A stretch of 64,000 nucleotides of DNA from NCBI RefSeq assembly GCF_003259375.1, contig NZ_QLLN01000001.1:28635-92634 (forward strand), given 5' to 3'. The number at the start of each line of letters is the position of its first letter. Position 1 is the stretch's first letter. Made by a program: the position numbers and the translations under genes. This stretch comes from Arenibacter echinorum (GTDB lineage Bacteria; Bacteroidota; Bacteroidia; Flavobacteriales; Flavobacteriaceae). Positions 1 through 64,000 of this stretch are shown piece by piece. A model generated the notes under the pieces. It searched no databases. It saw nothing but the letters and a program-made list of their open reading frames with translations, and had not been told where the DNA came from.

Positions 1-147
1 AATTTGACAGGTGGAGTATTTATTCAGGATAAAACCGATGTGGACGCAGCCGTTTCAGCAGCCGATATCGCCGCTAGTAATGGAGTAGTACATGTAATTG
101 ATAAAGTATTGTTACCACAAGAGGCAATAGATGCCCTATTGCATTAA
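1..147 (+). CDS. Fasciclin-domain protein, C-terminal fragment
   Basis: The window opens inside an open frame that ends with TAA after 48 codons. The visible tail (GGVFIQDKTDVDAAV ... GVVHVIDKVLLP) matches the end of a FAS1/fasciclin domain, where the 'NGVVHVIDxVLLP' block is the conserved H2 segment. FAS1 proteins of this group are normally secreted or lipid-anchored adhesion-type proteins, but the signal peptide would lie outside the window. A hairpin follows the stop. The domain call is firm; the role is unknown. Confidence 0.8.
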   Translation, partial: NLTGGVFIQDKTDVDAAVSAADIAASNGVVHVIDKVLLPQEAIDALLH

Positions 148-177
148 GGTTAGGGTTAGTGCTTTATTTTGGTTACC

Positions 178-210
178 GAGACTGACGACCAGCAATGGGC
201 GTCAGTCTCA
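178..210 (+). terminator. Hairpin after the fasciclin gene
   Basis: A perfect 10-bp inverted repeat (GAGACTGACG at 178-187, CGTCAGTCTC at 200-209) encloses a 12-nt loop and is followed by ACTTTATTCT, a weak T-rich tail. It probably ends the fasciclin transcript and separates it from crtB. Confidence 0.6.
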
Positions 211-260
211 CTTTATTCTCTACACTATTGGTATTATTTAAAAATTAAACATCTTAAATT

Positions 261-1097
261 GTGAAAGCGCTCTTCGATTCTTCCAGTATAAAATGCAGTA
301 AATTGGTAACCCATACCTATAGTACTTCCTTTTCTTTGGGCATTAGATTGTTTTCGCCCAAAATACGACCAGCTATTTATGCAATTTATGGTTTTGTTAG
401 GTATGCTGATGAGATTGTGGATTCTTTTCACGATTACGATCAAGAAGAATTACTGACCGAATTTATAAAAGAATATAAACTTTCCCTAAAAAGAAAAATT
501 AGTTTAAATCCTATTATAAATTCTTTTCAGGAGGTAGTACATAAGTATGAACTTTATGAATACGCCGATGTCTTTTTGGAACGTATGCAGTATGATCTTG
601 AAGTTTCTGAATATACGACCAAGGAGGCTTACGAAAATTACATCTATGGATCGGCCGATGTGGTTGGTCTAATGTGCTTAAGGGTATTTGTGGATAACGA
701 TAACAAAAAGTTCAACCACCTAAAATCTTCAGCCAAGTATCTGGGTTCCGCATTTCAAAAAGTAAATTTTTTGAGGGATATAAAACAAGATCTTGAAAGT
801 TTAGGTAGATCCTATTTTCCCAATGTACATCAAAAAGAATTGACGGATGAAGTGAAAAAAGAGATCATTTTAGATATCGAGGCAGATTTTGAGAAAGCCT
901 ATCAAGGATTGGTTCAATTGCCCATAGAAAGTAGACTTGGGGTTTATATAGCTTATAAATACTATTCTAAACTTTTAAAAAAACTTAAGCACACCAAATC
1001 CGAAAAAATACTTACGGCTAGAATCCATATTTCCAACCCTATGAAAATGGTGATATTGGCCAAGGGCTATGTAAGATTTAAGTTAAATGCTATTTAA
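261..1097 (+). CDS. crtB: Phytoene synthase
   Basis: Squalene/phytoene synthase family, 278 aa, near the usual length of flavobacterial CrtB. It condenses two geranylgeranyl diphosphates to phytoene, the first committed carotenoid step. Both Asp-rich metal/diphosphate motifs are visible: YADEIVD near residues 48-54 and LRDIKQD near 171-177, the latter inside the FQKVNFLRDIKQDLE signature. The start is GTG at 261; no better ATG exists upstream in frame. crtZ follows about 110 bp downstream on the same strand. The partner desaturase (crtI) and cyclase (crtY), usually nearby in this family, are not in the window. Confidence 0.93.
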   Translation: MKALFDSSSIKCSKLVTHTYSTSFSLGIRLFSPKIRPAIYAIYGFVRYADEIVDSFHDYDQEELLTEFIKEYKLSLKRKISLNPIINSFQEVVHKYELYEYADVFLERMQYDLEVSEYTTKEAYENYIYGSADVVGLMCLRVFVDNDNKKFNHLKSSAKYLGSAFQKVNFLRDIKQDLESLGRSYFPNVHQKELTDEVKKEIILDIEADFEKAYQGLVQLPIESRLGVYIAYKYYSKLLKKLKHTKSEKILTARIHISNPMKMVILAKGYVRFKLNAI

Positions 1098-1207
1098 GTA
1101 ATGTATTTCAAGGCAAAAGTAGCTCAAGTAATTAGGAAAGTAGTTTTGCCTGTATCTCCGGTTGAAACTTAATCCTTAAATGGAATGAACTATAAAAAAA
1201 ATAATAA

Positions 1208-1660
1208 ATGGAAATAGTATGGTATGTTCTAATAACACTATTGACTTTTATAGTGATGGAAGTGGTTACCTGGTGTACCCATAAATTTGTGATGCACGGT
1301 TTTTTGTGGGTTTTGCATGCCGACCACCACGAACCTAAGTACCCCCATGTTTTTGAAAAAAACGATGCCTTTTTTGTGATTTTTGCCATTCCCAGTATTG
1401 CGCTTTTTTATTTTGGCGTAACCCCAACCCTTAACTATTTATTCTTTATTGGTTTGGGTATCCTATTTTATGGCATTGCTTACTTTTTGGTTCATGATGT
1501 GCTTATTCACCAAAGGTTCAATTGGTTTAAGAACATTAAGAACAAATATTTGCTAGCTTTAAGGAAAGCCCATAAAATTCATCATAAAAATCTGGGCAAG
1601 GAAGATGGGGAATGTTTTGGTATGTTACTGGTTCCCAACAAATACTTCAGGCGGAATTAA
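1208..1660 (+). CDS. crtZ: Beta-carotene hydroxylase
   Basis: Small membrane-bound di-iron hydroxylase (150 aa) of the fatty-acid hydroxylase superfamily, which turns beta-carotene into zeaxanthin. All four His clusters of CrtZ are present: HKFVMH (25-30), HADHH (37-41), HDVLIH (96-101) and HKIHH (122-126). Hydrophobic segments near residues 3-20, 55-72 and 76-95 fit an integral membrane protein. It lies downstream of crtB on the same strand, probably co-transcribed, and suggests a zeaxanthin-type yellow pigment. The short intergenic spacer has no clear terminator. Confidence 0.93.
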   Translation: MEIVWYVLITLLTFIVMEVVTWCTHKFVMHGFLWVLHADHHEPKYPHVFEKNDAFFVIFAIPSIALFYFGVTPTLNYLFFIGLGILFYGIAYFLVHDVLIHQRFNWFKNIKNKYLLALRKAHKIHHKNLGKEDGECFGMLLVPNKYFRRN

Positions 1661-1772
1661 ATATAGAATTTCCGTTTTGGACAGTTAAAAATATCTTAGG
1701 GCTCTTTTAAGAAGTTAGAAGTTTTATGTAATTGACCGCGCATTTGTAAAATATCCCGAAGCCCCTTTATTA

Positions 1773-3107
1773 TTAAGACTCAATTCCAATTTTATACGCT
1801 TTCAAAGCTCTTTCCCTGGCAAATTTGTGCTCAACTATTGGGTCCGGGTATTCAAAGGAATCAAATTCAGGAATCCACTTTCTTACATATTTGTAATCTT
1901 TGTCGAACTTTTTCTGTTGCGATTGTGGGTTGAAAATTCTAAAGTAGGGAGCGGCATCACAGCCTGTTCCGGCCGCCCATTGCCAGTTTCCATTGTTGGA
2001 GGATAATTCATAATCCAATAATTTCTCCGCAAAATAACTTTCTCCCCACCTCCAGTCGATCAATAAATGTTTGCAAAGAAAGCCAGCCGTAATCATTCTT
2101 ACCCGGTTGTGCATAAAACCGGTTTTGTTCAGCTGTCTCATTCCGGCATCCACCATCGGGTATCCGGTTTTTCCTTGGCACCAGAGATGAAACTCCTCTT
2201 TGTTATTCCTCCATTGGATATTATCGTATTTAGACCTAAAATTTTGGGTGACCACCTTGGGGTAATGAAAGAGAATTTGCATGAAGAATTCCCTCCAAAT
2301 CAATTCACTCAAAAAAACTTCATATTTTTTATCGATCTGGGCAATTACTTGTCTGATACTTATAGTTCCAAATCTTAAATGGGGACTTAGATAACTGGTG
2401 CTGTCCTCATATGGAAAATCTCTTTGATCTCCGTATCGATGTAGCTGGGTCAAGTCAAAATCCTGCACCTGAATATCGGACTTTTTAAAACCAATATCTT
2501 CCAAAGATATGGAGGGGTAATCCCCTTTGTGAAACTTGTTCAGCTTAGGATTCTTAAGTTGTATGGGATTTTCCTCCTCGAATTTTGCAAGCCATTTATT
2601 CTTATAGGGCGTAAAAACGGTATAGGGGTCTTCATCGTTTTTTACAATTTCACTTTTCTCGAAAATTACTTGATCCTTAAAACTAAAAAAGGGAATATCT
2701 TTTTTTGCAAGCAATTGGGCAATTTCTTTATCCCTGCCTATGGCATAAGGTTCGTAGTCACGATTGGTGTATACGGCAGCAATATCAAAGTTGGAAATTA
2801 ATTCCTTCCAAATGGTTGCCGGTTCACCATCCAAGCATAAAATATCCGAGCCATGGCTCTTTAGGGTGTTTTTTATTTTAAGAATTGTTTGATTGATGAA
2901 ATTAACTCTGGCGTCATTTTCAGGCAGCTCATTTAAAATTAGTCGGTCATAGATAAATATGGGTAACACGGGAACATCATTATTTAATGCTTCTGCCAAT
3001 GCCGTGTTGTCTTCTATTCTAAGGTCGCGTCTGAACCAAAAAACAGCAATTGGGGTTTTGTCCTTGGATAAGGCGGAATTGTGTTCATTACTCGTATTTG
3101 GCACCAT
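1773..3107 (-). CDS. phrB: Deoxyribodipyrimidine photo-lyase
   Basis: DNA photolyase/cryptochrome family, 444 aa. The N-terminal Rossmann-like antenna domain begins at VFWFRRDLRIEDN (about residues 23-35). The C-terminal FAD-binding domain carries WREFF, the GYPMVDAGMRQL block and the NNGNWQW ... GCDAAPYFRIFNP signature of class I CPD photolyases. It uses blue light to split UV-induced pyrimidine dimers. The first 18 or so residues are poorly conserved in type, so a start near residue 19-22 is possible, but no internal ATG supports it. Its position beside crtB-crtZ, convergent with them, makes a light-protection neighbourhood. Confidence 0.93.
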   Translation of the reverse strand: MVPNTSNEHNSALSKDKTPIAVFWFRRDLRIEDNTALAEALNNDVPVLPIFIYDRLILNELPENDARVNFINQTILKIKNTLKSHGSDILCLDGEPATIWKELISNFDIAAVYTNRDYEPYAIGRDKEIAQLLAKKDIPFFSFKDQVIFEKSEIVKNDEDPYTVFTPYKNKWLAKFEEENPIQLKNPKLNKFHKGDYPSISLEDIGFKKSDIQVQDFDLTQLHRYGDQRDFPYEDSTSYLSPHLRFGTISIRQVIAQIDKKYEVFLSELIWREFFMQILFHYPKVVTQNFRSKYDNIQWRNNKEEFHLWCQGKTGYPMVDAGMRQLNKTGFMHNRVRMITAGFLCKHLLIDWRWGESYFAEKLLDYELSSNNGNWQWAAGTGCDAAPYFRIFNPQSQQKKFDKDYKYVRKWIPEFDSFEYPDPIVEHKFARERALKAYKIGIES

Positions 3108-3279
3108 AGTTTTGATGGGAAAAAATTATTATGATTATAGGTTTCAGAATGTAGACCGAAAAATATTAGGGATAGAATAAGCCAGCTTCTTATCCTGATT
3201 GGTAATTTTGGAGTATTCCAACTATAAGGACAATTTAATGATAAATTGAATGAAAATCAATGTTTTCTACTTGTATAAT

Positions 3280-4074
3280 CTACTTCACTTCCAAACTAAC
3301 AACATATCCTTCACTTCCCCTGACATTAAAGACCGTACTGTCTTCAAAGATTAGATATTGCCCTTTAATACCTTTTAAGACCCCACTATAGATTGGAGTT
3401 TTGTCCAGATTAAGACTTTTTACCTTTTTGGGATATTGTAGCACGGGAAACTCTAGATGGGTTTCCGTATTGCTTTCTATATAATATGCGGAGGCCTCTT
3501 CCGGAATATATTTTTTTAACTTATTTCTATATTCCACCAAATCCTCGTCGTCAATCTCATTGGTCAACATTTTACGCCAGTTGGTCTTGTCGCCGATGTG
3601 TTCCTTTAAAGCAACCTCGGTAACACCGGCCAAATACCGATTGGGGACTTCAACAATCTCTATGGCCTCATGGGCACCTTGGTCTATCCATCTAGTGGGT
3701 ACCTGCGATTTTCGTGTTACGCCTACTTTGATATTGCTGGAATTGGCAAGATATACGACGTGCGGCTGCAACTGAACCTTTTTTTCATATTCCAGATCAC
3801 GGTCTTCCTTTTCCAGATGAGCTGTACTTAATTCGGGTCGCATGATCCAGTCCCCGGCGGTAGGAATTTCATAAAAGCAGGTCCTGCAGAAACCCTGTCT
3901 GAAAATGGGCCGATCTTCCCCACAATTAAGACATTGATATTTTATAAAGGAAATTGTAAGTTCCTTGTTCAATACCTGGTTCAGGTTTAAAAAGTCACCA
4001 TCAAATATTAAGTAATATTGTATGGGATCTGCCAATTCGGTTTGCATTTTTCTTAAAACTCCTTGATACTGCAT
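3280..4074 (-). CDS. DUF2797 family protein
   Basis: 264-aa protein of the DUF2797 family, function not established. A zinc-ribbon-like pair is visible: CLNCG (around residues 48-52) and CRTC (around 63-66). Downstream lies VVYLANSSNIKVGVTRK, a stretch resembling the start of GIY-YIG-type domains, then a C-terminal half without recognisable motifs. No signal peptide, so likely cytoplasmic and possibly nucleic-acid binding (inference from the ribbon). It is transcribed away from the GH3 gene, with about 275 bp between the two starts. Confidence 0.8.
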   Translation of the reverse strand: MQYQGVLRKMQTELADPIQYYLIFDGDFLNLNQVLNKELTISFIKYQCLNCGEDRPIFRQGFCRTCFYEIPTAGDWIMRPELSTAHLEKEDRDLEYEKKVQLQPHVVYLANSSNIKVGVTRKSQVPTRWIDQGAHEAIEIVEVPNRYLAGVTEVALKEHIGDKTNWRKMLTNEIDDEDLVEYRNKLKKYIPEEASAYYIESNTETHLEFPVLQYPKKVKSLNLDKTPIYSGVLKGIKGQYLIFEDSTVFNVRGSEGYVVSLEVK

Positions 4075-4348
4075 ATTTTTTCTGCTTAACGTAAAATCAA
4101 TTTGAATATGAATTCAATTAAAGCTATTTTTAGCCGATTTAATTAAGAGCTTGTTTAGTAATTTTTTGTTATAATTTTTATATGCCATTTTTGATACTTT
4201 TTTAGGGTAAATTTATAATCCTAGCGATGGCTGGGGTTTAGACTTTATAAGATTTGGTACAAAAACAGACATAAAAAACAACAGATGAATAATTTAACGG
4301 GCCCTTAGCTCAAAACCCTGCTTTAAACAGCGATAAAGATACCTAAAA

Positions 4349-5863
4349 ATGCCAATAACATTATTCAATTCCATTGCTTCTTGGCTGTTGAAAAAGCGAT
4401 ATCATCAGATTGAACTTTTTTTAAAGTACCCTGAAGAGGTACAGGATGAGGTGTTGCACCAGTTATTGTCCTTTGCTGAGGATACGGAAATTGGAAGGAA
4501 GTACGATTTTGAATCTATTGCCAGTTATGAAACTTTTGCAGAGCGGGTCCCCATAGTCTCCTATGAGGAGGTGGAGCCTATGATAGAGCGTTCTAGAAAG
4601 GGGGAGCAAAATATCTTTTGGCCAACAACCATTAAGTGGTTTGCGAAGAGTAGTGGTACTACTAATGCCAAGAGCAAGTTTATACCTGTAAGTTCGGAGG
4701 CTTTGGAGGACTGCCATTATAAATCCAGTAAAGATCTGCTTTGCCTATATTTAAACAACAATGAGAACTCGCAGTTGTTTACGGGCAAGAGCTTGAGATT
4801 GGGCGGGAGTAAGGAACTGTATCAGGATAATGGTACCGTTTTTGGAGATCTCTCGGCCATTCTTATAGATAATATGCCATTCTGGGCAGAACTGAGTAGT
4901 ACTCCTAGTAACAAGGTATCCCTGATGAGCGAATGGGAGACTAAGTTACAGGCCATTATTAGGGAAAGTGTTCAAGAAAATGTGACCAGCTTGGCCGGAG
5001 TGCCTTCGTGGATGTTGGTGCTCTTAAATAATGTCCTGGAGCAAACTGGAAAAGAGAACCTTTTTACAGTTTGGGAAAATTTGGAAGTATATTTTCATGG
5101 AGGGGTAAGCTTTAGCCCCTATAAGGATCAATATTCCAGACTCTTACCGCGGAAAAACTTCAATTACTATGAAATTTACAATGCCTCCGAAGGATTTTTT
5201 GCCATTCAGGATAGAAATAATGCGGATGATCTTTTATTGATGTTGGATTATGGAATTTTCTATGAATTTATTCCTATGGAAACTTATGGTACCAGCGATC
5301 AGATTACCCTTCCATTATGGAATGTGAAAGTAGATAGGAACTATGCGGTAATAATTACTACCAATGCGGGTCTGTGGAGGTATAAAATAGGGGATACGGT
5401 GAGGTTTACCTCTACCAATCCCTATAGGATCAAGATTACTGGAAGAACGAAACATCATATCAATGTATTCGGGGAGGAGTTGATCATAGAAAATGCGGAA
5501 GAAGCCTTAAAAACTATTTGTATAAAAACAGGGTCCGAAATAAAGGACTATACGGTGGCGCCGATATTTATGGAAGGTAAGGAAAAGGGTGCCCATGAGT
5601 GGATTATAGAGTTTAGGAAGCCCCCCGAAGAACTGGCTTATTTTACCGAAATCCTTGACAATGCACTTAAATCCTTGAACTCGGACTATGAGGCCAAGCG
5701 TTATAACAACATTACTTTAAAACTTCCCAAAGTACATATTGCCAGGGAAAACCTATTCTATGACTGGCTAAAATCAAAAGATAAGTTGGGAGGGCAGCAT
5801 AAAATTCCAAGATTGTCCAATAAAAGGGATTATATCGAGGAATTGCTTCAGATGAACAATTAA
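4349..5863 (+). CDS. GH3-family acyl-adenylating enzyme
   Basis: 504-aa GH3 protein (named for plant auxin-responsive GH3 amidosynthetases), part of the ANL-like adenylate-forming superfamily. Visible motifs are the phosphate-binding loop SSGTTNAKSKFIPVS near residues 110-124, YEIYNASEGFFA near 275-286 and LWRYKIGDTVRF near 345-356. Plant members conjugate acyl acids to amino acids. Bacterial members are common in Bacteroidota, but their substrate is not known. No signal peptide. The next gene, an alpha/beta-hydrolase-like protein on the same strand 75 bp downstream, may share the transcript. Confidence 0.88.
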   Translation: MPITLFNSIASWLLKKRYHQIELFLKYPEEVQDEVLHQLLSFAEDTEIGRKYDFESIASYETFAERVPIVSYEEVEPMIERSRKGEQNIFWPTTIKWFAKSSGTTNAKSKFIPVSSEALEDCHYKSSKDLLCLYLNNNENSQLFTGKSLRLGGSKELYQDNGTVFGDLSAILIDNMPFWAELSSTPSNKVSLMSEWETKLQAIIRESVQENVTSLAGVPSWMLVLLNNVLEQTGKENLFTVWENLEVYFHGGVSFSPYKDQYSRLLPRKNFNYYEIYNASEGFFAIQDRNNADDLLLMLDYGIFYEFIPMETYGTSDQITLPLWNVKVDRNYAVIITTNAGLWRYKIGDTVRFTSTNPYRIKITGRTKHHINVFGEELIIENAEEALKTICIKTGSEIKDYTVAPIFMEGKEKGAHEWIIEFRKPPEELAYFTEILDNALKSLNSDYEAKRYNNITLKLPKVHIARENLFYDWLKSKDKLGGQHKIPRLSNKRDYIEELLQMNN

Positions 5864-5937
5864 ATGTGATATTAACTGTCATAATGTTCAATTTAGAGGT
5901 ATTAAATGTTTCCCTTTAACTATTTATACTTTTTATT

Positions 5938-6486
5938 ATGGCAAATAGACTAGTAATATTGTCCGATATGTGGGGTTCTAAAAAAGGGCTATGGATAACC
6001 TCTTATTTGGGTTACTTGCAACAGTATTATGATATTACATTTTATGATTGTCAGCACTTGGCAAATATAAGTTTGGAGGTAAATTCTCCAGAAAATATCC
6101 ACAAGGAATTTATTGATGGCGGAGTGGAAACTGCGGTTGCCCATCTGCTTAAAAAGGAAACGGAGCCCAGTCATTATTTAACTTTTGGTATTGGTGGTTG
6201 TATAGCCTGGAAAGCAGCTCTTCAAGGCTTGCCCATAAAATCCTTATATACCATTTCCAGTACAAGATTGCGTTTTGAGAGCGAGAGGCCGGCAGCAGCG
6301 AATATTCAACTGCTTTATGGTCAAAATGATGAGTTTAGGCCTTCAAATACCTGGTCTGACCAAATTGGTGTAGAGCTTGAAGTTGTGAAGGGTTTTGGGC
6401 ATGAACTCTATACCGATGAGAAAATAATCAGTAAGGTTTGTCAAGATTTACTGGCCAAGGTTATGCAAAAACAATATGTGGCTTAA
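5938..6486 (+). CDS. Alpha/beta-hydrolase-like protein
   Basis: 182-aa protein with the outline of a small alpha/beta hydrolase: strand-like start RLVILSDMWG, a central YLTFGIGGCIAWKAA segment where the nucleophile elbow would be, and a late GFGHELY with a His in the position of a catalytic His. The elbow reads G-I-G-G-C rather than G-x-S-x-G, so the usual Ser nucleophile is not evident and it may be inactive or use Cys. Downstream it meets clpX tail to tail at a shared hairpin. Function unknown. Confidence 0.75.
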   Translation: MANRLVILSDMWGSKKGLWITSYLGYLQQYYDITFYDCQHLANISLEVNSPENIHKEFIDGGVETAVAHLLKKETEPSHYLTFGIGGCIAWKAALQGLPIKSLYTISSTRLRFESERPAAANIQLLYGQNDEFRPSNTWSDQIGVELEVVKGFGHELYTDEKIISKVCQDLLAKVMQKQYVA

Positions 6487-6536
6487 AGCCTAAGTTTCCA
6501 TAATATTTATGGCAAACAATTAATAGGTATTATAAA

Positions 6537-6572
6537 AGTTAAAAGCAGTCTCTTAAGAGACTGCTTTTAACT
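6537..6572. terminator. Bidirectional terminator overlapping the clpX stop
   Basis: A perfect 16-bp inverted repeat (6537-6552 and 6557-6572) with a TTAA loop lies between convergent genes. The arms begin AGTTAAAAGC and end GCTTTTAACT, giving A/T tracts on both sides. The last codons and stop of clpX (minus strand) are inside the hairpin, so one palindrome ends both transcripts. Confidence 0.85.
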
Positions 6573-7788
6573 TTTTAATAGTTTCGAAGGATAATTTCTC
6601 TTCGGCATAAGGTCTTGTTACCTTAAATTCCGTTTCGTTCGTACTCGGGAATTCGAACATGGCATCGGTGAAAATTGCTTCGCAAAGTGATCTTAAACCC
6701 CTTGCTCCCAATTTATATTCTATGGCCTTGTCCACAATATAATCCAACGCTTGTTCCGTAATCTTAAAGGAAATACCATCCATCTTAAACAATTTTTCAT
6801 ATTGTTTAATTATGGCGTTCTTGGGCTCTGTTAAAATGGCCCTTAAGGTTTCCTTGTCCAATGGATTCATGTGGGTGAGTACCGGTAATCTACCAATAAT
6901 CTCAGGTATTAATCCAAAATCCTTTAAATCCTTAGGTACAATGTATTGTAAAATATTTTCGTTGTCTACTTTTTCTTCAGCTTTTGACGCGCTATAGCCT
7001 ACGGCCTGCATATTCAGCCTTTTGGTAATGTGCCTTTCAATACCGTCAAAGGCACCTCCGGCAATGAACAAAATATTTTCTGTGTTTACTTCAATAAATT
7101 TTTGATCAGGGTGCTTTCTACCTCCTTTGGGCGGTACGTTTACCACGGTTCCCTCCAATAGTTTAAGAAGTCCTTGCTGAACACCTTCCCCGGATACATC
7201 CCGAGTAATTGAAGGATTGTCGCTCTTACGTGCAATTTTATCAATTTCATCTATAAAGACGATACCGCGTTCTGCCTTTTCCAAATTGTAATCTGCCGCT
7301 TGTAGTAAACGGGTAAGTATACTTTCCACATCTTCCCCAACATAACCGGCTTCAGTAAGTACGGTGGCGTCAACGATGGCCAAAGGAACATTGAGCATTT
7401 TGGCAATGGTTTTGGCCATAAGGGTCTTACCTGTCCCGGTTTGGCCCACCATTACAATATTACTCTTTTGGATTTCTATATCGTCTTCCTTGCTTTTTGG
7501 TTGTAGAAGTCTTTTGTAATGGTTGTACACGGCAACGGACATTACTTTTTTAGTGCGATCTTGACCAATTATATACGTGTCCAAAAATTCCTTTATTTCC
7601 AAAGGTTTTTTCAAGGTTAATTCGGAGGAAAGGTCATTGTTTTTGGTCTGCTTGGATTCTTCTGCGACAATACCGTGTGCCTGCTCTATACAACGATCAC
7701 ATATATGTGCATCAAGACCTGCAATCAATAAATTGGTTTCCGGTTTCTTTCTACCACAAAAAGAGCATTCTAAATTTTCTTTTGCCAT
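6553..7788 (-). CDS. clpX: ATP-dependent Clp protease ATP-binding subunit ClpX
   Basis: 411-aa AAA+ unfoldase that recognises tagged proteins and feeds them to ClpP. The N-terminal C4 zinc-binding domain is intact (CSFCG ... CDRC, residues 9-33). Walker A GQTGTGKT, pore loop GYVGED, Walker B IVFIDEID and the [15 protein letters not shown] block follow, then the C-terminal small domain with GARGLR. It lies about 97 bp downstream of clpP on the minus strand and is probably co-transcribed with it; no promoter-like TAnnTTTG was seen in the gap. Confidence 0.97.
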
Positions 7789-7885
7789 ATCATTTTATCA
7801 CTTTCAATAATAGTAACGAAATAATCCACACTTTGGTGCATCCGTGTAGAATGTAACCCGGATTTTTCGAATCTTTTAGTCGTCT

Positions 7886-8566
7886 CTAGTCTTTATCCCT
7901 TACCAAGATCTCATCGATCATGCCATAATCCTTGGCTTCGTTTGCTTTCATCCAGTAATCCCTATCACTATCGTCACTTACTTTTTCAAGAGATTGTCCG
8001 GAATGTTGTGCAATGATTTGGTACAATTCATCTTTAAGTTTTAGAATCTCCCTGGCCGTAATTTCAATATCACTGGCCTGTCCTTGTGCTCCGCCAAGAG
8101 GTTGATGTATCATTACCCTGGAATGGGTCAATCCGCTGCGTTTCCCTTTTGCTCCGGCACATAGGAGTACTGCTCCCATAGAGGCGGCCATTCCTGTGCA
8201 AATAGTAGCCACATCCGGTTTTATGAACTGCATGGTGTCATAGATTCCCAAACCGGCATAAACACTTCCGCCAGGGGAATTGATATATATCTGTATGTCC
8301 TTGGAAGCATCCGTGCTTTCCAAAAATAATAACTGTGCTTGTACAATGTTGGCAACTTGGTCATTGATCCCTGTTCCGAGAAAAATGATCCGGTCCATCA
8401 TTAATCGCGAAAAAACATCCATTGCCACTGCATTTAGCTGTCTTTCTTCAATAATGTTTGGAGTAAGGTTGGTGGGGTACATACTACTTAAAATAGTATC
8501 GTAATACATGCTATTTATTCCCTGATGTTTAATAGCGTAGTTTTTGAATTCTTTCCCGTAATCCAT
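7886..8566 (-). CDS. clpP: ATP-dependent Clp protease proteolytic subunit ClpP
   Basis: 226-aa serine peptidase of the ClpP tetradecamer. The catalytic Ser is S129 in GMAASM and the His is H154 in MIHQPLGG; the Asp region is the DSDRDYWM stretch near residue 200. About 30 N-terminal residues precede the conserved core, as in other Bacteroidota ClpP. Order on the minus strand is tig, clpP, clpX. A terminator hairpin separates tig from clpP, so clpP-clpX may have their own promoter in the AT-rich gap upstream. Confidence 0.97.
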
Positions 8567-8591
8567 ATTTTAATCAATAGTTTTATAAGAT

Positions 8592-8624
8592 AAAAAAAGT
8601 GTCGAAAATCAACTCTTCGACACT
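8592..8624 (-). terminator. Terminator between tig and clpP
   Basis: On the minus strand a 9-bp stem (arms 8616-8624 and 8598-8606, AGTGTCGAA/TTCGACACT) with a 9-nt loop runs into a T tract at 8592-8598. It is a good intrinsic terminator for trigger factor. It lies within the probable clpP leader, so it could also be partly read through. Confidence 0.8.
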
Positions 8625-8708
8625 GTAAATATACTTATTTTTAGTGAAACTTTATTTTATTGGCTCCTATAGAAGCGTATTTAAAATGTAAGGTTCAACT
8701 TATTTAAA

Positions 8709-10031
8709 TTACCCGTATACTTCCTTAACAAAGTCTTCGTAAGTAACTTCTTTCGTTTTTAAATTTGCCTTTTCTTTATAAAGGGTCAAAAGCTTTTGGC
8801 TCATCAATTGTTCTGAAAGGCGTTTTACCTCCTCTTGGTTGGAAAGTACCCTTGCAGCAATATTGTCCAACTCCTCCTCTTTGGGGTTCAACTGGCCAAA
8901 TTGTGCCATTTGCTGCTTAATAAAGCCTTTTGCAAATTCTTTTAGCTCATCAAACTGTATCTGAATTCCGTTTTCTTGAATAATCTTGCCTTCTATTAGT
9001 TGATAGCGCAGGCCTTTTTCCGATTTTTCAAATTCTTCGTTCGCTTCTTCCTCGGACAATTGTTTTTCCCCGGTCATCTGAATCCACTTGGTCAAAAATT
9101 CCGTAGGAAGGTCAAATTTGATGTTGTCTATAAAATGTTCGGTAACATCATTTAATAATTTCTGATCGGACTGTTGCTCAAATTGCTTTTCCGAATCTTC
9201 CTTGATTCTTTCTTTAAGCTCTTTTTCGGAGGTAACAACATCCTTCCCGAACAACTTGTCGAAAAGCTCCTGATCTAATTTTGCCGGCTCCTTTTCGTTA
9301 ATTTCCTCTATAGTGAAAGTAACTTCGATATCCAATTTTTCGGATTTTTCACCATCGATACCCAAAGAACTGCCCAATAAATAATCCTCTTTGAACAATC
9401 CCTTTGTTTTTAAGGTAACCACATCGCCCACTTTTTTGCCCAAAAGGCTCTCAAGTGCTTTTTTGCTTTTTATTTTTTCTATCTCGATTACGGTCTTATT
9501 GTCTATTTCCTCTGCCTCGTTCTTGAAAACACCATTTACATCATCCTTCTTCCCAATTTCCTTCTTGCTGATCAATTTACCGTATTGCTTTTGAATACGC
9601 TCCACTTGCTCGTCGATCATTTTTTTGTCGGCAACAATTTTGTAGTGCGTTATGGCTTTTTTAGATTTAAGGTCTACATTGAAATTAGGGGCAAGACCCA
9701 ATTCAAATTCAAATGCAAACTCTTCAGAATCCCAGTTAAAGTTATCCTGTTGTTTTGGAAGTGGATTTCCTAGAACATCCAGCTTTTCTTCTGTAAGATA
9801 TTTGTTAAGATTGTCTTGTAACAGTTTGTTTACCTCATCTACCAAAACGGCCTTTCCGTATTGTTTCTTGATCAATCCCATAGGCACCTGACCTTTTCTG
9901 AAACCTGGTATGTTTGCCTGTTTTCTGTAGTCCTTTAAGATTGTTTCTACCTTATCGAAGTAATCGTCTTTGGTTACCGCAACTTTTACTACTGCATTTA
10001 ATTCGTCAATCTGCTCTTTAGTGATGTTCAT
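8709..10031 (-). CDS. tig: Trigger factor
   Basis: Ribosome-bound chaperone, 440 aa from the chosen start. The N-terminal ribosome-docking signature GFRKGQVPMGLIKKQYG is clear, followed by a middle (PPIase-type) region and a long helical, acidic-basic C-terminal chaperone domain. The frame is open to 10097, but the ATG at 10031 (MNITKEQID) is the normal trigger-factor start, and a promoter-like CAAAAGTA/CAA pair (minus-strand TACTTTTG with TTG) lies between the two candidates at 10067-10097. It is followed by a terminator, so it is probably monocistronic. Confidence 0.95.
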   Translation of the reverse strand: MNITKEQIDELNAVVKVAVTKDDYFDKVETILKDYRKQANIPGFRKGQVPMGLIKKQYGKAVLVDEVNKLLQDNLNKYLTEEKLDVLGNPLPKQQDNFNWDSEEFAFEFELGLAPNFNVDLKSKKAITHYKIVADKKMIDEQVERIQKQYGKLISKKEIGKKDDVNGVFKNEAEEIDNKTVIEIEKIKSKKALESLLGKKVGDVVTLKTKGLFKEDYLLGSSLGIDGEKSEKLDIEVTFTIEEINEKEPAKLDQELFDKLFGKDVVTSEKELKERIKEDSEKQFEQQSDQKLLNDVTEHFIDNIKFDLPTEFLTKWIQMTGEKQLSEEEANEEFEKSEKGLRYQLIEGKIIQENGIQIQFDELKEFAKGFIKQQMAQFGQLNPKEEELDNIAARVLSNQEEVKRLSEQLMSQKLLTLYKEKANLKTKEVTYEDFVKEVYG

Positions 10032-10066
10032 TTCTATATCTAATTTTACTAAAATAAAATGGGATG

Positions 10067-10097
10067 CAAAAGTAGTACATTTTCTAATCTCCAACAA
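10067..10097 (-). promoter_or_regulatory. Promoter of tig
   Basis: On the minus strand TTG (10095-10097) is separated by 20 nt from TACTTTTG (10067-10074), matching the Bacteroidota sigma consensus TTG-N17..23-TAnnTTTG. It lies about 36 bp upstream of the ATG at 10031 and supports that start. Confidence 0.65.
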
Positions 10098-10129
10098 GTT
10101 TTTAAATTACTGAATGTCAAAAAGGTACC

Positions 10130-10480
10130 CTAGATATTTTTGTCGTCATTTAGAAATGAATAAAATATAGATTGCAGAAAGGAAAGCAAAAGGCTAAAAA
10201 GTAATGCCCACCAAATATTATTTACCTGAAAGCCATCAATAAAGTAGTCGGCCAAAAGGATAATTATAGCGTTGATTATGAGTAGGAACAACCCTAAGGT
10301 AAGTATGGTGACGGGCAAGGTTAGTATGACCAAAATGGGTTTTACAATAAAATTCAGCAAACTTAACACAATGGCTACGATAATGGCCGTGGTATAGGAG
10401 TCCACACCTATCCCAGGCAATATTTTTGCTAAAATAACAACTGCTACGGCACTCAGGAGAATTCTTAAAATCAGGTTCAT
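10130..10480 (-). CDS. Phage-holin-superfamily-IV-like membrane protein
   Basis: 116-aa very hydrophobic protein with about four membrane segments (near residues 3-22, 28-45, 50-75 and 88-108). It fits the small 'mycobacterial 4 TMS phage holin, superfamily IV' family widely annotated in bacterial chromosomes. There are no phage genes nearby, and the family name does not imply lysis function. Transcribed on the minus strand between an alpha/beta hydrolase and tig. Role unknown. Confidence 0.8.
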   Translation of the reverse strand: MNLILRILLSAVAVVILAKILPGIGVDSYTTAIIVAIVLSLLNFIVKPILVILTLPVTILTLGLFLLIINAIIILLADYFIDGFQVNNIWWALLFSLLLSFLQSIFYSFLNDDKNI

Positions 10481-10635
10481 GGTTTACTTTTTTTTTGGTT
10501 TATGGAATGTTTTGTGAATGATATAATACCATTAAAAGTAAACATTTATTTTATCTGTCAAGGGGATAATTTTCTTGGTTTTAAGAACGGACATTGAATT
10601 GACCTGAAAATTTTATGAACTGAAAAAGGAATTGG

Positions 10636-11403
10636 CTATTTGATAAATTGAATGGATTTTTCAAAAAACTGGGTTGGATTCTCCGCATGAAGCCAATGTC
10701 CGGACTTTTCTATTGTTTCAACCGTGGCCAATGGAAAATGCCTTTTTATCACAGCTAAATCATCTGGGGTTATGTACTCTGATCTGTCTCCCCTTAAAAA
10801 AAGTGTTGGGCCTGTATAGGTATCGGTAGACCCAATATTTTCGCCAATTTCCTCCATTTTTCCACTTAAAACTTCAAGATTGAAGCGAAATCCCAATACT
10901 CCCTTTTCTTCCCAATACAAATTCTTCAACAAAAACTGTCGTATCCCTACATTTTTGATGTATTTGGACAACTGTTCATCTGCGTCATTTCTAGAGCTTA
11001 TATTTTTAATATTCAATGCATTGAGTCCGTTTATTATATCTTGATGATGGGGCGGATAAAATTTGGGAGCAATATCGGCCACAATTAGCTTTTTTGTTAA
11101 TTGGGGATAGCGGCAGGCAAACAGCATGGCCGTTTTTCCTCCCATGGAATGGCCAAGTATAATGGCCTCTCCCAAATGATGGTAGTCCATGTATTGTTTT
11201 ACATCCTCTGCCAGTAAATCATAGTTAAACTCTGCGGAATGAAAACTTTTTCCATGGTTGCGCAAATCTAGAAGGTGCACTTCAAAGCCCTCTTCGGCAT
11301 ATTTGGACCCCATGGATTTCCAATTGTCGGACATGCCCAAAAAACCATGTAGGATAATAATAGGTTGTCCTTCTCCTAAAATATTGGAATGCAATACCGG
11401 CAT
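10636..11403 (-). CDS. Alpha/beta-fold hydrolase (YbfF-like)
   Basis: 255-aa hydrolase. The oxyanion-hole region HGFLGMSDNWKS (about 19-30), nucleophile elbow GHSMGGK (Ser near 97), acid region LRGDRSEYI and catalytic His in KSGHWLHAE near the C-terminus are all visible. This pattern matches the YbfF/esterase branch of alpha/beta hydrolases; the substrate is unknown. Its ATG overlaps the pdxJ stop (TAATG at 11401-11405), so it is translationally coupled to pdxJ. Confidence 0.88.
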   Translation of the reverse strand: MPVLHSNILGEGQPIIILHGFLGMSDNWKSMGSKYAEEGFEVHLLDLRNHGKSFHSAEFNYDLLAEDVKQYMDYHHLGEAIILGHSMGGKTAMLFACRYPQLTKKLIVADIAPKFYPPHHQDIINGLNALNIKNISSRNDADEQLSKYIKNVGIRQFLLKNLYWEEKGVLGFRFNLEVLSGKMEEIGENIGSTDTYTGPTLFLRGDRSEYITPDDLAVIKRHFPLATVETIEKSGHWLHAENPTQFFEKSIQFIK

Positions 11404-12116
11404 TACTTTAATTTGTTTAGGTACATATTAATTACATTTTCCAGGCCTAGATACAGGGATTCGCATATCAGGGCATGCCCAATGGAAACTTCCAACAGAT
11501 TAGGTACGTTTTCTTTAAAATATTTTATATTGTCAAGGCTTAGGTCATGTCCTGCATTTATGCCCAAGCCCAATTCATGGGCTGCTTTTGCAGCTTCGGT
11601 AAAGGCTAAAACCCCTTTCTTGTTTCCTTTAGCATATTCGTTGGCATAGCTTTCGGTATATAGTTCAATGCGGTCGGTACCTGTCAATGCGGCACCTTGG
11701 ACCATTTCAATATTAGCGTCCACAAAAATAGAAGTTCTGATCCCGTGGCTTTTAAATGTTGATATCACTTCTTTTAGAAAGTTCCTGTTTTTTACAGTGT
11801 CCCATCCGGCGTTCGACGTAATAGCGTCAACGGCATCGGGGACTAGGGTGACTTGTGTGGGTTTTACTTCCAAAACCAAATCCATAAATGATTGTACGGG
11901 ATTTCCTTCTATGTTAAATTCGGTGCGAACCAATTTCTTTAGGTCCCGTGCATCCTGGTATTTTATATGTCTTTCATCGGGTCTCGGATGTATTGTTATG
12001 CCTTGTGCCCCAAAATCTTCAATATCTTTGGCTACTTTTAACAGGTCGGGCACGTTTCCACCACGAGAATTTCTTAATGTTGCAATTTTATTTACATTAA
12101 CGCTAAGCTTTGTCAT
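11403..12116 (-). CDS. pdxJ: Pyridoxine 5'-phosphate synthase
   Basis: 237-aa TIM-barrel enzyme that condenses 1-deoxyxylulose-5-phosphate with 3-amino-1-hydroxyacetone phosphate in vitamin B6 synthesis. The start [17 protein letters not shown], the [12 protein letters not shown] block, the FNIEGNP segment and the C-terminal [14 protein letters not shown] are characteristic PdxJ stretches. Length is normal. First gene of a probable two-gene unit with the downstream hydrolase, overlapping by a few bases. Confidence 0.96.
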
Positions 12117-12405
12117 AGGATTTTGGTATGTTTAAAAAGCAAAAATACAAATTAGGCATACCTTTTGCTGGTTTATTATTAAGAATTCGTTTTCCAAGCT
12201 CGGTCAGCTCCATGAAGGAAAATTATAGGCAACTAGGTTTAGGTGGCTTTTAAGACCTATTGGATGGGATTGGTTTTGGAGTATTGCTAATTTATCGGGA
12301 TTGTTTTTTAACAGCTCGCAAAAGCTGAGTCATTTGGAAATAATACTTGAGTAGATTCGGGTTCTTAGAAATTTTTATTAGTATTTTGCGTTATAATATG
12401 AAGTT

Positions 12406-13062
12406 ATGAACATTCAAAACAACATAATTGCCACATTGCCGATTTTTAAAGTGGGTGATTCCTTGAAGAAAGTGATCAAGTTCTTTAATGAATCGACCTA
12501 TTCCCATGTTGCAGTAACCGAAGAGAATGTTTTTATTGGAGTTTTGGATGAAAATGATCTCGATAATTATGAGAAGGATAAGAAGATAGAAGATTATCGA
12601 TATAACTTGGAAACCTTTTTTGTTCGAAAGGAAACTTCTTGGCTGGATGTCTTGGAGGTATTTTCGAAGAACGAGGCGAACCTTTTGCCTGTCTTGGATG
12701 ATAATGGCCTTGTTTTAGGATATTATGACCTGATAGATATTGTTGATGAGTTTATAGATACGCCATTTTTTACAGAGCCTGGTGGGATCCTGGTTTTGGC
12801 AAAGGGTATAAAGGATTACTCCTTTAGCGAAATTGCCCAAATAGTGGAAAGTAACAATGTTAAATTGATTGGCGGGTTTATTACGGATATTCGAAATGAC
12901 GTTATTCAGATCACCATTAAAATTGGGACTACACATTTAAATGAAATTATACAGTCTTTTAGAAGGTATAACTACACTATACTCTACGGTAATAACGACG
13001 ATCAATTTATTGAGGATTTAAAACAGAGGTCTGATTATTTGGATAAATATCTAAATGTTTAA
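12406..13062 (+). CDS. CBS-domain protein
   Basis: 218-aa cytoplasmic protein. Residues 1-120 look like a pair of CBS motifs (ATLPIFKVGDSLKKVIKFF ... YSHVAVTEENVFIGVLDEND, then the TSWLDVLEVFSKNEANLLPVLDDNG repeat), a module that binds adenosine nucleotides. The C-terminal 80 residues, with the VKLIGGFITDIRNDVIQITIK stretch, resemble an ACT-like fold. It is encoded just upstream of nadK on the same strand, an arrangement I recall from other flavobacteria. The sensed ligand is unknown. Confidence 0.85.
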   Translation: MNIQNNIIATLPIFKVGDSLKKVIKFFNESTYSHVAVTEENVFIGVLDENDLDNYEKDKKIEDYRYNLETFFVRKETSWLDVLEVFSKNEANLLPVLDDNGLVLGYYDLIDIVDEFIDTPFFTEPGGILVLAKGIKDYSFSEIAQIVESNNVKLIGGFITDIRNDVIQITIKIGTTHLNEIIQSFRRYNYTILYGNNDDQFIEDLKQRSDYLDKYLNV

Positions 13063-13179
13063 CTCTTATGAAATGAGCCAGCTTGCAGAAGGGCAATACC
13101 TCCCGATAAATTTTGGGGTTTATGTTTACTGGCATTGGCGAATTACATCTGACAAATAATAAAAGATAAATTTAAACAG

Positions 13180-14061
13180 ATGAAAGTTGCCATTTACGGA
13201 CTTACCTGCCAGAATAACGTTTTGGATTGCATTGTGGAGTTGTTGGACGAACTTCATAATGAAAATGCTGAGATCTACTTTGAAAAAGAGTTTTACAACT
13301 TAATTATGGCCAAACGTAATGTGGGTGAATTTCCCATATTTACGGACTCTAAAGGCCTTGATGCCAGTTTCGATATGTTTGTGAGTTTTGGTGGCGATGG
13401 CACCATTTTACGCGCTACAACCTATGTTCGTGACCTAGGAATACCTATTGTAGGTGTAAACACAGGTAGACTGGGATTTTTATCCACATTTAGAAAAGAA
13501 GATGTACGCAAGGTGGTAAAGGAATTCGTTTCGGGAGCATATACCATTGTGGAGCGCAGTCTAGTGGAGGTAAGTGCGCAATCCGATATTCCCGAATTTA
13601 AGACATTAAATTTCGCTTTGAATGAGATAACCGTGAGCAGGAAAGATACCACTTCCATGATTACGGTAGAAACGCATTTGAACGATGAATATCTAACATC
13701 CTATTGGGCAGATGGATTGATAGTGGCAACGCCCACAGGTTCTACCGGGTATTCACTTAGCTGTGGTGGCCCTGTAATTGCCCCTACGGCCAAATCCTTA
13801 ATACTTACTCCTATTGCACCACATAACCTAAATGCAAGACCTTTGGTGATTTCGGATGATACCGTTATAAGGCTCAAGGTTTCCGGGAGGGAAGAAAGTC
13901 ATTTGGTGTCTTTGGACTCCAGGATAGCTACCGTAGTCAGTGGCAAGGAGATTTTTATCAAAAAAGCACCATTTACCATTAAGATGATCGAATATACCTC
14001 CGAAAGTTTTCTAAAAACACTACGAAATAAATTATTGTGGGGCGAAGACAAGCGTAATTGA
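13180..14061 (+). CDS. nadK: NAD kinase
   Basis: 293-aa NAD kinase (PpnK family), which phosphorylates NAD to NADP. The catalytic FGGDGTILRA motif is near residues 70-79, the NE/D motif in ALNEITVSR near 145-153 and the glycine-rich TPTGSTGYSLSCGGP near 185-200. Normal length and no signal peptide. It follows the CBS protein on the plus strand with a 117-bp gap. Confidence 0.96.
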   Translation: MKVAIYGLTCQNNVLDCIVELLDELHNENAEIYFEKEFYNLIMAKRNVGEFPIFTDSKGLDASFDMFVSFGGDGTILRATTYVRDLGIPIVGVNTGRLGFLSTFRKEDVRKVVKEFVSGAYTIVERSLVEVSAQSDIPEFKTLNFALNEITVSRKDTTSMITVETHLNDEYLTSYWADGLIVATPTGSTGYSLSCGGPVIAPTAKSLILTPIAPHNLNARPLVISDDTVIRLKVSGREESHLVSLDSRIATVVSGKEIFIKKAPFTIKMIEYTSESFLKTLRNKLLWGEDKRN

Positions 14062-14153
14062 TTGTTTTTGGGCGACAATAAAAAGGAACAAAATCTGTTT
14101 ATCAAGTGAGAACATGAATGTAATAATTTACTGGTCTAAACTACTGAAATTGT

Positions 14154-14161
14154 TATATTTG
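14154..14161 (+). promoter_or_regulatory. Promoter -7 element for the DUF6089 envelope operon
   Basis: TATATTTG matches the flavobacterial -7 consensus TAnnTTTG and lies 16 bp before the ATG of the DUF6089 gene. No clear TTG at -33 was seen, so only the -7 box is claimed. Confidence 0.5.
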
Positions 14162-14177
14162 CAAACTTTTATAAATA

Positions 14178-14864
14178 ATGAGGTTATTTTTTGCGGCAAT
14201 TCTTCTTTTCATTTTTAATGAAATAAAGGGACAAACATACGAGATTGGCCTATTTGCAGGTGGTGCCAATAATATTGGGGATGTTGGAAGGTCTAATTTT
14301 ATTTTACCTTCAGGTCCTGCTTTTGGTGGTCTGTTTAAATGGAACAAGAGTAAACGCTATGCTTGGCGGGCCAGTATTATTTATGGAGAATTTACAGCGG
14401 ATGATTCCAAATCGGACATACCGTCCCGACAACAACGGAATTTTATTATGGACAATAGTGTTCTGGAGGCGTCCGCAGGTTTGGAGTTTAATTTTGTAGA
14501 GTATAATTTGCACCGGTTGGGGCCGGCATTTACACCTTATCTATATACGGGTGTTACCTATTTTAGATATGGATACCATTATTTTGATGCAGCGCAATTG
14601 CAGGATATTGGACAGAAAGATGGCTCTTTTGCGGTGCCAATGACAGTTGGAGCCAAATTAAGGATTAGTCAGTTTTTTATTGTCGGAGCAGAAATAGGGG
14701 CCAGATATACCTTTACGGATAATTTGGATGCCAGTAACCCGGAAGGTTCCAATTATGAAGAATTTAGATTTGGAAATATTTTTAGTGATGATTGGTATGT
14801 GTTTTCCGGGGTTACGCTAACGTATACCTTTGGGAGAAAACCTTGTCAGGATTGCTTTCAGTAG
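14178..14864 (+). CDS. DUF6089 family outer-membrane-type protein
   Basis: 228-aa protein with a signal peptide (MRLFFAAILLFIFNEIKG-Q). The mature part is rich in alternating aromatic/polar strands, for example YEIGLFAGGANNIGDVGR, YLYTGVTYFRYGYHYF and the final YVFSGVTLTYTFG, consistent with a small outer-membrane beta-barrel. The family is characteristic of Bacteroidota and is normally found just upstream of uppS and bamA, as here. Exact role unknown, though the context suggests envelope assembly. Confidence 0.85.
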   Translation: MRLFFAAILLFIFNEIKGQTYEIGLFAGGANNIGDVGRSNFILPSGPAFGGLFKWNKSKRYAWRASIIYGEFTADDSKSDIPSRQQRNFIMDNSVLEASAGLEFNFVEYNLHRLGPAFTPYLYTGVTYFRYGYHYFDAAQLQDIGQKDGSFAVPMTVGAKLRISQFFIVGAEIGARYTFTDNLDASNPEGSNYEEFRFGNIFSDDWYVFSGVTLTYTFGRKPCQDCFQ

Positions 14865-14880
14865 TGTTAAAAATAATAGT

Positions 14881-15612
14881 TTGGAAGAATTAAAGATCAA
14901 ATCATTGCCAAGACACTTAGCCATAATTATGGATGGTAATGGGAGATGGGCAAAAGAAAAAGGAAAATTAAGGGTTTTTGGCCATGAACAAGGGGTGAAG
15001 ACCGTTAGGAGAACAGTGGAGGACTGTGCCAGAATTGGATTGGAGTTTCTTACTTTGTACACTTTTTCTACCGAGAATTGGAACAGACCCAAATTGGAAG
15101 TGGATACTTTAATGAGGTTATTGGTCTCTTCCCTTAAAAAGGAATTGAAAACCTTGAACAATAATAATATTAAGTTAAATACTATTGGCAATATAGCTTC
15201 CTTGCCAAATAGTGCGCACAAGGAATTGTTGGATGTAATGGAGAAAACAAGTGCCAATACCGGTATGACTCTGACGCTTGCCCTGAGTTATGGGTCTCGG
15301 GAAGAGATAAAAAATGCCGTACAACAGATATGTGTCAAAGTTAAAAATAATATAATTTCTCCCGAAAATATTGACGAAACCATTATTAATAACCATCTTT
15401 ACACGCAAAATTTACCAGACGTAGACTTATTGATCCGTACCAGTGGAGAGCATAGGATCAGTAATTTCTTACTATGGCAAATTGCATATGCGGAACTATA
15501 TTTTATTGATGTATTTTGGCCGGATTTTTCGGAACAGCATTTATTGGAAGCCATTAAAAATTACCAGAACAGAGAACGAAGATTTGGAAAAACTAGCGAA
15601 CAACTCACCTAG
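14881..15612 (+). CDS. uppS: Isoprenyl transferase (undecaprenyl diphosphate synthase)
   Basis: Cis-prenyltransferase, 243 aa from TTG at 14881, that makes the C55 lipid carrier used for peptidoglycan and surface polymers. Signature LAIIMDGNGRWAK with catalytic Asp lies near the start, then the ARIGLEFLTLYTFSTENW block and DLLIRTSGEHRISNFLLWQ near the end. The frame is open back to TTG 14830, which overlaps the preceding gene by 35 bp. TTG 14881 gives the usual short N-terminus and a 16-bp gap, so I prefer it. bamA starts 4 bp after its stop. Confidence 0.94.
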   Translation: MEELKIKSLPRHLAIIMDGNGRWAKEKGKLRVFGHEQGVKTVRRTVEDCARIGLEFLTLYTFSTENWNRPKLEVDTLMRLLVSSLKKELKTLNNNNIKLNTIGNIASLPNSAHKELLDVMEKTSANTGMTLTLALSYGSREEIKNAVQQICVKVKNNIISPENIDETIINNHLYTQNLPDVDLLIRTSGEHRISNFLLWQIAYAELYFIDVFWPDFSEQHLLEAIKNYQNRERRFGKTSEQLT

Positions 15613-15616
15613 CGAC

Positions 15617-18196
15617 ATGAATAGGTTCATGTCCCTTGAACTTTTTATTACACTTTTATTATTAATTTTTACTACAGCTATCTCTGCACAGGATACTTCC
15701 TATGAAGATGGTAAACGGTATATTCTTGGGGGATTGGAAGTTACTGGATTACAAAGTTACAACGAACAGACTGTAAAGACCTACACGGGTTTAAGGATAG
15801 GGCAGCCCATTACCGTTCCAGGGGATGAGATAAGCGCTGTCATCAATAAACTATGGGGCTTGGAGCTGTTTACGGATATAAGCTTCTACATCACCAATAT
15901 TGAAGGTGAGAATGTATTTCTTGAATTAAATATTATAGAACGGCCAACACTTTCCAATGTAACCGTTTATGGGGTTAAGAAAAGAAAGGTAGATGAAATC
16001 TTAAAGGATACCGATCTGAAAAAAGGGAAGAAGATAACCGAGAGTTTGATCGCCAATTCCAAGAATTATATCCAGAACAAATACAAAAAGAAAGGATACC
16101 TTAATGCCAAGGTTACCATTGCCACTACAAAGGATACTACAGATGCCAATACACAGGCAATGGTCATAAATGTGAAGCAGGGCGATAAGGTTAAGATCAA
16201 CGATATTGTTTTTGAGGGTAACGAGCAGTTATCAGACAAACAACTTAGTAAGGCCTTGAAAAAGACCAAGCAAAGGAAATTTTACCGCTTTTGGAAGAAA
16301 TCCAAATATATACAGGAGGATTACAAAAATGATTTGGTTTCCCTAGTGGACAAATATGCCGAAAAAGGTTTTAGGGATGCCCGTATTATTTCGGATACCT
16401 TTGTAAAGGTTTCTGATGATCTCATCGATTTGAAGATCAAGGTAGAGGAAGGGAACAAGTATTATTTTGGGGATATAGATTTCGTTGGAAACACTGTTTA
16501 TTCGGATCGTCAATTAGCTCAAATGCTTGGAATTAAAAAGGGGGATACCTATAATGGGGTGTTGTTGCGGAAACGAATCGCGGATGACACAAAACCGGAT
16601 GCCGAGGACCTTACCAACATGTACCAAAATTTCGGTTATCTTTTTTCCAGTATAAACCCTGTGGAGATTTCTGCGGAGAATGATACCATCAATTTTGAAA
16701 TTAGAATTATTGAAGGTAAAGAGACTTTTCTAGATCATGTTACCGTAATTGGTAATGACAAGACCAATGACCACGTTATTTTTAGGGAGTTGCGCACAAG
16801 ACCTGGTCAGCGATATAATAAATCGGACATTATTAGAAGTATCAGGGAACTGGGACAATTGGGATTCTTTGATGCTGAACAGATAAAGCCGGATATACAA
16901 AATCCTGATCCAAATGCAGGAACAGTGGATATTGCCTATAACTTGGTGGAAGCTGGCTCTAGCCAGATCGAGCTACAGGGTGGTTATGGTGGTGGTGGTT
17001 TCATTGGAACCTTGGGACTGTCTTTTAGTAACTTCTCCATGAAGAATTTATTTAAGGGGGAGGCTTATAAGCCGGTACCTATGGGAGATGGACAAACCTT
17101 TGCCCTGCGTTTGCAGGCCAGTAGGACCTATAGGGTATATAGCTTAAATTTCTCCGAGCCATGGTTGGGAGGTAAGAAACCGGTAAGGTTCAATATGTCC
17201 CTTTCCAGAACCCAACAGTTCTATTACAACCCCTATGTAAGTAGTAAACCGGATAAGAGCAAGCAATTTTCCATTACTGGAATTACGGCCGGTTTGGCAA
17301 AAAGGGTACAATGGCCAGATGATTACTTTACCATTTCCCACTCTTTGGGATATCAATTATATAATTTCCAGGATTATAATTTAGGACTTTTCAATTTCGG
17401 GAATGGAAAATCCAACTCAATAGCATATACCCTCGGAATCTCAAGGGATGCTACCGGTGGTGGTCGTATTTATCCAAGATCGGGATCCAATTTTGCCATT
17501 ACGGCCAAGTTTACCCCTCCTTTTTCGTTGTTCAATAATATAGACTATAAGCAACTCAATGAAGATCAGGAGGTAGCCATTGAGGAGTTGGATAGTGACG
17601 AAATAGAGCGCATAGATCAAGAACGCTTTAGGTGGTTGGAATTCTATAAGGTTAACTTTAAGGGAGATTGGTATACTACCTTGGTAGATAAATTGGTTTT
17701 GAGGACCAATGCCGAATTCGGATTTTTGGGAAGTTATAACGAAGATGTAGGAAAGGTTCCTTTTGAAAGATTTTATGTTGGGGGCGACGGTATGGGCTCC
17801 TACACTTTGGACGGTAGGGATGTTATTTCCTTAAGGGGTTATGAGAATCAATCCTTAACACCTTATAGTACGGATCCATTAAGTGGAGGACAAGTACAGG
17901 ATGGTGGAGTTGTGTATAATAAATATTCCTTGGAACTTAGATATCCCTTGACCTTAAAACCGTCTGCTTCCATTTATGGGCAGGTATTTTTAGAAGCAGG
18001 AAATGCCTTCAACAATTTTCAAGACTTTAATCCGTTTGAGTTAAAAAGATCTGCCGGAGTGGGGTTACGTATTTTTATGCCAGCATTTGGATTATTGGGA
18101 ATTGATTTTGGATATGGATTTGATCAAGATTATAACCCCAATTCATCAGGACCTAGCGGTTGGCAAACCCACTTCATCATTGGACAACAGTTTTAA
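15617..18196 (+). CDS. bamA: Outer membrane protein assembly factor BamA
   Basis: 859-aa Omp85 protein that inserts beta-barrel proteins into the outer membrane. From the ATG at 15617 it has a signal peptide (MNRFMSLELFITLLLLIFTT-AISAQ), then about five POTRA repeats to roughly residue 430 and a C-terminal 16-strand barrel. Barrel features include GGYGGGGFIGTLGLSFSNFS, the VGGDGMGSYTLDGRDVISLRGYEN stretch (VRGF/Y-type motif as LRGY) and a terminal phenylalanine (IIGQQF). The frame extends 58 codons upstream into uppS, but the signal peptide fixes the start. Encoded with uppS and two skp-like genes. Confidence 0.95.
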   Translation: MNRFMSLELFITLLLLIFTTAISAQDTSYEDGKRYILGGLEVTGLQSYNEQTVKTYTGLRIGQPITVPGDEISAVINKLWGLELFTDISFYITNIEGENVFLELNIIERPTLSNVTVYGVKKRKVDEILKDTDLKKGKKITESLIANSKNYIQNKYKKKGYLNAKVTIATTKDTTDANTQAMVINVKQGDKVKINDIVFEGNEQLSDKQLSKALKKTKQRKFYRFWKKSKYIQEDYKNDLVSLVDKYAEKGFRDARIISDTFVKVSDDLIDLKIKVEEGNKYYFGDIDFVGNTVYSDRQLAQMLGIKKGDTYNGVLLRKRIADDTKPDAEDLTNMYQNFGYLFSSINPVEISAENDTINFEIRIIEGKETFLDHVTVIGNDKTNDHVIFRELRTRPGQRYNKSDIIRSIRELGQLGFFDAEQIKPDIQNPDPNAGTVDIAYNLVEAGSSQIELQGGYGGGGFIGTLGLSFSNFSMKNLFKGEAYKPVPMGDGQTFALRLQASRTYRVYSLNFSEPWLGGKKPVRFNMSLSRTQQFYYNPYVSSKPDKSKQFSITGITAGLAKRVQWPDDYFTISHSLGYQLYNFQDYNLGLFNFGNGKSNSIAYTLGISRDATGGGRIYPRSGSNFAITAKFTPPFSLFNNIDYKQLNEDQEVAIEELDSDEIERIDQERFRWLEFYKVNFKGDWYTTLVDKLVLRTNAEFGFLGSYNEDVGKVPFERFYVGGDGMGSYTLDGRDVISLRGYENQSLTPYSTDPLSGGQVQDGGVVYNKYSLELRYPLTLKPSASIYGQVFLEAGNAFNNFQDFNPFELKRSAGVGLRIFMPAFGLLGIDFGYGFDQDYNPNSSGPSGWQTHFIIGQQF

Positions 18197-18295
18197 TATA
18201 TAGAAATTTGCAATTGTTTTATATGTTAAATGGTTCATTCTAAAATATTTAGTTATTTTGGCACGATATTTTCTATAGTATAAAAAGAAGATAGC

Positions 18296-19138
18296 ATGGG
18301 AATTAAATCAAAAGTACTTTTGTTTCTAGTTGCAACTATGTTTGTAGCTACTATTTCGGCACAAAGGTCCATTAGGATAGGTTATGTGGATATGGAATAT
18401 ATCCTGGAGAATGTAGAGGAGTACAGGGAGGCCAATGAGCAATTGGCGGCCAAAGTCCAGAAATGGAAATTGGAGCTGGATAAGGAGAAGGGGATTATTG
18501 ATCAGATGAAGAAGGATTTAATGGCAGAGAAAGTGCTGTTAACGGAGGAATTGATTTCCGAGAGGCAGGAAGAAATCCAAATCTTGGAAAAGGAGATGTT
18601 CGATTATCAACAAGACAGGTTTGGCCCAGAAGGAGATCTAGTGCTTCAGAAAAGAAGATTGATACAGCCAATTCAAGATCAGGTTTTCAATGAGGTGCAG
18701 AAAATTGGTGCAAATAAAAAATATGATTTTATTTTTGATAAATCGGCAGATGTTGTAATGTTGTATTCCGAGAAAAGACACGATATTAGCGATCTTGTTT
18801 TGAGGGGGATTTCGAGGACTAGAAAAATAAGCGCACCTAAGAATAGGCAAAATGCCAGAAGTAGTTTCGAAGATATAGAGGATGAGGAAACGGAAGAAAC
18901 AATTAGCGATGCTATTTTAGAACGTCAGGAGAGGGCAAAGCAGGCGGAAGAGGCAAGGACCAAGACGGCAGAAGAAAACCGGGCAGAACAGCTCAAGATT
19001 CGAGAAGAACGTAAAAAGGCTTATGAAGAAAGAAGGAAAAAATTATTAGAAGAACGTGAGGCCAAAAGAAAGCAGGAGTTAGAGGAGAGAAGCGGCAAGA
19101 ATGACTCAGAAGAAGATAGTTCAAAGGACAATCAATAA
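18296..19138 (+). CDS. OmpH/Skp-family chaperone with long charged tail
   Basis: 280-aa periplasmic protein with a signal peptide (to about ...TISAQ, residue 22) and a core IRIGYVDMEYILENVEEY typical of OmpH/Skp, which hold unfolded outer-membrane proteins for BamA. The usual Skp length is about 160-170 aa. Here roughly residues 180-280 are an extra Glu/Lys/Arg-rich helical tail (repeated EERKK, EERR, EEREAK patterns), probably a long coiled coil. Directly downstream of bamA and upstream of a normal-length paralogue. Confidence 0.9.
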   Translation: MGIKSKVLLFLVATMFVATISAQRSIRIGYVDMEYILENVEEYREANEQLAAKVQKWKLELDKEKGIIDQMKKDLMAEKVLLTEELISERQEEIQILEKEMFDYQQDRFGPEGDLVLQKRRLIQPIQDQVFNEVQKIGANKKYDFIFDKSADVVMLYSEKRHDISDLVLRGISRTRKISAPKNRQNARSSFEDIEDEETEETISDAILERQERAKQAEEARTKTAEENRAEQLKIREERKKAYEERRKKLLEEREAKRKQELEERSGKNDSEEDSSKDNQ

Positions 19139-19214
19139 TATTAAATTAAGCTTAAACCAAATTACATTTATATAACTAAATCTTTAAATTAACACTCAAA
19201 CATTAATTAAAATC

Positions 19215-19724
19215 ATGAAACAAATTAAAAAAATAGCAGTAGCCATAGTTTTGTTCGTAGCAGCTACTAGTTTTGTTAATGCACAGGCAAAAATTGCACA
19301 TATAGATGTACAAAAATTGTTGTCTGAAATGCCGGAGATGAAGGCCGCAGAAGCGGAACTTAAGAAATTACAGGAAACGTATAGGGCGGATATTGAAAGT
19401 TCCATGACCGAACTTCAAAATAAATATACCCAATATAAAAATGAGTCATCTTCAAAGTCTGAAGAGGAAAATCAGAAAAGAGCTTTGGAATTACAAGGTT
19501 TCGAAAAAAATATTGGTGAGGCACAACAGACTGCCCAACAAGAATTACAAAAGAAACAAGGTGAACTTTTAGGTCCTATCACCGAAAAGGCCAAAAAAGC
19601 TATCGAGTCTGTGGCGGCTGCCCAAGGAATTGACTACGTAATGGATGCAACCCAAGGTAGTGGCCTTATCGTAGCCAAAGGGAAGGATATTTTGCCAGAG
19701 GTTAAGAAGCAATTAGGTTTCTAA
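19215..19724 (+). CDS. skp: OmpH/Skp-family periplasmic chaperone
   Basis: 169-aa periplasmic chaperone of normal Skp length. A signal peptide (MKQIKKIAVAIVLFVAATSFVNA-QA) is followed by KIAHIDVQKLLSEMPEM, a long helical hairpin region (about 45-120) rich in E, K and Q, and the closing IDYVMDATQGSGLIVA block conserved in the family. Last gene of the DUF6089-uppS-bamA-skp-skp envelope run; a strong terminator follows 20 bp later. Confidence 0.93.
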   Translation: MKQIKKIAVAIVLFVAATSFVNAQAKIAHIDVQKLLSEMPEMKAAEAELKKLQETYRADIESSMTELQNKYTQYKNESSSKSEEENQKRALELQGFEKNIGEAQQTAQQELQKKQGELLGPITEKAKKAIESVAAAQGIDYVMDATQGSGLIVAKGKDILPEVKKQLGF

Positions 19725-19743
19725 TCCAACAATAAAATGTTTT

Positions 19744-19772
19744 AAAAAGCCATGCAAACGCATGGCTTTTTT
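19744..19772 (+). terminator. Terminator after the skp gene
   Basis: Perfect 12-bp stem (AAAAAGCCATGC at 19744-19755, GCATGGCTTTTT at 19760-19771) with an AAAC loop and a T run. It closes the envelope operon and would work in both directions. Confidence 0.9.
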
Positions 19773-20080
19773 CATTATGTCCTTGTCCCGTCCTAAAATA
19801 AGTTGACACAAAATCGACTTATTTATGCTCACAACCAAACTACACTAACCAACATAATTATATAGACGACAAAAAGAATGAAACATTTTCTCATAATGGT
19901 TTGTATATAAGTGTTGCATTGTTCTTCCCAATAAGTGCCTAAAAGTTTTTGTGTTTAAAGGCTATATTCTAGTTGGGTTTATGCTAAGTTTTAAAAAGAT
20001 CGGTGGTTTATAGTAACTCTTCTACTTTGGCCCATCAAAAAAATTGAATGCTTGACCATCTAATTAAATAAATGTTGTTT
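19773..20080. other. Gene-free stretch with a possible insertion-sequence end
   Basis: No credible coding sequence. At 19796-19824 an inverted repeat (AAATAAGTTGA and TCGACTTATTT, one mismatch, 7-nt loop) follows GTCCT. I recall similar sequence at termini of Bacteroidota insertion sequences, but there is no transposase and no matching second end was seen. The rest shows no structure that I can support. Confidence 0.35.
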
Positions 20081-20275
20081 TTAAGATGGGACGCTGTCCT
20101 CCTTGCTACTTGTTAGCTTAATGTTTTTGAGTTCGAGCAAAACAGCCTGTAAGGCTTTGGCAGTATCCTTTTCCTGGGAAGTAACGGAACTCCCATTATA
20201 AAATAGAAGTCTAAGTATACGTCTTAATTTTCCAAGAATTCTAGAAAGCAAATTATTCCTCTTCCACCTGTCCAT
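20081..20275 (-). CDS. Small hypothetical protein
   Basis: 64-aa frame with ATG start, basic N-terminal half (WKRNNLLSRILGKLRRILRLLF, with possible amphipathic helix) and an acidic C-terminal half. I do not recognise it. It lies alone on the minus strand in a gene-poor stretch. It could be a spurious frame; moderate hydrophobic-basic patterning and a normal start are the only support. Confidence 0.35.
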   Translation of the reverse strand: MDRWKRNNLLSRILGKLRRILRLLFYNGSSVTSQEKDTAKALQAVLLELKNIKLTSSKEDSVPS

Positions 20276-20385
20276 ATGTTCTGATTAAAATGCTATTGAA
20301 TAATTCTATAGCACACAAAGTTGAAAAGTGAACAAGAAAAGATTACTACATTATTTTGCAATAACATTGCATATATCACATTTAT

Positions 20386-20598
20386 TTAGATTTCAATTTT
20401 TTTTAATACCTGAAGTTGGGCCTTTAGAAAATTGCAATACCCTTCAAATTCTGAATCTGAAATATCGTTGTGTTCATAGTTCAAAAAAAGTGGTGTTTCG
20501 GTTAAATTGTTGTATATTACAGGAAACTCCCTTTGAAAGGAAAGGGTTAGGTCAAAAATCTCCTTATTAAACTGATTTTCGATTTTTTTACTCCTCAT
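20386..20598 (-). CDS. Small conserved-type hypothetical protein
   Basis: 70-aa acidic/helical protein. The pattern FDLTLSFQREFPVIYNNLTETP, then a DISDSEFEGYCNFLKAQL helix, resembles small proteins I recall next to AraC regulators in other flavobacteria, but no function is known. It is divergent from the AraC gene with about 140 bp between starts. No signal peptide and no metal-binding motif. Confidence 0.55.
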   Translation of the reverse strand: MRSKKIENQFNKEIFDLTLSFQREFPVIYNNLTETPLFLNYEHNDISDSEFEGYCNFLKAQLQVLKKIEI

Positions 20599-20738
20599 GG
20601 CCTTATATCATTATTATACATTATAAGTTAAGTATATATTTCTGTAGTTTTTTACATGATTTTGAGAAAGAATTGTATAAATCCCACTTCCATGCTTTCG
20701 GTCATCGGTTAATTTAACTATCACTAATTCAATGTCTC

Positions 20739-21299
20739 ATGCTTATTTACGTGAAATACATGGTTAGTTTGCGCTGTAAAATGGTAGTAAAGCAGGAGCT
20801 GCAAAAGCTGGGCTTAAATTATGTCAACGTAGACCTTGGAACAATAGAAATCTTGGAAAATATCACAGATTTCCAAAAAGGACAACTACGTACCAACCTT
20901 AAAAGGTTTGGACTCGAATTGTTGGACGACAAGCGGAAAATTATGATTGAAAAAATCAAGGCCGTAATTATAGAAATGGTCCATTATTCCGATGAATTGC
21001 CTAAAGTTAACTATTCTGACTACATCAGTGAGAAACTCGGTTATGACTATACGTATTTGGCCAATGTATTTTGCGAAGTAAAGGGTATAACTATTCAGCA
21101 CTTCATCATTCTAAATAAAATAGAAAGGGTAAAGGAACTGCTGCTTTATGACGAGTTGAGTTTAAAGGAAATATCGTATCAGTTACATTATAGTAGCGTT
21201 GCACATTTATCCCATCAGTTTAAAAAAATTACTGGGCTTACGCCATCGTATTATAAAAAATTGAAGGAGAAACGCTTTGGGAATTTAGAAGATTTATAG
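20739..21299 (+). CDS. AraC-family regulator with HMA-like N-terminal domain
   Basis: 186-aa transcriptional regulator. The C-terminal 100 residues form an AraC double helix-turn-helix: the first helix pair around YISEKLGYDYTYLANVFCE, the second around LSLKEISYQLHYSSVAHLSHQFKKITGLTPS. The first 75 residues (KYMVSLRCKMVVKQELQKLG then NVDLGTIEI) look like a ferredoxin-like heavy-metal-associated (HMA) fold. The expected metal motif M-x-C-x-x-C reads M-V-S-L-R-C here, so one Cys is replaced by Ser. The start is ATG 20739, with ATG 20760 as an alternative. It may control neighbouring genes such as the cupin; the effector is unknown. Confidence 0.85.
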   Translation: MLIYVKYMVSLRCKMVVKQELQKLGLNYVNVDLGTIEILENITDFQKGQLRTNLKRFGLELLDDKRKIMIEKIKAVIIEMVHYSDELPKVNYSDYISEKLGYDYTYLANVFCEVKGITIQHFIILNKIERVKELLLYDELSLKEISYQLHYSSVAHLSHQFKKITGLTPSYYKKLKEKRFGNLEDL

Positions 21300-21496
21300 T
21301 CCATTGTTAAAATGTCCCATCAAAAGTCTTGTTATAAAACTATAGGGTTTTTTTTAACCTCCAAATATCGATAATGTGAGAATATTATAACTATTTGCCC
21401 TTCATATGTAATGCAATATCGAAAATAAATCCTCACCTTGAAAATCAGATTTACTAAAACAAATAAATATTGTAAAGTACCCAAATCTATAAATAA

Positions 21497-21841
21497 ATGC
21501 CTGTGGAAAATACGGAAGTTGAAAAATCAAAAATTTTTATTATTGTAGAAATCATTGAATATGTTCCCAATGCAGTGGTTATAAAAACCATCATAAAAAA
21601 AACAACTGGTAACGTTAGTGCCGTTTCCTTTGATTCAGGCGAAAACCTATCGGAAAAAATGTCGCCATTCGATACGTTTATCCAAATTATTGAAGGGCGT
21701 GCCGAAATCCTAATCGACGGCCATTCACAGACTTTGGAAACAGGCCAGTCCATTATCATCCCGGCCAATACCAAAAATACCATCAATGCCAAGGAACGCT
21801 TCAAAATGATTTCGACCATTATTAAAAGTGGCTATGAATAG
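21497..21841 (+). CDS. Cupin-domain protein
   Basis: 114-aa single-domain cupin. The two conserved strands are recognisable: SPFDTFIQIIEGRAEILIDG (motif 1 region) and LETGQSIIIPANTKNTINA (motif 2 region). The metal-binding His residues usual in motif 1 are missing, so a metal-independent ligand-binding or structural role is possible. No signal peptide. It follows the AraC gene on the same strand with a gap of about 200 bp. Confidence 0.78.
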   Translation: MPVENTEVEKSKIFIIVEIIEYVPNAVVIKTIIKKTTGNVSAVSFDSGENLSEKMSPFDTFIQIIEGRAEILIDGHSQTLETGQSIIIPANTKNTINAKERFKMISTIIKSGYE

Positions 21842-22190
21842 AAGATATCCTATAGTCTTGTAATAAAGTCATAAAATACAGCTGTAATTATTATGCCGCC
21901 CTATGTTAAAAGGCTTTGGTGCGGGGTACCATATTATTCCTTCCTCACTTTAATACGTTTGCATCTATTAGAATTTAAGAAACAACCCTGACAGGAGACT
22001 ACGGTTCAAAAAGGCCTTTATTGCTCTTATGGCCAAAGAGAGTAATGGCAAACTGGACGATTATGCTGAAGAAACATCCTTAAAAAAAATAATATAAATA
22101 TTATTGGCCTCATAACTTAAGCTTAAAGAATTTAGGCATTAGATGACGTTTAAAACGAAACAAATAATACTCATTCATAAACAAAAATTC
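21842..22190. other. Gene-free stretch with a short open scrap
   Basis: No full gene. From about 21993 to 22095 one plus-strand frame stays open and reads FKKAFIALMAKESNGKLDD before a TAA at 22093. It is vaguely similar to the start of the TerB-like protein encoded at 23655 and could be a decayed relative or a tiny gene starting at ATG 22029. Neither is secure. No terminator or clear promoter seen. Confidence 0.3.
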
Positions 22191-23006
22191 ATGAACAAAT
22201 TACCAAAAATTGCGATACCAGGGGTAATCATACTTATTGTACTGGTTGTTTTAATAATAAAATCCGCCGTAACGATCGATTCTGGGCAAGCCGGCGTGTT
22301 GTATAAAACTTTTAGTGGAGGTGTTGTAACAGACGAACCGCCCTTAGGGGAAGGTTTTCATATCGTGGCACCTTGGAACAAGGTTTTTATATATGAGGTT
22401 AGACAACAGGAAGTATTTGAAAAAATGCAGGTGCTTTCTTCCAACGGATTAGAAATTAAATTGGACGCCTCTGCTTGGTTTGAGCCTAAGCGGGAATTTT
22501 TAGGAAAGCTTCACCAAGAAAAAGGGTCGGAATACATTCAAAGGGTGCTTTTGCCTACGATTAGATCGGCGGCAAGAAGCGTTGTGGGGCGTTATACTCC
22601 AGAGCAATTGTATTCCAGTAAGCGCGATGCTATACAGGCCGAGATTTATGAAGAAACCAAAAAAATAGTTGACGGACAGTACATTCAGCTAAATGAGATA
22701 TTGGTAAGGGATGTCACTTTGCCAGGCACCATCAAAGAAGCTATAGAACGTAAACTAAAGCAAGAGCAGGAGTCATTGGAATACCAGTTTCGATTGGTTA
22801 CGGCTAAAAAGGAAGCTGAAAAGGTGACCATTGAAGCACAAGGAAAGGCTGATGCGAATAGAATTCTAAGTGCTTCTTTGACAGATAAGATATTGCAGGA
22901 CAAGGGAATCGACGCAACATTGGAATTAGCTCAGTCATCAAACTCAAAGGTAGTCATCATTGGTAGTGGCGATTCTGGATTACCGTTGATATTGGGCAAT
23001 AATTAA
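22191..23006 (+). CDS. Prohibitin-like SPFH-domain membrane protein
   Basis: 271-aa protein from ATG 22191 (the frame extends 16 codons upstream without support). A single N-terminal membrane anchor (IAIPGVIILIVLVVLIIK) precedes an SPFH/Band 7 domain of prohibitin type, with TIDSGQAGVLYKTFSGGV, LGEGFHIVAPWN and RSAARSVVGRYTPEQLYSSKR. A coiled-coil segment (KLKQEQESLEYQFRLVTAKKEAEK) and a short hydrophobic tail follow. Such proteins form ring-like membrane scaffolds, often tied to membrane-protease control and stress. It stands alone on the plus strand between the cupin and the hibernation-factor gene. Confidence 0.9.
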   Translation: MNKLPKIAIPGVIILIVLVVLIIKSAVTIDSGQAGVLYKTFSGGVVTDEPPLGEGFHIVAPWNKVFIYEVRQQEVFEKMQVLSSNGLEIKLDASAWFEPKREFLGKLHQEKGSEYIQRVLLPTIRSAARSVVGRYTPEQLYSSKRDAIQAEIYEETKKIVDGQYIQLNEILVRDVTLPGTIKEAIERKLKQEQESLEYQFRLVTAKKEAEKVTIEAQGKADANRILSASLTDKILQDKGIDATLELAQSSNSKVVIIGSGDSGLPLILGNN

Positions 23007-23061
23007 TTATTGTTTTTGTATGATGGAATAAAAAGTATAGAAGAAAAAAACTTTAAATGAG

Positions 23062-23094
23062 CAGGAACTTAAAACTAATTTGGATGTTCCTGCC
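23062..23094 (+). repeat. Hairpin in front of the hibernation-factor gene
   Basis: An 8-bp perfect inverted repeat (GCAGGAAC at 23062-23069, GTTCCTGC at 23087-23094) with a 17-nt loop. No T tract follows, so it is a weak terminator candidate for the prohibitin gene or a leader structure of the next gene, which starts 30 bp later. Confidence 0.4.
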
Positions 23095-23123
23095 TAATTG
23101 TATAATTAATAAAAAATAAAAAT

Positions 23124-23450
23124 ATGTTCAAAATTCAATTAAACACTGATAAAAATATATCGGGAGACGAAAGGCTTGAAAGTTATTTGAGTTCGGTAAT
23201 AGAAGATGAGCTCTCTCTTTTTAGTGATGATATAACGAGGGTCGAAATTCATCTGGCAGATGAAAATAGTCATAAAAAAGGAGAGGACGACAAGCGGTGT
23301 ATGCTTGAAGCCAGGCTCAAAAATAGGCAGCCTATTGCCGTTACTAGCCATGCAAACTCTGTGGAGAAAGCTGTGAACGACGCTCTAGACAAATTAAAGA
23401 CTTCAATGGAAACAATATATGGCCGGTCAAAGGATCACCCTAACACTTAA
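23124..23450 (+). CDS. HPF/RaiA-family ribosome-associated protein
   Basis: 108-aa short S30AE (sigma-54 modulation/ribosome hibernation) domain protein. The pattern FSDDITRVEIHLADEN, then KRCMLEARLKNRQPIAVTSHANSVEKAVNDALDKL, follows the beta-alpha-beta fold of HPF/YfiA. It should bind the small subunit and inactivate ribosomes in stress or stationary phase. It lacks the long-HPF C-terminal dimerisation domain. Its neighbours, a prohibitin-like protein and a TerB-like protein, fit a stress setting. Confidence 0.87.
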   Translation: MFKIQLNTDKNISGDERLESYLSSVIEDELSLFSDDITRVEIHLADENSHKKGEDDKRCMLEARLKNRQPIAVTSHANSVEKAVNDALDKLKTSMETIYGRSKDHPNT

Positions 23451-23654
23451 TTGGGGAAAGTTCTGAAAGTAATCCTTTCGAACTGCAATAGATTACAATA
23501 GACAAACAAAATAAAAGATTCCTGATAGGTATAGAAATCATTACTGTGATTCGGTTTGTCAGCACAGGATATTAAGCTAATCCCATAAGAGGAAAAAATA
23601 AAGGAGCAAAACTTGTAGGCCTTAACTTTCAATCAACACTAAACGTTTTAATCA

Positions 23655-24098
23655 ATGAATACTACAGATTATAGAAAAGAACTTTCCGATCAGGAACATG
23701 ACTTACTTCTGAAATTTCCAGCCTATATCTCATTATTGGCGGCCAATGCGGATGGCGCACTCGATAAGGATGAATTATTAGTCGCCAATGAATTGGCAGG
23801 AATTAAAAACTTTTCATGTCATCTTTTGCTGGAAGACTTTTATAAGGAAGTGACCCTTAATTTTGAGACTACTTTAGTTGATCTCGATAAATCGCTGCCC
23901 ATTGGAAAAGACGGCAGATTTGCCGCTATCACAGCTGAACTTGCTGATATCGAAAAGATTATGCTTAAGTTGGGTGATGAATACACAAGCATCATGCATA
24001 AAAGTATGAGGTCATTTAAGGATCATGTGTCTCATGCACACCATAATGTGCTGGTCGATTTGATATTTCCAATTCCAATTAAAGGGTTGAGCTATTAA
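23655..24098 (+). CDS. TerB-like helical protein
   Basis: 147-aa all-helical cytoplasmic protein. The segment FPAYISLLAANADGALDKDELLVANEL near residues 20-46 has the hydrophobic-helix plus acidic D-G-x-x-D-x-x-E turn typical of TerB/DjlA-like domains. The C-terminal part is His-rich (DHVSHAHHNV). TerB-like proteins are associated with metal/oxyanion stress, but the name does not fix a function here. Not recognised as a named family member. Confidence 0.65.
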   Translation: MNTTDYRKELSDQEHDLLLKFPAYISLLAANADGALDKDELLVANELAGIKNFSCHLLLEDFYKEVTLNFETTLVDLDKSLPIGKDGRFAAITAELADIEKIMLKLGDEYTSIMHKSMRSFKDHVSHAHHNVLVDLIFPIPIKGLSY

Positions 24099-24183
24099 CA
24101 TGGAGAAGGTTGCTTCGGGAGATGATGTTTATAAATCCAACTGGACCGCTTGCCAAAACGGGTAAAGCAAATTAAATGAAGTA

Positions 24184-25512
24184 ATGTTAGAAATTAGACC
24201 ACTTAATAATTTATCAGTTCATTTGGATCACCTTATCAAAGGGCGTTTATGGCTTAAGGTAATTATTGGATTGATTTTAGGAGCTGGACTTGGAATTCTT
24301 ATTAATCCATCAGCTGGGCTTGTGCCGGAGAATTTTAGCCTGTCCCTTGCCAATTGGCTCGACTTACCAGGTCAAATATTTATGAGATTGGTTCAAATGA
24401 TCATGATCCCATTGATATTTGCATCCATTATTTCAGGAATCGTAAGTAACACCTCCGAGAACCTTAAAACCTTCGGATTACGGCTATTGTTATATTTCGT
24501 ATTTACAACTGCCGTTGCAATCATTATTGGGCTGGCCATAACGCTCATCATGAAACCAGGCCAATATATTTTTGATATGGGGGGATTTCCGAATAGTGGG
24601 GCAGAACAAATAAAACCTGATGCACCCAATAATCTCCTTGAGAACATTCCAAATGCAATTTCCAACCTTATCCCTAATAACCCATTGGAGTCAATTTTGA
24701 CAGGGGAGATGTTAGGGGTTGTAATATTTACATTAATAATCGGGGTCGCAGTAACCCAACTTAATAAGGACACTGCAAGGCCTGTTATTCGTTTTATAGA
24801 GGCCATTCAGAAAATCTGCATGATTGTGGTCTCATGGGCTATGAGACTCGTTCCGTATGCGGTATTTGGCCTAATGGCGGCCTTGTTATCCAGAATCGGC
24901 CTTGAAATATTTCTGGGTCTGGGCTTTTACATGGGCGTCGTTATTCTAGGTTTGATTCTGTTAATGGTTTTTTATTTAATACTTGTGTTCGCTGTGGCAC
25001 AAAAGAACCCCTTTAAATTTTTTAACCTTATTCGCGAACCCCAACTACTTGCTTTTTCAACTGCCAGCTCTGCAGCGGTTATGCCTGTATCCATGAAAAC
25101 GGCCGACGAAAAATTAGGGGTATCCTCGAACATTAGTGATTTTGTTATTCCCATAGGGGCCACAATCAATATGGACGGGACCGCTTTATTTCAATGTGTG
25201 ACCACATTGTTTATGGCTCAGGCATATGGTATAGAATTGTCGATAATTAATTTGGTATTGATCACAGCAACGGTTGTTGCAGCCTCTATTGGAACACCCG
25301 CAATTCCTGGAGGAGGGGTCATTATTCTTGCTTCGGTACTACAAAGTACGGGAATTCCAATAGATGGTTTGATCGTTATTATTGGTATGGATCGTATTCT
25401 AGGAATGTTTAGGACAGCTGTTAATGTGACCGGAGACCTTACCGCATGTGTAATTTTTAATAAATATTACGGCAAGAAATTAAATGATAAGACCATTACC
25501 AACAAGCAATAA
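24184..25512 (+). CDS. Dicarboxylate/amino acid:cation symporter
   Basis: 442-aa secondary transporter of the DAACS (GltP/DctA) family, which imports glutamate, aspartate or C4-dicarboxylates with Na+ or H+. It has about eight membrane helices. The serine-rich hairpin loop appears as AFSTASSAAVMPVS, followed by ISDFVIPIGATINMDGTALF (NMDGT motif) and the GTPAIPGGGVIILASVLQ and GMDRILGMFRTAVNVTGD blocks. Substrate cannot be told from sequence alone. The CorA gene follows after 19 bp, likely in one transcript. Confidence 0.92.
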   Translation: MLEIRPLNNLSVHLDHLIKGRLWLKVIIGLILGAGLGILINPSAGLVPENFSLSLANWLDLPGQIFMRLVQMIMIPLIFASIISGIVSNTSENLKTFGLRLLLYFVFTTAVAIIIGLAITLIMKPGQYIFDMGGFPNSGAEQIKPDAPNNLLENIPNAISNLIPNNPLESILTGEMLGVVIFTLIIGVAVTQLNKDTARPVIRFIEAIQKICMIVVSWAMRLVPYAVFGLMAALLSRIGLEIFLGLGFYMGVVILGLILLMVFYLILVFAVAQKNPFKFFNLIREPQLLAFSTASSAAVMPVSMKTADEKLGVSSNISDFVIPIGATINMDGTALFQCVTTLFMAQAYGIELSIINLVLITATVVAASIGTPAIPGGGVIILASVLQSTGIPIDGLIVIIGMDRILGMFRTAVNVTGDLTACVIFNKYYGKKLNDKTITNKQ

Positions 25513-25531
25513 ACACCAATGAACCGGTCGT

Positions 25532-26524
25532 TTGTCAAAAGTGAAAACTATAATATATCCAAGTGAAAAAATGATTGAAATCTATTATAAGAATGGTAAT
25601 ATAAATAAATATACAACTATTGATGAAATAGAATATGTGCCAAACAATATATTTAGCATTCGGTTTATTGATTTCACTAATTTAGATTTAAAAACAATAG
25701 CCGAAAAATTTAATCTTGAATTATCTTCCTTTGGTAAGGGAGAGGATATTGAAATTAGTTCACATTATATTGATTCTGCAGACCAGCTATCCTTAAACTT
25801 TACGATTCCAAGTTATGCTCCCAATACTATTTTTGAGGAAAGGGATATTTATATCTTGATTAAAAATGATATTGTATTTACATTTCTTTCGTCGGAAATT
25901 GAAGCTAATTTAAATCAATTGACGCATTTTATTTATGATATTGAGAATACGAAATTTGAAACCTACTCTGAGCTTTTCCTATTTCAAATTGGGGTAATCT
26001 CGGACTATTATGCAGATATTGTCGAATTGATTTCAAAGAAAATAAAAGACCTTTTCCAAGAGACGCTAAAATCCAAAAAATTCAAGGAAAAGGACTTGGA
26101 TTATATTGCGGAATTAAGGTATAACAATTTACTTATTAGAGAATCTCTTTCGGAGTTTCAAAGGATTCTTCTGCTGTTGAACAAGAGCGATAAAAACAAA
26201 GATAATACATCATCTAAGGTTCGGGAAGAAATAGACGACCTTGCCGTAATAGAAGATTATTTGCAATATAATTTTAGTAGGTTGGATGACCTTAATGGGA
26301 ATATTAATAGTAAGATAGAACTGGAACAGAATCATATTTTTAAAATCCTGACTATCATAACTGTTTGTATTTCGTTGCCTACTTTAATAGTGGGGGTTTA
26401 TGGAATGAATTTTAAGAATATGCCAGAATTAAATTGGGTCTTTGGTTACCAATTTGTCGTTATAGTATTGATAGTAAGTTTTATCATCCCTTTAATCTAT
26501 TTTAAAATAAAGAAATGGTTTTAA
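25532..26524 (+). CDS. CorA-family divalent cation transporter
   Basis: 330-aa member of the CorA/MIT magnesium channel superfamily. A long cytoplasmic N-terminal region with helical segments (150-265) is followed by two membrane helices at the C-terminus (about 273-293 and 303-323). The signature YGMNF (GMN motif) ends the first. The usual MPEL-type loop after GMN appears here as KNMPELNW. The start is TTG at 25532, with GTG 25541 an alternative. Its DNA is more AT-rich than that of its neighbours. Mg2+ is the likely substrate, Zn2+ or others possible. Confidence 0.87.
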   Translation: MSKVKTIIYPSEKMIEIYYKNGNINKYTTIDEIEYVPNNIFSIRFIDFTNLDLKTIAEKFNLELSSFGKGEDIEISSHYIDSADQLSLNFTIPSYAPNTIFEERDIYILIKNDIVFTFLSSEIEANLNQLTHFIYDIENTKFETYSELFLFQIGVISDYYADIVELISKKIKDLFQETLKSKKFKEKDLDYIAELRYNNLLIRESLSEFQRILLLLNKSDKNKDNTSSKVREEIDDLAVIEDYLQYNFSRLDDLNGNINSKIELEQNHIFKILTIITVCISLPTLIVGVYGMNFKNMPELNWVFGYQFVVIVLIVSFIIPLIYFKIKKWF

Positions 26525-26649
26525 GAAATTATTAAAACGGGTATAAGTTCCTTAAAACTAACAATACATACAGATCAAAGGTCGGTTAATTCATAGATTA
26601 AATAAAAACCTACGACCACATCTCTTTGCAATACTCCATATAAGGAGGT

Positions 26650-29600
26650 TTATTGCTCCTCCGTTGCTATCTTTAGGGTCTCTAAATAGGCTACCAAATC
26701 CACTAAGTCCGTCTCCGGCATTATATTGGCCAAGCCTTGTGTCATTAATGATTGTTCCAAAGCCTTCTGTTCGGTTATATCCTCTAATTCCACAGTCTTT
26801 TGGGTGCCTCCCATCATCTTTATGGTTATCTCATCCTCTGTCCTGCTTAAGATGTATCCTGTATAGGTTTTCCCATCTTTCATTTTAAAAGAGTAACCTT
26901 CAAAACCAAAATTGATCCCGGCACTGGGATATATAATATTGGAGTATAAAAATTGCTTCGAAAGTTTATTGCCTATATCCGACAATTCCGGTCCAAATTC
27001 AATTCCTGTACCTGCAGCCAAATGACAGGAACTGCAATAGGTGCCGTAAACTTCCTTCCCGTGGGCGGCATTGCCCGTAAGTTCTACCAATTTGGAAATG
27101 TCCAGCGATCCATCGCCTTGCGCGGTTAGGAATTTTGGGGCATTGGTTCTTATCTCATTGTTCCAACTGGTCATGAGTTTTAATACAGTAGTTGTTTTAT
27201 ATTCTTCCGCCAATCTGTCCTCCTTAAGCATTTGGTATAATTCTTCCTGTCCGGATCCCGTATTACCAAGTGTTTCTATCATTTTTCTGGTAAGTGCATG
27301 GCCCAATTCCTGGGAGGTTATGTTCTCCTTTAAAAGTGCAATGGCAGTTGGATTGGATATTCCGCTTAATCTTTCCAATACAGCCATCTTCGAAGATTCC
27401 GGTGCCTGGGAATGAAGGAAGGTGTCGATCAATGTGGCTCCCTCATTATCGAGCAAAAGGTTGGCGGCTTCCTTGCCAATATCGGAGTTGGACCCATTGG
27501 CCAATACTCGAAACAGGGCCTCGTTCTGGTTCTTTAACTCCAAGTTTTTGATTGCCAAGATCCATTCCGGTGTTCCTTCAATTTTGGGAAGTACTTCTTT
27601 GACCATTTTAATATTTTTGGGTGAACTATACACAAATTTGGAATCCATTTGCCCTATAGCGTATGCCTGAATTTGGTTTTTAAGGGGGTGGTTCCAAGTA
27701 AGCATGTCCATTAGGTAGTTGTCTTTGCCGGGATGATCCTTAAAATCGAGGGCCCTAAAATAGGAAGCCAATTTGGTAGATGGAACAGTTTGGTCTTTGA
27801 TAAGGGAAACCAACATAGGAACTGATTCTTTGGCCCGAATGCGCCAGACTATTTCTTTTCCGGCTTCACTTTGCCAGTTTTCCCCAACCTTGTTTCTCCA
27901 TGCCTTGAAATACAGCTCAGGGAATTTATCCGCGCCTATACCCAAGGCTTCCAAATACCATCTATCGCCAGCAGTATGTTGAGTGGCCAAATCGGCCCAT
28001 TGTTCGGCTGCTGCCTCAGTGCCTAGAAACCTTAGTGCAATGGCTGCTTCCCTACGGACTTGTGGCGATTTATCGTTTGCTAAAAGGGATAAGTATTTCT
28101 CCAGATTTTCTGTGCCTTTAAATCTTGCCATTCGGATGCCCTGCATTCTAAATTTGGGGTCCTCATCCTGTAATGCCATTTCTATATAGGCGTTGCTTTT
28201 TGTAGGGATATACGATCCAATCCATAAGGCCCGGGCTTTGGCTATACCTCCTTTGGCCATTAATTCCTTTAATAGGGGTTGGGCTGCTTCGCCCATTGAA
28301 TTCAATTTTTGCCACGATTGATAAAAGATGTCCATGTTTCCGGAAAGTAGTCCTTTAACGGCACCATTTTCAGTCTTGGGGTCTATAGCAACTGAACTAT
28401 ATTCCGGGAAAGTGGACAATCGGTAAATTCTTCCCCGTGCAATGTCTTCTGCTTTGTGCCCGCCAACGCCGCCATCATACCAATCCGAAATAAAAAGGGA
28501 GCCGTCAGGTGCAATGGTAACATCGTCCGGTCTAAACCAATCATCTTTACTTTTTACCAGATTTTCAATTTTTGCTGTATAACCCGCCTCTGCCTCGCCT
28601 ATAATATAAGCACGGACTACATTATGGCCGGGTTCTGCATGTATGGGCTGATTTTGAAATTTTTGAGGCAACATTTTGTCCTCATAAAAAAGGATGCCAC
28701 ATGGGGATCCGGATCCTGTCTGTAGCAAATTGGGGACTGTTCCCGGGTCGTTTAAATGCCAATGCCTTTTGGGGATGTCGTTATCCCATCCTGTTCTTCT
28801 CTCTCGCCAGTTTGCACCGGATAATAAATCCCGATAGCCATAATTGCCATATTCCATAACATAATTTATCCGTGTCCCCCGATTGCCGTCATCGTCATTA
28901 TCAGATTGCCATAAACCGCCATAGGAATCAATGGTAATTTCATATGGGTTCCTAAAATTATGCCCTAAAACTTCCAGATTGGTTCCGTCTATATTCATTC
29001 TAAAGGCCATCCCTTCCCTGTAAGGCTGGCCATTGGCCACAATTTCTTCGCCGTGCATGTCCATAACGGCTTCGCCATTTTTGTCCAATAATTGCTTTCC
29101 ATTATTACCGAAGTTGAAATAAAATCGGCCATCGGGACCAAAGACAAAAGCGTGTACCCCGTGGTCGTGGTCTACGCCTTCTATGCCCTGGAAGAGGATT
29201 TCTTTGGAATCCGGCACATCATCCCCGTCCTCGTCTGTAAAGATGAAAACGTTGGGGCTTACGGATATTATAACCTTATTTCCCAACACGGTTATGCCCA
29301 AGGCAGCATTGATGTCCTCTCCTTGGTAGAAAACCTTGGAAGTGTCGGCTTTGCCATCTCCATTGGTGTCTTCCAGTATTAGGATGCGATCTCCGCTGTC
29401 GTCATAGGTATTATCAGGATTGGCGAACAATCTGTAATTCCTAGCCTCACAGACCCATATTCTACCTTTGGCATCTATAGCCATATTGGTAGGATTTGTG
29501 ACCATAGGTTCGGAAGCAAATAGCCCAAGATTTAATCCCTCCTCTACCTCCATTGAGGACAGGGCATTCTCGGGATTTCTTTTATCCTGTTCTGAAAGCG

Positions 29601-29703
29601 ATAGGAAATCGATATTGACTTTTGGTTTGTCCTTGCAGGAGGCAAGGGAGCCCAAGGCCATAATAATTACTAAAGTTTTGGTGGCAATTTGGTTTTGAAA
29701 CAT
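26650..29703 (-). CDS. PVC-type heme-binding lipoprotein with HEAT repeats and cytochrome c
   Basis: 1017-aa lipoprotein from the ATG at 29703 (lipobox LGSLASC; the frame extends 17 codons upstream). Layout: N-terminal beta-propeller of the 'putative membrane-bound dehydrogenase' type (MAIDAKGRIWVCEARNY, FGPDGRFYFNFGN, RPDDVTIAPDGSLFISDWYDGG) to about residue 430; a middle HEAT-repeat region (QVRREAAIALRFLGT); and a C-terminal cytochrome c domain with heme motif CSSCH. These proteins are abundant in Planctomycetes and Bacteroidota and are thought to oxidise sugars or similar compounds in the periplasm. Divergent from the secreted esterase gene. Confidence 0.9.
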   Translation of the reverse strand: MFQNQIATKTLVIIMALGSLASCKDKPKVNIDFLSLSEQDKRNPENALSSMEVEEGLNLGLFASEPMVTNPTNMAIDAKGRIWVCEARNYRLFANPDNTYDDSGDRILILEDTNGDGKADTSKVFYQGEDINAALGITVLGNKVIISVSPNVFIFTDEDGDDVPDSKEILFQGIEGVDHDHGVHAFVFGPDGRFYFNFGNNGKQLLDKNGEAVMDMHGEEIVANGQPYREGMAFRMNIDGTNLEVLGHNFRNPYEITIDSYGGLWQSDNDDDGNRGTRINYVMEYGNYGYRDLLSGANWRERRTGWDNDIPKRHWHLNDPGTVPNLLQTGSGSPCGILFYEDKMLPQKFQNQPIHAEPGHNVVRAYIIGEAEAGYTAKIENLVKSKDDWFRPDDVTIAPDGSLFISDWYDGGVGGHKAEDIARGRIYRLSTFPEYSSVAIDPKTENGAVKGLLSGNMDIFYQSWQKLNSMGEAAQPLLKELMAKGGIAKARALWIGSYIPTKSNAYIEMALQDEDPKFRMQGIRMARFKGTENLEKYLSLLANDKSPQVRREAAIALRFLGTEAAAEQWADLATQHTAGDRWYLEALGIGADKFPELYFKAWRNKVGENWQSEAGKEIVWRIRAKESVPMLVSLIKDQTVPSTKLASYFRALDFKDHPGKDNYLMDMLTWNHPLKNQIQAYAIGQMDSKFVYSSPKNIKMVKEVLPKIEGTPEWILAIKNLELKNQNEALFRVLANGSNSDIGKEAANLLLDNEGATLIDTFLHSQAPESSKMAVLERLSGISNPTAIALLKENITSQELGHALTRKMIETLGNTGSGQEELYQMLKEDRLAEEYKTTTVLKLMTSWNNEIRTNAPKFLTAQGDGSLDISKLVELTGNAAHGKEVYGTYCSSCHLAAGTGIEFGPELSDIGNKLSKQFLYSNIIYPSAGINFGFEGYSFKMKDGKTYTGYILSRTEDEITIKMMGGTQKTVELEDITEQKALEQSLMTQGLANIMPETDLVDLVAYLETLKIATEEQ

Positions 29704-30043
29704 ATGAACGTTTTTGGTTGTCGTCCCACAATTTACCAAAAAAACCAGCATCATTTTAAAAATAATGATATAGTGTTTCGGCGGGTAATGGCCATAAGTT
29801 GACTCCTTAAAATTTACTTTATTAAAGATGTTGCTTTTTGATGTTTGGAATCGGCATAATTGAACTTGACATCAAAATAATGAAAACAATGGAGGAAAAG
29901 CAGTATTTTAGTTAGCAGGATAATTTGAGGGAATGCACCTAAAAGTAGCAGGTTTTTTAGCTGGATGATATGGACCGTATTCTTGACTATTAGTTATTTC
30001 AAAATTCATAAATTATAATAGCAACTATTAACTTTTGATTTAT
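29704..30043. other. Divergent intergenic region between PVC-type and esterase genes
   Basis: AT-rich spacer between divergently transcribed genes, so it should hold two promoters. No box fully matching TAnnTTTG was found on either strand, and no hairpin or open frame that I can support. Confidence 0.4.
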
Positions 30044-31207
30044 ATGAAAAAATTACTCGGACTTTTTGCAATTTCATTTTTTTGTTTAGCCGTTTATGGT
30101 CAGGATAATATGTTGTGTGTTGGAAGTTATTGGACCGAGGATGAGGCAAATATTGTCATGAAAAAATTTTCCTCTGAATGGAACGACTTGGAATCCTGGG
30201 AACAAAGGGCTTTAAGAATTAAGAAGGGTATTACAGATGGTATGCAACTGGATAAAATGCCTAAAATAACGGGCAATTTCAATCCCATTGTTAGAAATAC
30301 CAGGGTTATGGACGGTTATATTGTGGAAAATATTGCTATCGAGAGTTTTCCGGGTTTCTTTGTCACTGGCAACCTGTATAGGCCTATGGAAGAAAAGGGC
30401 AAGTATGCGGCCATTCTTAGTCCGCATGGTCATATGAAGGATAAAAGGTATACAGATTACATTCAATGGCGGTGTGCGGCATTGGCTAGAATGGGAGCTG
30501 TGGTTTTTGCTTACGATATGGTGGGTTACGCGGAGAGCACCCAAGTAAACCACAAGATGCCAATAGCCTTGCTTTTACAGACTTGGAACAGTAAACGGGT
30601 CTTGGAATATTTACTGTCCAGACCAGATGTGGATTCCGAACGAGTAGGGATGACAGGCGCCTCAGGAGGCGGTACCCAAACCTTTGTTTTAACGGCCATA
30701 GATGATCGAATAAAAGTAGCTGCACCAGTAGTACAGGTTTCTGCCCACTTTTTTGGAGGATGTGTTTGTGAGAGCGGAATGCCGATACACAAAAGTGCCG
30801 ATCACCAAACCAATAATGTGGAGATAGCCGCCCTTTGCGCCCCAAGACCTTTATTGTTGGTGTCAGATGGTTCCGACTGGACAAGAAACACCCCAAGAAT
30901 AGAGTATCCTTACATACAAAAGGTATATGCGCTGTATAATGCGGAACACAAAGTGGAAAATGTTCATCTACCGGCCGAAAGGCATGATTACGGATACAAT
31001 AAAAGAACGGCACTCTACAATTTCTTTGACCACCATCTTGATCTGAACGCCGGAAATATACCTTATTCTGAGGGCTACAAGGAAGATTTTGTTACTATTT
31101 TGCCCCCAGAAGATTTGATGGTTTTTGGCAAGGATAGTCCAAGGCCCAAGAATGCCCTAGAAGGTGATGAGGCCGTTATGGCCTATTTGAATATAAAAGT
31201 AGATTAA
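30044..31207 (+). CDS. Secreted alpha/beta hydrolase (acetylxylan-esterase-like)
   Basis: 387 aa from ATG 30044, with a signal peptide (MKKLLGLFAISFFCLAVYG-QD). The fold is an alpha/beta hydrolase: PHGHMKDKRYTDY near the oxyanion hole, the nucleophile elbow GASGGGTQTF (Ser near 208), an acid region LLVSDGSDWT and a late ERHDYGY with the catalytic His. The GGCVCESGMPIH segment recalls carbohydrate-esterase-like hydrolases of Bacteroidota. It may remove acyl groups from polysaccharides, but no polysaccharide-utilisation genes are adjacent. A sulfurtransferase gene follows after 5 bp. Confidence 0.85.
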   Translation: MKKLLGLFAISFFCLAVYGQDNMLCVGSYWTEDEANIVMKKFSSEWNDLESWEQRALRIKKGITDGMQLDKMPKITGNFNPIVRNTRVMDGYIVENIAIESFPGFFVTGNLYRPMEEKGKYAAILSPHGHMKDKRYTDYIQWRCAALARMGAVVFAYDMVGYAESTQVNHKMPIALLLQTWNSKRVLEYLLSRPDVDSERVGMTGASGGGTQTFVLTAIDDRIKVAAPVVQVSAHFFGGCVCESGMPIHKSADHQTNNVEIAALCAPRPLLLVSDGSDWTRNTPRIEYPYIQKVYALYNAEHKVENVHLPAERHDYGYNKRTALYNFFDHHLDLNAGNIPYSEGYKEDFVTILPPEDLMVFGKDSPRPKNALEGDEAVMAYLNIKVD

Positions 31208-31212
31208 AATGT

Positions 31213-32028
31213 ATGGAAATGAATAGTAATATAGTGTCTGTGGATTGGCTTAACCAAAATTTGGAAAAGCCCGAAATCATAATTTTGGATGTCCGTTTAC
31301 GCTATGATCCGACATCTTCCGAATTAGATGACCTTAGGATAAAAGGAGCTCGAATTTTTGACCTGGAAAACGATTTTAGTGATAAAAATAGCCAGTTTCC
31401 CAATACACTTCCCAGTCCCGGGCAATTTGAAAATTCCTGTAGAAAATTAGGTATTAATAAATCCAGTATCATAGTGGTCTACGATCATCCTGGTATTTAT
31501 GTGAGTCCCAGGGTCTGGTGGATGTTTAAAGTTATGGGGCATCGGAATGTTAGAGTTTTGGATGGTGGTTTTCCGGAATGGAAGAAAGCGGGATATATAA
31601 CGGAAAAAGTAGTTGGAATAAAGTACGAAACAGGCAATTTTAAAGCAGATTTCAATCCTGATATGGTGGTGAACTTTGAGGGGATAAGCGAAAATTTGAA
31701 AAGCAGAAAAGCTCTGGTCATAGATGCCCGTTCCTCCGATCGTTTTCATAGCCTTGTTCCAGAACCGAGGAAGGAATTGAGAAGGGGAAATATTCCGAAC
31801 TCCATTAATATCCCTTATGAAACTGTTCTTAAAGATGGAAAGTTTAAATCCCCAAACGAGTTGAAGGAAGTTTTTCTTGAGTTAGAAACGGAAAGGCGGC
31901 CGTTGGTGTTTAGTTGTGGATCTGGCGTTACAGCATGTATTGTTCTAATGGCAAGCGAAATGAGCCTGCAAAACGAAAATAAGGTTTATGATGGTTCATG
32001 GACCGAATATGCGCAAGTAGCGGATTAA
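31213..32028 (+). CDS. Sulfurtransferase (two rhodanese domains)
   Basis: 271-aa tandem rhodanese protein of the thiosulfate/3-mercaptopyruvate sulfurtransferase type. The first, inactive domain contains the VSPRVWWMFKVMGHRNVRVLDGG stretch. The second domain has LVIDARSSDRF and the active-site loop CGSGVTAC (catalytic Cys at residue 235), which favours 3-mercaptopyruvate sulfurtransferases (CGxGVTA) over rhodaneses (CRKGVT). No signal peptide, so cytoplasmic. The start is the ATG at 31213, 5 bp after the esterase gene, suggesting coupling despite unrelated roles. Confidence 0.9.
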   Translation: MEMNSNIVSVDWLNQNLEKPEIIILDVRLRYDPTSSELDDLRIKGARIFDLENDFSDKNSQFPNTLPSPGQFENSCRKLGINKSSIIVVYDHPGIYVSPRVWWMFKVMGHRNVRVLDGGFPEWKKAGYITEKVVGIKYETGNFKADFNPDMVVNFEGISENLKSRKALVIDARSSDRFHSLVPEPRKELRRGNIPNSINIPYETVLKDGKFKSPNELKEVFLELETERRPLVFSCGSGVTACIVLMASEMSLQNENKVYDGSWTEYAQVAD

Positions 32029-32138
32029 TTTGTCCACATTTGGCAAAAATAATTATTCCAGGGCCTAATAGATCTTTTAAGCTGTAGCACTGGCTAAAGG
32101 AATTAAAGGATTTTTGTATTTTGCTCCTAAATTGCTTA
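32029..32138. other. Intergenic spacer before the BLUF remnant
   Basis: First part of a 349-bp stretch without an intact gene (32029-32377). It is AT-rich and contains TTTTTGTATTTTGC, one base short of a TAnnTTTG box, which could be the fossil promoter of the remnant at 32139. From 32304 to 32377 nothing is recognised except the short leader of modA. Confidence 0.3.
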
Positions 32139-32303
32139 ATGTAACAACTGTCTTATTATTCCAGAACAACCCAAGATATTTCTGAAGAAGATATTAGGGG
32201 CATTTTGGCAAAGTCCCGTGAGCGTTACAAGGTCATAGGTGTTGTCAGAACTGTTCGCGTATTGCACTGCTGCATTATATTTGTTTTGAATAAGAGTGCG
32301 TAA
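32139..32303 (+). pseudogene. Remnant of a BLUF blue-light sensor gene
   Basis: The frame reads Met, stop (TAA at 32142), Gln, then LSYYSRTTQDISEEDIRGIL-AKSRERYKVIGV. This matches the N-terminal beta-alpha of BLUF domains (Y-x-S-R-A/T-x-x-x-S-E-x-D-L-x-x-I-L-x-x-S-R-x-x-N-x-x-x-G-I), which bind FAD and sense blue light. After about 35 codons similarity is lost and a stop follows at 32301. A stop as second codon plus loss of the remaining two thirds of the domain mark it as a pseudogene fragment. Confidence 0.6.
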
Positions 32304-32377
32304 ATTTATATGGAAGGAGCTAATCTAATTTGACCTTGATCCCTCTCTTTTGACGATTAAAATTTATCCAATAAAAA

Positions 32378-33166
32378 ATGTTTAACAGCGAAAGAACAAT
32401 TAAGGGATGCAAATGGCAATGGCTGTGGTTAGTGCTGCTTACCATCGTATTTGTTGGGTGTCAGAATAATAACGATAAAAAAATTATAATAGCCACTGCG
32501 GCCAATATTGAGTCTGCCATGCTGGCTTTGACAAATGCCTATGCCCACAAAACTGGAGTGAAATTCGAGTTAATTGTTGGGTCATCGGGCAAGTTGACAG
32601 CACAGATTATGGAAGGTGCACCTTATGATATTTTTGTTGCCGCAAATATGAAATATCCTGAAGCTGTTTATGCAGGGGGAAAAGCTAAGAATAAGCCTAA
32701 AGTCTATGCCAAAGGAAAATTGGTACTATGGTCAATGATTGAAAATACCCCCATTTCAATTGCTGCATTGTCCGATCCCGTTATAGAACACATTGCTTTG
32801 GCAAATCCCAAAACTGCCCCGTATGGCGTTGCCGCCCAAGAAGTTTTGCAACACTACGGCCTGAACGAAATCTTAGGGTCTAAATTAGTCTTCGGGGAAA
32901 GTATTGGCCAAACAGATCAATTCATTATTTCCCGAGCAGCGCAAATTGGTTTTACGGCCTTATCAACAGTTTTATCCCCAGAAATGAAAGGGAAAGGAAG
33001 TTGGATTCTTATAAATCCATCGCTATACTCTAATATTAGTCAAGGTGTGGTACTGGTAAATCGGAAAGAAGAGACTAACCAAGGTTCACAGGGCTTTTAT
33101 GACTTTCTTTTTTCAGTTGAAGCCAAGGAGATATTAAAAGAATTTGGATATTTGGTAGATGAATAG
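32378..33166 (+). CDS. modA: Molybdate ABC transporter substrate-binding lipoprotein
   Basis: 262-aa periplasmic binding protein with a lipoprotein signal (WLWLVLLTIVFVGC). The mature start IIIATAANIESAMLALTNAY and the VGSSGKLTAQIMEGAPYDIFVAAN segment are the anion-binding ModA hallmarks. The ANPKTAPYGVAAQEVL and VFGESIGQTDQFI blocks follow. It captures molybdate or tungstate for ModBC. First gene of modA-mop-modB-modC, overlapping the next by 8 bp. The signal is preceded by about 14 polar residues, so a slightly later start cannot be excluded. Confidence 0.94.
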   Translation: MFNSERTIKGCKWQWLWLVLLTIVFVGCQNNNDKKIIIATAANIESAMLALTNAYAHKTGVKFELIVGSSGKLTAQIMEGAPYDIFVAANMKYPEAVYAGGKAKNKPKVYAKGKLVLWSMIENTPISIAALSDPVIEHIALANPKTAPYGVAAQEVLQHYGLNEILGSKLVFGESIGQTDQFIISRAAQIGFTALSTVLSPEMKGKGSWILINPSLYSNISQGVVLVNRKEETNQGSQGFYDFLFSVEAKEILKEFGYLVDE

Positions 33167-33560
33167 TTTTCCGGGTCATATTACAGAAGTTAAAACCAAT
33201 GGAACCATGTCCATTGTAGGTGTTGAGGTAGAAAGTGGTGAGGAATTAATGTCCGTGGTTATAGATAGCCCTGATACTGCCCCTTATTTGAAAAAGGGCA
33301 ACAAGGTGAATGTCTTGTTTAAGGAAATGGAGGTTGCAGTCACAACCCAAAAGGAATTGGATATTAGTATTGAGAATAGGATTGCTGGAAGCATTAGCAG
33401 TATGGAAGAGGGAGTTTTATTGAGTAGATTGGTTTTGGAAACAAAAATGGGGGAGGTCATCGCTATTATAAGTACTAAGAGTTTAAGGCAGATGGGATTG
33501 GTTGAAAAGATGAACGTAATGATTATGGTTAAATTGAACGAGATAATACTTGCGCCATAA
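33159..33560 (+). CDS. Molbindin/TOBE-domain protein
   Basis: 133-aa protein made of two TOBE/Mop-like repeats (about 1-62 and 67-133). The second contains ISIENRIAGSISSMEEG and VIAIISTKSLRQMGL, close to the SARNxLxG...ITxxSxxxLGL pattern of molybdopterin-binding (Mop) domains. Likely a cytoplasmic molybdate-binding protein. It overlaps modA at its start and modB at its stop (TAATG), so it is part of the mod operon. The first repeat is diverged. Confidence 0.82.
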   Translation: MNSFPGHITEVKTNGTMSIVGVEVESGEELMSVVIDSPDTAPYLKKGNKVNVLFKEMEVAVTTQKELDISIENRIAGSISSMEEGVLLSRLVLETKMGEVIAIISTKSLRQMGLVEKMNVMIMVKLNEIILAP

Positions 33561-34231
33561 TGGATTGGCAACCTTTAGTGCTTACCTTTAAACTTGCGGT
33601 GGTTACTACGGCGATATTGTTTGTGGTTTCTATTCCCATAGCCCGTTGGCTGTCAAGTACCAAATCCAAAATAAGGCCTGTCTTGGAAACCTTGGTGAGT
33701 ATGCCATTGGTGCTTCCGCCTACCGTTTTGGGTTTTTATATGCTGGTGGTCTTTAGCCCGGAAAATGCCTTTGGAAATTGGTTAAATGAATGGCTGGGGA
33801 TCAAGCTTATATTTTCGTTTGGGGGTTTGGTAGTGGCATCGGTCATTTATAGCTTGCCGTTTATGGTGCAACCCATTCAGGCAGGACTTTCCTCCTTGCC
33901 TTCCACATTAAAAGAAGCTTCCTATACTATGGGGAAATCAAAAATGACAACACTGCTAAAAGTTTTGTTGCCCAATATTAAACCTTCCCTTCTAACAGGC
34001 ATTGTACTTTCCTTTGCCCATACAGTTGGGGAGTTTGGCGTAGTGCTTATGATTGGGGGGAATATGCCCGGAAAGACCAAAGTGGCCTCTATTGCCATAT
34101 ATGATGAAGTGGAAGCGCTTAATTATGTTGCTGCCAATAGCTATTCATTGATTTTGTTTACAATAACTTTTTTTATTCTGCTACTGGTTTATCTAACCAA
34201 TGGAGGATATTTTAAACGCTACTCCCAATGA
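33560..34231 (+). CDS. modB: Molybdate ABC transporter permease
   Basis: 223-aa inner-membrane permease with about five helices. The N-terminal LVLTFKLAVVTTAILFVVSIPIA, then LVSMPLVLPPTVLGFYML, and the EAA loop (LKEASYTMGKSKMTTLLKVLLPNIKPSLLTG) with FAHTVGEFGVVLMIGGN are characteristic of ModB/CysTW-type permeases. Starts within the stop of the Mop gene and overlaps modC by 4 bp. Normal length. Confidence 0.95.
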   Translation: MDWQPLVLTFKLAVVTTAILFVVSIPIARWLSSTKSKIRPVLETLVSMPLVLPPTVLGFYMLVVFSPENAFGNWLNEWLGIKLIFSFGGLVVASVIYSLPFMVQPIQAGLSSLPSTLKEASYTMGKSKMTTLLKVLLPNIKPSLLTGIVLSFAHTVGEFGVVLMIGGNMPGKTKVASIAIYDEVEALNYVAANSYSLILFTITFFILLLVYLTNGGYFKRYSQ

Positions 34232-35100
34232 TAAGTTTAAACCTAAAAAAGACACTTAAATCTGCGGGAGGAAAAATAGACCTGAATTTGCAATTGACCA
34301 TCGAAAAGGGGCAATTTGTTACTTTATTTGGGGAATCCGGTGCAGGGAAAACATCTACTTTAAGAATGCTTAGTGGTTTGTTAAGGCCAGATAGTGGAAC
34401 CATAAAAGTGGGTGAAACAATATGGTTTGACAGTCACAAAAATATTGATCTTAAACCCCAACAGCGCAAAGTGGGATACGTATTTCAGGATTATGCCCTC
34501 TTTCCCAACATGAGCGTTCGTCAAAATTTGGAATACGCCCTTCAGAAAAATCAGGATAGAACCATAATAGGGGAGTTGTTGGAATTTGCCGAGCTTGGCG
34601 AATTGGAACAAAGAAAACCAGAAACCCTATCCGGGGGGCAAAAACAACGAGTGGCATTGGTCAGGGCATTGGTCCAACGGCCTGAAATATTAATATTGGA
34701 CGAACCTTTATCGGCCTTGGATTTAAAGATGCGGATAAAGTTACAGGAATATCTTTTGCAGGTTCATAAGAAATATAATCTGACCACTATATTGGTAAGT
34801 CATGATATTGGGGAAATAGTTAAACTATCGGATAGAGTCTATGAGCTTCAAAATGGTAGCGTAATCAAAAAAGGTACTACTACCGATTTTTTTGGACTAA
34901 ACAAGACCAGTGCTAAATTTAGATTCTCGGGAGAGGTGTTAAAGATACAAAGGGAAGATGTTTTATATGTAATTTCCGTACTGATCGGTAACGATATTAT
35001 CAAGGTGGTTGCGGATCGGACCGAGGCCAATAATTTTAAGATAGGAGATCAGGTTTTAGTAGCTTCAAAAGCCTTTAATCCTATAATTCAAAAAATATAG
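34228..35100 (+). CDS. modC: Molybdate ABC transporter ATP-binding protein
   Basis: 290-aa ATPase. Walker A GESGAGKTST, Q-loop region GYVFQDYALFPNMSV, signature LSGGQKQRV, Walker B ILILDEPLSALD and the switch His in LVSHD are all present. The C-terminal tail (about 225-290) is a single reduced TOBE-like region, shorter than the E. coli protein. The separate Mop gene two positions upstream may compensate. Last gene of the mod operon. It meets gldA tail to tail, only 33 bp apart, without a clear terminator. Confidence 0.95.
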   Translation: MISLNLKKTLKSAGGKIDLNLQLTIEKGQFVTLFGESGAGKTSTLRMLSGLLRPDSGTIKVGETIWFDSHKNIDLKPQQRKVGYVFQDYALFPNMSVRQNLEYALQKNQDRTIIGELLEFAELGELEQRKPETLSGGQKQRVALVRALVQRPEILILDEPLSALDLKMRIKLQEYLLQVHKKYNLTTILVSHDIGEIVKLSDRVYELQNGSVIKKGTTTDFFGLNKTSAKFRFSGEVLKIQREDVLYVISVLIGNDIIKVVADRTEANNFKIGDQVLVASKAFNPIIQKI

Positions 35101-35133
35101 GCCTGGAATGGCGGGCTAACAAGGTATTTGGGT

Positions 35134-36027
35134 TTAAAGGGTCAATTCGCTAAACAGGCTCTCCAAATTCTTGTTTTTCCTACTTAATTGTAAGGTTTTT
35201 AATTGGTTGTCATGAGCAAAGTCGAACACCACAGGTCGCATATCATTAGAAGTGTTAAAGGTGATCTCATAAACAAACCCACCAATATTTTTAACCAATA
35301 TTACATAGGGCAATTTATTTAAAAATGCTTCTTCCACCCTAAAATCAAATTCGACCACCAAAACTTGATCTTGTCCGTCTCGCAATTCTGAAAGTTTTTT
35401 ATCCGCCACTAGTGTTCCTTTATTTATGATCAATACCCTGTCACACACAGCTTCTACCTCTTTCATGATATGTGTAGATAGTAAAATGGTTTTTTCTTTT
35501 CCAATTTCCCGGATCAATTTTCTAATTTCCAATAATTGATTGGGGTCTAGGCCTGTAGTGGGCTCGTCAAGGATCAAAACCTCTGGATCGTGCAGAAGGG
35601 CCGCGGCCAATCCAACCCTTTGTCTATAGCCTTTGGAAAGTTGCCCTATCTTTTTGTTCGCCTCCGGGCCAAGACCGGTTTGATCTATTACAGTGTTGAT
35701 CCTGTCTTTATTTACTTTGTAGACATCCGCGTTAAATGCCAGATATTCCTTTACGTACATATCCAAGTACAGCGGGTTGTGTTCGGGTAGGTAACCAATG
35801 CTCTTTTGAACATTTTTTTTCTCATCTTGCACATCAAATGAATTTACTTCGGCTTGTCCGTCATCTGCGGTGTAATAAGTGGTCAATATTTTCATCATAG
35901 TGGATTTACCTGCGCCATTTGGGCCTAGAAAGCCTACTATTTCCCCTTTTTCTATGGTGAAGGAAACATTGTTCAATGCTTTTTGTTTCCCAAAAGATTT
36001 GGTAATGTTTTTAGCTATGATGGACAT
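35134..36027 (-). CDS. gldA: Gliding motility ABC transporter ATP-binding protein GldA
   Basis: 297-aa ABC ATPase. Walker A GPNGAGKST, the SIGYLPEHNPLYLDMYVKEYL stretch, signature LSKGYRQRVG and Walker B VLILDEPTTGLDP are present, with a diverged C-terminal region. The YLPEHNPLY wording and length match GldA of the GldAFG transporter, required for gliding in several flavobacteria. GldF and GldG are not adjacent here, so it stands alone on the minus strand; a generic ABC-2 ATPase is the alternative. Confidence 0.85.
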   Translation of the reverse strand: MSIIAKNITKSFGKQKALNNVSFTIEKGEIVGFLGPNGAGKSTMMKILTTYYTADDGQAEVNSFDVQDEKKNVQKSIGYLPEHNPLYLDMYVKEYLAFNADVYKVNKDRINTVIDQTGLGPEANKKIGQLSKGYRQRVGLAAALLHDPEVLILDEPTTGLDPNQLLEIRKLIREIGKEKTILLSTHIMKEVEAVCDRVLIINKGTLVADKKLSELRDGQDQVLVVEFDFRVEEAFLNKLPYVILVKNIGGFVYEITFNTSNDMRPVVFDFAHDNQLKTLQLSRKNKNLESLFSELTL

Positions 36028-36284
36028 GCGTTTACTTTTTTTATCAAAAATAATGCAAATTAGTGAAACCTAGTTTTAATTATCTTCTGGATAGAATGTT
36101 GACCGCGAATGGCGGATTGTTGGTGTCGATAAAATCATTTGTTCTTCGTAATTCGTAAAAATTGACAGTTAAAGGGTTTTAATCGGAATTTTTTTTGCTT
36201 TAAACTGATTTAAATAAAAAAATGTGGGCGTAAATGCTGATATATAAATTTAATTATTAATTTAGCCGGAGTTTTATAAGAAAA
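36028..36284. other. Spacer between gldA and the pheA leader
   Basis: AT-rich divergent spacer, part of the 468-bp gene-free interval before pheA. It should contain the promoter of the leader/pheA operon; the best near-match is TTAATTTAG at about 36258, not a full TAnnTTTG box. No other structure is supported. Confidence 0.4.
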
Positions 36285-36356
36285 ATGACAAAGCAATATT
36301 TCTGGAACGGTTTTAGTTTTTACTTCTTTTTTAAGGGAGGTATGGGACTGTTCTAG
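36285..36356 (+). CDS. Phe-rich leader peptide of the pheA operon
   Basis: 23-codon ORF (ATG 36285, TAG 36354). Seven of 23 residues are Phe, two Tyr and one Trp, with FSFYFFF at codons 10-16. It is followed 25 bp later by an intrinsic terminator and then pheA, the arrangement of a classical ribosome-stalling attenuator. Ribosomes held at the Phe codons for lack of charged tRNA-Phe would favour an antiterminator (see the next entries); ribosomes reaching the stop would favour termination. Too short for normal gene calling. Seen in sequence; mechanism inferred. Confidence 0.8.
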   Translation: MTKQYFWNGFSFYFFFKGGMGLF

Positions 36357-36391
36357 CATATTTTAAAATATATATAGATTAAAGTCCTGTG
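36341..36391 (+). promoter_or_regulatory. Possible antiterminator of the pheA attenuator
   Basis: 36341-36349 (TATGGGACT, within the last leader codons) can pair over nine positions, three of them G-U, with 36383-36391 (AGTCCTGTG). The latter includes most of the terminator's left arm. The two structures exclude one another, and a ribosome at the leader stop would cover the upstream arm. Confidence 0.55.
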
Positions 36392-36411
36392 AAAACCAGG
36401 ACTTTTTTTTT
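36381..36411 (+). terminator. Attenuator terminator upstream of pheA
   Basis: Stem AAAGTCCTG (36381-36389) with CAGGACTTT (36397-36405), 7-nt loop, and a T run of nine from 36403 to 36411. It lies between the leader ORF and pheA, with no other gene to terminate. Confidence 0.88.
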
Positions 36412-36495
36412 GGATATAAGTTTCGAAAAGGAAGTGGAGTTACAAAAGAGTTTAGCGGTAAGTCTTTGACAGGCCGGAAGATAATATAAAAAAGG

Positions 36496-37326
36496 GTGAA
36501 ATTAAAAATTGCAATACAAGGTATTAAGGGTTCTAACCATCATCAAGTGGCAAAGGATTATTTTGGCGATGATGTTACTTTCGTGGAATGTTCATCCTTC
36601 GATATTTTGGTAGACCATTTGCTAAATAAAACAGCGGATAAGGGGGTAATGGCCATAGAGAATTCCATCGCTGGGTCCATTATACCCAACTATGCCCTGG
36701 TCTTTCATAAAAACCTGCATATTATAGGCGAACAGTATTTAAATATACATCATAACCTGATGGCTTTAAAAGGTCAGACCATAGATGATATAAAGGAAGT
36801 CCGCTCCCATCCCATGGCACTGCTGCAGTGTAATGAATTTTTTAAAAATTATAAACACATTAAACTGGTGGAAGATGTGGATACTGCCGAGACAGCAAAA
36901 AGAATTCAGGAAAATCAATTAAAGGGAATAGCGGCTATTGCACCAAAAGTTGCTGCCGAATTGTATGATTTGGAAATTATACACTCGGAAATACAGACCA
37001 TAAAAGACAATTCCACTAGGTTTATAATTGTCAAGACACAAAACAAGGCGCTGCCTCAGAATGAAATAAACAAAGCCTCTGTACGTTTTATAACGGACCA
37101 TAAACGGGGAAGTCTCGCTGCTATATTGAATGTGATGAGCGATTGTAACTTGAACCTTACCAAGATTCAGTCTTTACCGGTAATAGAGATGCCTTGGAAA
37201 TATTCATTTTTTGTGGATGTAACTTTTGAAAAGTACAAACATTTTGAAAAGGCAAAGGCTTTATTGGAAATTATGGCCGAAGAATTTAAAGTTTTGGGAG
37301 AATATAAAAATGCCAGAATAGTATGA
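36496..37326 (+). CDS. pheA: Prephenate dehydratase
   Basis: 276-aa monofunctional dehydratase making phenylpyruvate from prephenate. The catalytic domain starts KIAIQGIKGSNHHQVAKDYF, includes the VMAIENSIAGSIIPNY block, SHPMALLQC and the DNSTRFIIV motif with the essential Thr-Arg-Phe. A C-terminal ACT domain (GSLAAILNVMSDCNLNLTKIQSLPV) should bind Phe for feedback control. The start is GTG at 36496. It is the first structural gene behind the Phe leader and overlaps the aminotransferase by 4 bp. Confidence 0.95.
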   Translation: MKLKIAIQGIKGSNHHQVAKDYFGDDVTFVECSSFDILVDHLLNKTADKGVMAIENSIAGSIIPNYALVFHKNLHIIGEQYLNIHHNLMALKGQTIDDIKEVRSHPMALLQCNEFFKNYKHIKLVEDVDTAETAKRIQENQLKGIAAIAPKVAAELYDLEIIHSEIQTIKDNSTRFIIVKTQNKALPQNEINKASVRFITDHKRGSLAAILNVMSDCNLNLTKIQSLPVIEMPWKYSFFVDVTFEKYKHFEKAKALLEIMAEEFKVLGEYKNARIV

Positions 37327-38465
37327 TTGCTGCAAATAGATTAAATACAGTTGAAGAATACTACTTCTCTAAAAAGCTTAGGGAAGTTAGGGGTTTAATG
37401 GCAGAAGGAAGGCCTATTATAAATATGGGTATCGGAAGTCCTGATTTGGAGCCGTCCATTGGGGTACAAGACGCTATTAAAGATGCGCTGAGCCATGATG
37501 GGGCGCATCAATATCAGAGTTATCAGGGCTTGCCCGAGCTAAGGCAGGCATTTGCATCATTTTATAAAAATAAATTTGGTGTAACTGTGGACCCCCAAAC
37601 AGAAGTACTACCATTAATGGGGTCTAAAGAGGGGATTATGCATATTAGTCTGGCTTTTTTAAATCCCGGAGATGAGGTGTTGATTCCAAACCCTGGGTAC
37701 CCTACATATACCTCGGTAACCAATTTGGTCGGGGCAGTGCCACGGTATTATGATTTGACCGGAAAAAATGGTTGGTTTCCAGATTTGGAAGAACTTAGTA
37801 AGCAAGACCTTGCAAAAGTGAAGTTGATGTGGACCAGTTATCCACATATGCCAACCGGTGCTACGGCGAATAGAGAGCAGTTAAAAAAGCTGGTTGCTTT
37901 TGCAAGGGAACATGATATTTTATTGGTAAACGATAATCCATATAGCTTTGTTCTAAATCAAGATCCAATAAGTATTTTGGAGATGGAGGGAGCCATGAAT
38001 GTGGCCTTGGAATTAAATTCGTTGAGCAAGACCTTTAATATGGCAGGTTGGCGAGTTGGGATGGTTTTGGGAAACAGCGAACATATCAACGCCGTTTTAA
38101 AGGTAAAGAGCAATATGGATTCGGGTATGTTTTATGGCATACAAAAGGGAGCCATCGCTGCTTTAAATAGTAGCGAATCATGGTTTAGTGAATTAAATAA
38201 GGTGTATCATGAGCGTCGGGAGTTAATGTTTGTGCTGGCAGATAAGCTAAAATGTTCCTATGATAAAAATTCTGTAGGAATGTTCGTTTGGGCGAAATTG
38301 CCTGCTGGGGTTTCGTCCTCTGAAAAGTTTATTGATGAGGTGCTCTATGAGAAGAATATTTTTATTACTCCCGGAACTATTTTTGGTTCAAACGGAGAGG
38401 GGTATATTCGTTTTTCCTTGTGTGTTACGGCAGATAAGATAAAAGAAGCGATCAATAGGTTTTGA
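37323..38465 (+). CDS. Class I/II aminotransferase (aromatic)
   Basis: 380-aa PLP-dependent fold-type I aminotransferase. Motifs: NMGIGSPDLEPS, HQYQSYQGLPELRQAF, NPGYPTYTS, LVNDNPYSF and the PLP-Lys block SLSKTFNMAGWRVG. Its place between pheA and tyrA implies the last step to Phe/Tyr, amination of phenylpyruvate and hydroxyphenylpyruvate. The family also includes LL-diaminopimelate and Asp aminotransferases, so specificity rests on context. It overlaps pheA (ATGA). Confidence 0.9.
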   Translation: MIAANRLNTVEEYYFSKKLREVRGLMAEGRPIINMGIGSPDLEPSIGVQDAIKDALSHDGAHQYQSYQGLPELRQAFASFYKNKFGVTVDPQTEVLPLMGSKEGIMHISLAFLNPGDEVLIPNPGYPTYTSVTNLVGAVPRYYDLTGKNGWFPDLEELSKQDLAKVKLMWTSYPHMPTGATANREQLKKLVAFAREHDILLVNDNPYSFVLNQDPISILEMEGAMNVALELNSLSKTFNMAGWRVGMVLGNSEHINAVLKVKSNMDSGMFYGIQKGAIAALNSSESWFSELNKVYHERRELMFVLADKLKCSYDKNSVGMFVWAKLPAGVSSSEKFIDEVLYEKNIFITPGTIFGSNGEGYIRFSLCVTADKIKEAINRF

Positions 38466-38614
38466 AAAATAATGTAAATGAAGATCAAGTTGTGTCCTAC
38501 ATATTGGTTAGGGGACGAGGTCTTTTTAAAGTTAATCGATAATAATTGAAATTACCAATTTTTAGTTGGATTATTGTAGGTGTTCCCGCATTTTGGAACT
38601 AATGTTAAGATAGT

Positions 38615-39475
38615 ATGAATGTATTTGTAATCGGTATTGGATTAATCGGAGGGTCTCTGGCCAAGGATATTAAACGCAATAGGCCAGATTCCAAAATTTA
38701 TGGTATAGATGTCAATGAGGGACATCTGGATGAGGCTTTGTCATTATCTTTGATCGATGAAAAGGCGGATTATAGTCAATTGCACCAGGCCGACTTCGTA
38801 ATAGTTGGGATTCCAGTGGATGTTATGGTGCAGGAACTGCCAAAAATATTGGATGCCATTGATGACGATGCCGTAGTTATTGACGCGGGATCTACAAAGT
38901 CCCTCATCTGCAAGGTTGTGGAAAATCATCCCAAGAGAAGAAATTTCCTGGCTTGCCACCCTATTGCGGGAACAGAGTTTTCAGGTCCCTCTGCGGCTAT
39001 AGAAGGTTTGTTTATGGGAAAGACCAATATCATTTGTGAAATAGAAAAAACCGCCTTTAAATTGCAGGAAAAAGCTTTGGAACTTTTTCAGCAATTGGGG
39101 ATGCGTATACGCTATATGAATCCAGAGGCACATGATAAGCATATTGCCTACGTTTCACATTTGTCACATATAAGTTCCTTTATGCTGGGAAAGACTGTAA
39201 TAGAGAAAGAAAGGAATGAACGTGATATTTTTGATATGGCGGGCAGTGGTTTCGAAAGCACTGTGCGATTGGCAAAGAGTTCGCCGGCCATGTGGACCCC
39301 AATTTTTAGGCAAAACAAGGAAAATGTAGTTGAAACCTTGGGAGAATATATACAAAATTTGAAAGAGTTTAAAGCAATGTTGATAGCCGATGATTATGAA
39401 GGCATCTATAATGAAATGAATAGTACAAATAAAATAAAGGAAATATTAAACGGAATACCACTTAACAAAAAATAG
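38615..39475 (+). CDS. tyrA: Prephenate dehydrogenase
   Basis: 286-aa NAD(P)-dependent dehydrogenase giving 4-hydroxyphenylpyruvate for tyrosine. N-terminal Rossmann motif GIGLIGGSLAKD, the DAGSTKS block, HPIAGTEFSGP and the helical C-terminal domain (HDKHIAYVSHLSHISSFML) match TyrA. No ACT domain, so feedback must be exerted elsewhere. It is separated from the aminotransferase by 150 bp, longer than other gaps in the operon, and is followed 9 bp later by DAHP synthase. Confidence 0.95.
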   Translation: MNVFVIGIGLIGGSLAKDIKRNRPDSKIYGIDVNEGHLDEALSLSLIDEKADYSQLHQADFVIVGIPVDVMVQELPKILDAIDDDAVVIDAGSTKSLICKVVENHPKRRNFLACHPIAGTEFSGPSAAIEGLFMGKTNIICEIEKTAFKLQEKALELFQQLGMRIRYMNPEAHDKHIAYVSHLSHISSFMLGKTVIEKERNERDIFDMAGSGFESTVRLAKSSPAMWTPIFRQNKENVVETLGEYIQNLKEFKAMLIADDYEGIYNEMNSTNKIKEILNGIPLNKK

Positions 39476-39484
39476 AGTATAGAA

Positions 39485-40567
39485 ATGGAAAATTTAAAAG
39501 AAATGAGATCATGGTTGGACGATATGAAATTGGACCATCCGTTAGTAATTGCCGGGCCTTGTAGTGCGGAAACAGAGGAGCAAGTGCTTCGAATAGCCAA
39601 TGAGTTAAAAGATACCGATGTAAATTACTTTCGTGCTGGTATCTGGAAACCAAGAACACGTCCTGGAATGTTTGAAGGGGTAGGAGCTTTAGGTTTAAAG
39701 TGGTTGCAAAAAGTTAAGGCTGAAACCGGAATGAAAACTTGTACAGAGGTAGCCAATGCTGCCCATGTGAAGTTGGCATTGGAGCATGACGTTGATTTAT
39801 TGTGGATTGGTGCAAGATCAACCGTTAGTCCATTTATTATGCAAGAAATAGCGGATGCTCTTGAGGGAACAGATAAAATTGTTTTGGTGAAGAACCCCGT
39901 AAATCCTGATTTGGCTTTATGGCTTGGTGGAATTGAAAGATTATATACGGCCGGTGTTAAAAATTTAGGTGCTATACATAGAGGTTTCTCTACTTATGAA
40001 AAAACAAAATATAGAAATATCCCAGAATGGCAATTAGCTATTGAGTTTCAAAATAAATTTCCTGATTTGCCATTAATCAATGATCCTTCGCACATCACAG
40101 GAAACAGGGAAATGATTTTTGATGTTTCGCAGACTGCCTTGGATCTTAATTTTGATGGTCTTATGATTGAGACACATTACGATCCGGATAACGCATGGAG
40201 TGATGCCGCACAACAGGTAACTCCTGCCAAATTGATTCAGATTATGAGAGATTTGAAAATTAGAAAAGAGTCCGATTCGGAAGCGGAGTACACCAGTCAA
40301 CTTAGTAATCTAAGAGCTCAAATAGATGTTCTTGATAGCCAGTTGATAGAAATGCTTGGTAAAAGAATGAAGATCTCTGATGGGATAGGGTCATTAAAGA
40401 AACAAAAAAATGTTGCTGTTTTGCAATCCAATAGATGGAATCAGATTTTAGGTGCCATGATTCTGGAAGGGGAAGCAAAGGGATTAAGTGAGGAATTTGT
40501 TTTAAAGATGTTTAAGGCAATTCACCAAGAATCCATAAATCACCAAGAGAAGATAATCAACTCATAA
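39485..40567 (+). CDS. aroG: DAHP synthase / chorismate mutase fusion
   Basis: 360-aa bifunctional enzyme. Residues 1-265 are a 3-deoxy-7-phosphoheptulonate synthase of the KDO8P-synthase-like type (IAGPCSAETEEQ, FRAGIWKPRTRPGMFEG, LINDPSHITGNRE). Residues 270-360 are an AroQ chorismate mutase (LRAQIDVLDSQLIEMLGKRMKI). It opens and then re-enters the aromatic pathway, feeding prephenate to pheA and tyrA in the same operon. This fusion order is the usual one in Bacteroidota. A strong terminator follows. Confidence 0.95.
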   Translation: MENLKEMRSWLDDMKLDHPLVIAGPCSAETEEQVLRIANELKDTDVNYFRAGIWKPRTRPGMFEGVGALGLKWLQKVKAETGMKTCTEVANAAHVKLALEHDVDLLWIGARSTVSPFIMQEIADALEGTDKIVLVKNPVNPDLALWLGGIERLYTAGVKNLGAIHRGFSTYEKTKYRNIPEWQLAIEFQNKFPDLPLINDPSHITGNREMIFDVSQTALDLNFDGLMIETHYDPDNAWSDAAQQVTPAKLIQIMRDLKIRKESDSEAEYTSQLSNLRAQIDVLDSQLIEMLGKRMKISDGIGSLKKQKNVAVLQSNRWNQILGAMILEGEAKGLSEEFVLKMFKAIHQESINHQEKIINS

Positions 40568-40590
40568 ACTATTTTATTGGTATACCGTTA

Positions 40591-40619
40591 AAACCACGCC
40601 ATTAGGCGTGGTTTTTTTT
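40591..40619 (+). terminator. Terminator of the pheA operon
   Basis: Perfect 10-bp stem AAACCACGCC (40591-40600) with GGCGTGGTTT (40605-40614), ATTA loop and a run of nine T. Closes the aromatic amino acid operon. Confidence 0.92.
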
Positions 40620-40728
40620 ATGTTCAATGTTTCCTGTTCGCTAATGGGAATTATTTGTTGTGCCTCTTATTTGAAATAAGTGTGGATAAAGTTATAATGT
40701 TATCACGAATATTTGATAACGTTAATTG

Positions 40729-40761
40729 TTTGTATAATTTAGTGTAACAAATCTACTTTTG
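40729..40761 (+). promoter_or_regulatory. Promoter of the head-GIN gene
   Basis: TTTG at 40729-40732 and TACTTTTG at 40754-40761 are separated by 21 nt, a full match to the Bacteroidota consensus TTG-N17..23-TAnnTTTG. It lies about 80 bp before the chosen start. Confidence 0.75.
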
Positions 40762-40840
40762 TACCATCTTTACCAAGTGAATGGAACTAATCGTTCAAAG
40801 TTTCCCCAAATGTTTAAATAAAAGTTTAATAAAAATATTC

Positions 40841-41521
40841 ATGATAATGAAAAATGTTTTGGTAATTGGTTTTCTATGTCTATCGTTCATAGGGTTCTCC
40901 CAACGAATAGTTGATAAAGCCGTCGGTGATTTTAAAGAGGTAAAGGTTTATGATTTAATAGAGGTGAATCTTATTAAATCTAACGAGAATAAGGTTTTGG
41001 TAAAAGGTGATAATGTGGATGATATCCAGATTGTAAATAAAAATGGAGTCCTTAAAATAAAAATGGAACTGGATAAAAAGTTTCACGGGGAAAACACCTT
41101 TGTGGAGGTGTATTTTAAAAATATAGACCTAATTGACGGTAATGAAGGCGCAAGAATTACGGTCAACGAGACCTTAAGCCAAGAAAAGATAGAACTGAAG
41201 ACTCAGGAAGGGGCTAAAATAAAAGTCGGACTGGATGTGCACCAATTGATCGTGCGATGCGTTACTGGTGGTACTGTTGAGGCTTCTGGAAAAACTATAA
41301 ATCAAGAGGTTGTTTTAAATACGGGGGGAGTTTTTGAAGGAAAACCGCTTCTTAGTGAGAAAGCCAGTGTTAAGATAACGGCTGCCGGAGAGGCGGCAAT
41401 GTTTGCTTCTGAGGAGATAGATATCAATATCAAAGCTGGTGGGGATGTGTACGTTTATGGAAACCCTAAAATGGTAAATAAGAATACATTTGCAGGTGGA
41501 AGGGTAAAAATTATGGATTAG
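40841..41521 (+). CDS. Secreted head-GIN-domain protein (DUF2807)
   Basis: 226 aa from ATG 40841 (or 40847), with signal peptide IMKNVLVIGFLCLSFIGFS-Q. The frame runs back to ATG 40781, but the signal peptide and promoter spacing favour the later start. The mature part is a right-handed parallel beta-helix-like DUF2807 domain: FKEVKVYDLIEVNLIK, LIDGNEGARITVNETL and the ...IKAGGDVYVYGNP end. Exported, function unknown. It follows the pheA operon but has its own promoter. Confidence 0.87.
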   Translation: MIMKNVLVIGFLCLSFIGFSQRIVDKAVGDFKEVKVYDLIEVNLIKSNENKVLVKGDNVDDIQIVNKNGVLKIKMELDKKFHGENTFVEVYFKNIDLIDGNEGARITVNETLSQEKIELKTQEGAKIKVGLDVHQLIVRCVTGGTVEASGKTINQEVVLNTGGVFEGKPLLSEKASVKITAAGEAAMFASEEIDINIKAGGDVYVYGNPKMVNKNTFAGGRVKIMD

Positions 41522-41546
41522 TAAAGCATCTCCTTAAAATGGGTCT

Positions 41547-41584
41547 ACAAAAAAACCCGGTCCAATAGGCCGGGTTCTTTTTTT
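41547..41584. terminator. Bidirectional terminator between convergent genes
   Basis: AACCCGG (41554-41560) pairs with CCGGGTT (41570-41576) around a 9-nt loop. It is flanked by an A run on the left and T run on the right, serving both the head-GIN gene and the minus-strand gene ending at 41596. Confidence 0.85.
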
Positions 41585-41595
41585 TACTTTTAAGA

Positions 41596-42036
41596 TTACT
41601 TCTTAAATATGTATCGGGTAATAAAAATACCCTGTCCATCGTCTTTACCACTATCACTTTCTACGGCGCTGGTAACAAAGGCCAATTCCCATCCTTCGGC
41701 CACCATGGCATTTATTTTAGATGATATCAAAGCGTCATTGGCAGCGATGTTCTGGAATCTAATTCCTCCAATATTGTAAAAATTTAGAAGTTTGGTTTCT
41801 TCAAAATTTTTAACCCTTATGTCCCCTCGGTCCGATTTATTTCTTGTATTGTCTTCCTCGGTTTGTTCACTAGTGAATTCTTTGTAATCCCTGTCTTCTG
41901 TAGCGCTAATGATGCGGGATCTTCCAATACCGCTGGGAACTATGGATTCGACACTGGTGATTACCTTAAATTGTTGTGCATTTACGTCCATAACGGCCGT
42001 AATTACTAAACAGGCAATGAGCATAAATTTTTTCAT
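41596..42036 (-). CDS. Secreted hypothetical protein
   Basis: 146 aa with a clear signal peptide (MKKFMLIACLVITAVMDVNA-QQ). The central part is charged and disordered-looking (about 45-75, Glu/Asp/Arg/Thr-rich); the C-terminal third (SSKINAMVAEGWELAFVTSA ... GIFITRYIFKK) resembles the DUF4177-like 'LNxxGxxGWELV' fold. No enzymatic motif. Likely periplasmic; function unknown. Confidence 0.75.
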   Translation of the reverse strand: MKKFMLIACLVITAVMDVNAQQFKVITSVESIVPSGIGRSRIISATEDRDYKEFTSEQTEEDNTRNKSDRGDIRVKNFEETKLLNFYNIGGIRFQNIAANDALISSKINAMVAEGWELAFVTSAVESDSGKDDGQGIFITRYIFKK

Positions 42037-42141
42037 TTTTCGTGTTTTTTATGATTTATGATGGTTTAACAACGATGAATTTTAAAAGCTAGTATAAAAC
42101 TAAAGTTGTTTCTTTGTAAACAAATATGTCAGAACTCTTTA

Positions 42142-43092
42142 ATGGAAGGAACCGTATATAAATCTACTGGAAGTTGGTACACTGTAAGAACTGGGGAAGG
42201 TGCTTTCTACGAATGCCGTATCAAAGGGAAGTTTCGGCTCAAGGGAATAAAAAGCACCAATCCCGTCTCTGTAGGGGATGTGGTGGTATTTGAGGTGGAT
42301 GGGCCTATAGAAAATGCCCAGGGTATCATCAATGAAATTAAGGACAGGAAGAATTATATTATTAGAAAGTCGGTAAACCTATCCAAACAAACCCATATTA
42401 TTGCTGCTAATTTGGATCAGGTTTTCCTGATAGTTACCCTAAATAACCCACCCACTTTTACAAACTTTATAGATCGGTTTTTGGTGACCTCTGAGGCATA
42501 CCACATTCCGGCTATTTTACTTTTTAATAAGATAGATACCTATAATGAAGAGGAACTTGATGAGATAAAGTATCTAGCAAACCTTTACAGGGAAATCGGA
42601 TATACCTGTATCGGGATTTCTGCCAAAACTGGTAAAAATGTTGAGAAGGTAAAGGAATTGATGATTGGAAAGACAAGTATGTTTTCCGGACATTCCGGTG
42701 TAGGTAAATCAACCTTGGTAAATGCTATTGAGCCTCAATTGGACTTGAAGACCAAAAAAATATCTTCCCAGCATATGCAGGGGCAGCACACTACCACTTT
42801 CGCGGAAATGTTCGATTTGGAATGTGGGGCCAAGATTATCGACACCCCGGGAATAAAAGGATTTGGGATAGTAGATATGGCAAGGGAGGAAATAGGGGAT
42901 TATTTTCCTGAATTTTTTAAATTGAAAGGCGAGTGCAAGTTTAATAATTGTCTGCATTTGGATGAACCCCATTGTGCAGTAAAGAAGGCGTTGGACAATA
43001 ACGAAGTGGCTTGGAGCAGGTATAAAAGTTATGTGCAAATGTTGAGCGGGGAACAAGAGAATTATAGAATGGATATTTACGGGGAAAAGTAA
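42142..43092 (+). CDS. rsgA: Ribosome small-subunit-dependent GTPase A
   Basis: 316 aa from ATG 42142 (MEGTVYKSTGSWY; the frame runs 12 codons further upstream without support). Circularly permuted GTPase that helps mature the 30S subunit: OB-fold N-terminus, then G4 LLFNKID, G1 GHSGVGKSTL, G3 DTPGIKGFG, and the C-terminal zinc site CKFNNCLHLDEPHC. Overlaps dtd by one base (TAATG), giving rsgA-dtd-mazG as a tight unit. Confidence 0.95.
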   Translation: MEGTVYKSTGSWYTVRTGEGAFYECRIKGKFRLKGIKSTNPVSVGDVVVFEVDGPIENAQGIINEIKDRKNYIIRKSVNLSKQTHIIAANLDQVFLIVTLNNPPTFTNFIDRFLVTSEAYHIPAILLFNKIDTYNEEELDEIKYLANLYREIGYTCIGISAKTGKNVEKVKELMIGKTSMFSGHSGVGKSTLVNAIEPQLDLKTKKISSQHMQGQHTTTFAEMFDLECGAKIIDTPGIKGFGIVDMAREEIGDYFPEFFKLKGECKFNNCLHLDEPHCAVKKALDNNEVAWSRYKSYVQMLSGEQENYRMDIYGEK

Positions 43093-43544
43093 TGCGTGCA
43101 ACAATACAAAGGGTAACCATTGCCAGTGTAACGGTGGATGAAGAATTAATTTCAAAAATTTCGAAAGGACTACTTATATTCTTGGGAATAGAGGATGCGG
43201 ATACGCTGGAGGATATTAAGTGGCTTTCCAATAAAATTACAAACCTCAGGATTTTTAATGATGGGGATGGGGTCATGAATTTGTCCCTGCTTCAGGAGGA
43301 AGGAGAGGCCATGGTAATTAGTCAATTTACCTTACATGCATCCACAAAAAAAGGAAATAGGCCGAGTTATATAAAAGCCGCAAAGCCGGAGATTGCTATT
43401 CCCTTGTATGAAAGTTTTGTGGTCCAATTGGAAAAAGATCTTGGAAAAAAGGTTGCTACTGGAATTTTTGGAGCAGACATGAAAGTGGCGCTACTTAATG
43501 ATGGACCGGTAACGATACAAATAGATACAAAAAATAAAGAATAA
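43092..43544 (+). CDS. dtd: D-aminoacyl-tRNA deacylase
   Basis: 150-aa DTD that removes D-amino acids mischarged on tRNA. The start MRATIQRV, SQFTLHAST and the C-terminal LNDGPVTIQIDTK (NxGPxT motif) are the two DTD signature regions. Start overlaps the rsgA stop, and its stop overlaps the mazG start. Normal length. Confidence 0.95.
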   Translation: MRATIQRVTIASVTVDEELISKISKGLLIFLGIEDADTLEDIKWLSNKITNLRIFNDGDGVMNLSLLQEEGEAMVISQFTLHASTKKGNRPSYIKAAKPEIAIPLYESFVVQLEKDLGKKVATGIFGADMKVALLNDGPVTIQIDTKNKE

Positions 43545-43870
43545 TGAACATAGAAAACGCACAGGAAGCCGTAGACGAATGGATAAAGACCCATGGGGTT
43601 CGCTATTTCAACGAACTTACCAATATGGCCCAACTTACAGAGGAAGTAGGGGAGGTAGCTAGAATTATTGCCAGGCGTTATGGGGAGCAAAGCGAAAAGG
43701 AGTCGGACAAGGATAAGGATCTAGGGGAAGAATTGGCAGATGTTCTTTTTGTAGTGCTGTGTCTGGCCAATCAGACGGGAATAAATTTACAGGAGTCTTT
43801 TGATAAAAAATTGAACCTGAAGGCCAAACGTGATCATAATCGCCACCACAATAATAAAAAGCTGAAATAG
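43544..43870 (+). CDS. MazG-like nucleotide pyrophosphohydrolase
   Basis: 108-aa single-domain MazG-type NTP pyrophosphatase. The metal-binding pattern ExxE...ExxD is visible: EEVGEVARIIARRYGE, then ...LGEELADVLFVVLCLAN. Half the length of two-domain MazG, as in house-cleaning dCTPase/iMazG types. Last gene of the rsgA-dtd-mazG unit. Confidence 0.9.
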   Translation: MNIENAQEAVDEWIKTHGVRYFNELTNMAQLTEEVGEVARIIARRYGEQSEKESDKDKDLGEELADVLFVVLCLANQTGINLQESFDKKLNLKAKRDHNRHHNNKKLK

Positions 43871-43873
43871 TGC

Positions 43874-43916
43874 TATATTTGTAGCTTGTTTTTGTTTCTT
43901 CAAACCGAAACAAAAA
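43874..43916 (+). promoter_or_regulatory. aroA promoter -7 box with hairpin at the transcript start
   Basis: TATATTTG (43874-43881) fits the -7 consensus. Starting about 7 bp downstream is a perfect 10-bp inverted repeat (TTTTTGTTTC at 43889-43898, GAAACAAAAA at 43907-43916, 8-nt loop). The repeat would form a hairpin at the 5' end of the aroA mRNA. No TTG at -33 was found. Confidence 0.5.
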
Positions 43917-43950
43917 ATATTGTAAATACGTCTTAAAAATTCCATATAAA

Positions 43951-45180
43951 TTGAAGCTATATTTATCCGCCCCTTCTGAAACCCTTATTAAATCAGATAT
44001 AAAAATTACAGGATCCAAAAGTGAATCCAATAGGTTGTTGTTGCTACAGGCCTTATTTCCCTCTATAAAAATTGATAACCTTTCCAATTCCGATGATGCG
44101 GAGGTTATGCAAAAGGGGTTGCAGATTAGCAATGGTGTAGTAGATATTCACCATGCAGGTACTGCCATGCGTTTTTTAACCGCTTATTTTGCGTCACAGG
44201 AGAATAAAGAGGTTACCCTTACAGGATCCAAAAGAATGACGGAAAGGCCTATAAAAGTATTGGTAGAGGCATTGAGGAGTCTGGGTGCGGAAATAAGTTA
44301 TATAAAGGATGAAGGGTATCCGCCTATTGCCATAAAAGGTAAAAAGTTGACAAAGCATAAAGTTAGTCTGCCTGCCGATATTAGTAGTCAGTATATTTCG
44401 GCTTTGTTATTAATAGCGCCAAGTCTGGAAAATGGGATAGAGTTGGAACTGGTTGGTAAAATAACATCGGTACCGTATATAAAAATGACCTTGGGTCTGC
44501 TTTCCCAAATTGGGGTAACGAGTTCCTTTCAAGGGAATACTATCAAGGTATCGCCAAAAAAGACAGTTGAACCTTCCACCCAAGTAGTGGAATCGGATTG
44601 GAGTTCCGCTTCCTATTTTTATAGTATAGTTGCACTTTGTGATATAGGTACGGAAATATCATTGTCCGCCTATAATAAGAATAGCCTTCAAGGGGATAGT
44701 GTCCTTAAGGAAATCTACAAGGCTTTTGGCGTAGAAACCAACTTTCAGGGCCATGATGTTGTTTTGAAAAAAATTGCTGCTCCTAATAATACCAACTTCA
44801 ATTTAGACTTGGCAAATGCACCGGATATAGCACAGACTATTGCAGTAACTTGTTTAGGTTTGGGCGTGGGATGTCATATGACTGGTCTACATACCCTTAA
44901 AATTAAGGAAACCGATAGATTGGAAGCATTAAAGACGGAATTGACCAAGTTGGGTGCATCCATTTCCGTAACCGACAAAACTTTGACTCTGGAACCGTCC
45001 AAGGAAATAAAAAAGGAAATTGCTATTGATACCTATAACGATCACAGAATGGCCATGGCTTTTGCTCCCTTGGCGCTGAAAACTTCACTGTATGTCAATG
45101 ATGCGGAAGTGGTATCCAAATCATATCCAGACTTTTGGGAGGATATGAAAAATCTGAAATTCAGGGTGCAGACCGTTTGA
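43951..45180 (+). CDS. aroA: 3-phosphoshikimate 1-carboxyvinyltransferase (EPSP synthase)
   Basis: 409-aa shikimate-pathway enzyme. Start is TTG at 43951 (KLYLSAPSE). Motifs: ITGSKSESNRLLLLQALFP with the substrate-binding Lys/Ser, HAGTAMRFLTAYFA, the RMTERPIKVLVEALRSLGA block and the late DTYNDHRMAMAFAPLAL. In the first of these blocks the usual G-N-A-G-T-A-x-R is shortened to H-A-G-T-A-M-R, as in other Bacteroidota, so the typical glyphosate-binding loop differs. Monocistronic, with its own promoter. Confidence 0.95.
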   Translation: MKLYLSAPSETLIKSDIKITGSKSESNRLLLLQALFPSIKIDNLSNSDDAEVMQKGLQISNGVVDIHHAGTAMRFLTAYFASQENKEVTLTGSKRMTERPIKVLVEALRSLGAEISYIKDEGYPPIAIKGKKLTKHKVSLPADISSQYISALLLIAPSLENGIELELVGKITSVPYIKMTLGLLSQIGVTSSFQGNTIKVSPKKTVEPSTQVVESDWSSASYFYSIVALCDIGTEISLSAYNKNSLQGDSVLKEIYKAFGVETNFQGHDVVLKKIAAPNNTNFNLDLANAPDIAQTIAVTCLGLGVGCHMTGLHTLKIKETDRLEALKTELTKLGASISVTDKTLTLEPSKEIKKEIAIDTYNDHRMAMAFAPLALKTSLYVNDAEVVSKSYPDFWEDMKNLKFRVQTV

Positions 45181-45203
45181 TTTTTATTTAAATAGGGTTT
45201 TAC

Positions 45204-45235
45204 TTGACATCGCCCCCTGCATCGTCGTATATTTG
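45204..45235 (+). promoter_or_regulatory. Promoter of queA
   Basis: TTG (45204-45206) and TATATTTG (45228-45235) with a 21-nt spacer, a full match to the flavobacterial consensus, 42 bp before the queA ATG. Confidence 0.8.
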
Positions 45236-45276
45236 CAGCCGCTAAACATTAATCTAAAATTTAAGGAATATACTAA

Positions 45277-46326
45277 ATGAAATTATCGCACTTCAATTTT
45301 GAACTTCCAAATGAATTATTGGCAGAGTATCCGGCAGAGAACAGAGATGAGTCCAAATTAATGGTAATTCATAGGGATACAGGTAAAATAGAGCACAAAA
45401 TGTTCAAGGATCTTATTGACTATTTTGATGAGGGCGATGTAATGGTGCTTAATAATACCAAGGTTTTTCCTGCTAGATTATATGGTAATAAGGAAAAGAC
45501 CGGTGCCAGAATCGAGGTATTTTTATTGCGGGAATTAAATGAGGAGCAACGTCTTTGGGATGTGTTGGTAGATCCAGCACGTAAAATAAGAATTGGTAAC
45601 AAACTTTATTTTGGTGATGATGAAACTCTAGTGGCCGAGGTAATAGACAATACCACTTCTCGAGGAAGAACCTTGAGATTCCTTTATGATGGTTCCTATA
45701 CCGATTTTAGAAGAAAATTAAAGGAATTGGGTGAAACTCCTTTGCCAAAATACATCAAGAGAAAGGTAGAGGCCGAAGACGAAAAAAGATATCAAACCAT
45801 ATATGCAAAGCACGAAGGTGCAGTAGCAGCACCTACCGCTGGTTTGCATTTTTCCAAGCATTTGTTGAAAAGATTGGAAATAAAGGGAATCGACTTTGCC
45901 GAGGTTACCCTACACGTAGGTCTGGGGACTTTTAATCCTGTTGAAGTAGAGGATCTTTCCAAACACAAGATGGATAGTGAGGAATTGATCATTGATGAAA
46001 AGGCAACTGAAATTGTGAATTCCGCCAAACTTAAGAAGCGTAGGATATGTGCTGTAGGTACTACTGCTATGAGGGCCTTGGAAAGTGCGGTATCTTCACA
46101 GCAGACCTTAAATACATTTGATGGTTGGACGAACAAGTTTGTTTTTCCTCCATACGAATTTAGTATTGCCACAGCCATGGTGACCAATTTTCACTTGCCA
46201 AAATCTACACTCTTGATGATGGTTTCGGCTTTTATGGGGCACGATTTGATGAAGAAGGCCTACAAGGAGGCAATTTTGGAAGGATATAAGTTTTATTCTT
46301 ACGGGGATGCCATGTTGATAATATAA
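45277..46326 (+). CDS. queA: S-adenosylmethionine:tRNA ribosyltransferase-isomerase
   Basis: 349-aa QueA, which transfers and isomerises the ribose of SAM onto 7-aminomethyl-7-deazaguanine in tRNA, giving epoxyqueuosine. Start [36 protein letters not shown], the [10 protein letters not shown] block, and [19 protein letters not shown] near the end are diagnostic. Ordinary length. Followed by a terminator. Confidence 0.96.
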
Positions 46327-46346
46327 GTATCCAAAATAATACTAAG

Positions 46347-46391
46347 ATCCCGTCAGTATAGCAGATAATTGTTGATTGACGGGATTTTTTT
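46347..46391 (+). terminator. Terminator after queA
   Basis: ATCCCGTCA (46347-46355) pairs with TGACGGGAT (46377-46385) around a 21-nt loop and is followed by a T run. The rlmN start lies about 24 bp further on, so rlmN depends on read-through or a promoter in that gap. Confidence 0.8.
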
Positions 46392-46414
46392 ATAGAATCA
46401 TTTATCTTTAAGAA

Positions 46415-47461
46415 GTGGAAGTTGCAAAAAACAAAAAGGATATAAGGGCATATACCAAGGAACAACTTAGGTTGTTCTTTGAAAGCCAGGGAGACAAGGC
46501 CTTTAGGGGTAACCAGGTCTATGAATGGTTGTGGCAAAAATCGGCCCATACCTTTGAGGATATGACCAATATTTCCAAGGAGACCAGGCAGATGTTGGAG
46601 GATAATTTTGTGATCAACCATATAAAGGTAGATCAAATGCAACGCAGTAGTGACGGAACCATTAAAAATGCAGTTCGCCTGCACGATGACCTTATTGTGG
46701 AATCTGTTTTAATTCCTACCAAAACAAGGACTACGGCCTGTGTGTCCAGTCAAGTGGGCTGTAGTTTGGATTGTAAATTTTGTGCTACTGCCCGACTAAA
46801 GCGGATGAGAAACCTAAATCCGGACGAGATTTATGATCAAGTGGTGGCTATTGACAATGAGAGTAGGCTGTATTTTGATCGCCCTTTGAGCAATATTGTT
46901 TTTATGGGCATGGGAGAGCCGTTGATGAATTACAACAATGTGATTAAGGCTATTGATAAGATAACCTCTCCGGAAGGATTGGGGATGTCTCCCAAGCGCA
47001 TTACGGTATCTACTTCAGGCGTGCCCAAAATGATACGGAAAATGGCGGACGAGGAAGTGAAATTTAAATTGGCGGTTTCCTTGCATTCTGCGATAGATGA
47101 AATAAGGACTTCCATAATGCCCTTTAATGCAACCTTTACCCTGGCCGACTTACGGGAGGCACTTGAATATTGGTACCAAAAGACAAAAAGTAGGATTACC
47201 TATGAATACGTGGTTTGGGAAGGTATTAATGACACCCAAAGGGATGCGAATGCCTTGGTGGATTTCTGCAGGTTTGCCCCCTCCAAGGTTAACCTTATCG
47301 AGTATAACCCAATAGACGATGGGGATTTTCAACAAGCGAATAATGCCGCCATTGAAATGTATGTCAGGACTTTAGAGCAAAATGGCATTACGGTGACCGT
47401 AAGGCGTTCCAGGGGCAAGGATATTGATGCGGCCTGCGGACAGTTGGCCAATAAATCTTAG
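46415..47461 (+). CDS. rlmN: Dual-specificity RNA methyltransferase RlmN
   Basis: 348-aa radical-SAM enzyme that methylates C2 of adenosine in 23S rRNA (A2503) and some tRNAs. The Cx3Cx2C cluster is CSLDCKFC, followed by NIVFMGMGEPLMNY; the acceptor/catalytic Cys pair should include the late Cys in AACGQL. The start is GTG at 46415, no ATG nearby. Normal length. Confidence 0.95.
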   Translation: MEVAKNKKDIRAYTKEQLRLFFESQGDKAFRGNQVYEWLWQKSAHTFEDMTNISKETRQMLEDNFVINHIKVDQMQRSSDGTIKNAVRLHDDLIVESVLIPTKTRTTACVSSQVGCSLDCKFCATARLKRMRNLNPDEIYDQVVAIDNESRLYFDRPLSNIVFMGMGEPLMNYNNVIKAIDKITSPEGLGMSPKRITVSTSGVPKMIRKMADEEVKFKLAVSLHSAIDEIRTSIMPFNATFTLADLREALEYWYQKTKSRITYEYVVWEGINDTQRDANALVDFCRFAPSKVNLIEYNPIDDGDFQQANNAAIEMYVRTLEQNGITVTVRRSRGKDIDAACGQLANKS

Positions 47462-47630
47462 AGATTCTTGGTCCGGGGAAAGGCAACTTTGTCTTGTATC
47501 GATTCCTGTTGCAAATTCGCTGAAATCTATAATTTAGGGTTACATTACCATTTTTGGCTGTTAATTACTATGTTTTTTTACCTAATTTTACGCAACTGAA
47601 CTAGCAATCCAAAACAGCCTAAATTATCCC

Positions 47631-48608
47631 TTGAAAATTGTATCCCAAATAAAGGAACCGATTAATCAGGAAATGGAACTTTTTGAAAAAAAGTTCTATG
47701 AATCCATGTCTTCCAAGGTTGCCTTATTAAATAGGATAACTTACTATATCGTTAATCGAAAAGGGAAACAGATGCGCCCAATGTTCGTCTTTCTTACTGC
47801 TAAACTGTTGAATAACGGGGAGGTAAACGAAAGGACATATAGGGGAGCATCGGTTATAGAATTGATACATACTGCTACCCTGGTCCACGACGACGTGGTA
47901 GACGACAGTAATAAACGTCGCGGTTTCTTCTCTGTAAATGCTTTATGGAAAAACAAAATTGCCGTTTTGGTAGGAGATTATCTACTTTCAAAAGGCCTTT
48001 TGTTGTCCATCGATAATGGGGATTTTGATCTTCTTAGGATTATTTCTGTCGCCGTGCGTGAAATGAGTGAGGGGGAATTGTTACAAATTGAGAAGGCGAG
48101 GCGCTTGGATATTACTGAGGAGGTGTATTATGATATTATTAGGCAGAAGACGGCAACTTTGATTGCTGCTTGCTGCAGCTTGGGAGCCTGTTCCGTTAAG
48201 CCGGATTCCCCGGATGTGGAAACTTTTAGGAAATTTGGCGAGCTAATTGGTATGGCCTTTCAAATAAAGGATGATCTGTTCGATTACGGGGAGGAAAGAA
48301 TTGGCAAACCTACGGGGATAGATATTAAGGAGCAGAAAATGACCTTACCGTTGATATACGTACTTAATAAATGTTCCAAGACCGAAAAAAAATGGTTGAT
48401 CAATTCTATTAAGAATTACAACAAGGATAAAAAACGGGTCAAGGAAGTTATCTCCTTTGTGAAAGATAACGGTGGTCTTGAATATGCCGTTAAAAAGATG
48501 CTGGCCTACAAGGAAGAAGCCTTGGCCTTGTTGGATACTTATCCGGATTCAGAATACAAGAGTTCACTGGTGCTAATGGTAAACTACGTGGTAGATCGTA
48601 AAAAGTAA
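47631..48608 (+). CDS. Long-chain polyprenyl diphosphate synthase
   Basis: 325-aa trans-prenyltransferase of the IspB/octaprenyl synthase type. First Asp-rich motif HDDVVDDSNKRRG near residues 85-97, second KDDLFDYGEE near 216-225, plus GKQMRPMFVFL near the start. It probably builds the side chain of menaquinone; the exact chain length cannot be read reliably. Start TTG at 47631. Separated from rlmN by 170 bp. Confidence 0.92.
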   Translation: MKIVSQIKEPINQEMELFEKKFYESMSSKVALLNRITYYIVNRKGKQMRPMFVFLTAKLLNNGEVNERTYRGASVIELIHTATLVHDDVVDDSNKRRGFFSVNALWKNKIAVLVGDYLLSKGLLLSIDNGDFDLLRIISVAVREMSEGELLQIEKARRLDITEEVYYDIIRQKTATLIAACCSLGACSVKPDSPDVETFRKFGELIGMAFQIKDDLFDYGEERIGKPTGIDIKEQKMTLPLIYVLNKCSKTEKKWLINSIKNYNKDKKRVKEVISFVKDNGGLEYAVKKMLAYKEEALALLDTYPDSEYKSSLVLMVNYVVDRKK

Positions 48609-48678
48609 ATCTGTACTTCTTTAAATCAGTATAAAATCGGTTTAGGACGGCGCTTCGGTTTGTGATAATCGAAGTAAT

Positions 48679-48945
48679 TTAGGTTTTTTGCTTTAAGCTT
48701 TTTCCAATTTCAATACTGTGTTGCATTTCTTCTGTAAATTCATCCTCGTAATAAGTTCTTTTACAGTGAGAGCAGCTTATGGTGGAGTTAGTGCCCACTC
48801 TAAAAAGGGAAATCCAGAAAAGGTGAAAATATGTGGTACTTGTTACTGCTGTTAAGGTGCCCTTGTTTTCGCAGTAGGGACAAGCCACATTTTGAAGTAA
48901 TTTTGAAGTGGTTTTTCCCGGTTTGGTTCCTAGAAATAATATCAT
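48679..48945 (-). CDS. Small zinc-ribbon protein
   Basis: 88-aa protein with two Cys pairs, CPYC (residues 22-25) and CSHC (residues 58-61), spaced as in a zinc ribbon around a hydrophobic FHLFWISLFRVG segment. The pattern matches 'zinc-ribbon domain containing protein' families common in Bacteroidota. Single gene on the minus strand between the prenyl synthase and dnaG. Function unknown. Confidence 0.82.
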   Translation of the reverse strand: MILFLGTKPGKTTSKLLQNVACPYCENKGTLTAVTSTTYFHLFWISLFRVGTNSTISCSHCKRTYYEDEFTEEMQHSIEIGKSLKQKT

Positions 48946-49070
48946 TTCCTATTTGTTTAAACTACTAAATGAAAATCGCAATTTAGCCAATATTTATTTT
49001 ACAAGCATGGCTTTTCCTTTTTCCAAGAGGTCTTAAAGTACTATCTTTAGCCTGCTAAAAAATGTAAAGA

Positions 49071-51050
49071 TTGATTTCAAAATCTACCATAGACAAAGTA
49101 TATGAGGCTGCCCGTTTGGAGGAGGTAATCGGGGATTTTGTACAATTGAAAAAATCCGGTTCCAACTTTAAGGGCCTAAGTCCTTTTACCGATGAGCGCA
49201 GCCCTAGCTTCATGGTCTCCCCGGTAAAACAGATATGGAAGGATTTTAGTAGTGGAAAGGGAGGGAATGTTGTAGCCTTTTTAATGGAACACGAACATTT
49301 TTCCTATCCTGAGGCCATTAAATATTTGGCGAGAAAGTATAATATCGAAATTGAGGAAACAGAGCTGAGCACCGAACAAAAAGAGCAGACCAATGAACGG
49401 GAGAGTATGTATCTGGTTTCCGAATTTGCCCAAAAATATTTCTCGGAGGTCTTGTGGGAAAGGGAACAGGGTAAGGCCATTGGTTTAAGTTATTTTAAGG
49501 AACGCGGATTTACAGATGATACCATCAAGAAGTTTGATTTGGGCTATTGTTTGGATCAGTGGGATGGTTTTACCAAAGCGGCCCTCAACAAGGGGTATCA
49601 ATTAGATTATTTGGAGAAAACGGGCCTTACTATTGTCAAGGACGATGCGGCCGACATGGATAACAAAAAGACCTTCGATCGGTTTAAAGGTCGTGTTATG
49701 TTTCCTATACATAGCATGAGCGGCAGGGTACTCGGTTTTGGAGGCAGAATATTGACGAATGATAAAAAGGCGGCCAAATACTTAAACTCCCCGGAAAGCG
49801 ATATTTACCACAAAAGCAAGGTGCTGTATGGTATCTACTTTGCAAAACAGGCCATTGCCAAGGAAGACAATTGTTACCTGGTAGAAGGGTATACAGATGT
49901 TATTCAGATGTACCAACGAGGTATCCACAATGTAGTTTCTTCCAGTGGTACAGCTTTGACCTCAGATCAGATCAGATTGATCAATAGGCTCACCAAGAAT
50001 ATAACCGTTTTGTTCGATGGGGATGCGGCCGGATTACGGGCGTCCCTAAGGGGAATAGACCTTATTCTGGAGCAGGGAATGAACGTAAAGGTGTGTACCT
50101 TTCCGGAAGGGGAAGACCCGGATAGTTTTTCCAAGAACAATGACTACGAGGATGTGGTGCTCTATCTGCAGGAGAATTCCAAGGACTTTATTCAGTTCAA
50201 AGCTTCTTTGCTGGTAGAGGAAGCTGCCAACGACCCTATTAAAAGAGCGGATACGGTTCGGGATATTGTTAATAGTATCTCTAAAATTCCAGATAGGATA
50301 CAGAAGGAAATCTACATACAGGAGTGCGCACAGATTATGAATATTTCCGAGGCGGTTTTGTTCAATACCTTGGCGCAGATCGGGAAAAAGGATGTATCGG
50401 ATGCCAATAAACAGATAAAACAGAAGCAGCAGGCCTTTGATGTGGTCAAGAACGAACCATTAAGTCAGAAGGTAGATGTGCAATACGAACTGGAGCGTAA
50501 GATTATAGAGATGTTGCTGCTTTATGGGGATATGGAACAACAATTCGAGGATCTGGTTTTAAAGGAAAATGAAAAGGGCGATTTGGAACTGGAGCCGGAA
50601 TCTTTGGAGACCAAAGTTTACGAAAAGATATATCTAGATTTACAAGACGATGAAATTGAGCTTGCCAATGAGCAGTTCAGAAATATTTATTATAGATTGA
50701 TGGAAGACCTTAATGAGAAGGAAATTTTTTCCATTACCACCTTTATAGCAGATTTGGACCAAGAATTGGCCTCGGAAATTTCTTCTATCTTAATGGAGGA
50801 AGAAAAGTATGTTCTACACCGGTGGGAAGAAAAGGATATATATCCGAAGGACAAAAAAGTGGGGATTTCCCAGTTGGTGAGCGAAACAATTTTAACGCTG
50901 AGATGCTACTTGATTAAAAAGAGGATTGGATCCCTTCAGGAGAACACTTTAAATAATCATGATGGAAATATAGAAACCATGGAAGAGATTATGAACTATA
51001 TACAGCTCAATGTGTTGTTGAACAAAAAGCTCAACAGGGTTCTTTCTTAG
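49071..51050 (+). CDS. dnaG: DNA primase
   Basis: 659-aa DnaG that makes RNA primers for replication. Start TTG at 49071. The N-terminal domain aligns with the CHC2 zinc domain (FKGLSPFTDERSPSFMVSP ... FSSGKGGNVVAFLME), but every zinc ligand is replaced. The normal C-P-F-H is S-P-F-T, and the C-x-x-C is D-F-S-S in this region. The catalytic TOPRIM core is intact (YLVEGYTDVIQMYQ, VLFDGDAAG ... EGEDPDSF). The C-terminal helicase-binding region follows. Not a truncated gene; the substitution is, as far as I recall, general in flavobacterial primases. Confidence 0.95.
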   Translation: MISKSTIDKVYEAARLEEVIGDFVQLKKSGSNFKGLSPFTDERSPSFMVSPVKQIWKDFSSGKGGNVVAFLMEHEHFSYPEAIKYLARKYNIEIEETELSTEQKEQTNERESMYLVSEFAQKYFSEVLWEREQGKAIGLSYFKERGFTDDTIKKFDLGYCLDQWDGFTKAALNKGYQLDYLEKTGLTIVKDDAADMDNKKTFDRFKGRVMFPIHSMSGRVLGFGGRILTNDKKAAKYLNSPESDIYHKSKVLYGIYFAKQAIAKEDNCYLVEGYTDVIQMYQRGIHNVVSSSGTALTSDQIRLINRLTKNITVLFDGDAAGLRASLRGIDLILEQGMNVKVCTFPEGEDPDSFSKNNDYEDVVLYLQENSKDFIQFKASLLVEEAANDPIKRADTVRDIVNSISKIPDRIQKEIYIQECAQIMNISEAVLFNTLAQIGKKDVSDANKQIKQKQQAFDVVKNEPLSQKVDVQYELERKIIEMLLLYGDMEQQFEDLVLKENEKGDLELEPESLETKVYEKIYLDLQDDEIELANEQFRNIYYRLMEDLNEKEIFSITTFIADLDQELASEISSILMEEEKYVLHRWEEKDIYPKDKKVGISQLVSETILTLRCYLIKKRIGSLQENTLNNHDGNIETMEEIMNYIQLNVLLNKKLNRVLS

Positions 51051-51077
51051 GACAGCTGAATAGGGTAAATAAAAAAA

Positions 51078-51117
51078 ACTGAAGTCCTATTTGTCAGGAA
51101 ATCAGTCTTTTTTATTT
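51078..51117. terminator. Bidirectional terminator after dnaG
   Basis: ACTGA-AG-TCCT (51078-51088) pairs with AGGA-AA-TCAGT (51096-51106), with a 2x2 internal mismatch. It is preceded by an A run and followed by T-rich sequence, between convergent dnaG and the response-regulator gene. Confidence 0.7.
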
Positions 51118-51134
51118 TTGATTGGTTATTATAT

Positions 51135-51764
51135 CTAGTACAATTCCAAAGCTTTGGCCTGCTGCAATAAATCCACTAAGTTATCAACATTTAATTTACG
51201 CATTAAGCGCGCTTTATAGGTGCTGACCGTTTTTTCGTTGAGATCCAAGCCTTGTGCTACTTCCTTATTTCGCTTGCCACTGGCCAAGAGTTTAAGGACT
51301 TCTACTTCCCTTGTGGAAAGTTTTCTAAAGAACCTTCTTGGTTTTTGTGTGCCTTCATCAAAAGCTAGTCGTTGCGCCAATTCGTTGGTAATAAACATAT
51401 TACCTTCGCTAACTTTTCGTATTGCACTTATAATGTAATCTATTTCCGATGTTTTGGATAAGTAACCAAAAGCTCCTGCACGGATGGTACTTAGAGCATA
51501 AACATCTTCAGATTGACCGCTATAGATCAAAACCCGTATGTTTGGGTATTCCTTTTTTATTTTTCTAAGGGTTGCAATGCCATTAATTTCGGGGATGTCC
51601 ATTTCCAGAAGAATTACGTCCGGGGTAAAAAGTTCCAGCTTATTGAATAATTCCGTGGTGGTAGATGCATCGGCGATAACTTGAATATCAGAAACCGATT
51701 CCAAGACTTGTTTTACGCCCATCCGTACTATAGGATGATTATCAGCAATTAAAATTTTGATCAT
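51135..51764 (-). CDS. NarL-type response regulator with Glu at the phospho-acceptor site
   Basis: 209-aa receiver plus LuxR-type HTH protein. The receiver starts IKILIADNHPIVRMGV, in which the usual acidic pair is D-N. At the phosphorylation position it reads ILLEMDIPEING, with Glu54 where Asp is expected; the later Thr/Ser and Lys (YLSKT) are kept. The HTH is complete (LSTREVEVLKLLASGKRNKEVA, then KTVSTYKARLMRKLNV). It probably acts without standard phosphorylation. No histidine kinase is adjacent. I recall close relatives with the same Glu in other flavobacteria. Confidence 0.9.
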   Translation of the reverse strand: MIKILIADNHPIVRMGVKQVLESVSDIQVIADASTTTELFNKLELFTPDVILLEMDIPEINGIATLRKIKKEYPNIRVLIYSGQSEDVYALSTIRAGAFGYLSKTSEIDYIISAIRKVSEGNMFITNELAQRLAFDEGTQKPRRFFRKLSTREVEVLKLLASGKRNKEVAQGLDLNEKTVSTYKARLMRKLNVDNLVDLLQQAKALELY

Positions 51765-51933
51765 TTTAGGTTATTTTTCTAGATTTCAACATCAATAATC
51801 ATGTCTAAAAATACTGACATGCAATGTAGGGTTAAAATATCTAATTCGATAAGCAAAGCTTCATTTTTTTATCCAAAACCGAAAATTTTCACGTGTTTTT
51901 TCGATTTAATCACTTGGTTCTTAGGTGAGAGGT

Positions 51934-52722
51934 TCATTTTAACGAATTTGGTATTTCACAAACAGGAATAGGAACCATCTTATGTTTGTTTGAGCGGTTA
52001 AATTTTTTGTATATCTGAAAAACCTCTTTTTGTCTATCAGAAAAATCCGTCTCCACTTTTCCTTCTTCCTCCATTTGCATGGCCCATTCCAATTCTGGAT
52101 AGGATGCTCCTATTTGGTCTTCATCCGTTCTGTCATCACCCCATAGTCCATCTGTAGGTGCGGCCTTAATAATGTCCTCGTTAATGCCAAGGACCTTGGC
52201 AATTTCGTATACTTCGGTTTTGAGTAGATCGGCAATCGGACTTAAGTCTACACCTCCATCCCCATATTTAGTGTAGAAGCCTACACCGAAATCTTCCACC
52301 TTGTTCCCAGTACCGGCTACAAGCAGTTTATTTAAGGCAGCAAAATAATACAAAGTGGTCATTCTTAATCTGGCCCTGGTATTGGCCAATGACATAAACC
52401 TATCCTCTTCATTGTCAACAGCGGGTAGTGCATCCACCAAACTATCAAAAGTGGGCGTGAGGTTTACCTGTAGTCTTTCAACATTGGTATAGTTCTTTTT
52501 TAGCCATTTTATATGTTCGGATGCACGGGTAACTTGACTTTCGGCCTGGTGGATGGGCATTTCCAAACATAAAAGTTGTAGTCCTGTTCTAGCGCATAGG
52601 GTAGAGGTTACCGCGGAATCTATACCCCCGGAAATTCCGATTACAAATCCATTTATATTTGCTTTGTTGGCATATTCCTGTAACCATGTTACAATGTGGT
52701 CTATAACTTTTTCGGTCTGCAT
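51934..52722 (-). CDS. nadE: NH3-dependent NAD+ synthetase
   Basis: 262-aa NadE without the glutaminase domain. ATP-binding loop VIGISGGIDSAVTSTL, then AGTGNKVEDFGVGFYTKYGDGGVDLSPIADLLKTEVYEIA, and the late KHKMVPIP. Makes NAD from deamido-NAD and ammonia. It lies upstream of, and divergent from, gldB, an arrangement I recall in other flavobacteria. Confidence 0.95.
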   Translation of the reverse strand: MQTEKVIDHIVTWLQEYANKANINGFVIGISGGIDSAVTSTLCARTGLQLLCLEMPIHQAESQVTRASEHIKWLKKNYTNVERLQVNLTPTFDSLVDALPAVDNEEDRFMSLANTRARLRMTTLYYFAALNKLLVAGTGNKVEDFGVGFYTKYGDGGVDLSPIADLLKTEVYEIAKVLGINEDIIKAAPTDGLWGDDRTDEDQIGASYPELEWAMQMEEEGKVETDFSDRQKEVFQIYKKFNRSNKHKMVPIPVCEIPNSLK

Positions 52723-52749
52723 ATGAACAATTTATAAGGTTTAAAAACT

Positions 52750-52757
52750 TAACTTTG
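52750..52757 (+). promoter_or_regulatory. Promoter -7 box of gldB
   Basis: TAACTTTG fits TAnnTTTG and lies 58 bp before gldB. No convincing -33 TTG was found. Confidence 0.45.
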
Positions 52758-52815
52758 CACGGTAAAAATAAAGCCTAGAGTTTAATATTTAAAACATTAA
52801 CCGAATTACTTTAGA

Positions 52816-53781
52816 ATGCGAAAGGCAATATTCCTTGTATTATTCCCAATTATTATTTTTTGCAGTTGTGATAACAGCGATAAATTGGCCGATGAGGTCG
52901 CTAAAATAAACGTAGATTTAAAGGTTTACAGATTTGATAGGGAATTTGTAGAGGCAAAACCAGTGGATATTCCCATTTTAAAACAAAAGTACCCCTATCT
53001 TTTTCCTGCCAATTATCCGGATAGCATTTGGGTGTCCAAATTGCAGGACACCCTACAATTGGAAGTTATGGAGGAAGTAGGAAAATCTTTCCCTGACTTT
53101 GAAAGTGAAAAGGAAGACATGGAGTGGTTGTTTAAGTATATAAAATATTACTTTCCTAATTATACCGTACCAAAGCTTGTTACAGTTACCTCGGAGGTAG
53201 ATTATAACAATAGAATTATCCTAACGGATAGCTTGCTTCTTGTTGGTCTTGATAACTATTTGGGAAGTTCTCATAAATTTTATCAAGGTATTTCCAAATA
53301 TATCGCTAACGACTTGGATAAACAATACATGACCCGCGATGTGGCCAGTGCATTTGCCAAGGCTGTTGTGGCACCACCGCGCGACCGTACTTTTTTATCG
53401 CAACTTATTTATTACGGAAAAGAACTGTATTTAATGCAGCAGCTTATGCCTCTAAAAAATGAAGCTGTTATTATAGGCTATGCGCCGGAGGAATTAGATT
53501 GGGCAACGGTCAACGAAGAGCAGGTTTGGCGCTATTTTATTGAACGCGAATTGTTGTACAGCACCAATAGTAAATTGGGACCGAGATTTTTGGATCCTGC
53601 TCCTTTCTCCAAGTTTGAATTGGAATTGGATAACGAGTCACCGGGTAAAATAGGGCGGTATATAGGTTGGGAAATAGTCAAGGCCTTTATGGATAACAAT
53701 AATATTACTTTACAGGAAATGTTGATCCTACCTGAGGAAGAACTTTTCAAGAGATCGGGGTATAAGCCAAGAAAGCTGTAA
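52816..53781 (+). CDS. gldB: Gliding motility lipoprotein GldB
   Basis: 321-aa lipoprotein with a lipobox in IIFCSC (Cys near residue 18). The LKVYRFDREF start of the mature part, the FPNYTVPKLVTVTSEVDYNNRI segment, LLVGLDNYLG and the VRRYFIE-like VWRYFIERELLY match GldB. It is needed for gliding in Flavobacterium and probably supports assembly of the type IX secretion/gliding machinery at the envelope. gldC follows 26 bp later. Confidence 0.93.
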   Translation: MRKAIFLVLFPIIIFCSCDNSDKLADEVAKINVDLKVYRFDREFVEAKPVDIPILKQKYPYLFPANYPDSIWVSKLQDTLQLEVMEEVGKSFPDFESEKEDMEWLFKYIKYYFPNYTVPKLVTVTSEVDYNNRIILTDSLLLVGLDNYLGSSHKFYQGISKYIANDLDKQYMTRDVASAFAKAVVAPPRDRTFLSQLIYYGKELYLMQQLMPLKNEAVIIGYAPEELDWATVNEEQVWRYFIERELLYSTNSKLGPRFLDPAPFSKFELELDNESPGKIGRYIGWEIVKAFMDNNNITLQEMLILPEEELFKRSGYKPRKL

Positions 53782-53807
53782 AATTAGTACAAATCAAAAA
53801 CAAAGCA

Positions 53808-54143
53808 ATGGCAAAACTACATACATCAGAAATTACGTTACGGGTTGGATTAGACGAAAATAGGGTCCCTGAAGAACTATGGTGGTCTGCACAGGATGGG
53901 GGCATAGACAATGAAAAGGCCAAGGCAATGCTATTGTCCGTATGGGATAGTAAAAACCAGGAATCTTTAAAGATTGATCTCTGGACCAAGGATATGCCGG
54001 TAGATGAAATGAAAGTATTTTTTCATCAAACACTTGTTTCCTTGTCCGACACATTTATGAAGGCTACCCAAGATGAAAAAATGACGGCCACAATGAAGGA
54101 TTTTTGCGATTATTTTGCGGAAAAATTGGAGTTAAAAAAATAG
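53808..54143 (+). CDS. gldC: Gliding motility protein GldC
   Basis: 111-aa cytoplasmic protein. SEITLRVGLDENRVPEELWWSAQDGG and the WTKDMPVDEMKVFFHQTL stretch are typical GldC. In Flavobacterium it improves but is not essential for gliding. Its adjacency to gldB confirms both calls. Confidence 0.93.
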   Translation: MAKLHTSEITLRVGLDENRVPEELWWSAQDGGIDNEKAKAMLLSVWDSKNQESLKIDLWTKDMPVDEMKVFFHQTLVSLSDTFMKATQDEKMTATMKDFCDYFAEKLELKK

Positions 54144-54246
54144 GGCCCATCCAAGCTACTTGACGATCTCGTTGTTTGTAGCACTATTCTTTTAAGTATT
54201 TTCGGTGTTTACCGACTAAGTTGCCAATGGCAATTCTTAATTTATA

Positions 54247-54627
54247 ATGTTGGGCGGTATTAAAGATGAGCGACTTGTGTTTGTGTATAATGCCAATTCC
54301 GGTTTTGGCAATGCGCTTTTGGACAGCGTCCATAAAACTTTGGACCCAAAAACCTACAATTGTAATTTGTGTGCTATAACCTTTGGTTTTTTTTCTGAAA
54401 ATAATAAATGGAAAAAATTTAGACAGGGTTCTGGTCTGGAAATGGAATTTCTTCATCGGGACGAGTTTAAAAAACGGTATCCGAACGAAAGACAAGGGAA
54501 GGAAACCTTTCCACTGGTCTTTATTTTAAAAGAGGGTAAGCTTCAAGAGTTTCTTCCGAAAGCGGAGATAAATGCCATGAAAAGCCAAGAAGATCTAATT
54601 TTGGCCATTCAGGAAAAGTTATCCTAG
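54247..54627 (+). CDS. Hypothetical protein with CxxC
   Basis: 126-aa cytoplasmic protein. The start RLVFVYNANSGFGNALLDSVHK, a CNLC motif near residues 39-42 and a C-terminal TFPLVFILKEGKLQEFLP resemble a thioredoxin-like fold (strand, CxxC, cis-Pro region before a strand), but I do not recognise a family. It lies between gldC and engB, convergent with engB. Start ATG 54247 has no upstream alternatives of note. Confidence 0.75.
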   Translation: MLGGIKDERLVFVYNANSGFGNALLDSVHKTLDPKTYNCNLCAITFGFFSENNKWKKFRQGSGLEMEFLHRDEFKKRYPNERQGKETFPLVFILKEGKLQEFLPKAEINAMKSQEDLILAIQEKLS

Positions 54628-54656
54628 ATCAAATTTAAGGTAAGCAGAAAGTAAAT

Positions 54657-55271
54657 TTAGGTTAATGCTTTGAAGAAATTGGTATTTAAATCTTCAATAA
54701 AGCCAAGCAATTCTTCCTGGCCCATACCATTGGTAGAAGAGGTAACAAAATAATTGGGAGCCTCTTCCCAAATTCCATCCAATAACTCTTTGATATAGGC
54801 ATTGACGTGGTTTTCTATGGCTTTTGGTTTCAATTTATCCGCTTTGGTGAAAATCATGCAAAACGGAATCTGGTTTTCTCCCATCCATTCCAAAAATTCC
54901 ATGTCCACTTTTTGGGGTTCATGTCTTATATCGATCAAAACAAATGCACATACCAATTGCTGGCGTTCTATAAAATAGTCGGTGATATATTTTTGAAAGG
55001 TTTTTTTATCTTTTTTGGATACGCGGGCATAGCCATAACCGGGTAAATCCACCAAAAACCAGTTTTCGTTTATTTTAAAGTGATTAATAAGTTGCGTCTT
55101 TCCTGGTCTGCCTGATGTTTTGGCCAAACTTTTTTTTTGGGTGAGCATATTGATCAAGGAGGACTTTCCAACATTGGATCGACCAATAAATGCGTATTCC
55201 GGCAAATGGTCCTTTGGGCAATTTGCTACGTTGGAATTACTCATGACAAAGTCGGCCGACTTAATTTTCAT
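54657..55271 (-). CDS. engB: Ribosome biogenesis GTPase YsxC/EngB
   Basis: 204 aa from ATG 55271 (MKIKSADF). The frame is open 23 codons further, but those residues are unlike EngB. GTPase motifs: G1 GRSNVGKSS, G2 region GRPGKTQ, G3 DLPGYG, G4 TKADK. It supports 50S assembly and is essential in many bacteria. Minus strand, followed upstream by the alpha/beta-hydrolase gene, 37 bp away. Confidence 0.95.
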   Translation of the reverse strand: MKIKSADFVMSNSNVANCPKDHLPEYAFIGRSNVGKSSLINMLTQKKSLAKTSGRPGKTQLINHFKINENWFLVDLPGYGYARVSKKDKKTFQKYITDYFIERQQLVCAFVLIDIRHEPQKVDMEFLEWMGENQIPFCMIFTKADKLKPKAIENHVNAYIKELLDGIWEEAPNYFVTSSTNGMGQEELLGFIEDLNTNFFKALT

Positions 55272-55308
55272 TTGTTCGCTTTTAAAGGTTAAAGGTCTTG
55301 ACCCTCGT

Positions 55309-56073
55309 TTATAAATTTCTTTTTTCCAACCAGGCGTCAAGGACAGTGTTGAATTCCTGTGGATGTTCCATCATTGGGGCATGTCCACACTTCTCGATCC
55401 AGAATAAGTCGGAATCTGGAAGCAGTGCATGGAATTCTTCTGCCACATTGGGTGGAGTTACACTATCGTTTTTACCCCATATGATACAGGTAGGGGTCAA
55501 CATATGTGGCAAATCTTTGGACATATTATGTCTAATGGCACTTTTTGCAATGGCCAGAGTTTTTACCAGTTTAATTCGGTCGTTTACAGTAGCAAAGACT
55601 TCGTCTACAATTTCTTTGGTGGCCACTTCGGGATCATAAAATACGTCCTGAGCTTTTTTCTTTATAAATTCATAGTCACCACGCTTGGGATAACCATCTC
55701 CCATGGCACTTTCGTATAGTCCGGAACTACCTGTAATTACAAGTGCCTTTACCTTTTTTGGGTATAATTTGGTATGGAGCAGGCCAATATGTCCGCCCAG
55801 TGAATTGCCGAGAAGAATTACGTCTTTAAGCCCCTTATGCTCTATAAACCCTTCCAAAAATTTAGCAAAGCTCTTTACATTGGTCTTGAGCAATGGCATA
55901 TCGTAAATAGGAAGCTCAGGTACCAATACCTTGTAACCTTTGGGTGGAAAATGATTCATAACCCCATGAAAATTACTCAATCCCCCCATAAGACCGTGTA
56001 ATATTATAATAGGTGTTCCTTCACCCATTTCAATATATCGGTATTTTCCCTCTTTAATTATCTTTTTTTCCAT
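55309..56073 (-). CDS. Alpha/beta-fold hydrolase
   Basis: 254-aa hydrolase with complete signatures: oxyanion region LHGLMGGLSNFHG, nucleophile GNSLGGH (Ser near 93), acid region IIWGKNDSVTPP and His in EKCGHAPMMEHPQEF. Resembles the esterase/MhpC-type hydrolases; substrate unknown. Encoded before engB on the minus strand, plausibly co-transcribed. Upstream is the 265-bp divergent region with the mraZ promoter. Confidence 0.88.
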   Translation of the reverse strand: MEKKIIKEGKYRYIEMGEGTPIIILHGLMGGLSNFHGVMNHFPPKGYKVLVPELPIYDMPLLKTNVKSFAKFLEGFIEHKGLKDVILLGNSLGGHIGLLHTKLYPKKVKALVITGSSGLYESAMGDGYPKRGDYEFIKKKAQDVFYDPEVATKEIVDEVFATVNDRIKLVKTLAIAKSAIRHNMSKDLPHMLTPTCIIWGKNDSVTPPNVAEEFHALLPDSDLFWIEKCGHAPMMEHPQEFNTVLDAWLEKRNL

Positions 56074-56264
56074 TAAGGACAGCTTCTAATCTTAGTTGGC
56101 AAATATAGGCATTTCATTATTATGCAGGCATAGATAAGTTTTTGGAACGTTGATATTTAATGACAAAATATTGTTGAAAGAATTTTTATGGTATTGGTTC
56201 TAGAAAATTTTTCGGGCATAATTGAGGTGTCGTTTGTCGATAAAGTAGGCATTTTATTAACAAA

Positions 56265-56308
56265 GTGGTATTTTGTGGTAAATTGTGGTAATAATTTCTA
56301 TATATTTG
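56265..56308 (+). promoter_or_regulatory. mraZ promoter with three GTGGTA operator repeats
   Basis: GTGGTA occurs at 56265-56270, 56275-56280 and 56285-56290, exactly 10 bp apart, directly before a -7 box TATATTTG (56301-56308). MraZ is known to repress its own promoter through three short G-rich direct repeats spaced about one helical turn (TGGGN with 5-nt spacers in E. coli). The layout here matches, with the repeats over the -33 region. Confidence 0.7.
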
Positions 56309-56338
56309 AGTTATTAAATTAAAAACCAGCTACTTTAA

Positions 56339-56803
56339 GTGATCAATTTCATTGGAACATATGATTGTAAGGCCGATTCTAAGGGAAGGGTAATGCTTCC
56401 TGTGGCGCTTAAAAATCAAATGTCTCCGGTAATCAATGATGGTTTTGTGGTTAAACGTTCTGTTTTTCAACCTTGTTTGGAACTGTATCCTATGGCGGAG
56501 TGGAATCTGTTGATGCAGAAAATGAACAAAAAGAACCGATTCAAGAAAAAGAACAACGATTTCATAAGAAGATTTTCTGCAGGAGTAAAGGTGGTGGAAA
56601 TAGATGCTACTGGTAGGTTGTTGATTCCAAAAAATTTGGTGGATGTGGCAGGAATAGTGAAAGAGGTGGTGTTGAGTTCGGCAATTAACATTGTTGAAAT
56701 TTGGGATAAGGACAACTATGAAAAGGTGTTGGAGGAAACGGCCGAAGACTTTGCAAGTTTGGCCGAGGAAGTAATGGGAGATGACGACGATGATTTATCA
56801 TAA
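56339..56803 (+). CDS. mraZ: Transcriptional regulator MraZ
   Basis: 154-aa protein of two SpoVT-AbrB-like domains, FIGTYDCKADSKGRVMLPVAL (first) and VKVVEIDATGRLLIPKNLVDVAG (second), with an acidic tail. Represses the dcw operon and itself in other bacteria. GTG start at 56339, 30 bp after the -7 box. Overlaps rsmH by about 23 bp. First gene of the division and cell-wall cluster. Confidence 0.95.
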   Translation: MINFIGTYDCKADSKGRVMLPVALKNQMSPVINDGFVVKRSVFQPCLELYPMAEWNLLMQKMNKKNRFKKKNNDFIRRFSAGVKVVEIDATGRLLIPKNLVDVAGIVKEVVLSSAINIVEIWDKDNYEKVLEETAEDFASLAEEVMGDDDDDLS

Positions 56804-57686
56804 CCCTGTATTGTTGACCGAGTCCGTTGAGGGGCTGAATATAAAACCCGATGGAGTTTATGTAGATGTAACATTTGGTGGCGGCGGACATTCCAAGGAG
56901 ATATTGAAAAGACTGGGAGGGAATGGAAAGTTGTTGGCTTTTGATCAGGATGAGGATGCTTTGCCCAATGCTATTGATGATGATCGATTTCTGTTGATCA
57001 ATGAAAATTTTAGGTATATAAGACAATTTTTGAAGTTCTATGGCATAAGGAAAGTGGACGGGATTTTGGCTGATTTTGGAGTGTCATCCCATCAATTCGA
57101 TCAAGCCGAAAGAGGGTTTTCTACCCGTTTTGATGCTGATCTGGATATGAGAATGAGTAAAAAGAACCAGATTTCAGCCTTTGATGTGGTAAATGTATAT
57201 GACTATGATGAGTTGAGGAGGGTGCTTTTTGAATATGGAGACCTGCGGAATGCAAATGCCATGGCAAAAACCATTGTAGAGCGGCGGGAAAATGCACCAA
57301 TAAAAACTACCGATCAGTTAAAGGAGGTCCTTGGGCAGTTTCTTCCAAAACACAGAGAGCATAAGATTTTGGCTCAGATCTACCAGGCGATAAGGATAGA
57401 AGTGAACCAAGAAATACAAGTGATAAAAGAGTTTTTGTTGCAAGTGCCGGAATTGTTAAATGATGGAGGTAGGCTAAGTGTTATAAGTTATCATTCCTTG
57501 GAAGATAGACTGGTAAAAAGGTTTATTAGGGCCGGCCAGTTTGAAGGGGAGCCGGAAAAGGATTTTTACGGGAACATAGAAGTTCCTATGAAAAAGGTTG
57601 GTGGCTTGGTAGTCCCTTCCAAGGAGGAAATAAAGTTGAACAATAGGGCACGAAGTGCCAAGCTCAGGATAGCGGAGCGAGTTTGA
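56781..57686 (+). CDS. rsmH: 16S rRNA (cytosine-1402-N4) methyltransferase
   Basis: 301-aa RsmH (MraW). SAM motif VDVTFGGGGHSKEIL near residues 30-44, LADFGVSSHQFDQAERGFS, and the C-terminal SYHSLEDRLVKRF block are complete. Methylates the ribosomal P site. Start ATG 56781 or 56790, both overlapping the end of mraZ, indicating coupled translation. Confidence 0.95.
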   Translation: MTTMIYHNPVLLTESVEGLNIKPDGVYVDVTFGGGGHSKEILKRLGGNGKLLAFDQDEDALPNAIDDDRFLLINENFRYIRQFLKFYGIRKVDGILADFGVSSHQFDQAERGFSTRFDADLDMRMSKKNQISAFDVVNVYDYDELRRVLFEYGDLRNANAMAKTIVERRENAPIKTTDQLKEVLGQFLPKHREHKILAQIYQAIRIEVNQEIQVIKEFLLQVPELLNDGGRLSVISYHSLEDRLVKRFIRAGQFEGEPEKDFYGNIEVPMKKVGGLVVPSKEEIKLNNRARSAKLRIAERV

Positions 57687-57777
57687 GATTAAGCTGCGGA
57701 AATTATGGATCGTCTTTAGTGGCGTCTATGAGAGTGCAATAGTATAATAAGGTATATAGTTGGAAAATTTTTAAGGA

Positions 57778-58098
57778 ATGAGAAAAGGGATATTGGACAT
57801 ATTAAAAGGAAAGTTTTTGGTGAGCGGAGGTGCTCCCAAAAACTGGATGTTTATCATTTATGTTTCCTTTTTGGCAACGGTCATGATTGCCAGCTCCCAT
57901 AGTGCCGATGGAAAAGTCCATAAAATTGCGGCCCTTGATGAACAGGTTAAGGAATTGAGGAGCGAGTTTGTAGATGTCCGTTCCGATATGCAGGAGTTAA
58001 AATTGGAGTCCACTGTATTGAGAATTTTGGAGCATGATGGTTTGTTTCCATCCGAAACTCCGCCTAAAAAAATAAAAGTTAAATCCGAAACCGAATAA
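57778..58098 (+). CDS. ftsL: FtsL-like division protein
   Basis: 106-aa bitopic membrane protein: short cytoplasmic N-terminus, one membrane helix (NWMFIIYVSFLATVMIASSH, about 22-41) and a periplasmic coiled coil (VKELRSEFVDVRSDMQELKLE). Position between rsmH and ftsI is that of FtsL, and the Bacteroidota version (FtsL-like, DUF-type) is poorly conserved. Overall topology and context support the name more than sequence does. Confidence 0.85.
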   Translation: MRKGILDILKGKFLVSGGAPKNWMFIIYVSFLATVMIASSHSADGKVHKIAALDEQVKELRSEFVDVRSDMQELKLESTVLRILEHDGLFPSETPPKKIKVKSETE

Positions 58099-58100
58099 TA

Positions 58101-60107
58101 GTGCCTGTAACTGAAAAAAACATATTGACCAGATTATATATTGTGGCGGGATTCCTATTTCTGTTCGCAATTGCCGTTTTGGTAAAATTGGTCAGTATAC
58201 AGATGGTGGAAGGGGAGAAGTATCGGAAACTGGCCATGGATCGTACTGAGAAAATGTTCACCATTGCCCCCAAAAGAGGCAATCTATATTCGGATGATGG
58301 CAGTTTATTGGCAACATCGGTTTCAAGATATACCATTCGATTTGATGCTGAAACCGTTGGAAAAAGGGACTTTGAGGATAATGTAAAGCCTTTGTCCGAT
58401 GCCTTGGCGAAATTGTTGGGCAATTCGTCCTCCCACTATCAGCAATTGTTGAGAAAGGCGAAGGTAAATAAGAATCGATACGCCTTGATTGCTAGAAATT
58501 TGGATTATTCGGATTACGTTGCTGTAAAACAGTTTCCACTTTTTAATAAGGGGCCATATAAAGGCGGTCTCATTATAGAGCAAAAAATTGTGCGCGAGCA
58601 TCCCTTGGGTAAGATCGCTGAGCGGAGCGTTGGGTATGAAAGGGTAGATGAGGACGGATACTACACTAGGGTTGGACTGGAAGGCGCCTTCGGACAATAT
58701 CTAAGAGGTGTTGAAGGTAAGAGGTTAAAACAAAAAATTGCCAAAGGACAATGGAAGCCTATTGGTTGGGATAATATTGTAGAGCCTAAGGATGGCTATG
58801 ATGTGGTTTCTACCATCGATATCAATATTCAGGATATAGCACATCATGCCTTATTGGGGCAATTGGAGAAGTATAATGCCGAACATGGCTGCGTAATTGT
58901 AATGGAAACCAAGACTGGGGAGGTCAAGGCCATTTCCAATTTGGGGAGGACCAGTGAAGGCAAATACTATGAGCGACTTAATTATGCCATTGGGGAGTCT
59001 CATGAGCCTGGGTCAACTTTTAAATTAATGTCCATGGTAGTGGCCTTGGAGGATAAGGTAATAGATACCAGTACAGTTATTGATACAGAAAATGGCACTT
59101 ATAAGGTGTATAACAGAACGGTTAGGGACTCCAAGCACGGGGGGTATGGTAAAATAACCGCGGCCAAGGCATTTGAGGTGTCTTCCAATACCGCTTTTGC
59201 AAAAATCATCAATAATAATTATAAGGACAATCCTGAAAAATTCGTCAACCGTCTCATGAATATGAACCTTCATAGGGAATTGGGATTGCCGGTTAATGGG
59301 GAGGGTACCCCGGTAATCCGTTATCCTGGGGATAAAGGCTGGTCTGGTGTTTCCTTGGCATGGATGTCCCATGGGTATGAGGTTTCGCTTACGCCACTAC
59401 AGACCCTAACGTTCTATAATGCCATTGCCAATGACGGGGAGATGTTGAAGCCAAGGCTTATAAAAGCCGTGAAGGAGTGGGATAAAACTATTTTGAAATT
59501 TGAGAAAGAGGTCATCAATCCGTCTATCTGTTCCAAGGAAACGGCGCACAAGGTGCAGCAATTATTAAAAGATGTTGTGGAGAAAAAGCACGGTACCGGG
59601 CATGGGCTGTATTCGCCTAATTTTTCTATGGCAGGAAAAACGGGAACCACACAAAAAAATTATGTCTCCAAAGATCCTGAGGTGATGAAGTACATTTCCA
59701 CTTTTGCAGGTTACTTTCCTGCGGACGACCCAAAATATTCCTGTATTGTGGTAATTCATGAGCCGGACAAAAGTGTGGGGTATTATGGTGCCGATGTATC
59801 GGGACCTGTATTTAAATCGGTTGCCCAAAAAATATATGCTAGTTCTCCCTTGGTGGATGAAGTGGATGTCAACGATGCAGAGACCAAGAACTTGGATGAG
59901 GATTTTCAGAGATACTTTGCTGCTTCCAATAAAAAATACAATCAAGTGCCTAATGTAGAGGGTATGAGTGGGATGGATGCTGTATCTATCCTCGAAAATT
60001 TAGGGATCGAGGTTGAGGTGAAGGGGAATGGAAAGGTTAAGAAGCAATCCATTGCAAAAGGAACAGATCTGAAAAAGGTTAATAAAATCGTATTGGTACT
60101 ATCATGA
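58101..60107 (+). CDS. ftsI: Penicillin-binding protein 3-type transpeptidase with PASTA domain
   Basis: 668-aa class B PBP, the septal peptidoglycan crosslinking enzyme. N-terminal membrane helix (LYIVAGFLFLFAIAVLVKLV), PBP dimer domain, then transpeptidase motifs S-T-F-K (Ser near 305), S-S-N (SSNTAFAKI) and K-T-G (AGKTGTTQ). A single C-terminal PASTA domain (VPNVEGMSGMDAVSILENLG) follows, which E. coli FtsI lacks but which is common in Bacteroidota and Firmicutes. GTG start 2 bp after ftsL; overlaps murE by 4 bp. Confidence 0.95.
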   Translation: MPVTEKNILTRLYIVAGFLFLFAIAVLVKLVSIQMVEGEKYRKLAMDRTEKMFTIAPKRGNLYSDDGSLLATSVSRYTIRFDAETVGKRDFEDNVKPLSDALAKLLGNSSSHYQQLLRKAKVNKNRYALIARNLDYSDYVAVKQFPLFNKGPYKGGLIIEQKIVREHPLGKIAERSVGYERVDEDGYYTRVGLEGAFGQYLRGVEGKRLKQKIAKGQWKPIGWDNIVEPKDGYDVVSTIDINIQDIAHHALLGQLEKYNAEHGCVIVMETKTGEVKAISNLGRTSEGKYYERLNYAIGESHEPGSTFKLMSMVVALEDKVIDTSTVIDTENGTYKVYNRTVRDSKHGGYGKITAAKAFEVSSNTAFAKIINNNYKDNPEKFVNRLMNMNLHRELGLPVNGEGTPVIRYPGDKGWSGVSLAWMSHGYEVSLTPLQTLTFYNAIANDGEMLKPRLIKAVKEWDKTILKFEKEVINPSICSKETAHKVQQLLKDVVEKKHGTGHGLYSPNFSMAGKTGTTQKNYVSKDPEVMKYISTFAGYFPADDPKYSCIVVIHEPDKSVGYYGADVSGPVFKSVAQKIYASSPLVDEVDVNDAETKNLDEDFQRYFAASNKKYNQVPNVEGMSGMDAVSILENLGIEVEVKGNGKVKKQSIAKGTDLKKVNKIVLVLS

Positions 60108-61567
60108 AGACGCTAAAGGACATATTGTATGGGGTTGGTCTTTCTGCGGTAAGTGGATCTACATCCATCATGGTAAGCCAAATATGTTTCGATTCCAGAA
60201 AGGTTGGAAAGGATGATGTTTTTGTGGCCATAAAAGGTCTTCTTGCCGATGGTCATCAATTTATAGATAAGGCTATTGCTTCTGGTGCAAAATCCATAGT
60301 CTGCGAAGAACTGCCCGGGAAGTTGGATAGTGGAATAACCTATGTGGAGGTGGATAATGGCAATAAAGCTTTGGCCATTATGGCGTCCAACTATTATGGT
60401 AATCCCTCCAAAAACTTAAGATTGGTAGGGGTAACTGGAACCAACGGAAAGACTACTGTTAGTAGTTTGCTGTATCAATTGTTTAAAAAGGCCGGTTTTA
60501 AGGTAGGATTGATATCTACCATAAAGATAATGGTAGATAACAAGGAGTATGCTACCACCCATACCACTCCGGATGCCTTAACGATCAATAAGCACCTGCA
60601 ATTAATGAACGATGAGGGGGTTGAATATTGCTTTATGGAGGTCAGTTCGCATGGAATACATCAAAAAAGAACGGAAGGATTGGTATTTGAGGGTGCTATT
60701 TTTACCAATCTGTCCCATGACCATTTGGATTACCACAAAACTTTTGCCGAGTACAGGGATACTAAGAAGAAGTTGTTTGATCAGTTGTCCAAAAAAGCCT
60801 TTGCACTTACCAATATAGACGATAAGAACGGCTTGGTGATGTTGCAGAATACGAGTGCTAGAAAGTACACTTATGCCCTAAGATCTTATGCCAATTATAG
60901 GGCCCAAATTTTGGAAAATCAATTTAACGGCCAATTGTTAAAGATTGATGACAATGAGGTTTGGTCCAAATTGATAGGGGATTTTAATGCCTATAATATG
61001 TTGGCAATTTACGCCACGGCGGATTTATTGGGATTGGAAAAACTTGAAATTCTTCGTCTACTAAGTGAGTTGGAAAATGTAGATGGAAGATTTCAACATT
61101 ATATATCTAAAGAAAGAATTACAGCTATTGTTGATTATGCCCATACACCGGATGCCTTGAAAAATGTACTTGATACAATCAATACATTGAGGACTGGAAA
61201 TGAAAATGTCATCACCGTCGTGGGGTGTGGTGGTGACAGAGACAAGTCTAAGCGTCCGGTTATGGGTCATATCGCAACAGCATTGAGCAATAAAGTCATT
61301 TTTACATCCGACAACCCTAGGTCGGAGTCGCCCACAGTGATTATAGAGGAGATGGAAGCTGGTGTGGAACCGCAAAATGCAAACAAAACACTATCTATCG
61401 TTAATCGTAAGCAGGCTATTAAAACAGCTTGTCAATTGGCTGCGGCCAACGATATTATTCTGGTTGCGGGGAAAGGCCATGAGACCTATCAGGAAACTAA
61501 TGGAATTAGGGAAGATTTTGATGATTTTAAAATGGTGAAGGAGTTGTTGGCCAACTTAAATAAATAA
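60104..61567 (+). CDS. murE: UDP-MurNAc-L-Ala-D-Glu--2,6-diaminopimelate ligase
   Basis: 487-aa Mur ligase. N-terminal SQICFDSRKVGKDDVFVAIKG, ATP loop GVTGTNGKTT, the HDHLDYHKTF block, the carbamylated-Lys region and the DNPRSE motif that marks diaminopimelate (rather than Lys) specificity. It therefore implies meso-DAP peptidoglycan, normal for Bacteroidota. Overlaps ftsI (ATGA). Confidence 0.95.
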   Translation: MKTLKDILYGVGLSAVSGSTSIMVSQICFDSRKVGKDDVFVAIKGLLADGHQFIDKAIASGAKSIVCEELPGKLDSGITYVEVDNGNKALAIMASNYYGNPSKNLRLVGVTGTNGKTTVSSLLYQLFKKAGFKVGLISTIKIMVDNKEYATTHTTPDALTINKHLQLMNDEGVEYCFMEVSSHGIHQKRTEGLVFEGAIFTNLSHDHLDYHKTFAEYRDTKKKLFDQLSKKAFALTNIDDKNGLVMLQNTSARKYTYALRSYANYRAQILENQFNGQLLKIDDNEVWSKLIGDFNAYNMLAIYATADLLGLEKLEILRLLSELENVDGRFQHYISKERITAIVDYAHTPDALKNVLDTINTLRTGNENVITVVGCGGDRDKSKRPVMGHIATALSNKVIFTSDNPRSESPTVIIEEMEAGVEPQNANKTLSIVNRKQAIKTACQLAAANDIILVAGKGHETYQETNGIREDFDDFKMVKELLANLNK

Positions 61568-61619
61568 AACATAGGGTGATCAATATTAAAGTGAATTATA
61601 TAAAACAATAAACCCAGGA

Positions 61620-62843
61620 ATGCTATACTATTTGTTCGAATATTTGGAAAAACACTATCAACTGCCAGGGGCGGGGCTTTTCCAATTTATTACGTTTAGG
61701 GCGGCAATGGCGGTAATGCTTTCGCTCTTACTGGCTACTGTCTATGGGAAAAGAATTATTAATTATTTACGACATAAACAAATTGGGGAAACTGTAAGGG
61801 ACCTTGGCCTGGAAGGCCAAAAACAAAAAGCGGGTACCCCGACCATGGGTGGGTTGATTATTATTATGTCGACCTTAATTCCAGTATTGTTGTTTGCACG
61901 TTTCTTGGATAATATTTATGTGATCCTATTGATAGTTACTACGGTTTGGATGGGGATTATCGGTTTTGTGGATGATTATATCAAAATTTTTAAAAAGGAT
62001 AAAGAAGGATTAAAAGGAAGGTTCAAGGTAATCGGCCAGGTAGTTTTAGGTCTTATGGTCGGGGCTACTCTGTATTTTCATCCGGACGTTACCATGAAGG
62101 AGCATTCCAGAACGGAAATTACCCAGGACTATACCGTACAACAAGTGCCGGGCAAGGAGATTAAGTCTACCATGACCACCTTGCCATTTATCAAAAATAA
62201 TGAGTTGGATTACGCCCTTTTTATTTCCTGGATGGGAGATGGGATGGAGAAATATGCCTGGTTGGTGTTTATTCCCATAATCATAATTATTGTTACAGCG
62301 GTCTCCAATGGAGCAAATCTGACCGATGGCATTGATGGTTTGGCTGCAGGGACTTCGGCTATTATTGTATTTACATTGGGCATCTTTACCCTGGTTTCTG
62401 GTAACATCATTTTTTCCGATTATTTGGATATCATGTTTATTCCCAGGGTAGGGGAATTGGTAGTTTTTATCGCTGCCTTTGTGGGGGCCTTGGTTGGATT
62501 TCTATGGTATAATGCCTATCCCGCGACAGTTTTTATGGGGGATACGGGCAGTTTGACCATTGGGGGAATAATTGCAGTTATAGCCATCATTATCCGCAAG
62601 GAATTATTGATACCTGTTTTATGTGGAATTTTCTTTGCGGAGTCTATTTCCGTGATGTTGCAGGTGGGGTATTTCAAGTACACAAAAAAGAGATTTGGAG
62701 AGGGGAAAAGAATTTTTCTAATGGCACCATTACATCATCATTATCAGAAAAAGGGATACCACGAAAGTAAAATAGTGACCAGGTTCTGGGTTGTTGGGAT
62801 TCTGTTGGCGGTAATAACCATTGTAACCTTAAAGGTGCGATAG
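61620..62843 (+). CDS. mraY: Phospho-N-acetylmuramoyl-pentapeptide transferase
   Basis: 407-aa polytopic membrane enzyme making lipid I with the carrier from UppS. Conserved motifs: [19 protein letters not shown] (Asp-Asp for Mg), [26 protein letters not shown] and the cytoplasmic His motif [12 protein letters not shown] 40-residue insertion (about 150-195) between helices is longer than in E. coli and usual in this phylum. Precedes murD. Confidence 0.95.
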
Positions 62844-62844
62844 A

Positions 62845-64000
62845 ATGAGGCGTTTGGTTGTTTTGGGAGGTGGAGAAAGTGGTGTTGGAACGGCTATTTT
62901 GGGTAAAAAAGAAGGTTTTGAAGTTTTTGTCTCCGATAAGGGGATTATAAAAGAGGAATATAGAAAAGTTCTTGAACATTTTGAGATTGATTGGGAAGAA
63001 CAGCAACATACTGAGGAAAAGATATTGAATGCCGATCTGGTCATGAAAAGTCCAGGTATCCCGGATAAGGTTCCTTTGGTGGTAAAGCTCAAGGAGGCGG
63101 GGATTCCTATAATTTCGGAAATCGAGTTTGCCTCAAGGTATACCAAGGCAACTATAATAGGGATTACCGGAAGTAATGGAAAGACCACCACCACAATGCT
63201 AACGAACCACATTTTAAAAGAAGGTGGGATGCATGTGGGAATGGCAGGGAATATTGGTGATAGTTACGCCAAGATGGTTGCTGAAAAGGACTTTGATTAC
63301 TATGTGCTGGAGATAAGTAGTTTTCAATTGGACGGGATAGTGGATTTTAAGCCACACATAGCCATCCTCACCAATATAACTCCAGATCATTTGGATAGAT
63401 ATGAATACAAATTTGAAAATTATATAGCATCAAAGTTTAGAATTGCAAAAAACCAGACGAAGGAAGATTATTTAATATATGATGCCGATGATGAAGTAAT
63501 AGTCCAGTGGTTGCAAAAGAACCCGGTCCAATCAAAATTATTACCCTTTTCCATCAGTAAGAAATTGGATGAAGGGGCATATTTAGAGAATGATAAAATA
63601 ATTATTAAGACACACAATAACACTTTAGAAATGAGTACAGACGCTTTGGCTTTGGAAGGGAAACACAATTTAAAGAATACCATGGCTGCCACTACGGCGG
63701 CTAAACTAATTAGTATAAGAAAGGAGACTATACGCAGAAGTATAGAAAACTTTCAGGGAGCGGAGCATAGGTTGGAAAAAGTACTTAAAATTCATCATGT
63801 ACAGTATATCAACGATTCCAAGGCTACCAATGTAAATGCAACCTACTATGCCTTGGACAGTATGAGAACTCCAACTGTTTGGATTGTAGGAGGGGTGGAC
63901 AAAGGGAATGATTACAAGGAATTAATGCCTTTGGTTCGTGAAAAAGTAAAGGCCATTATATGTTTAGGGTTGGATAATTCCAAAATAAAAGATGCCTTTG
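62845..64000 (+). CDS. murD: UDP-N-acetylmuramoylalanine--D-glutamate ligase, 5' part
   Basis: Starts at ATG 62845, one base after the mraY stop, and runs off the right edge (385 codons visible). RLVVLGGGESGVGTAILGKK opens the UDP-binding domain, GITGSNGKTTTT is the ATP loop, SSFQLDG, TNITPDHLDRY and INDSKATNVNAT follow. Adds D-Glu to UDP-MurNAc-L-Ala. The cluster presumably continues with ftsW and murG outside the window. Confidence 0.95.
   Translation, partial: MRRLVVLGGGESGVGTAILGKKEGFEVFVSDKGIIKEEYRKVLEHFEIDWEEQQHTEEKILNADLVMKSPGIPDKVPLVVKLKEAGIPIISEIEFASRYTKATIIGITGSNGKTTTTMLTNHILKEGGMHVGMAGNIGDSYAKMVAEKDFDYYVLEISSFQLDGIVDFKPHIAILTNITPDHLDRYEYKFENYIASKFRIAKNQTKEDYLIYDADDEVIVQWLQKNPVQSKLLPFSISKKLDEGAYLENDKIIIKTHNNTLEMSTDALALEGKHNLKNTMAATTAAKLISIRKETIRRSIENFQGAEHRLEKVLKIHHVQYINDSKATNVNATYYALDSMRTPTVWIVGGVDKGNDYKELMPLVREKVKAIICLGLDNSKIKDAF

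Follow-up and report, generated by a model that had tools for sequence, protein, structure and literature searches.

The locus under study lies on the forward strand of the window, i.e., the whole 64-kb stretch of DNA that was analysed. A promoter-like box, a short open reading frame rich in aromatic codons and a set of helices with shared arms precede an operon of four genes:

36258..36265, + strand: promoter-like -7 box TAATTTAG, a variant of TAnnTTTG, starting 27 nt 5' of the leader ATG
36285..36356, + strand: leader peptide ORF, MTKQYFWNGFSFYFFFKGGMGLF, with stop codon TAG at 36354-36356
36302..36315, + strand: region 1, the 5' arm of the protector (1:2) helix, CTGGAACGGTTTTA
36312..36332, + strand: control codons F10 S11 F12 Y13 F14 F15 F16
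36343..36356, + strand: region 2, the shared arm, TGGGACTGTTCTAG; all 14 nt pair with region 1, or the first 7 nt with region 3
36381..36411, + strand: intrinsic terminator, 9-bp stem 36381-36389 x 36397-36405, T run 36403-36411
36383..36389, + strand: region 3, AGTCCTG, pairing with 36343-36349 (antiterminator) or with region 4 (terminator)
36496..37326, + strand: pheA, prephenate dehydratase, GTG start as listed, PF00800 (PDT), 4.7e-57
37323..38465, + strand: class I/II aminotransferase, PF00155 (Aminotran_1_2)
38615..39475, + strand: tyrA, prephenate dehydrogenase, PF02153 and PF20463 (PDH_N/PDH_C)
39485..40567, + strand: DAHP synthase-chorismate mutase fusion, PF00793 (DAHP_synth_1) and PF01817 (CM_2)

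The Pfam matches confirm the gene order pheA-aminotransferase-tyrA-DAHPS/CM that a first-pass annotation had given for the region 3' of the terminator. Among 80 named records (isolates and MAGs from Arenibacter, Maribacter, Flagellimonas, Cellulophaga, Tenacibaculum and others), the order pheA-AT-tyrA-aroF was found in 78; the remaining two hold pheA-AT-tyrA and pheA-AT only, within the sequence stretch available. The named PheA closest to that of the window is from Arenibacter algicola (96% identical). On the 5' side, the ORFs at 32378-35100 (+) resemble modA, modB and modC, which we take to be a molybdate transporter set.

Starting from the ATG at 36285, the leader ORF runs over 23 codons, including seven Phe, two Tyr and one Trp, just as first annotated. 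It is the sole match on either strand of the 64-kb window to a strict detector, which requires an ATG ORF 12-60 aa long in which F, Y or W occupy 7 or more of 11 residues, a terminator at most 100 nt away and a location in the last 300 nt upstream of pheA. The conservation of the window's Trp codon is ambiguous, because this codon also forms part of arm 1 of the protector helix.

The terminator stem consists of nine pairs, four of them G-C, with a 7-nt loop and a run of nine T. The alternative helix (36341-36349 x 36383-36391) likewise has nine pairs, of which three are G-U. Both structures had been recognized in the first-pass annotation, as a 9-bp stem-loop with nine T and as a competing 9-pair helix; what it overlooked is the third, protector helix (36302-36315 x 36343-36356), in which 14 pairs join codons 6-11 to the end of the leader ORF, stop codon included. 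The helix energies amount to -13.9 kcal/mol for 1:2, -8.2 kcal/mol for 2:3 and -11.0 kcal/mol for 3:4, and the modest value for the antiterminator counts against an attenuator. The leader RNA folds with -34.7 kcal/mol (z = -4.03 versus dinucleotide shuffles), and its minimum-energy fold contains 1:2 together with 3:4. As region 2 and region 3 have two partners each, the leader has a full three-state design.

The promoter-like box was likewise missing from the elements first listed for this region. A TANNTTWG site starting at -31 to -17 of the leader ATG was found in 126 of 142 leaders, compared to 4.1 in shuffles (sd 2.2, max 10 of 50), the W of this motif having been introduced post hoc, after inspection of the sequences. 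The exact TAnnTTTG box showed no enrichment (26 of 143 leaders versus a mean of 15 and a maximum of 26 in shuffles). The -7 box may be part of the promoter of the leader, with a putative transcription start near 36271.

To follow the element across the Flavobacteriaceae, we collected PheA matches from 130 of 149 family genomes (one per genus) and from 18 of 18 genomes of the genus; with the window's own genome present in both sets, the pool amounts to 147 pheA upstream regions. In 143 of them, the pick yielded a short aromatic ORF with a terminator behind it. No aromatic minimum was imposed on this pick, and the ORFs obtained were nevertheless aromatic-rich. The strict detector recognized 140 of the 147 real upstream regions, compared to none in ten dinucleotide-shuffled sets of 147, and all 80 named records, the species of which may overlap with the 147. 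A covariance model added two leaders, one situated 0.9 kb 5' of pheA and one cut by the contig start, which raises the count to 145 of 147. In the former (L207, genome G128), the ORF between leader and pheA resembles a REP-associated transposase; this presumed insertion would explain the distance. For two of the 147 genomes with pheA (L113 and L130), neither the ORF pick nor the covariance model yielded a leader.

The terminator stem covaries: in 56 diverse leaders, 94.2% of the cells are paired and 44 cells are double-changed, a level seen in 0 of 500 shuffles, with double changes in seven of the nine stem pairs. For the other two helices a register-free swap test was employed, in which each leader's own arms are compared with arms exchanged between genomes. 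Pairing of 2:3 scored 17.01 for own arms versus 12.72 for swapped arms, the former value being reached by 0 of 200 swaps, and pairing of 1:2 scored 18.48 versus 14.19 (0 of 100 swaps; n = 141 leaders). Five control segment pairs of the same relatedness showed no excess pairing (z values of 1.2, -1.2, -3.7, 0.6 and -0.8). The leader's own terminator arm pairs better than the mean of the others in 126 of 142 leaders and does not in 16. Matched changes of region 2 and region 3 can be read directly from the sequences (GGGACT/AGTCCC, GAGAC/GTCTC, AGGACT/AGTCCT, CCGGGTT/AACCCGG, AAGGCT/AGCCTT). On a plain MAFFT alignment with fixed columns, 58.1% of the 2:3 cells are paired versus 56.7% after shuffling, with 34 of 500 shuffles as high; region 2 is apparently misregistered by one base between clades in this alignment, and a slide of +1 gives 69.9%. 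Since the fixed-column count gave no clear signal, the claim of 2:3 covariation rests on the swap test. Two of the tests proposed along with the first-pass annotation, conservation of leader ORF and stems across the family and covariation of the stems, thus both turned out in its favor, with 143 of 147 genomes for the former and with terminator, antiterminator and the third helix (1:2) all covarying for the latter.

The spacing between codons and helices is similarly constrained. Of the 142 leaders with the helix, 140 have region 2 beginning 7-14 nt past the last aromatic codon and two at 5 nt, the commonest offset being 11 nt (67 of 142), although region 2 was sought freely up to the terminator with no offset imposed. 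The offset of the stop codon from the last aromatic codon varies from +6 to +33. With region 2 steady and the stop drifting, the spacing appears tied to the control codons and not to the stop. Given the size of the ribosome footprint, the region 2 offset is, as expected, where the front of a ribosome stalled on the control codons would lie.

The locus thus has an ORF with codons for the pathway's products 5' of the cognate operon, an intrinsic terminator between this ORF and the first gene, an antiterminator that uses ORF-proximal sequence and excludes the terminator, as judged by the swap tests, and a protector helix for default termination. The latter is weak in three Arenibacter members (L038, L043 and L044; scores of 11.4-12 versus 26 in the window). 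Moreover, its spacing is such that a ribosome stalled on the codons would free region 2 and one at the stop would cover it. We therefore consider it very probable, at roughly 93%, that a classical ribosome-mediated transcription attenuator of the trp/his/phe type controls the pheA-aminotransferase-tyrA-DAHPS/CM operon. A ribosome-stalling attenuator had been the initial interpretation as well, and the conserved ORF, the terminator and the competing, covarying helices support it. According to this model, RNA polymerase would start at the putative promoter and transcribe the leader. With charged tRNA-Phe and tRNA-Tyr in ample supply, the ribosome would reach the stop codon and cover region 2, allowing the terminator 3:4 to form. 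Upon scarcity, it would stall on F-S-F-Y-F-F-F and mask region 1, leaving region 2 free just ahead; free region 2 would then capture region 3, and transcription would proceed into the operon. If no ribosome is present, 1:2 and 3:4 would form together and transcription would end by default.

A terminated leader RNA or peptide could also act in trans, besides or instead of attenuation in cis, the trp leader peptide from Sinorhizobium meliloti, described in PMC7298713, being an example. The strong conservation of the peptide within the genus would agree with such a role. Family-wide, however, the amino acid sequence changes and what persists is the codon class, the spacing and the helices, which fits selection on a cis-acting RNA, and the conserved non-aromatic residues of the window's peptide (WNGF, MGLF) coincide with the arms of the 1:2 helix. 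We thus regard a trans role as improbable and retain attenuation in cis.

To assess which amino acids the leader senses, we analyzed its codons. Phe and Tyr both occur in 143 of 143 leaders, and Trp occurs in 102 of them as well. The last seven core positions, 1001 codons in total, comprise F 608, Y 246, N 68, W 51, S 15 and L 1, whereby the core is by definition the densest aromatic stretch and the aromatic total is biased up and Leu biased down; the shuffle control of the strict detector indicates that such aromatic stretches do not arise by chance. Along the core Phe and Tyr interchange, with Tyr at position -3 in 105 of 143 leaders, while Leu, likewise one base away from the Phe codons, occurs just once in 1001. 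This pattern also bears on a TnaC-like mechanism, in which the nascent peptide or a free amino acid instead of uncharged tRNA would stall the ribosome. A conserved hydrophobic nascent chain is what such an arrest peptide would show, but Phe, Tyr and Trp replace one another and the core varies in length, unlike in residue-specific arrest. In addition, a biosynthetic operon should not be induced by excess, which is an argument only. Arrest of this kind is therefore very unlikely. Still less credible is a T-box, riboswitch or protein-binding leader independent of translation: it would share the structured 5' element with a terminator, but the conserved unit here is an in-frame codon run. T-box and riboswitch were rejected, as no Rfam family reached its gathering score in the window, and a permissive Rfam scan of 36180-36500 gave eight sub-threshold matches with no T-box or riboswitch among them. 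A constitutive or partial terminator behind a chance ORF, conceivable in an AT-rich region where T-rich DNA yields Phe codons, is hardly worth considering in view of the empty shuffled sets, the near absence of Leu from the core and the covariation of the competing helices.

Leaders of a similar kind were also seen in front of other operons of the family. A leader with a W run before trpE and one with a His run before hisG were each found in 29 of 30 scanned family loci, counts for which no shuffle control was run; the loci were taken from 39 (TrpE) and 33 (HisG) matching genomes, with 41 genomes searched each. Judged by these sequences, trp and his in this family are likewise served by leader peptides, and their codons match the operon product. 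With a separate leader for trpE and with Phe and Tyr universal, the pheA leader is best read as a sensor of Phe and Tyr, and Trp is a possible further input. The idea of a Phe sensor over all aromatic flux, put forward initially, is supported with regard to a leader in front of the operon and does not hold for Phe alone, since all 143 leaders contain Tyr too.

In the window's own genome, the trp leader MKNMVSNTWWWSNLRKTS, with the run NTWWW and a terminator, lies before trpE (L218, contig C10, reverse complement from about 1283), and a -7-like box TATATTTG stands directly 5' of its ATG. The his leader MKNNRTHHHHFFTCNQAS, with THHHHFF and a terminator, lies before hisG (L149 1186-1242, contig C3). 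Two genomes without a PheA match (L302, G042 and L303, G089) carry Tyr-rich leaders, MKNLNNTYYYYPILTRRIGQ and MKTNRIYTIYMYTFYHRWRAR, which together with their terminators abut a PF00351 gene. A Tyr leader before an aromatic amino acid hydroxylase is possibly a Tyr-codon attenuator acting on Phe-to-Tyr conversion. As a family-wide trait, a Tyr leader of phenylalanine hydroxylase was rejected, as it appeared in two of 30 scanned PF00351 loci, which came from 63 genomes with a match out of 100; for a few of the 30, the start of the gene could not be located. In another family genome without a PheA match (L209, G033), the short ORF MTNNNTWWSNSKFYLKR 5' of a DAHP synthase/CM gene combines Trp, Phe and Tyr codons.

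Across the phylum, the covariance model matched 76 of 296 genomes at E <= 0.01. As a specific detector at this threshold it was rejected: it also hit 14 of 19 family genomes that had no PheA match, only two of these 14 below 1e-6, and at seven of eight inspected loci with E > 1e-3 (L211-L217, except L216) no aromatic leader was present at the model match. Owing to this lack of specificity, presence of a leader was judged by ORF, terminator and neighboring gene. The phylum search for PheA yielded matches in 128 of 148 genomes. In other orders of the same class, an aromatic ORF with terminator was found in all 16 PheA-bearing genomes, as counted with a looser detector without shuffle control. 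The leader lies within about 350 nt 5' of pheA in 14 of them; in the two with a late pheA, it lies at the head of a longer operon, before a DAHP-synthase-like gene. At L388 and L389 (f8 genomes), a similar leader heads an operon that ends in pheA, behind genes that by their look are DAHP-synthase-like, aroB-like and aroA-like. Within the same order, the two PheA-bearing genomes from another family, whose PheA is divergent (31-32% identity), showed no leader. Outside the class, a non-random 13 of 95 genomes were inspected. Three of these have the leader, with a PheA 43-47% identical, and in the other ten, with a PheA of 32-39%, none was found within the 1.2-1.4 kb fetched. Among the genomes inspected, the leader appears to track one PheA subtype, via descent or operon transfer.

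Beyond attenuation as such, we are inclined to favor, though with clearly less assurance, a broader proposal: the element would be a joint tRNA sensor for Phe and Tyr, often also Trp, inherited class-wide with one pheA subtype and setting the flux of the whole aromatic pathway via one mixed-codon leader, and it would belong to a standard attenuator set (phe, trp, his) in bacteria that initiate without Shine-Dalgarno sequences. If so, the mixed F/Y runs would make a shortage of either amino acid sufficient for a response of the operon, in effect a codon-encoded OR gate. Shine-Dalgarno sequences are absent in Flavobacterium psychrophilum, as stated in passages of PMC9723704, and the pheA leader lends itself to studying attenuation in their absence.

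The same work (PMC9723704, 2021) contains passages on a structured 5' transcribed element before pheA in F. psychrophilum, which is also found in other Flavobacteriaceae genera and has no Rfam match, and on strong clues in its transcriptome for leader-peptide attenuation 5' of amino-acid operons. Given the family-wide conservation, this element is probably the same as the leader of the window. Such attenuators were initially said to be less described in the phylum than in Proteobacteria, a fair view, since our literature search gave this one explicit flavobacterial pheA 5' element. According to the relevant portion of Naville and Gautheret 2010 (PMC2965389), the only leader-peptide systems known outside Proteobacteria and Actinobacteria were that of ermC and a Firmicutes case of the authors' own; the Lopatovskaya survey of 2010 may differ. 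The main text of PMC2965389, which surveys premature terminators, has no occurrence of bacteroid-, flavobacteri- or pheA. Parts of PMC7366714 report that sORFs of Bacteroides thetaiotaomicron resemble leader peptides, passages of PMC8305728 on the his genes of the superphylum mention attenuation for enterobacteria only, and the pertinent sections of PMC4833913, PMC1262725 and PMC2864571 do not describe a pheA leader of this kind.

The mechanism itself is textbook; of interest are the control run that mixes Phe with Tyr codons and the occurrence of the leader across the class. How Bacteroidota regulate the synthesis of amino acids seems to have received little study, and the covariation evidence with its controls suggests that classical attenuation governs the aromatic operon throughout the family and in all PheA-bearing genomes inspected in the other orders of the class. 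The exact coordinates and codons are supplied here for mutational tests, and the leader would provide a natural example of a two-amino-acid sensor.

In E. coli, pheL is a Phe-only leader and the Tyr genes are governed by TyrR. The window leader shares with pheL of E. coli and Salmonella (RF01859, Phe_leader) the short Phe-rich ORF, the logic of protector, antiterminator and terminator and the position before pheA. In contrast to pheL, its control run combines Phe and Tyr codons, frequently along with Trp, and the operon behind it includes tyrA and DAHPS/CM as well. The RF01859 model aligns to the window leader over its full length, yet below threshold, and membership was rejected at 16.6 bits (E = 2.7) versus a gathering score of 55. 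Compared with the F. psychrophilum element, the peptide sequence, helices, covariation and spacing of the pheA leader are additions to the main-text passages of PMC9723704, the supplements of which may hold some of them. With the enterobacterial trp and his attenuators, the leader has in common the three-state design, a codon run and default termination without translation (for trp, see passages of PMC1183508), whereas codons and genes differ; the sequence relation was compared via Rfam only. Finally, the trpE (WWW) and hisG (His-run) leaders of the same family share with it the short ORF, the terminator and a run of cognate codons, and differ from it in the codons by which they would sense.
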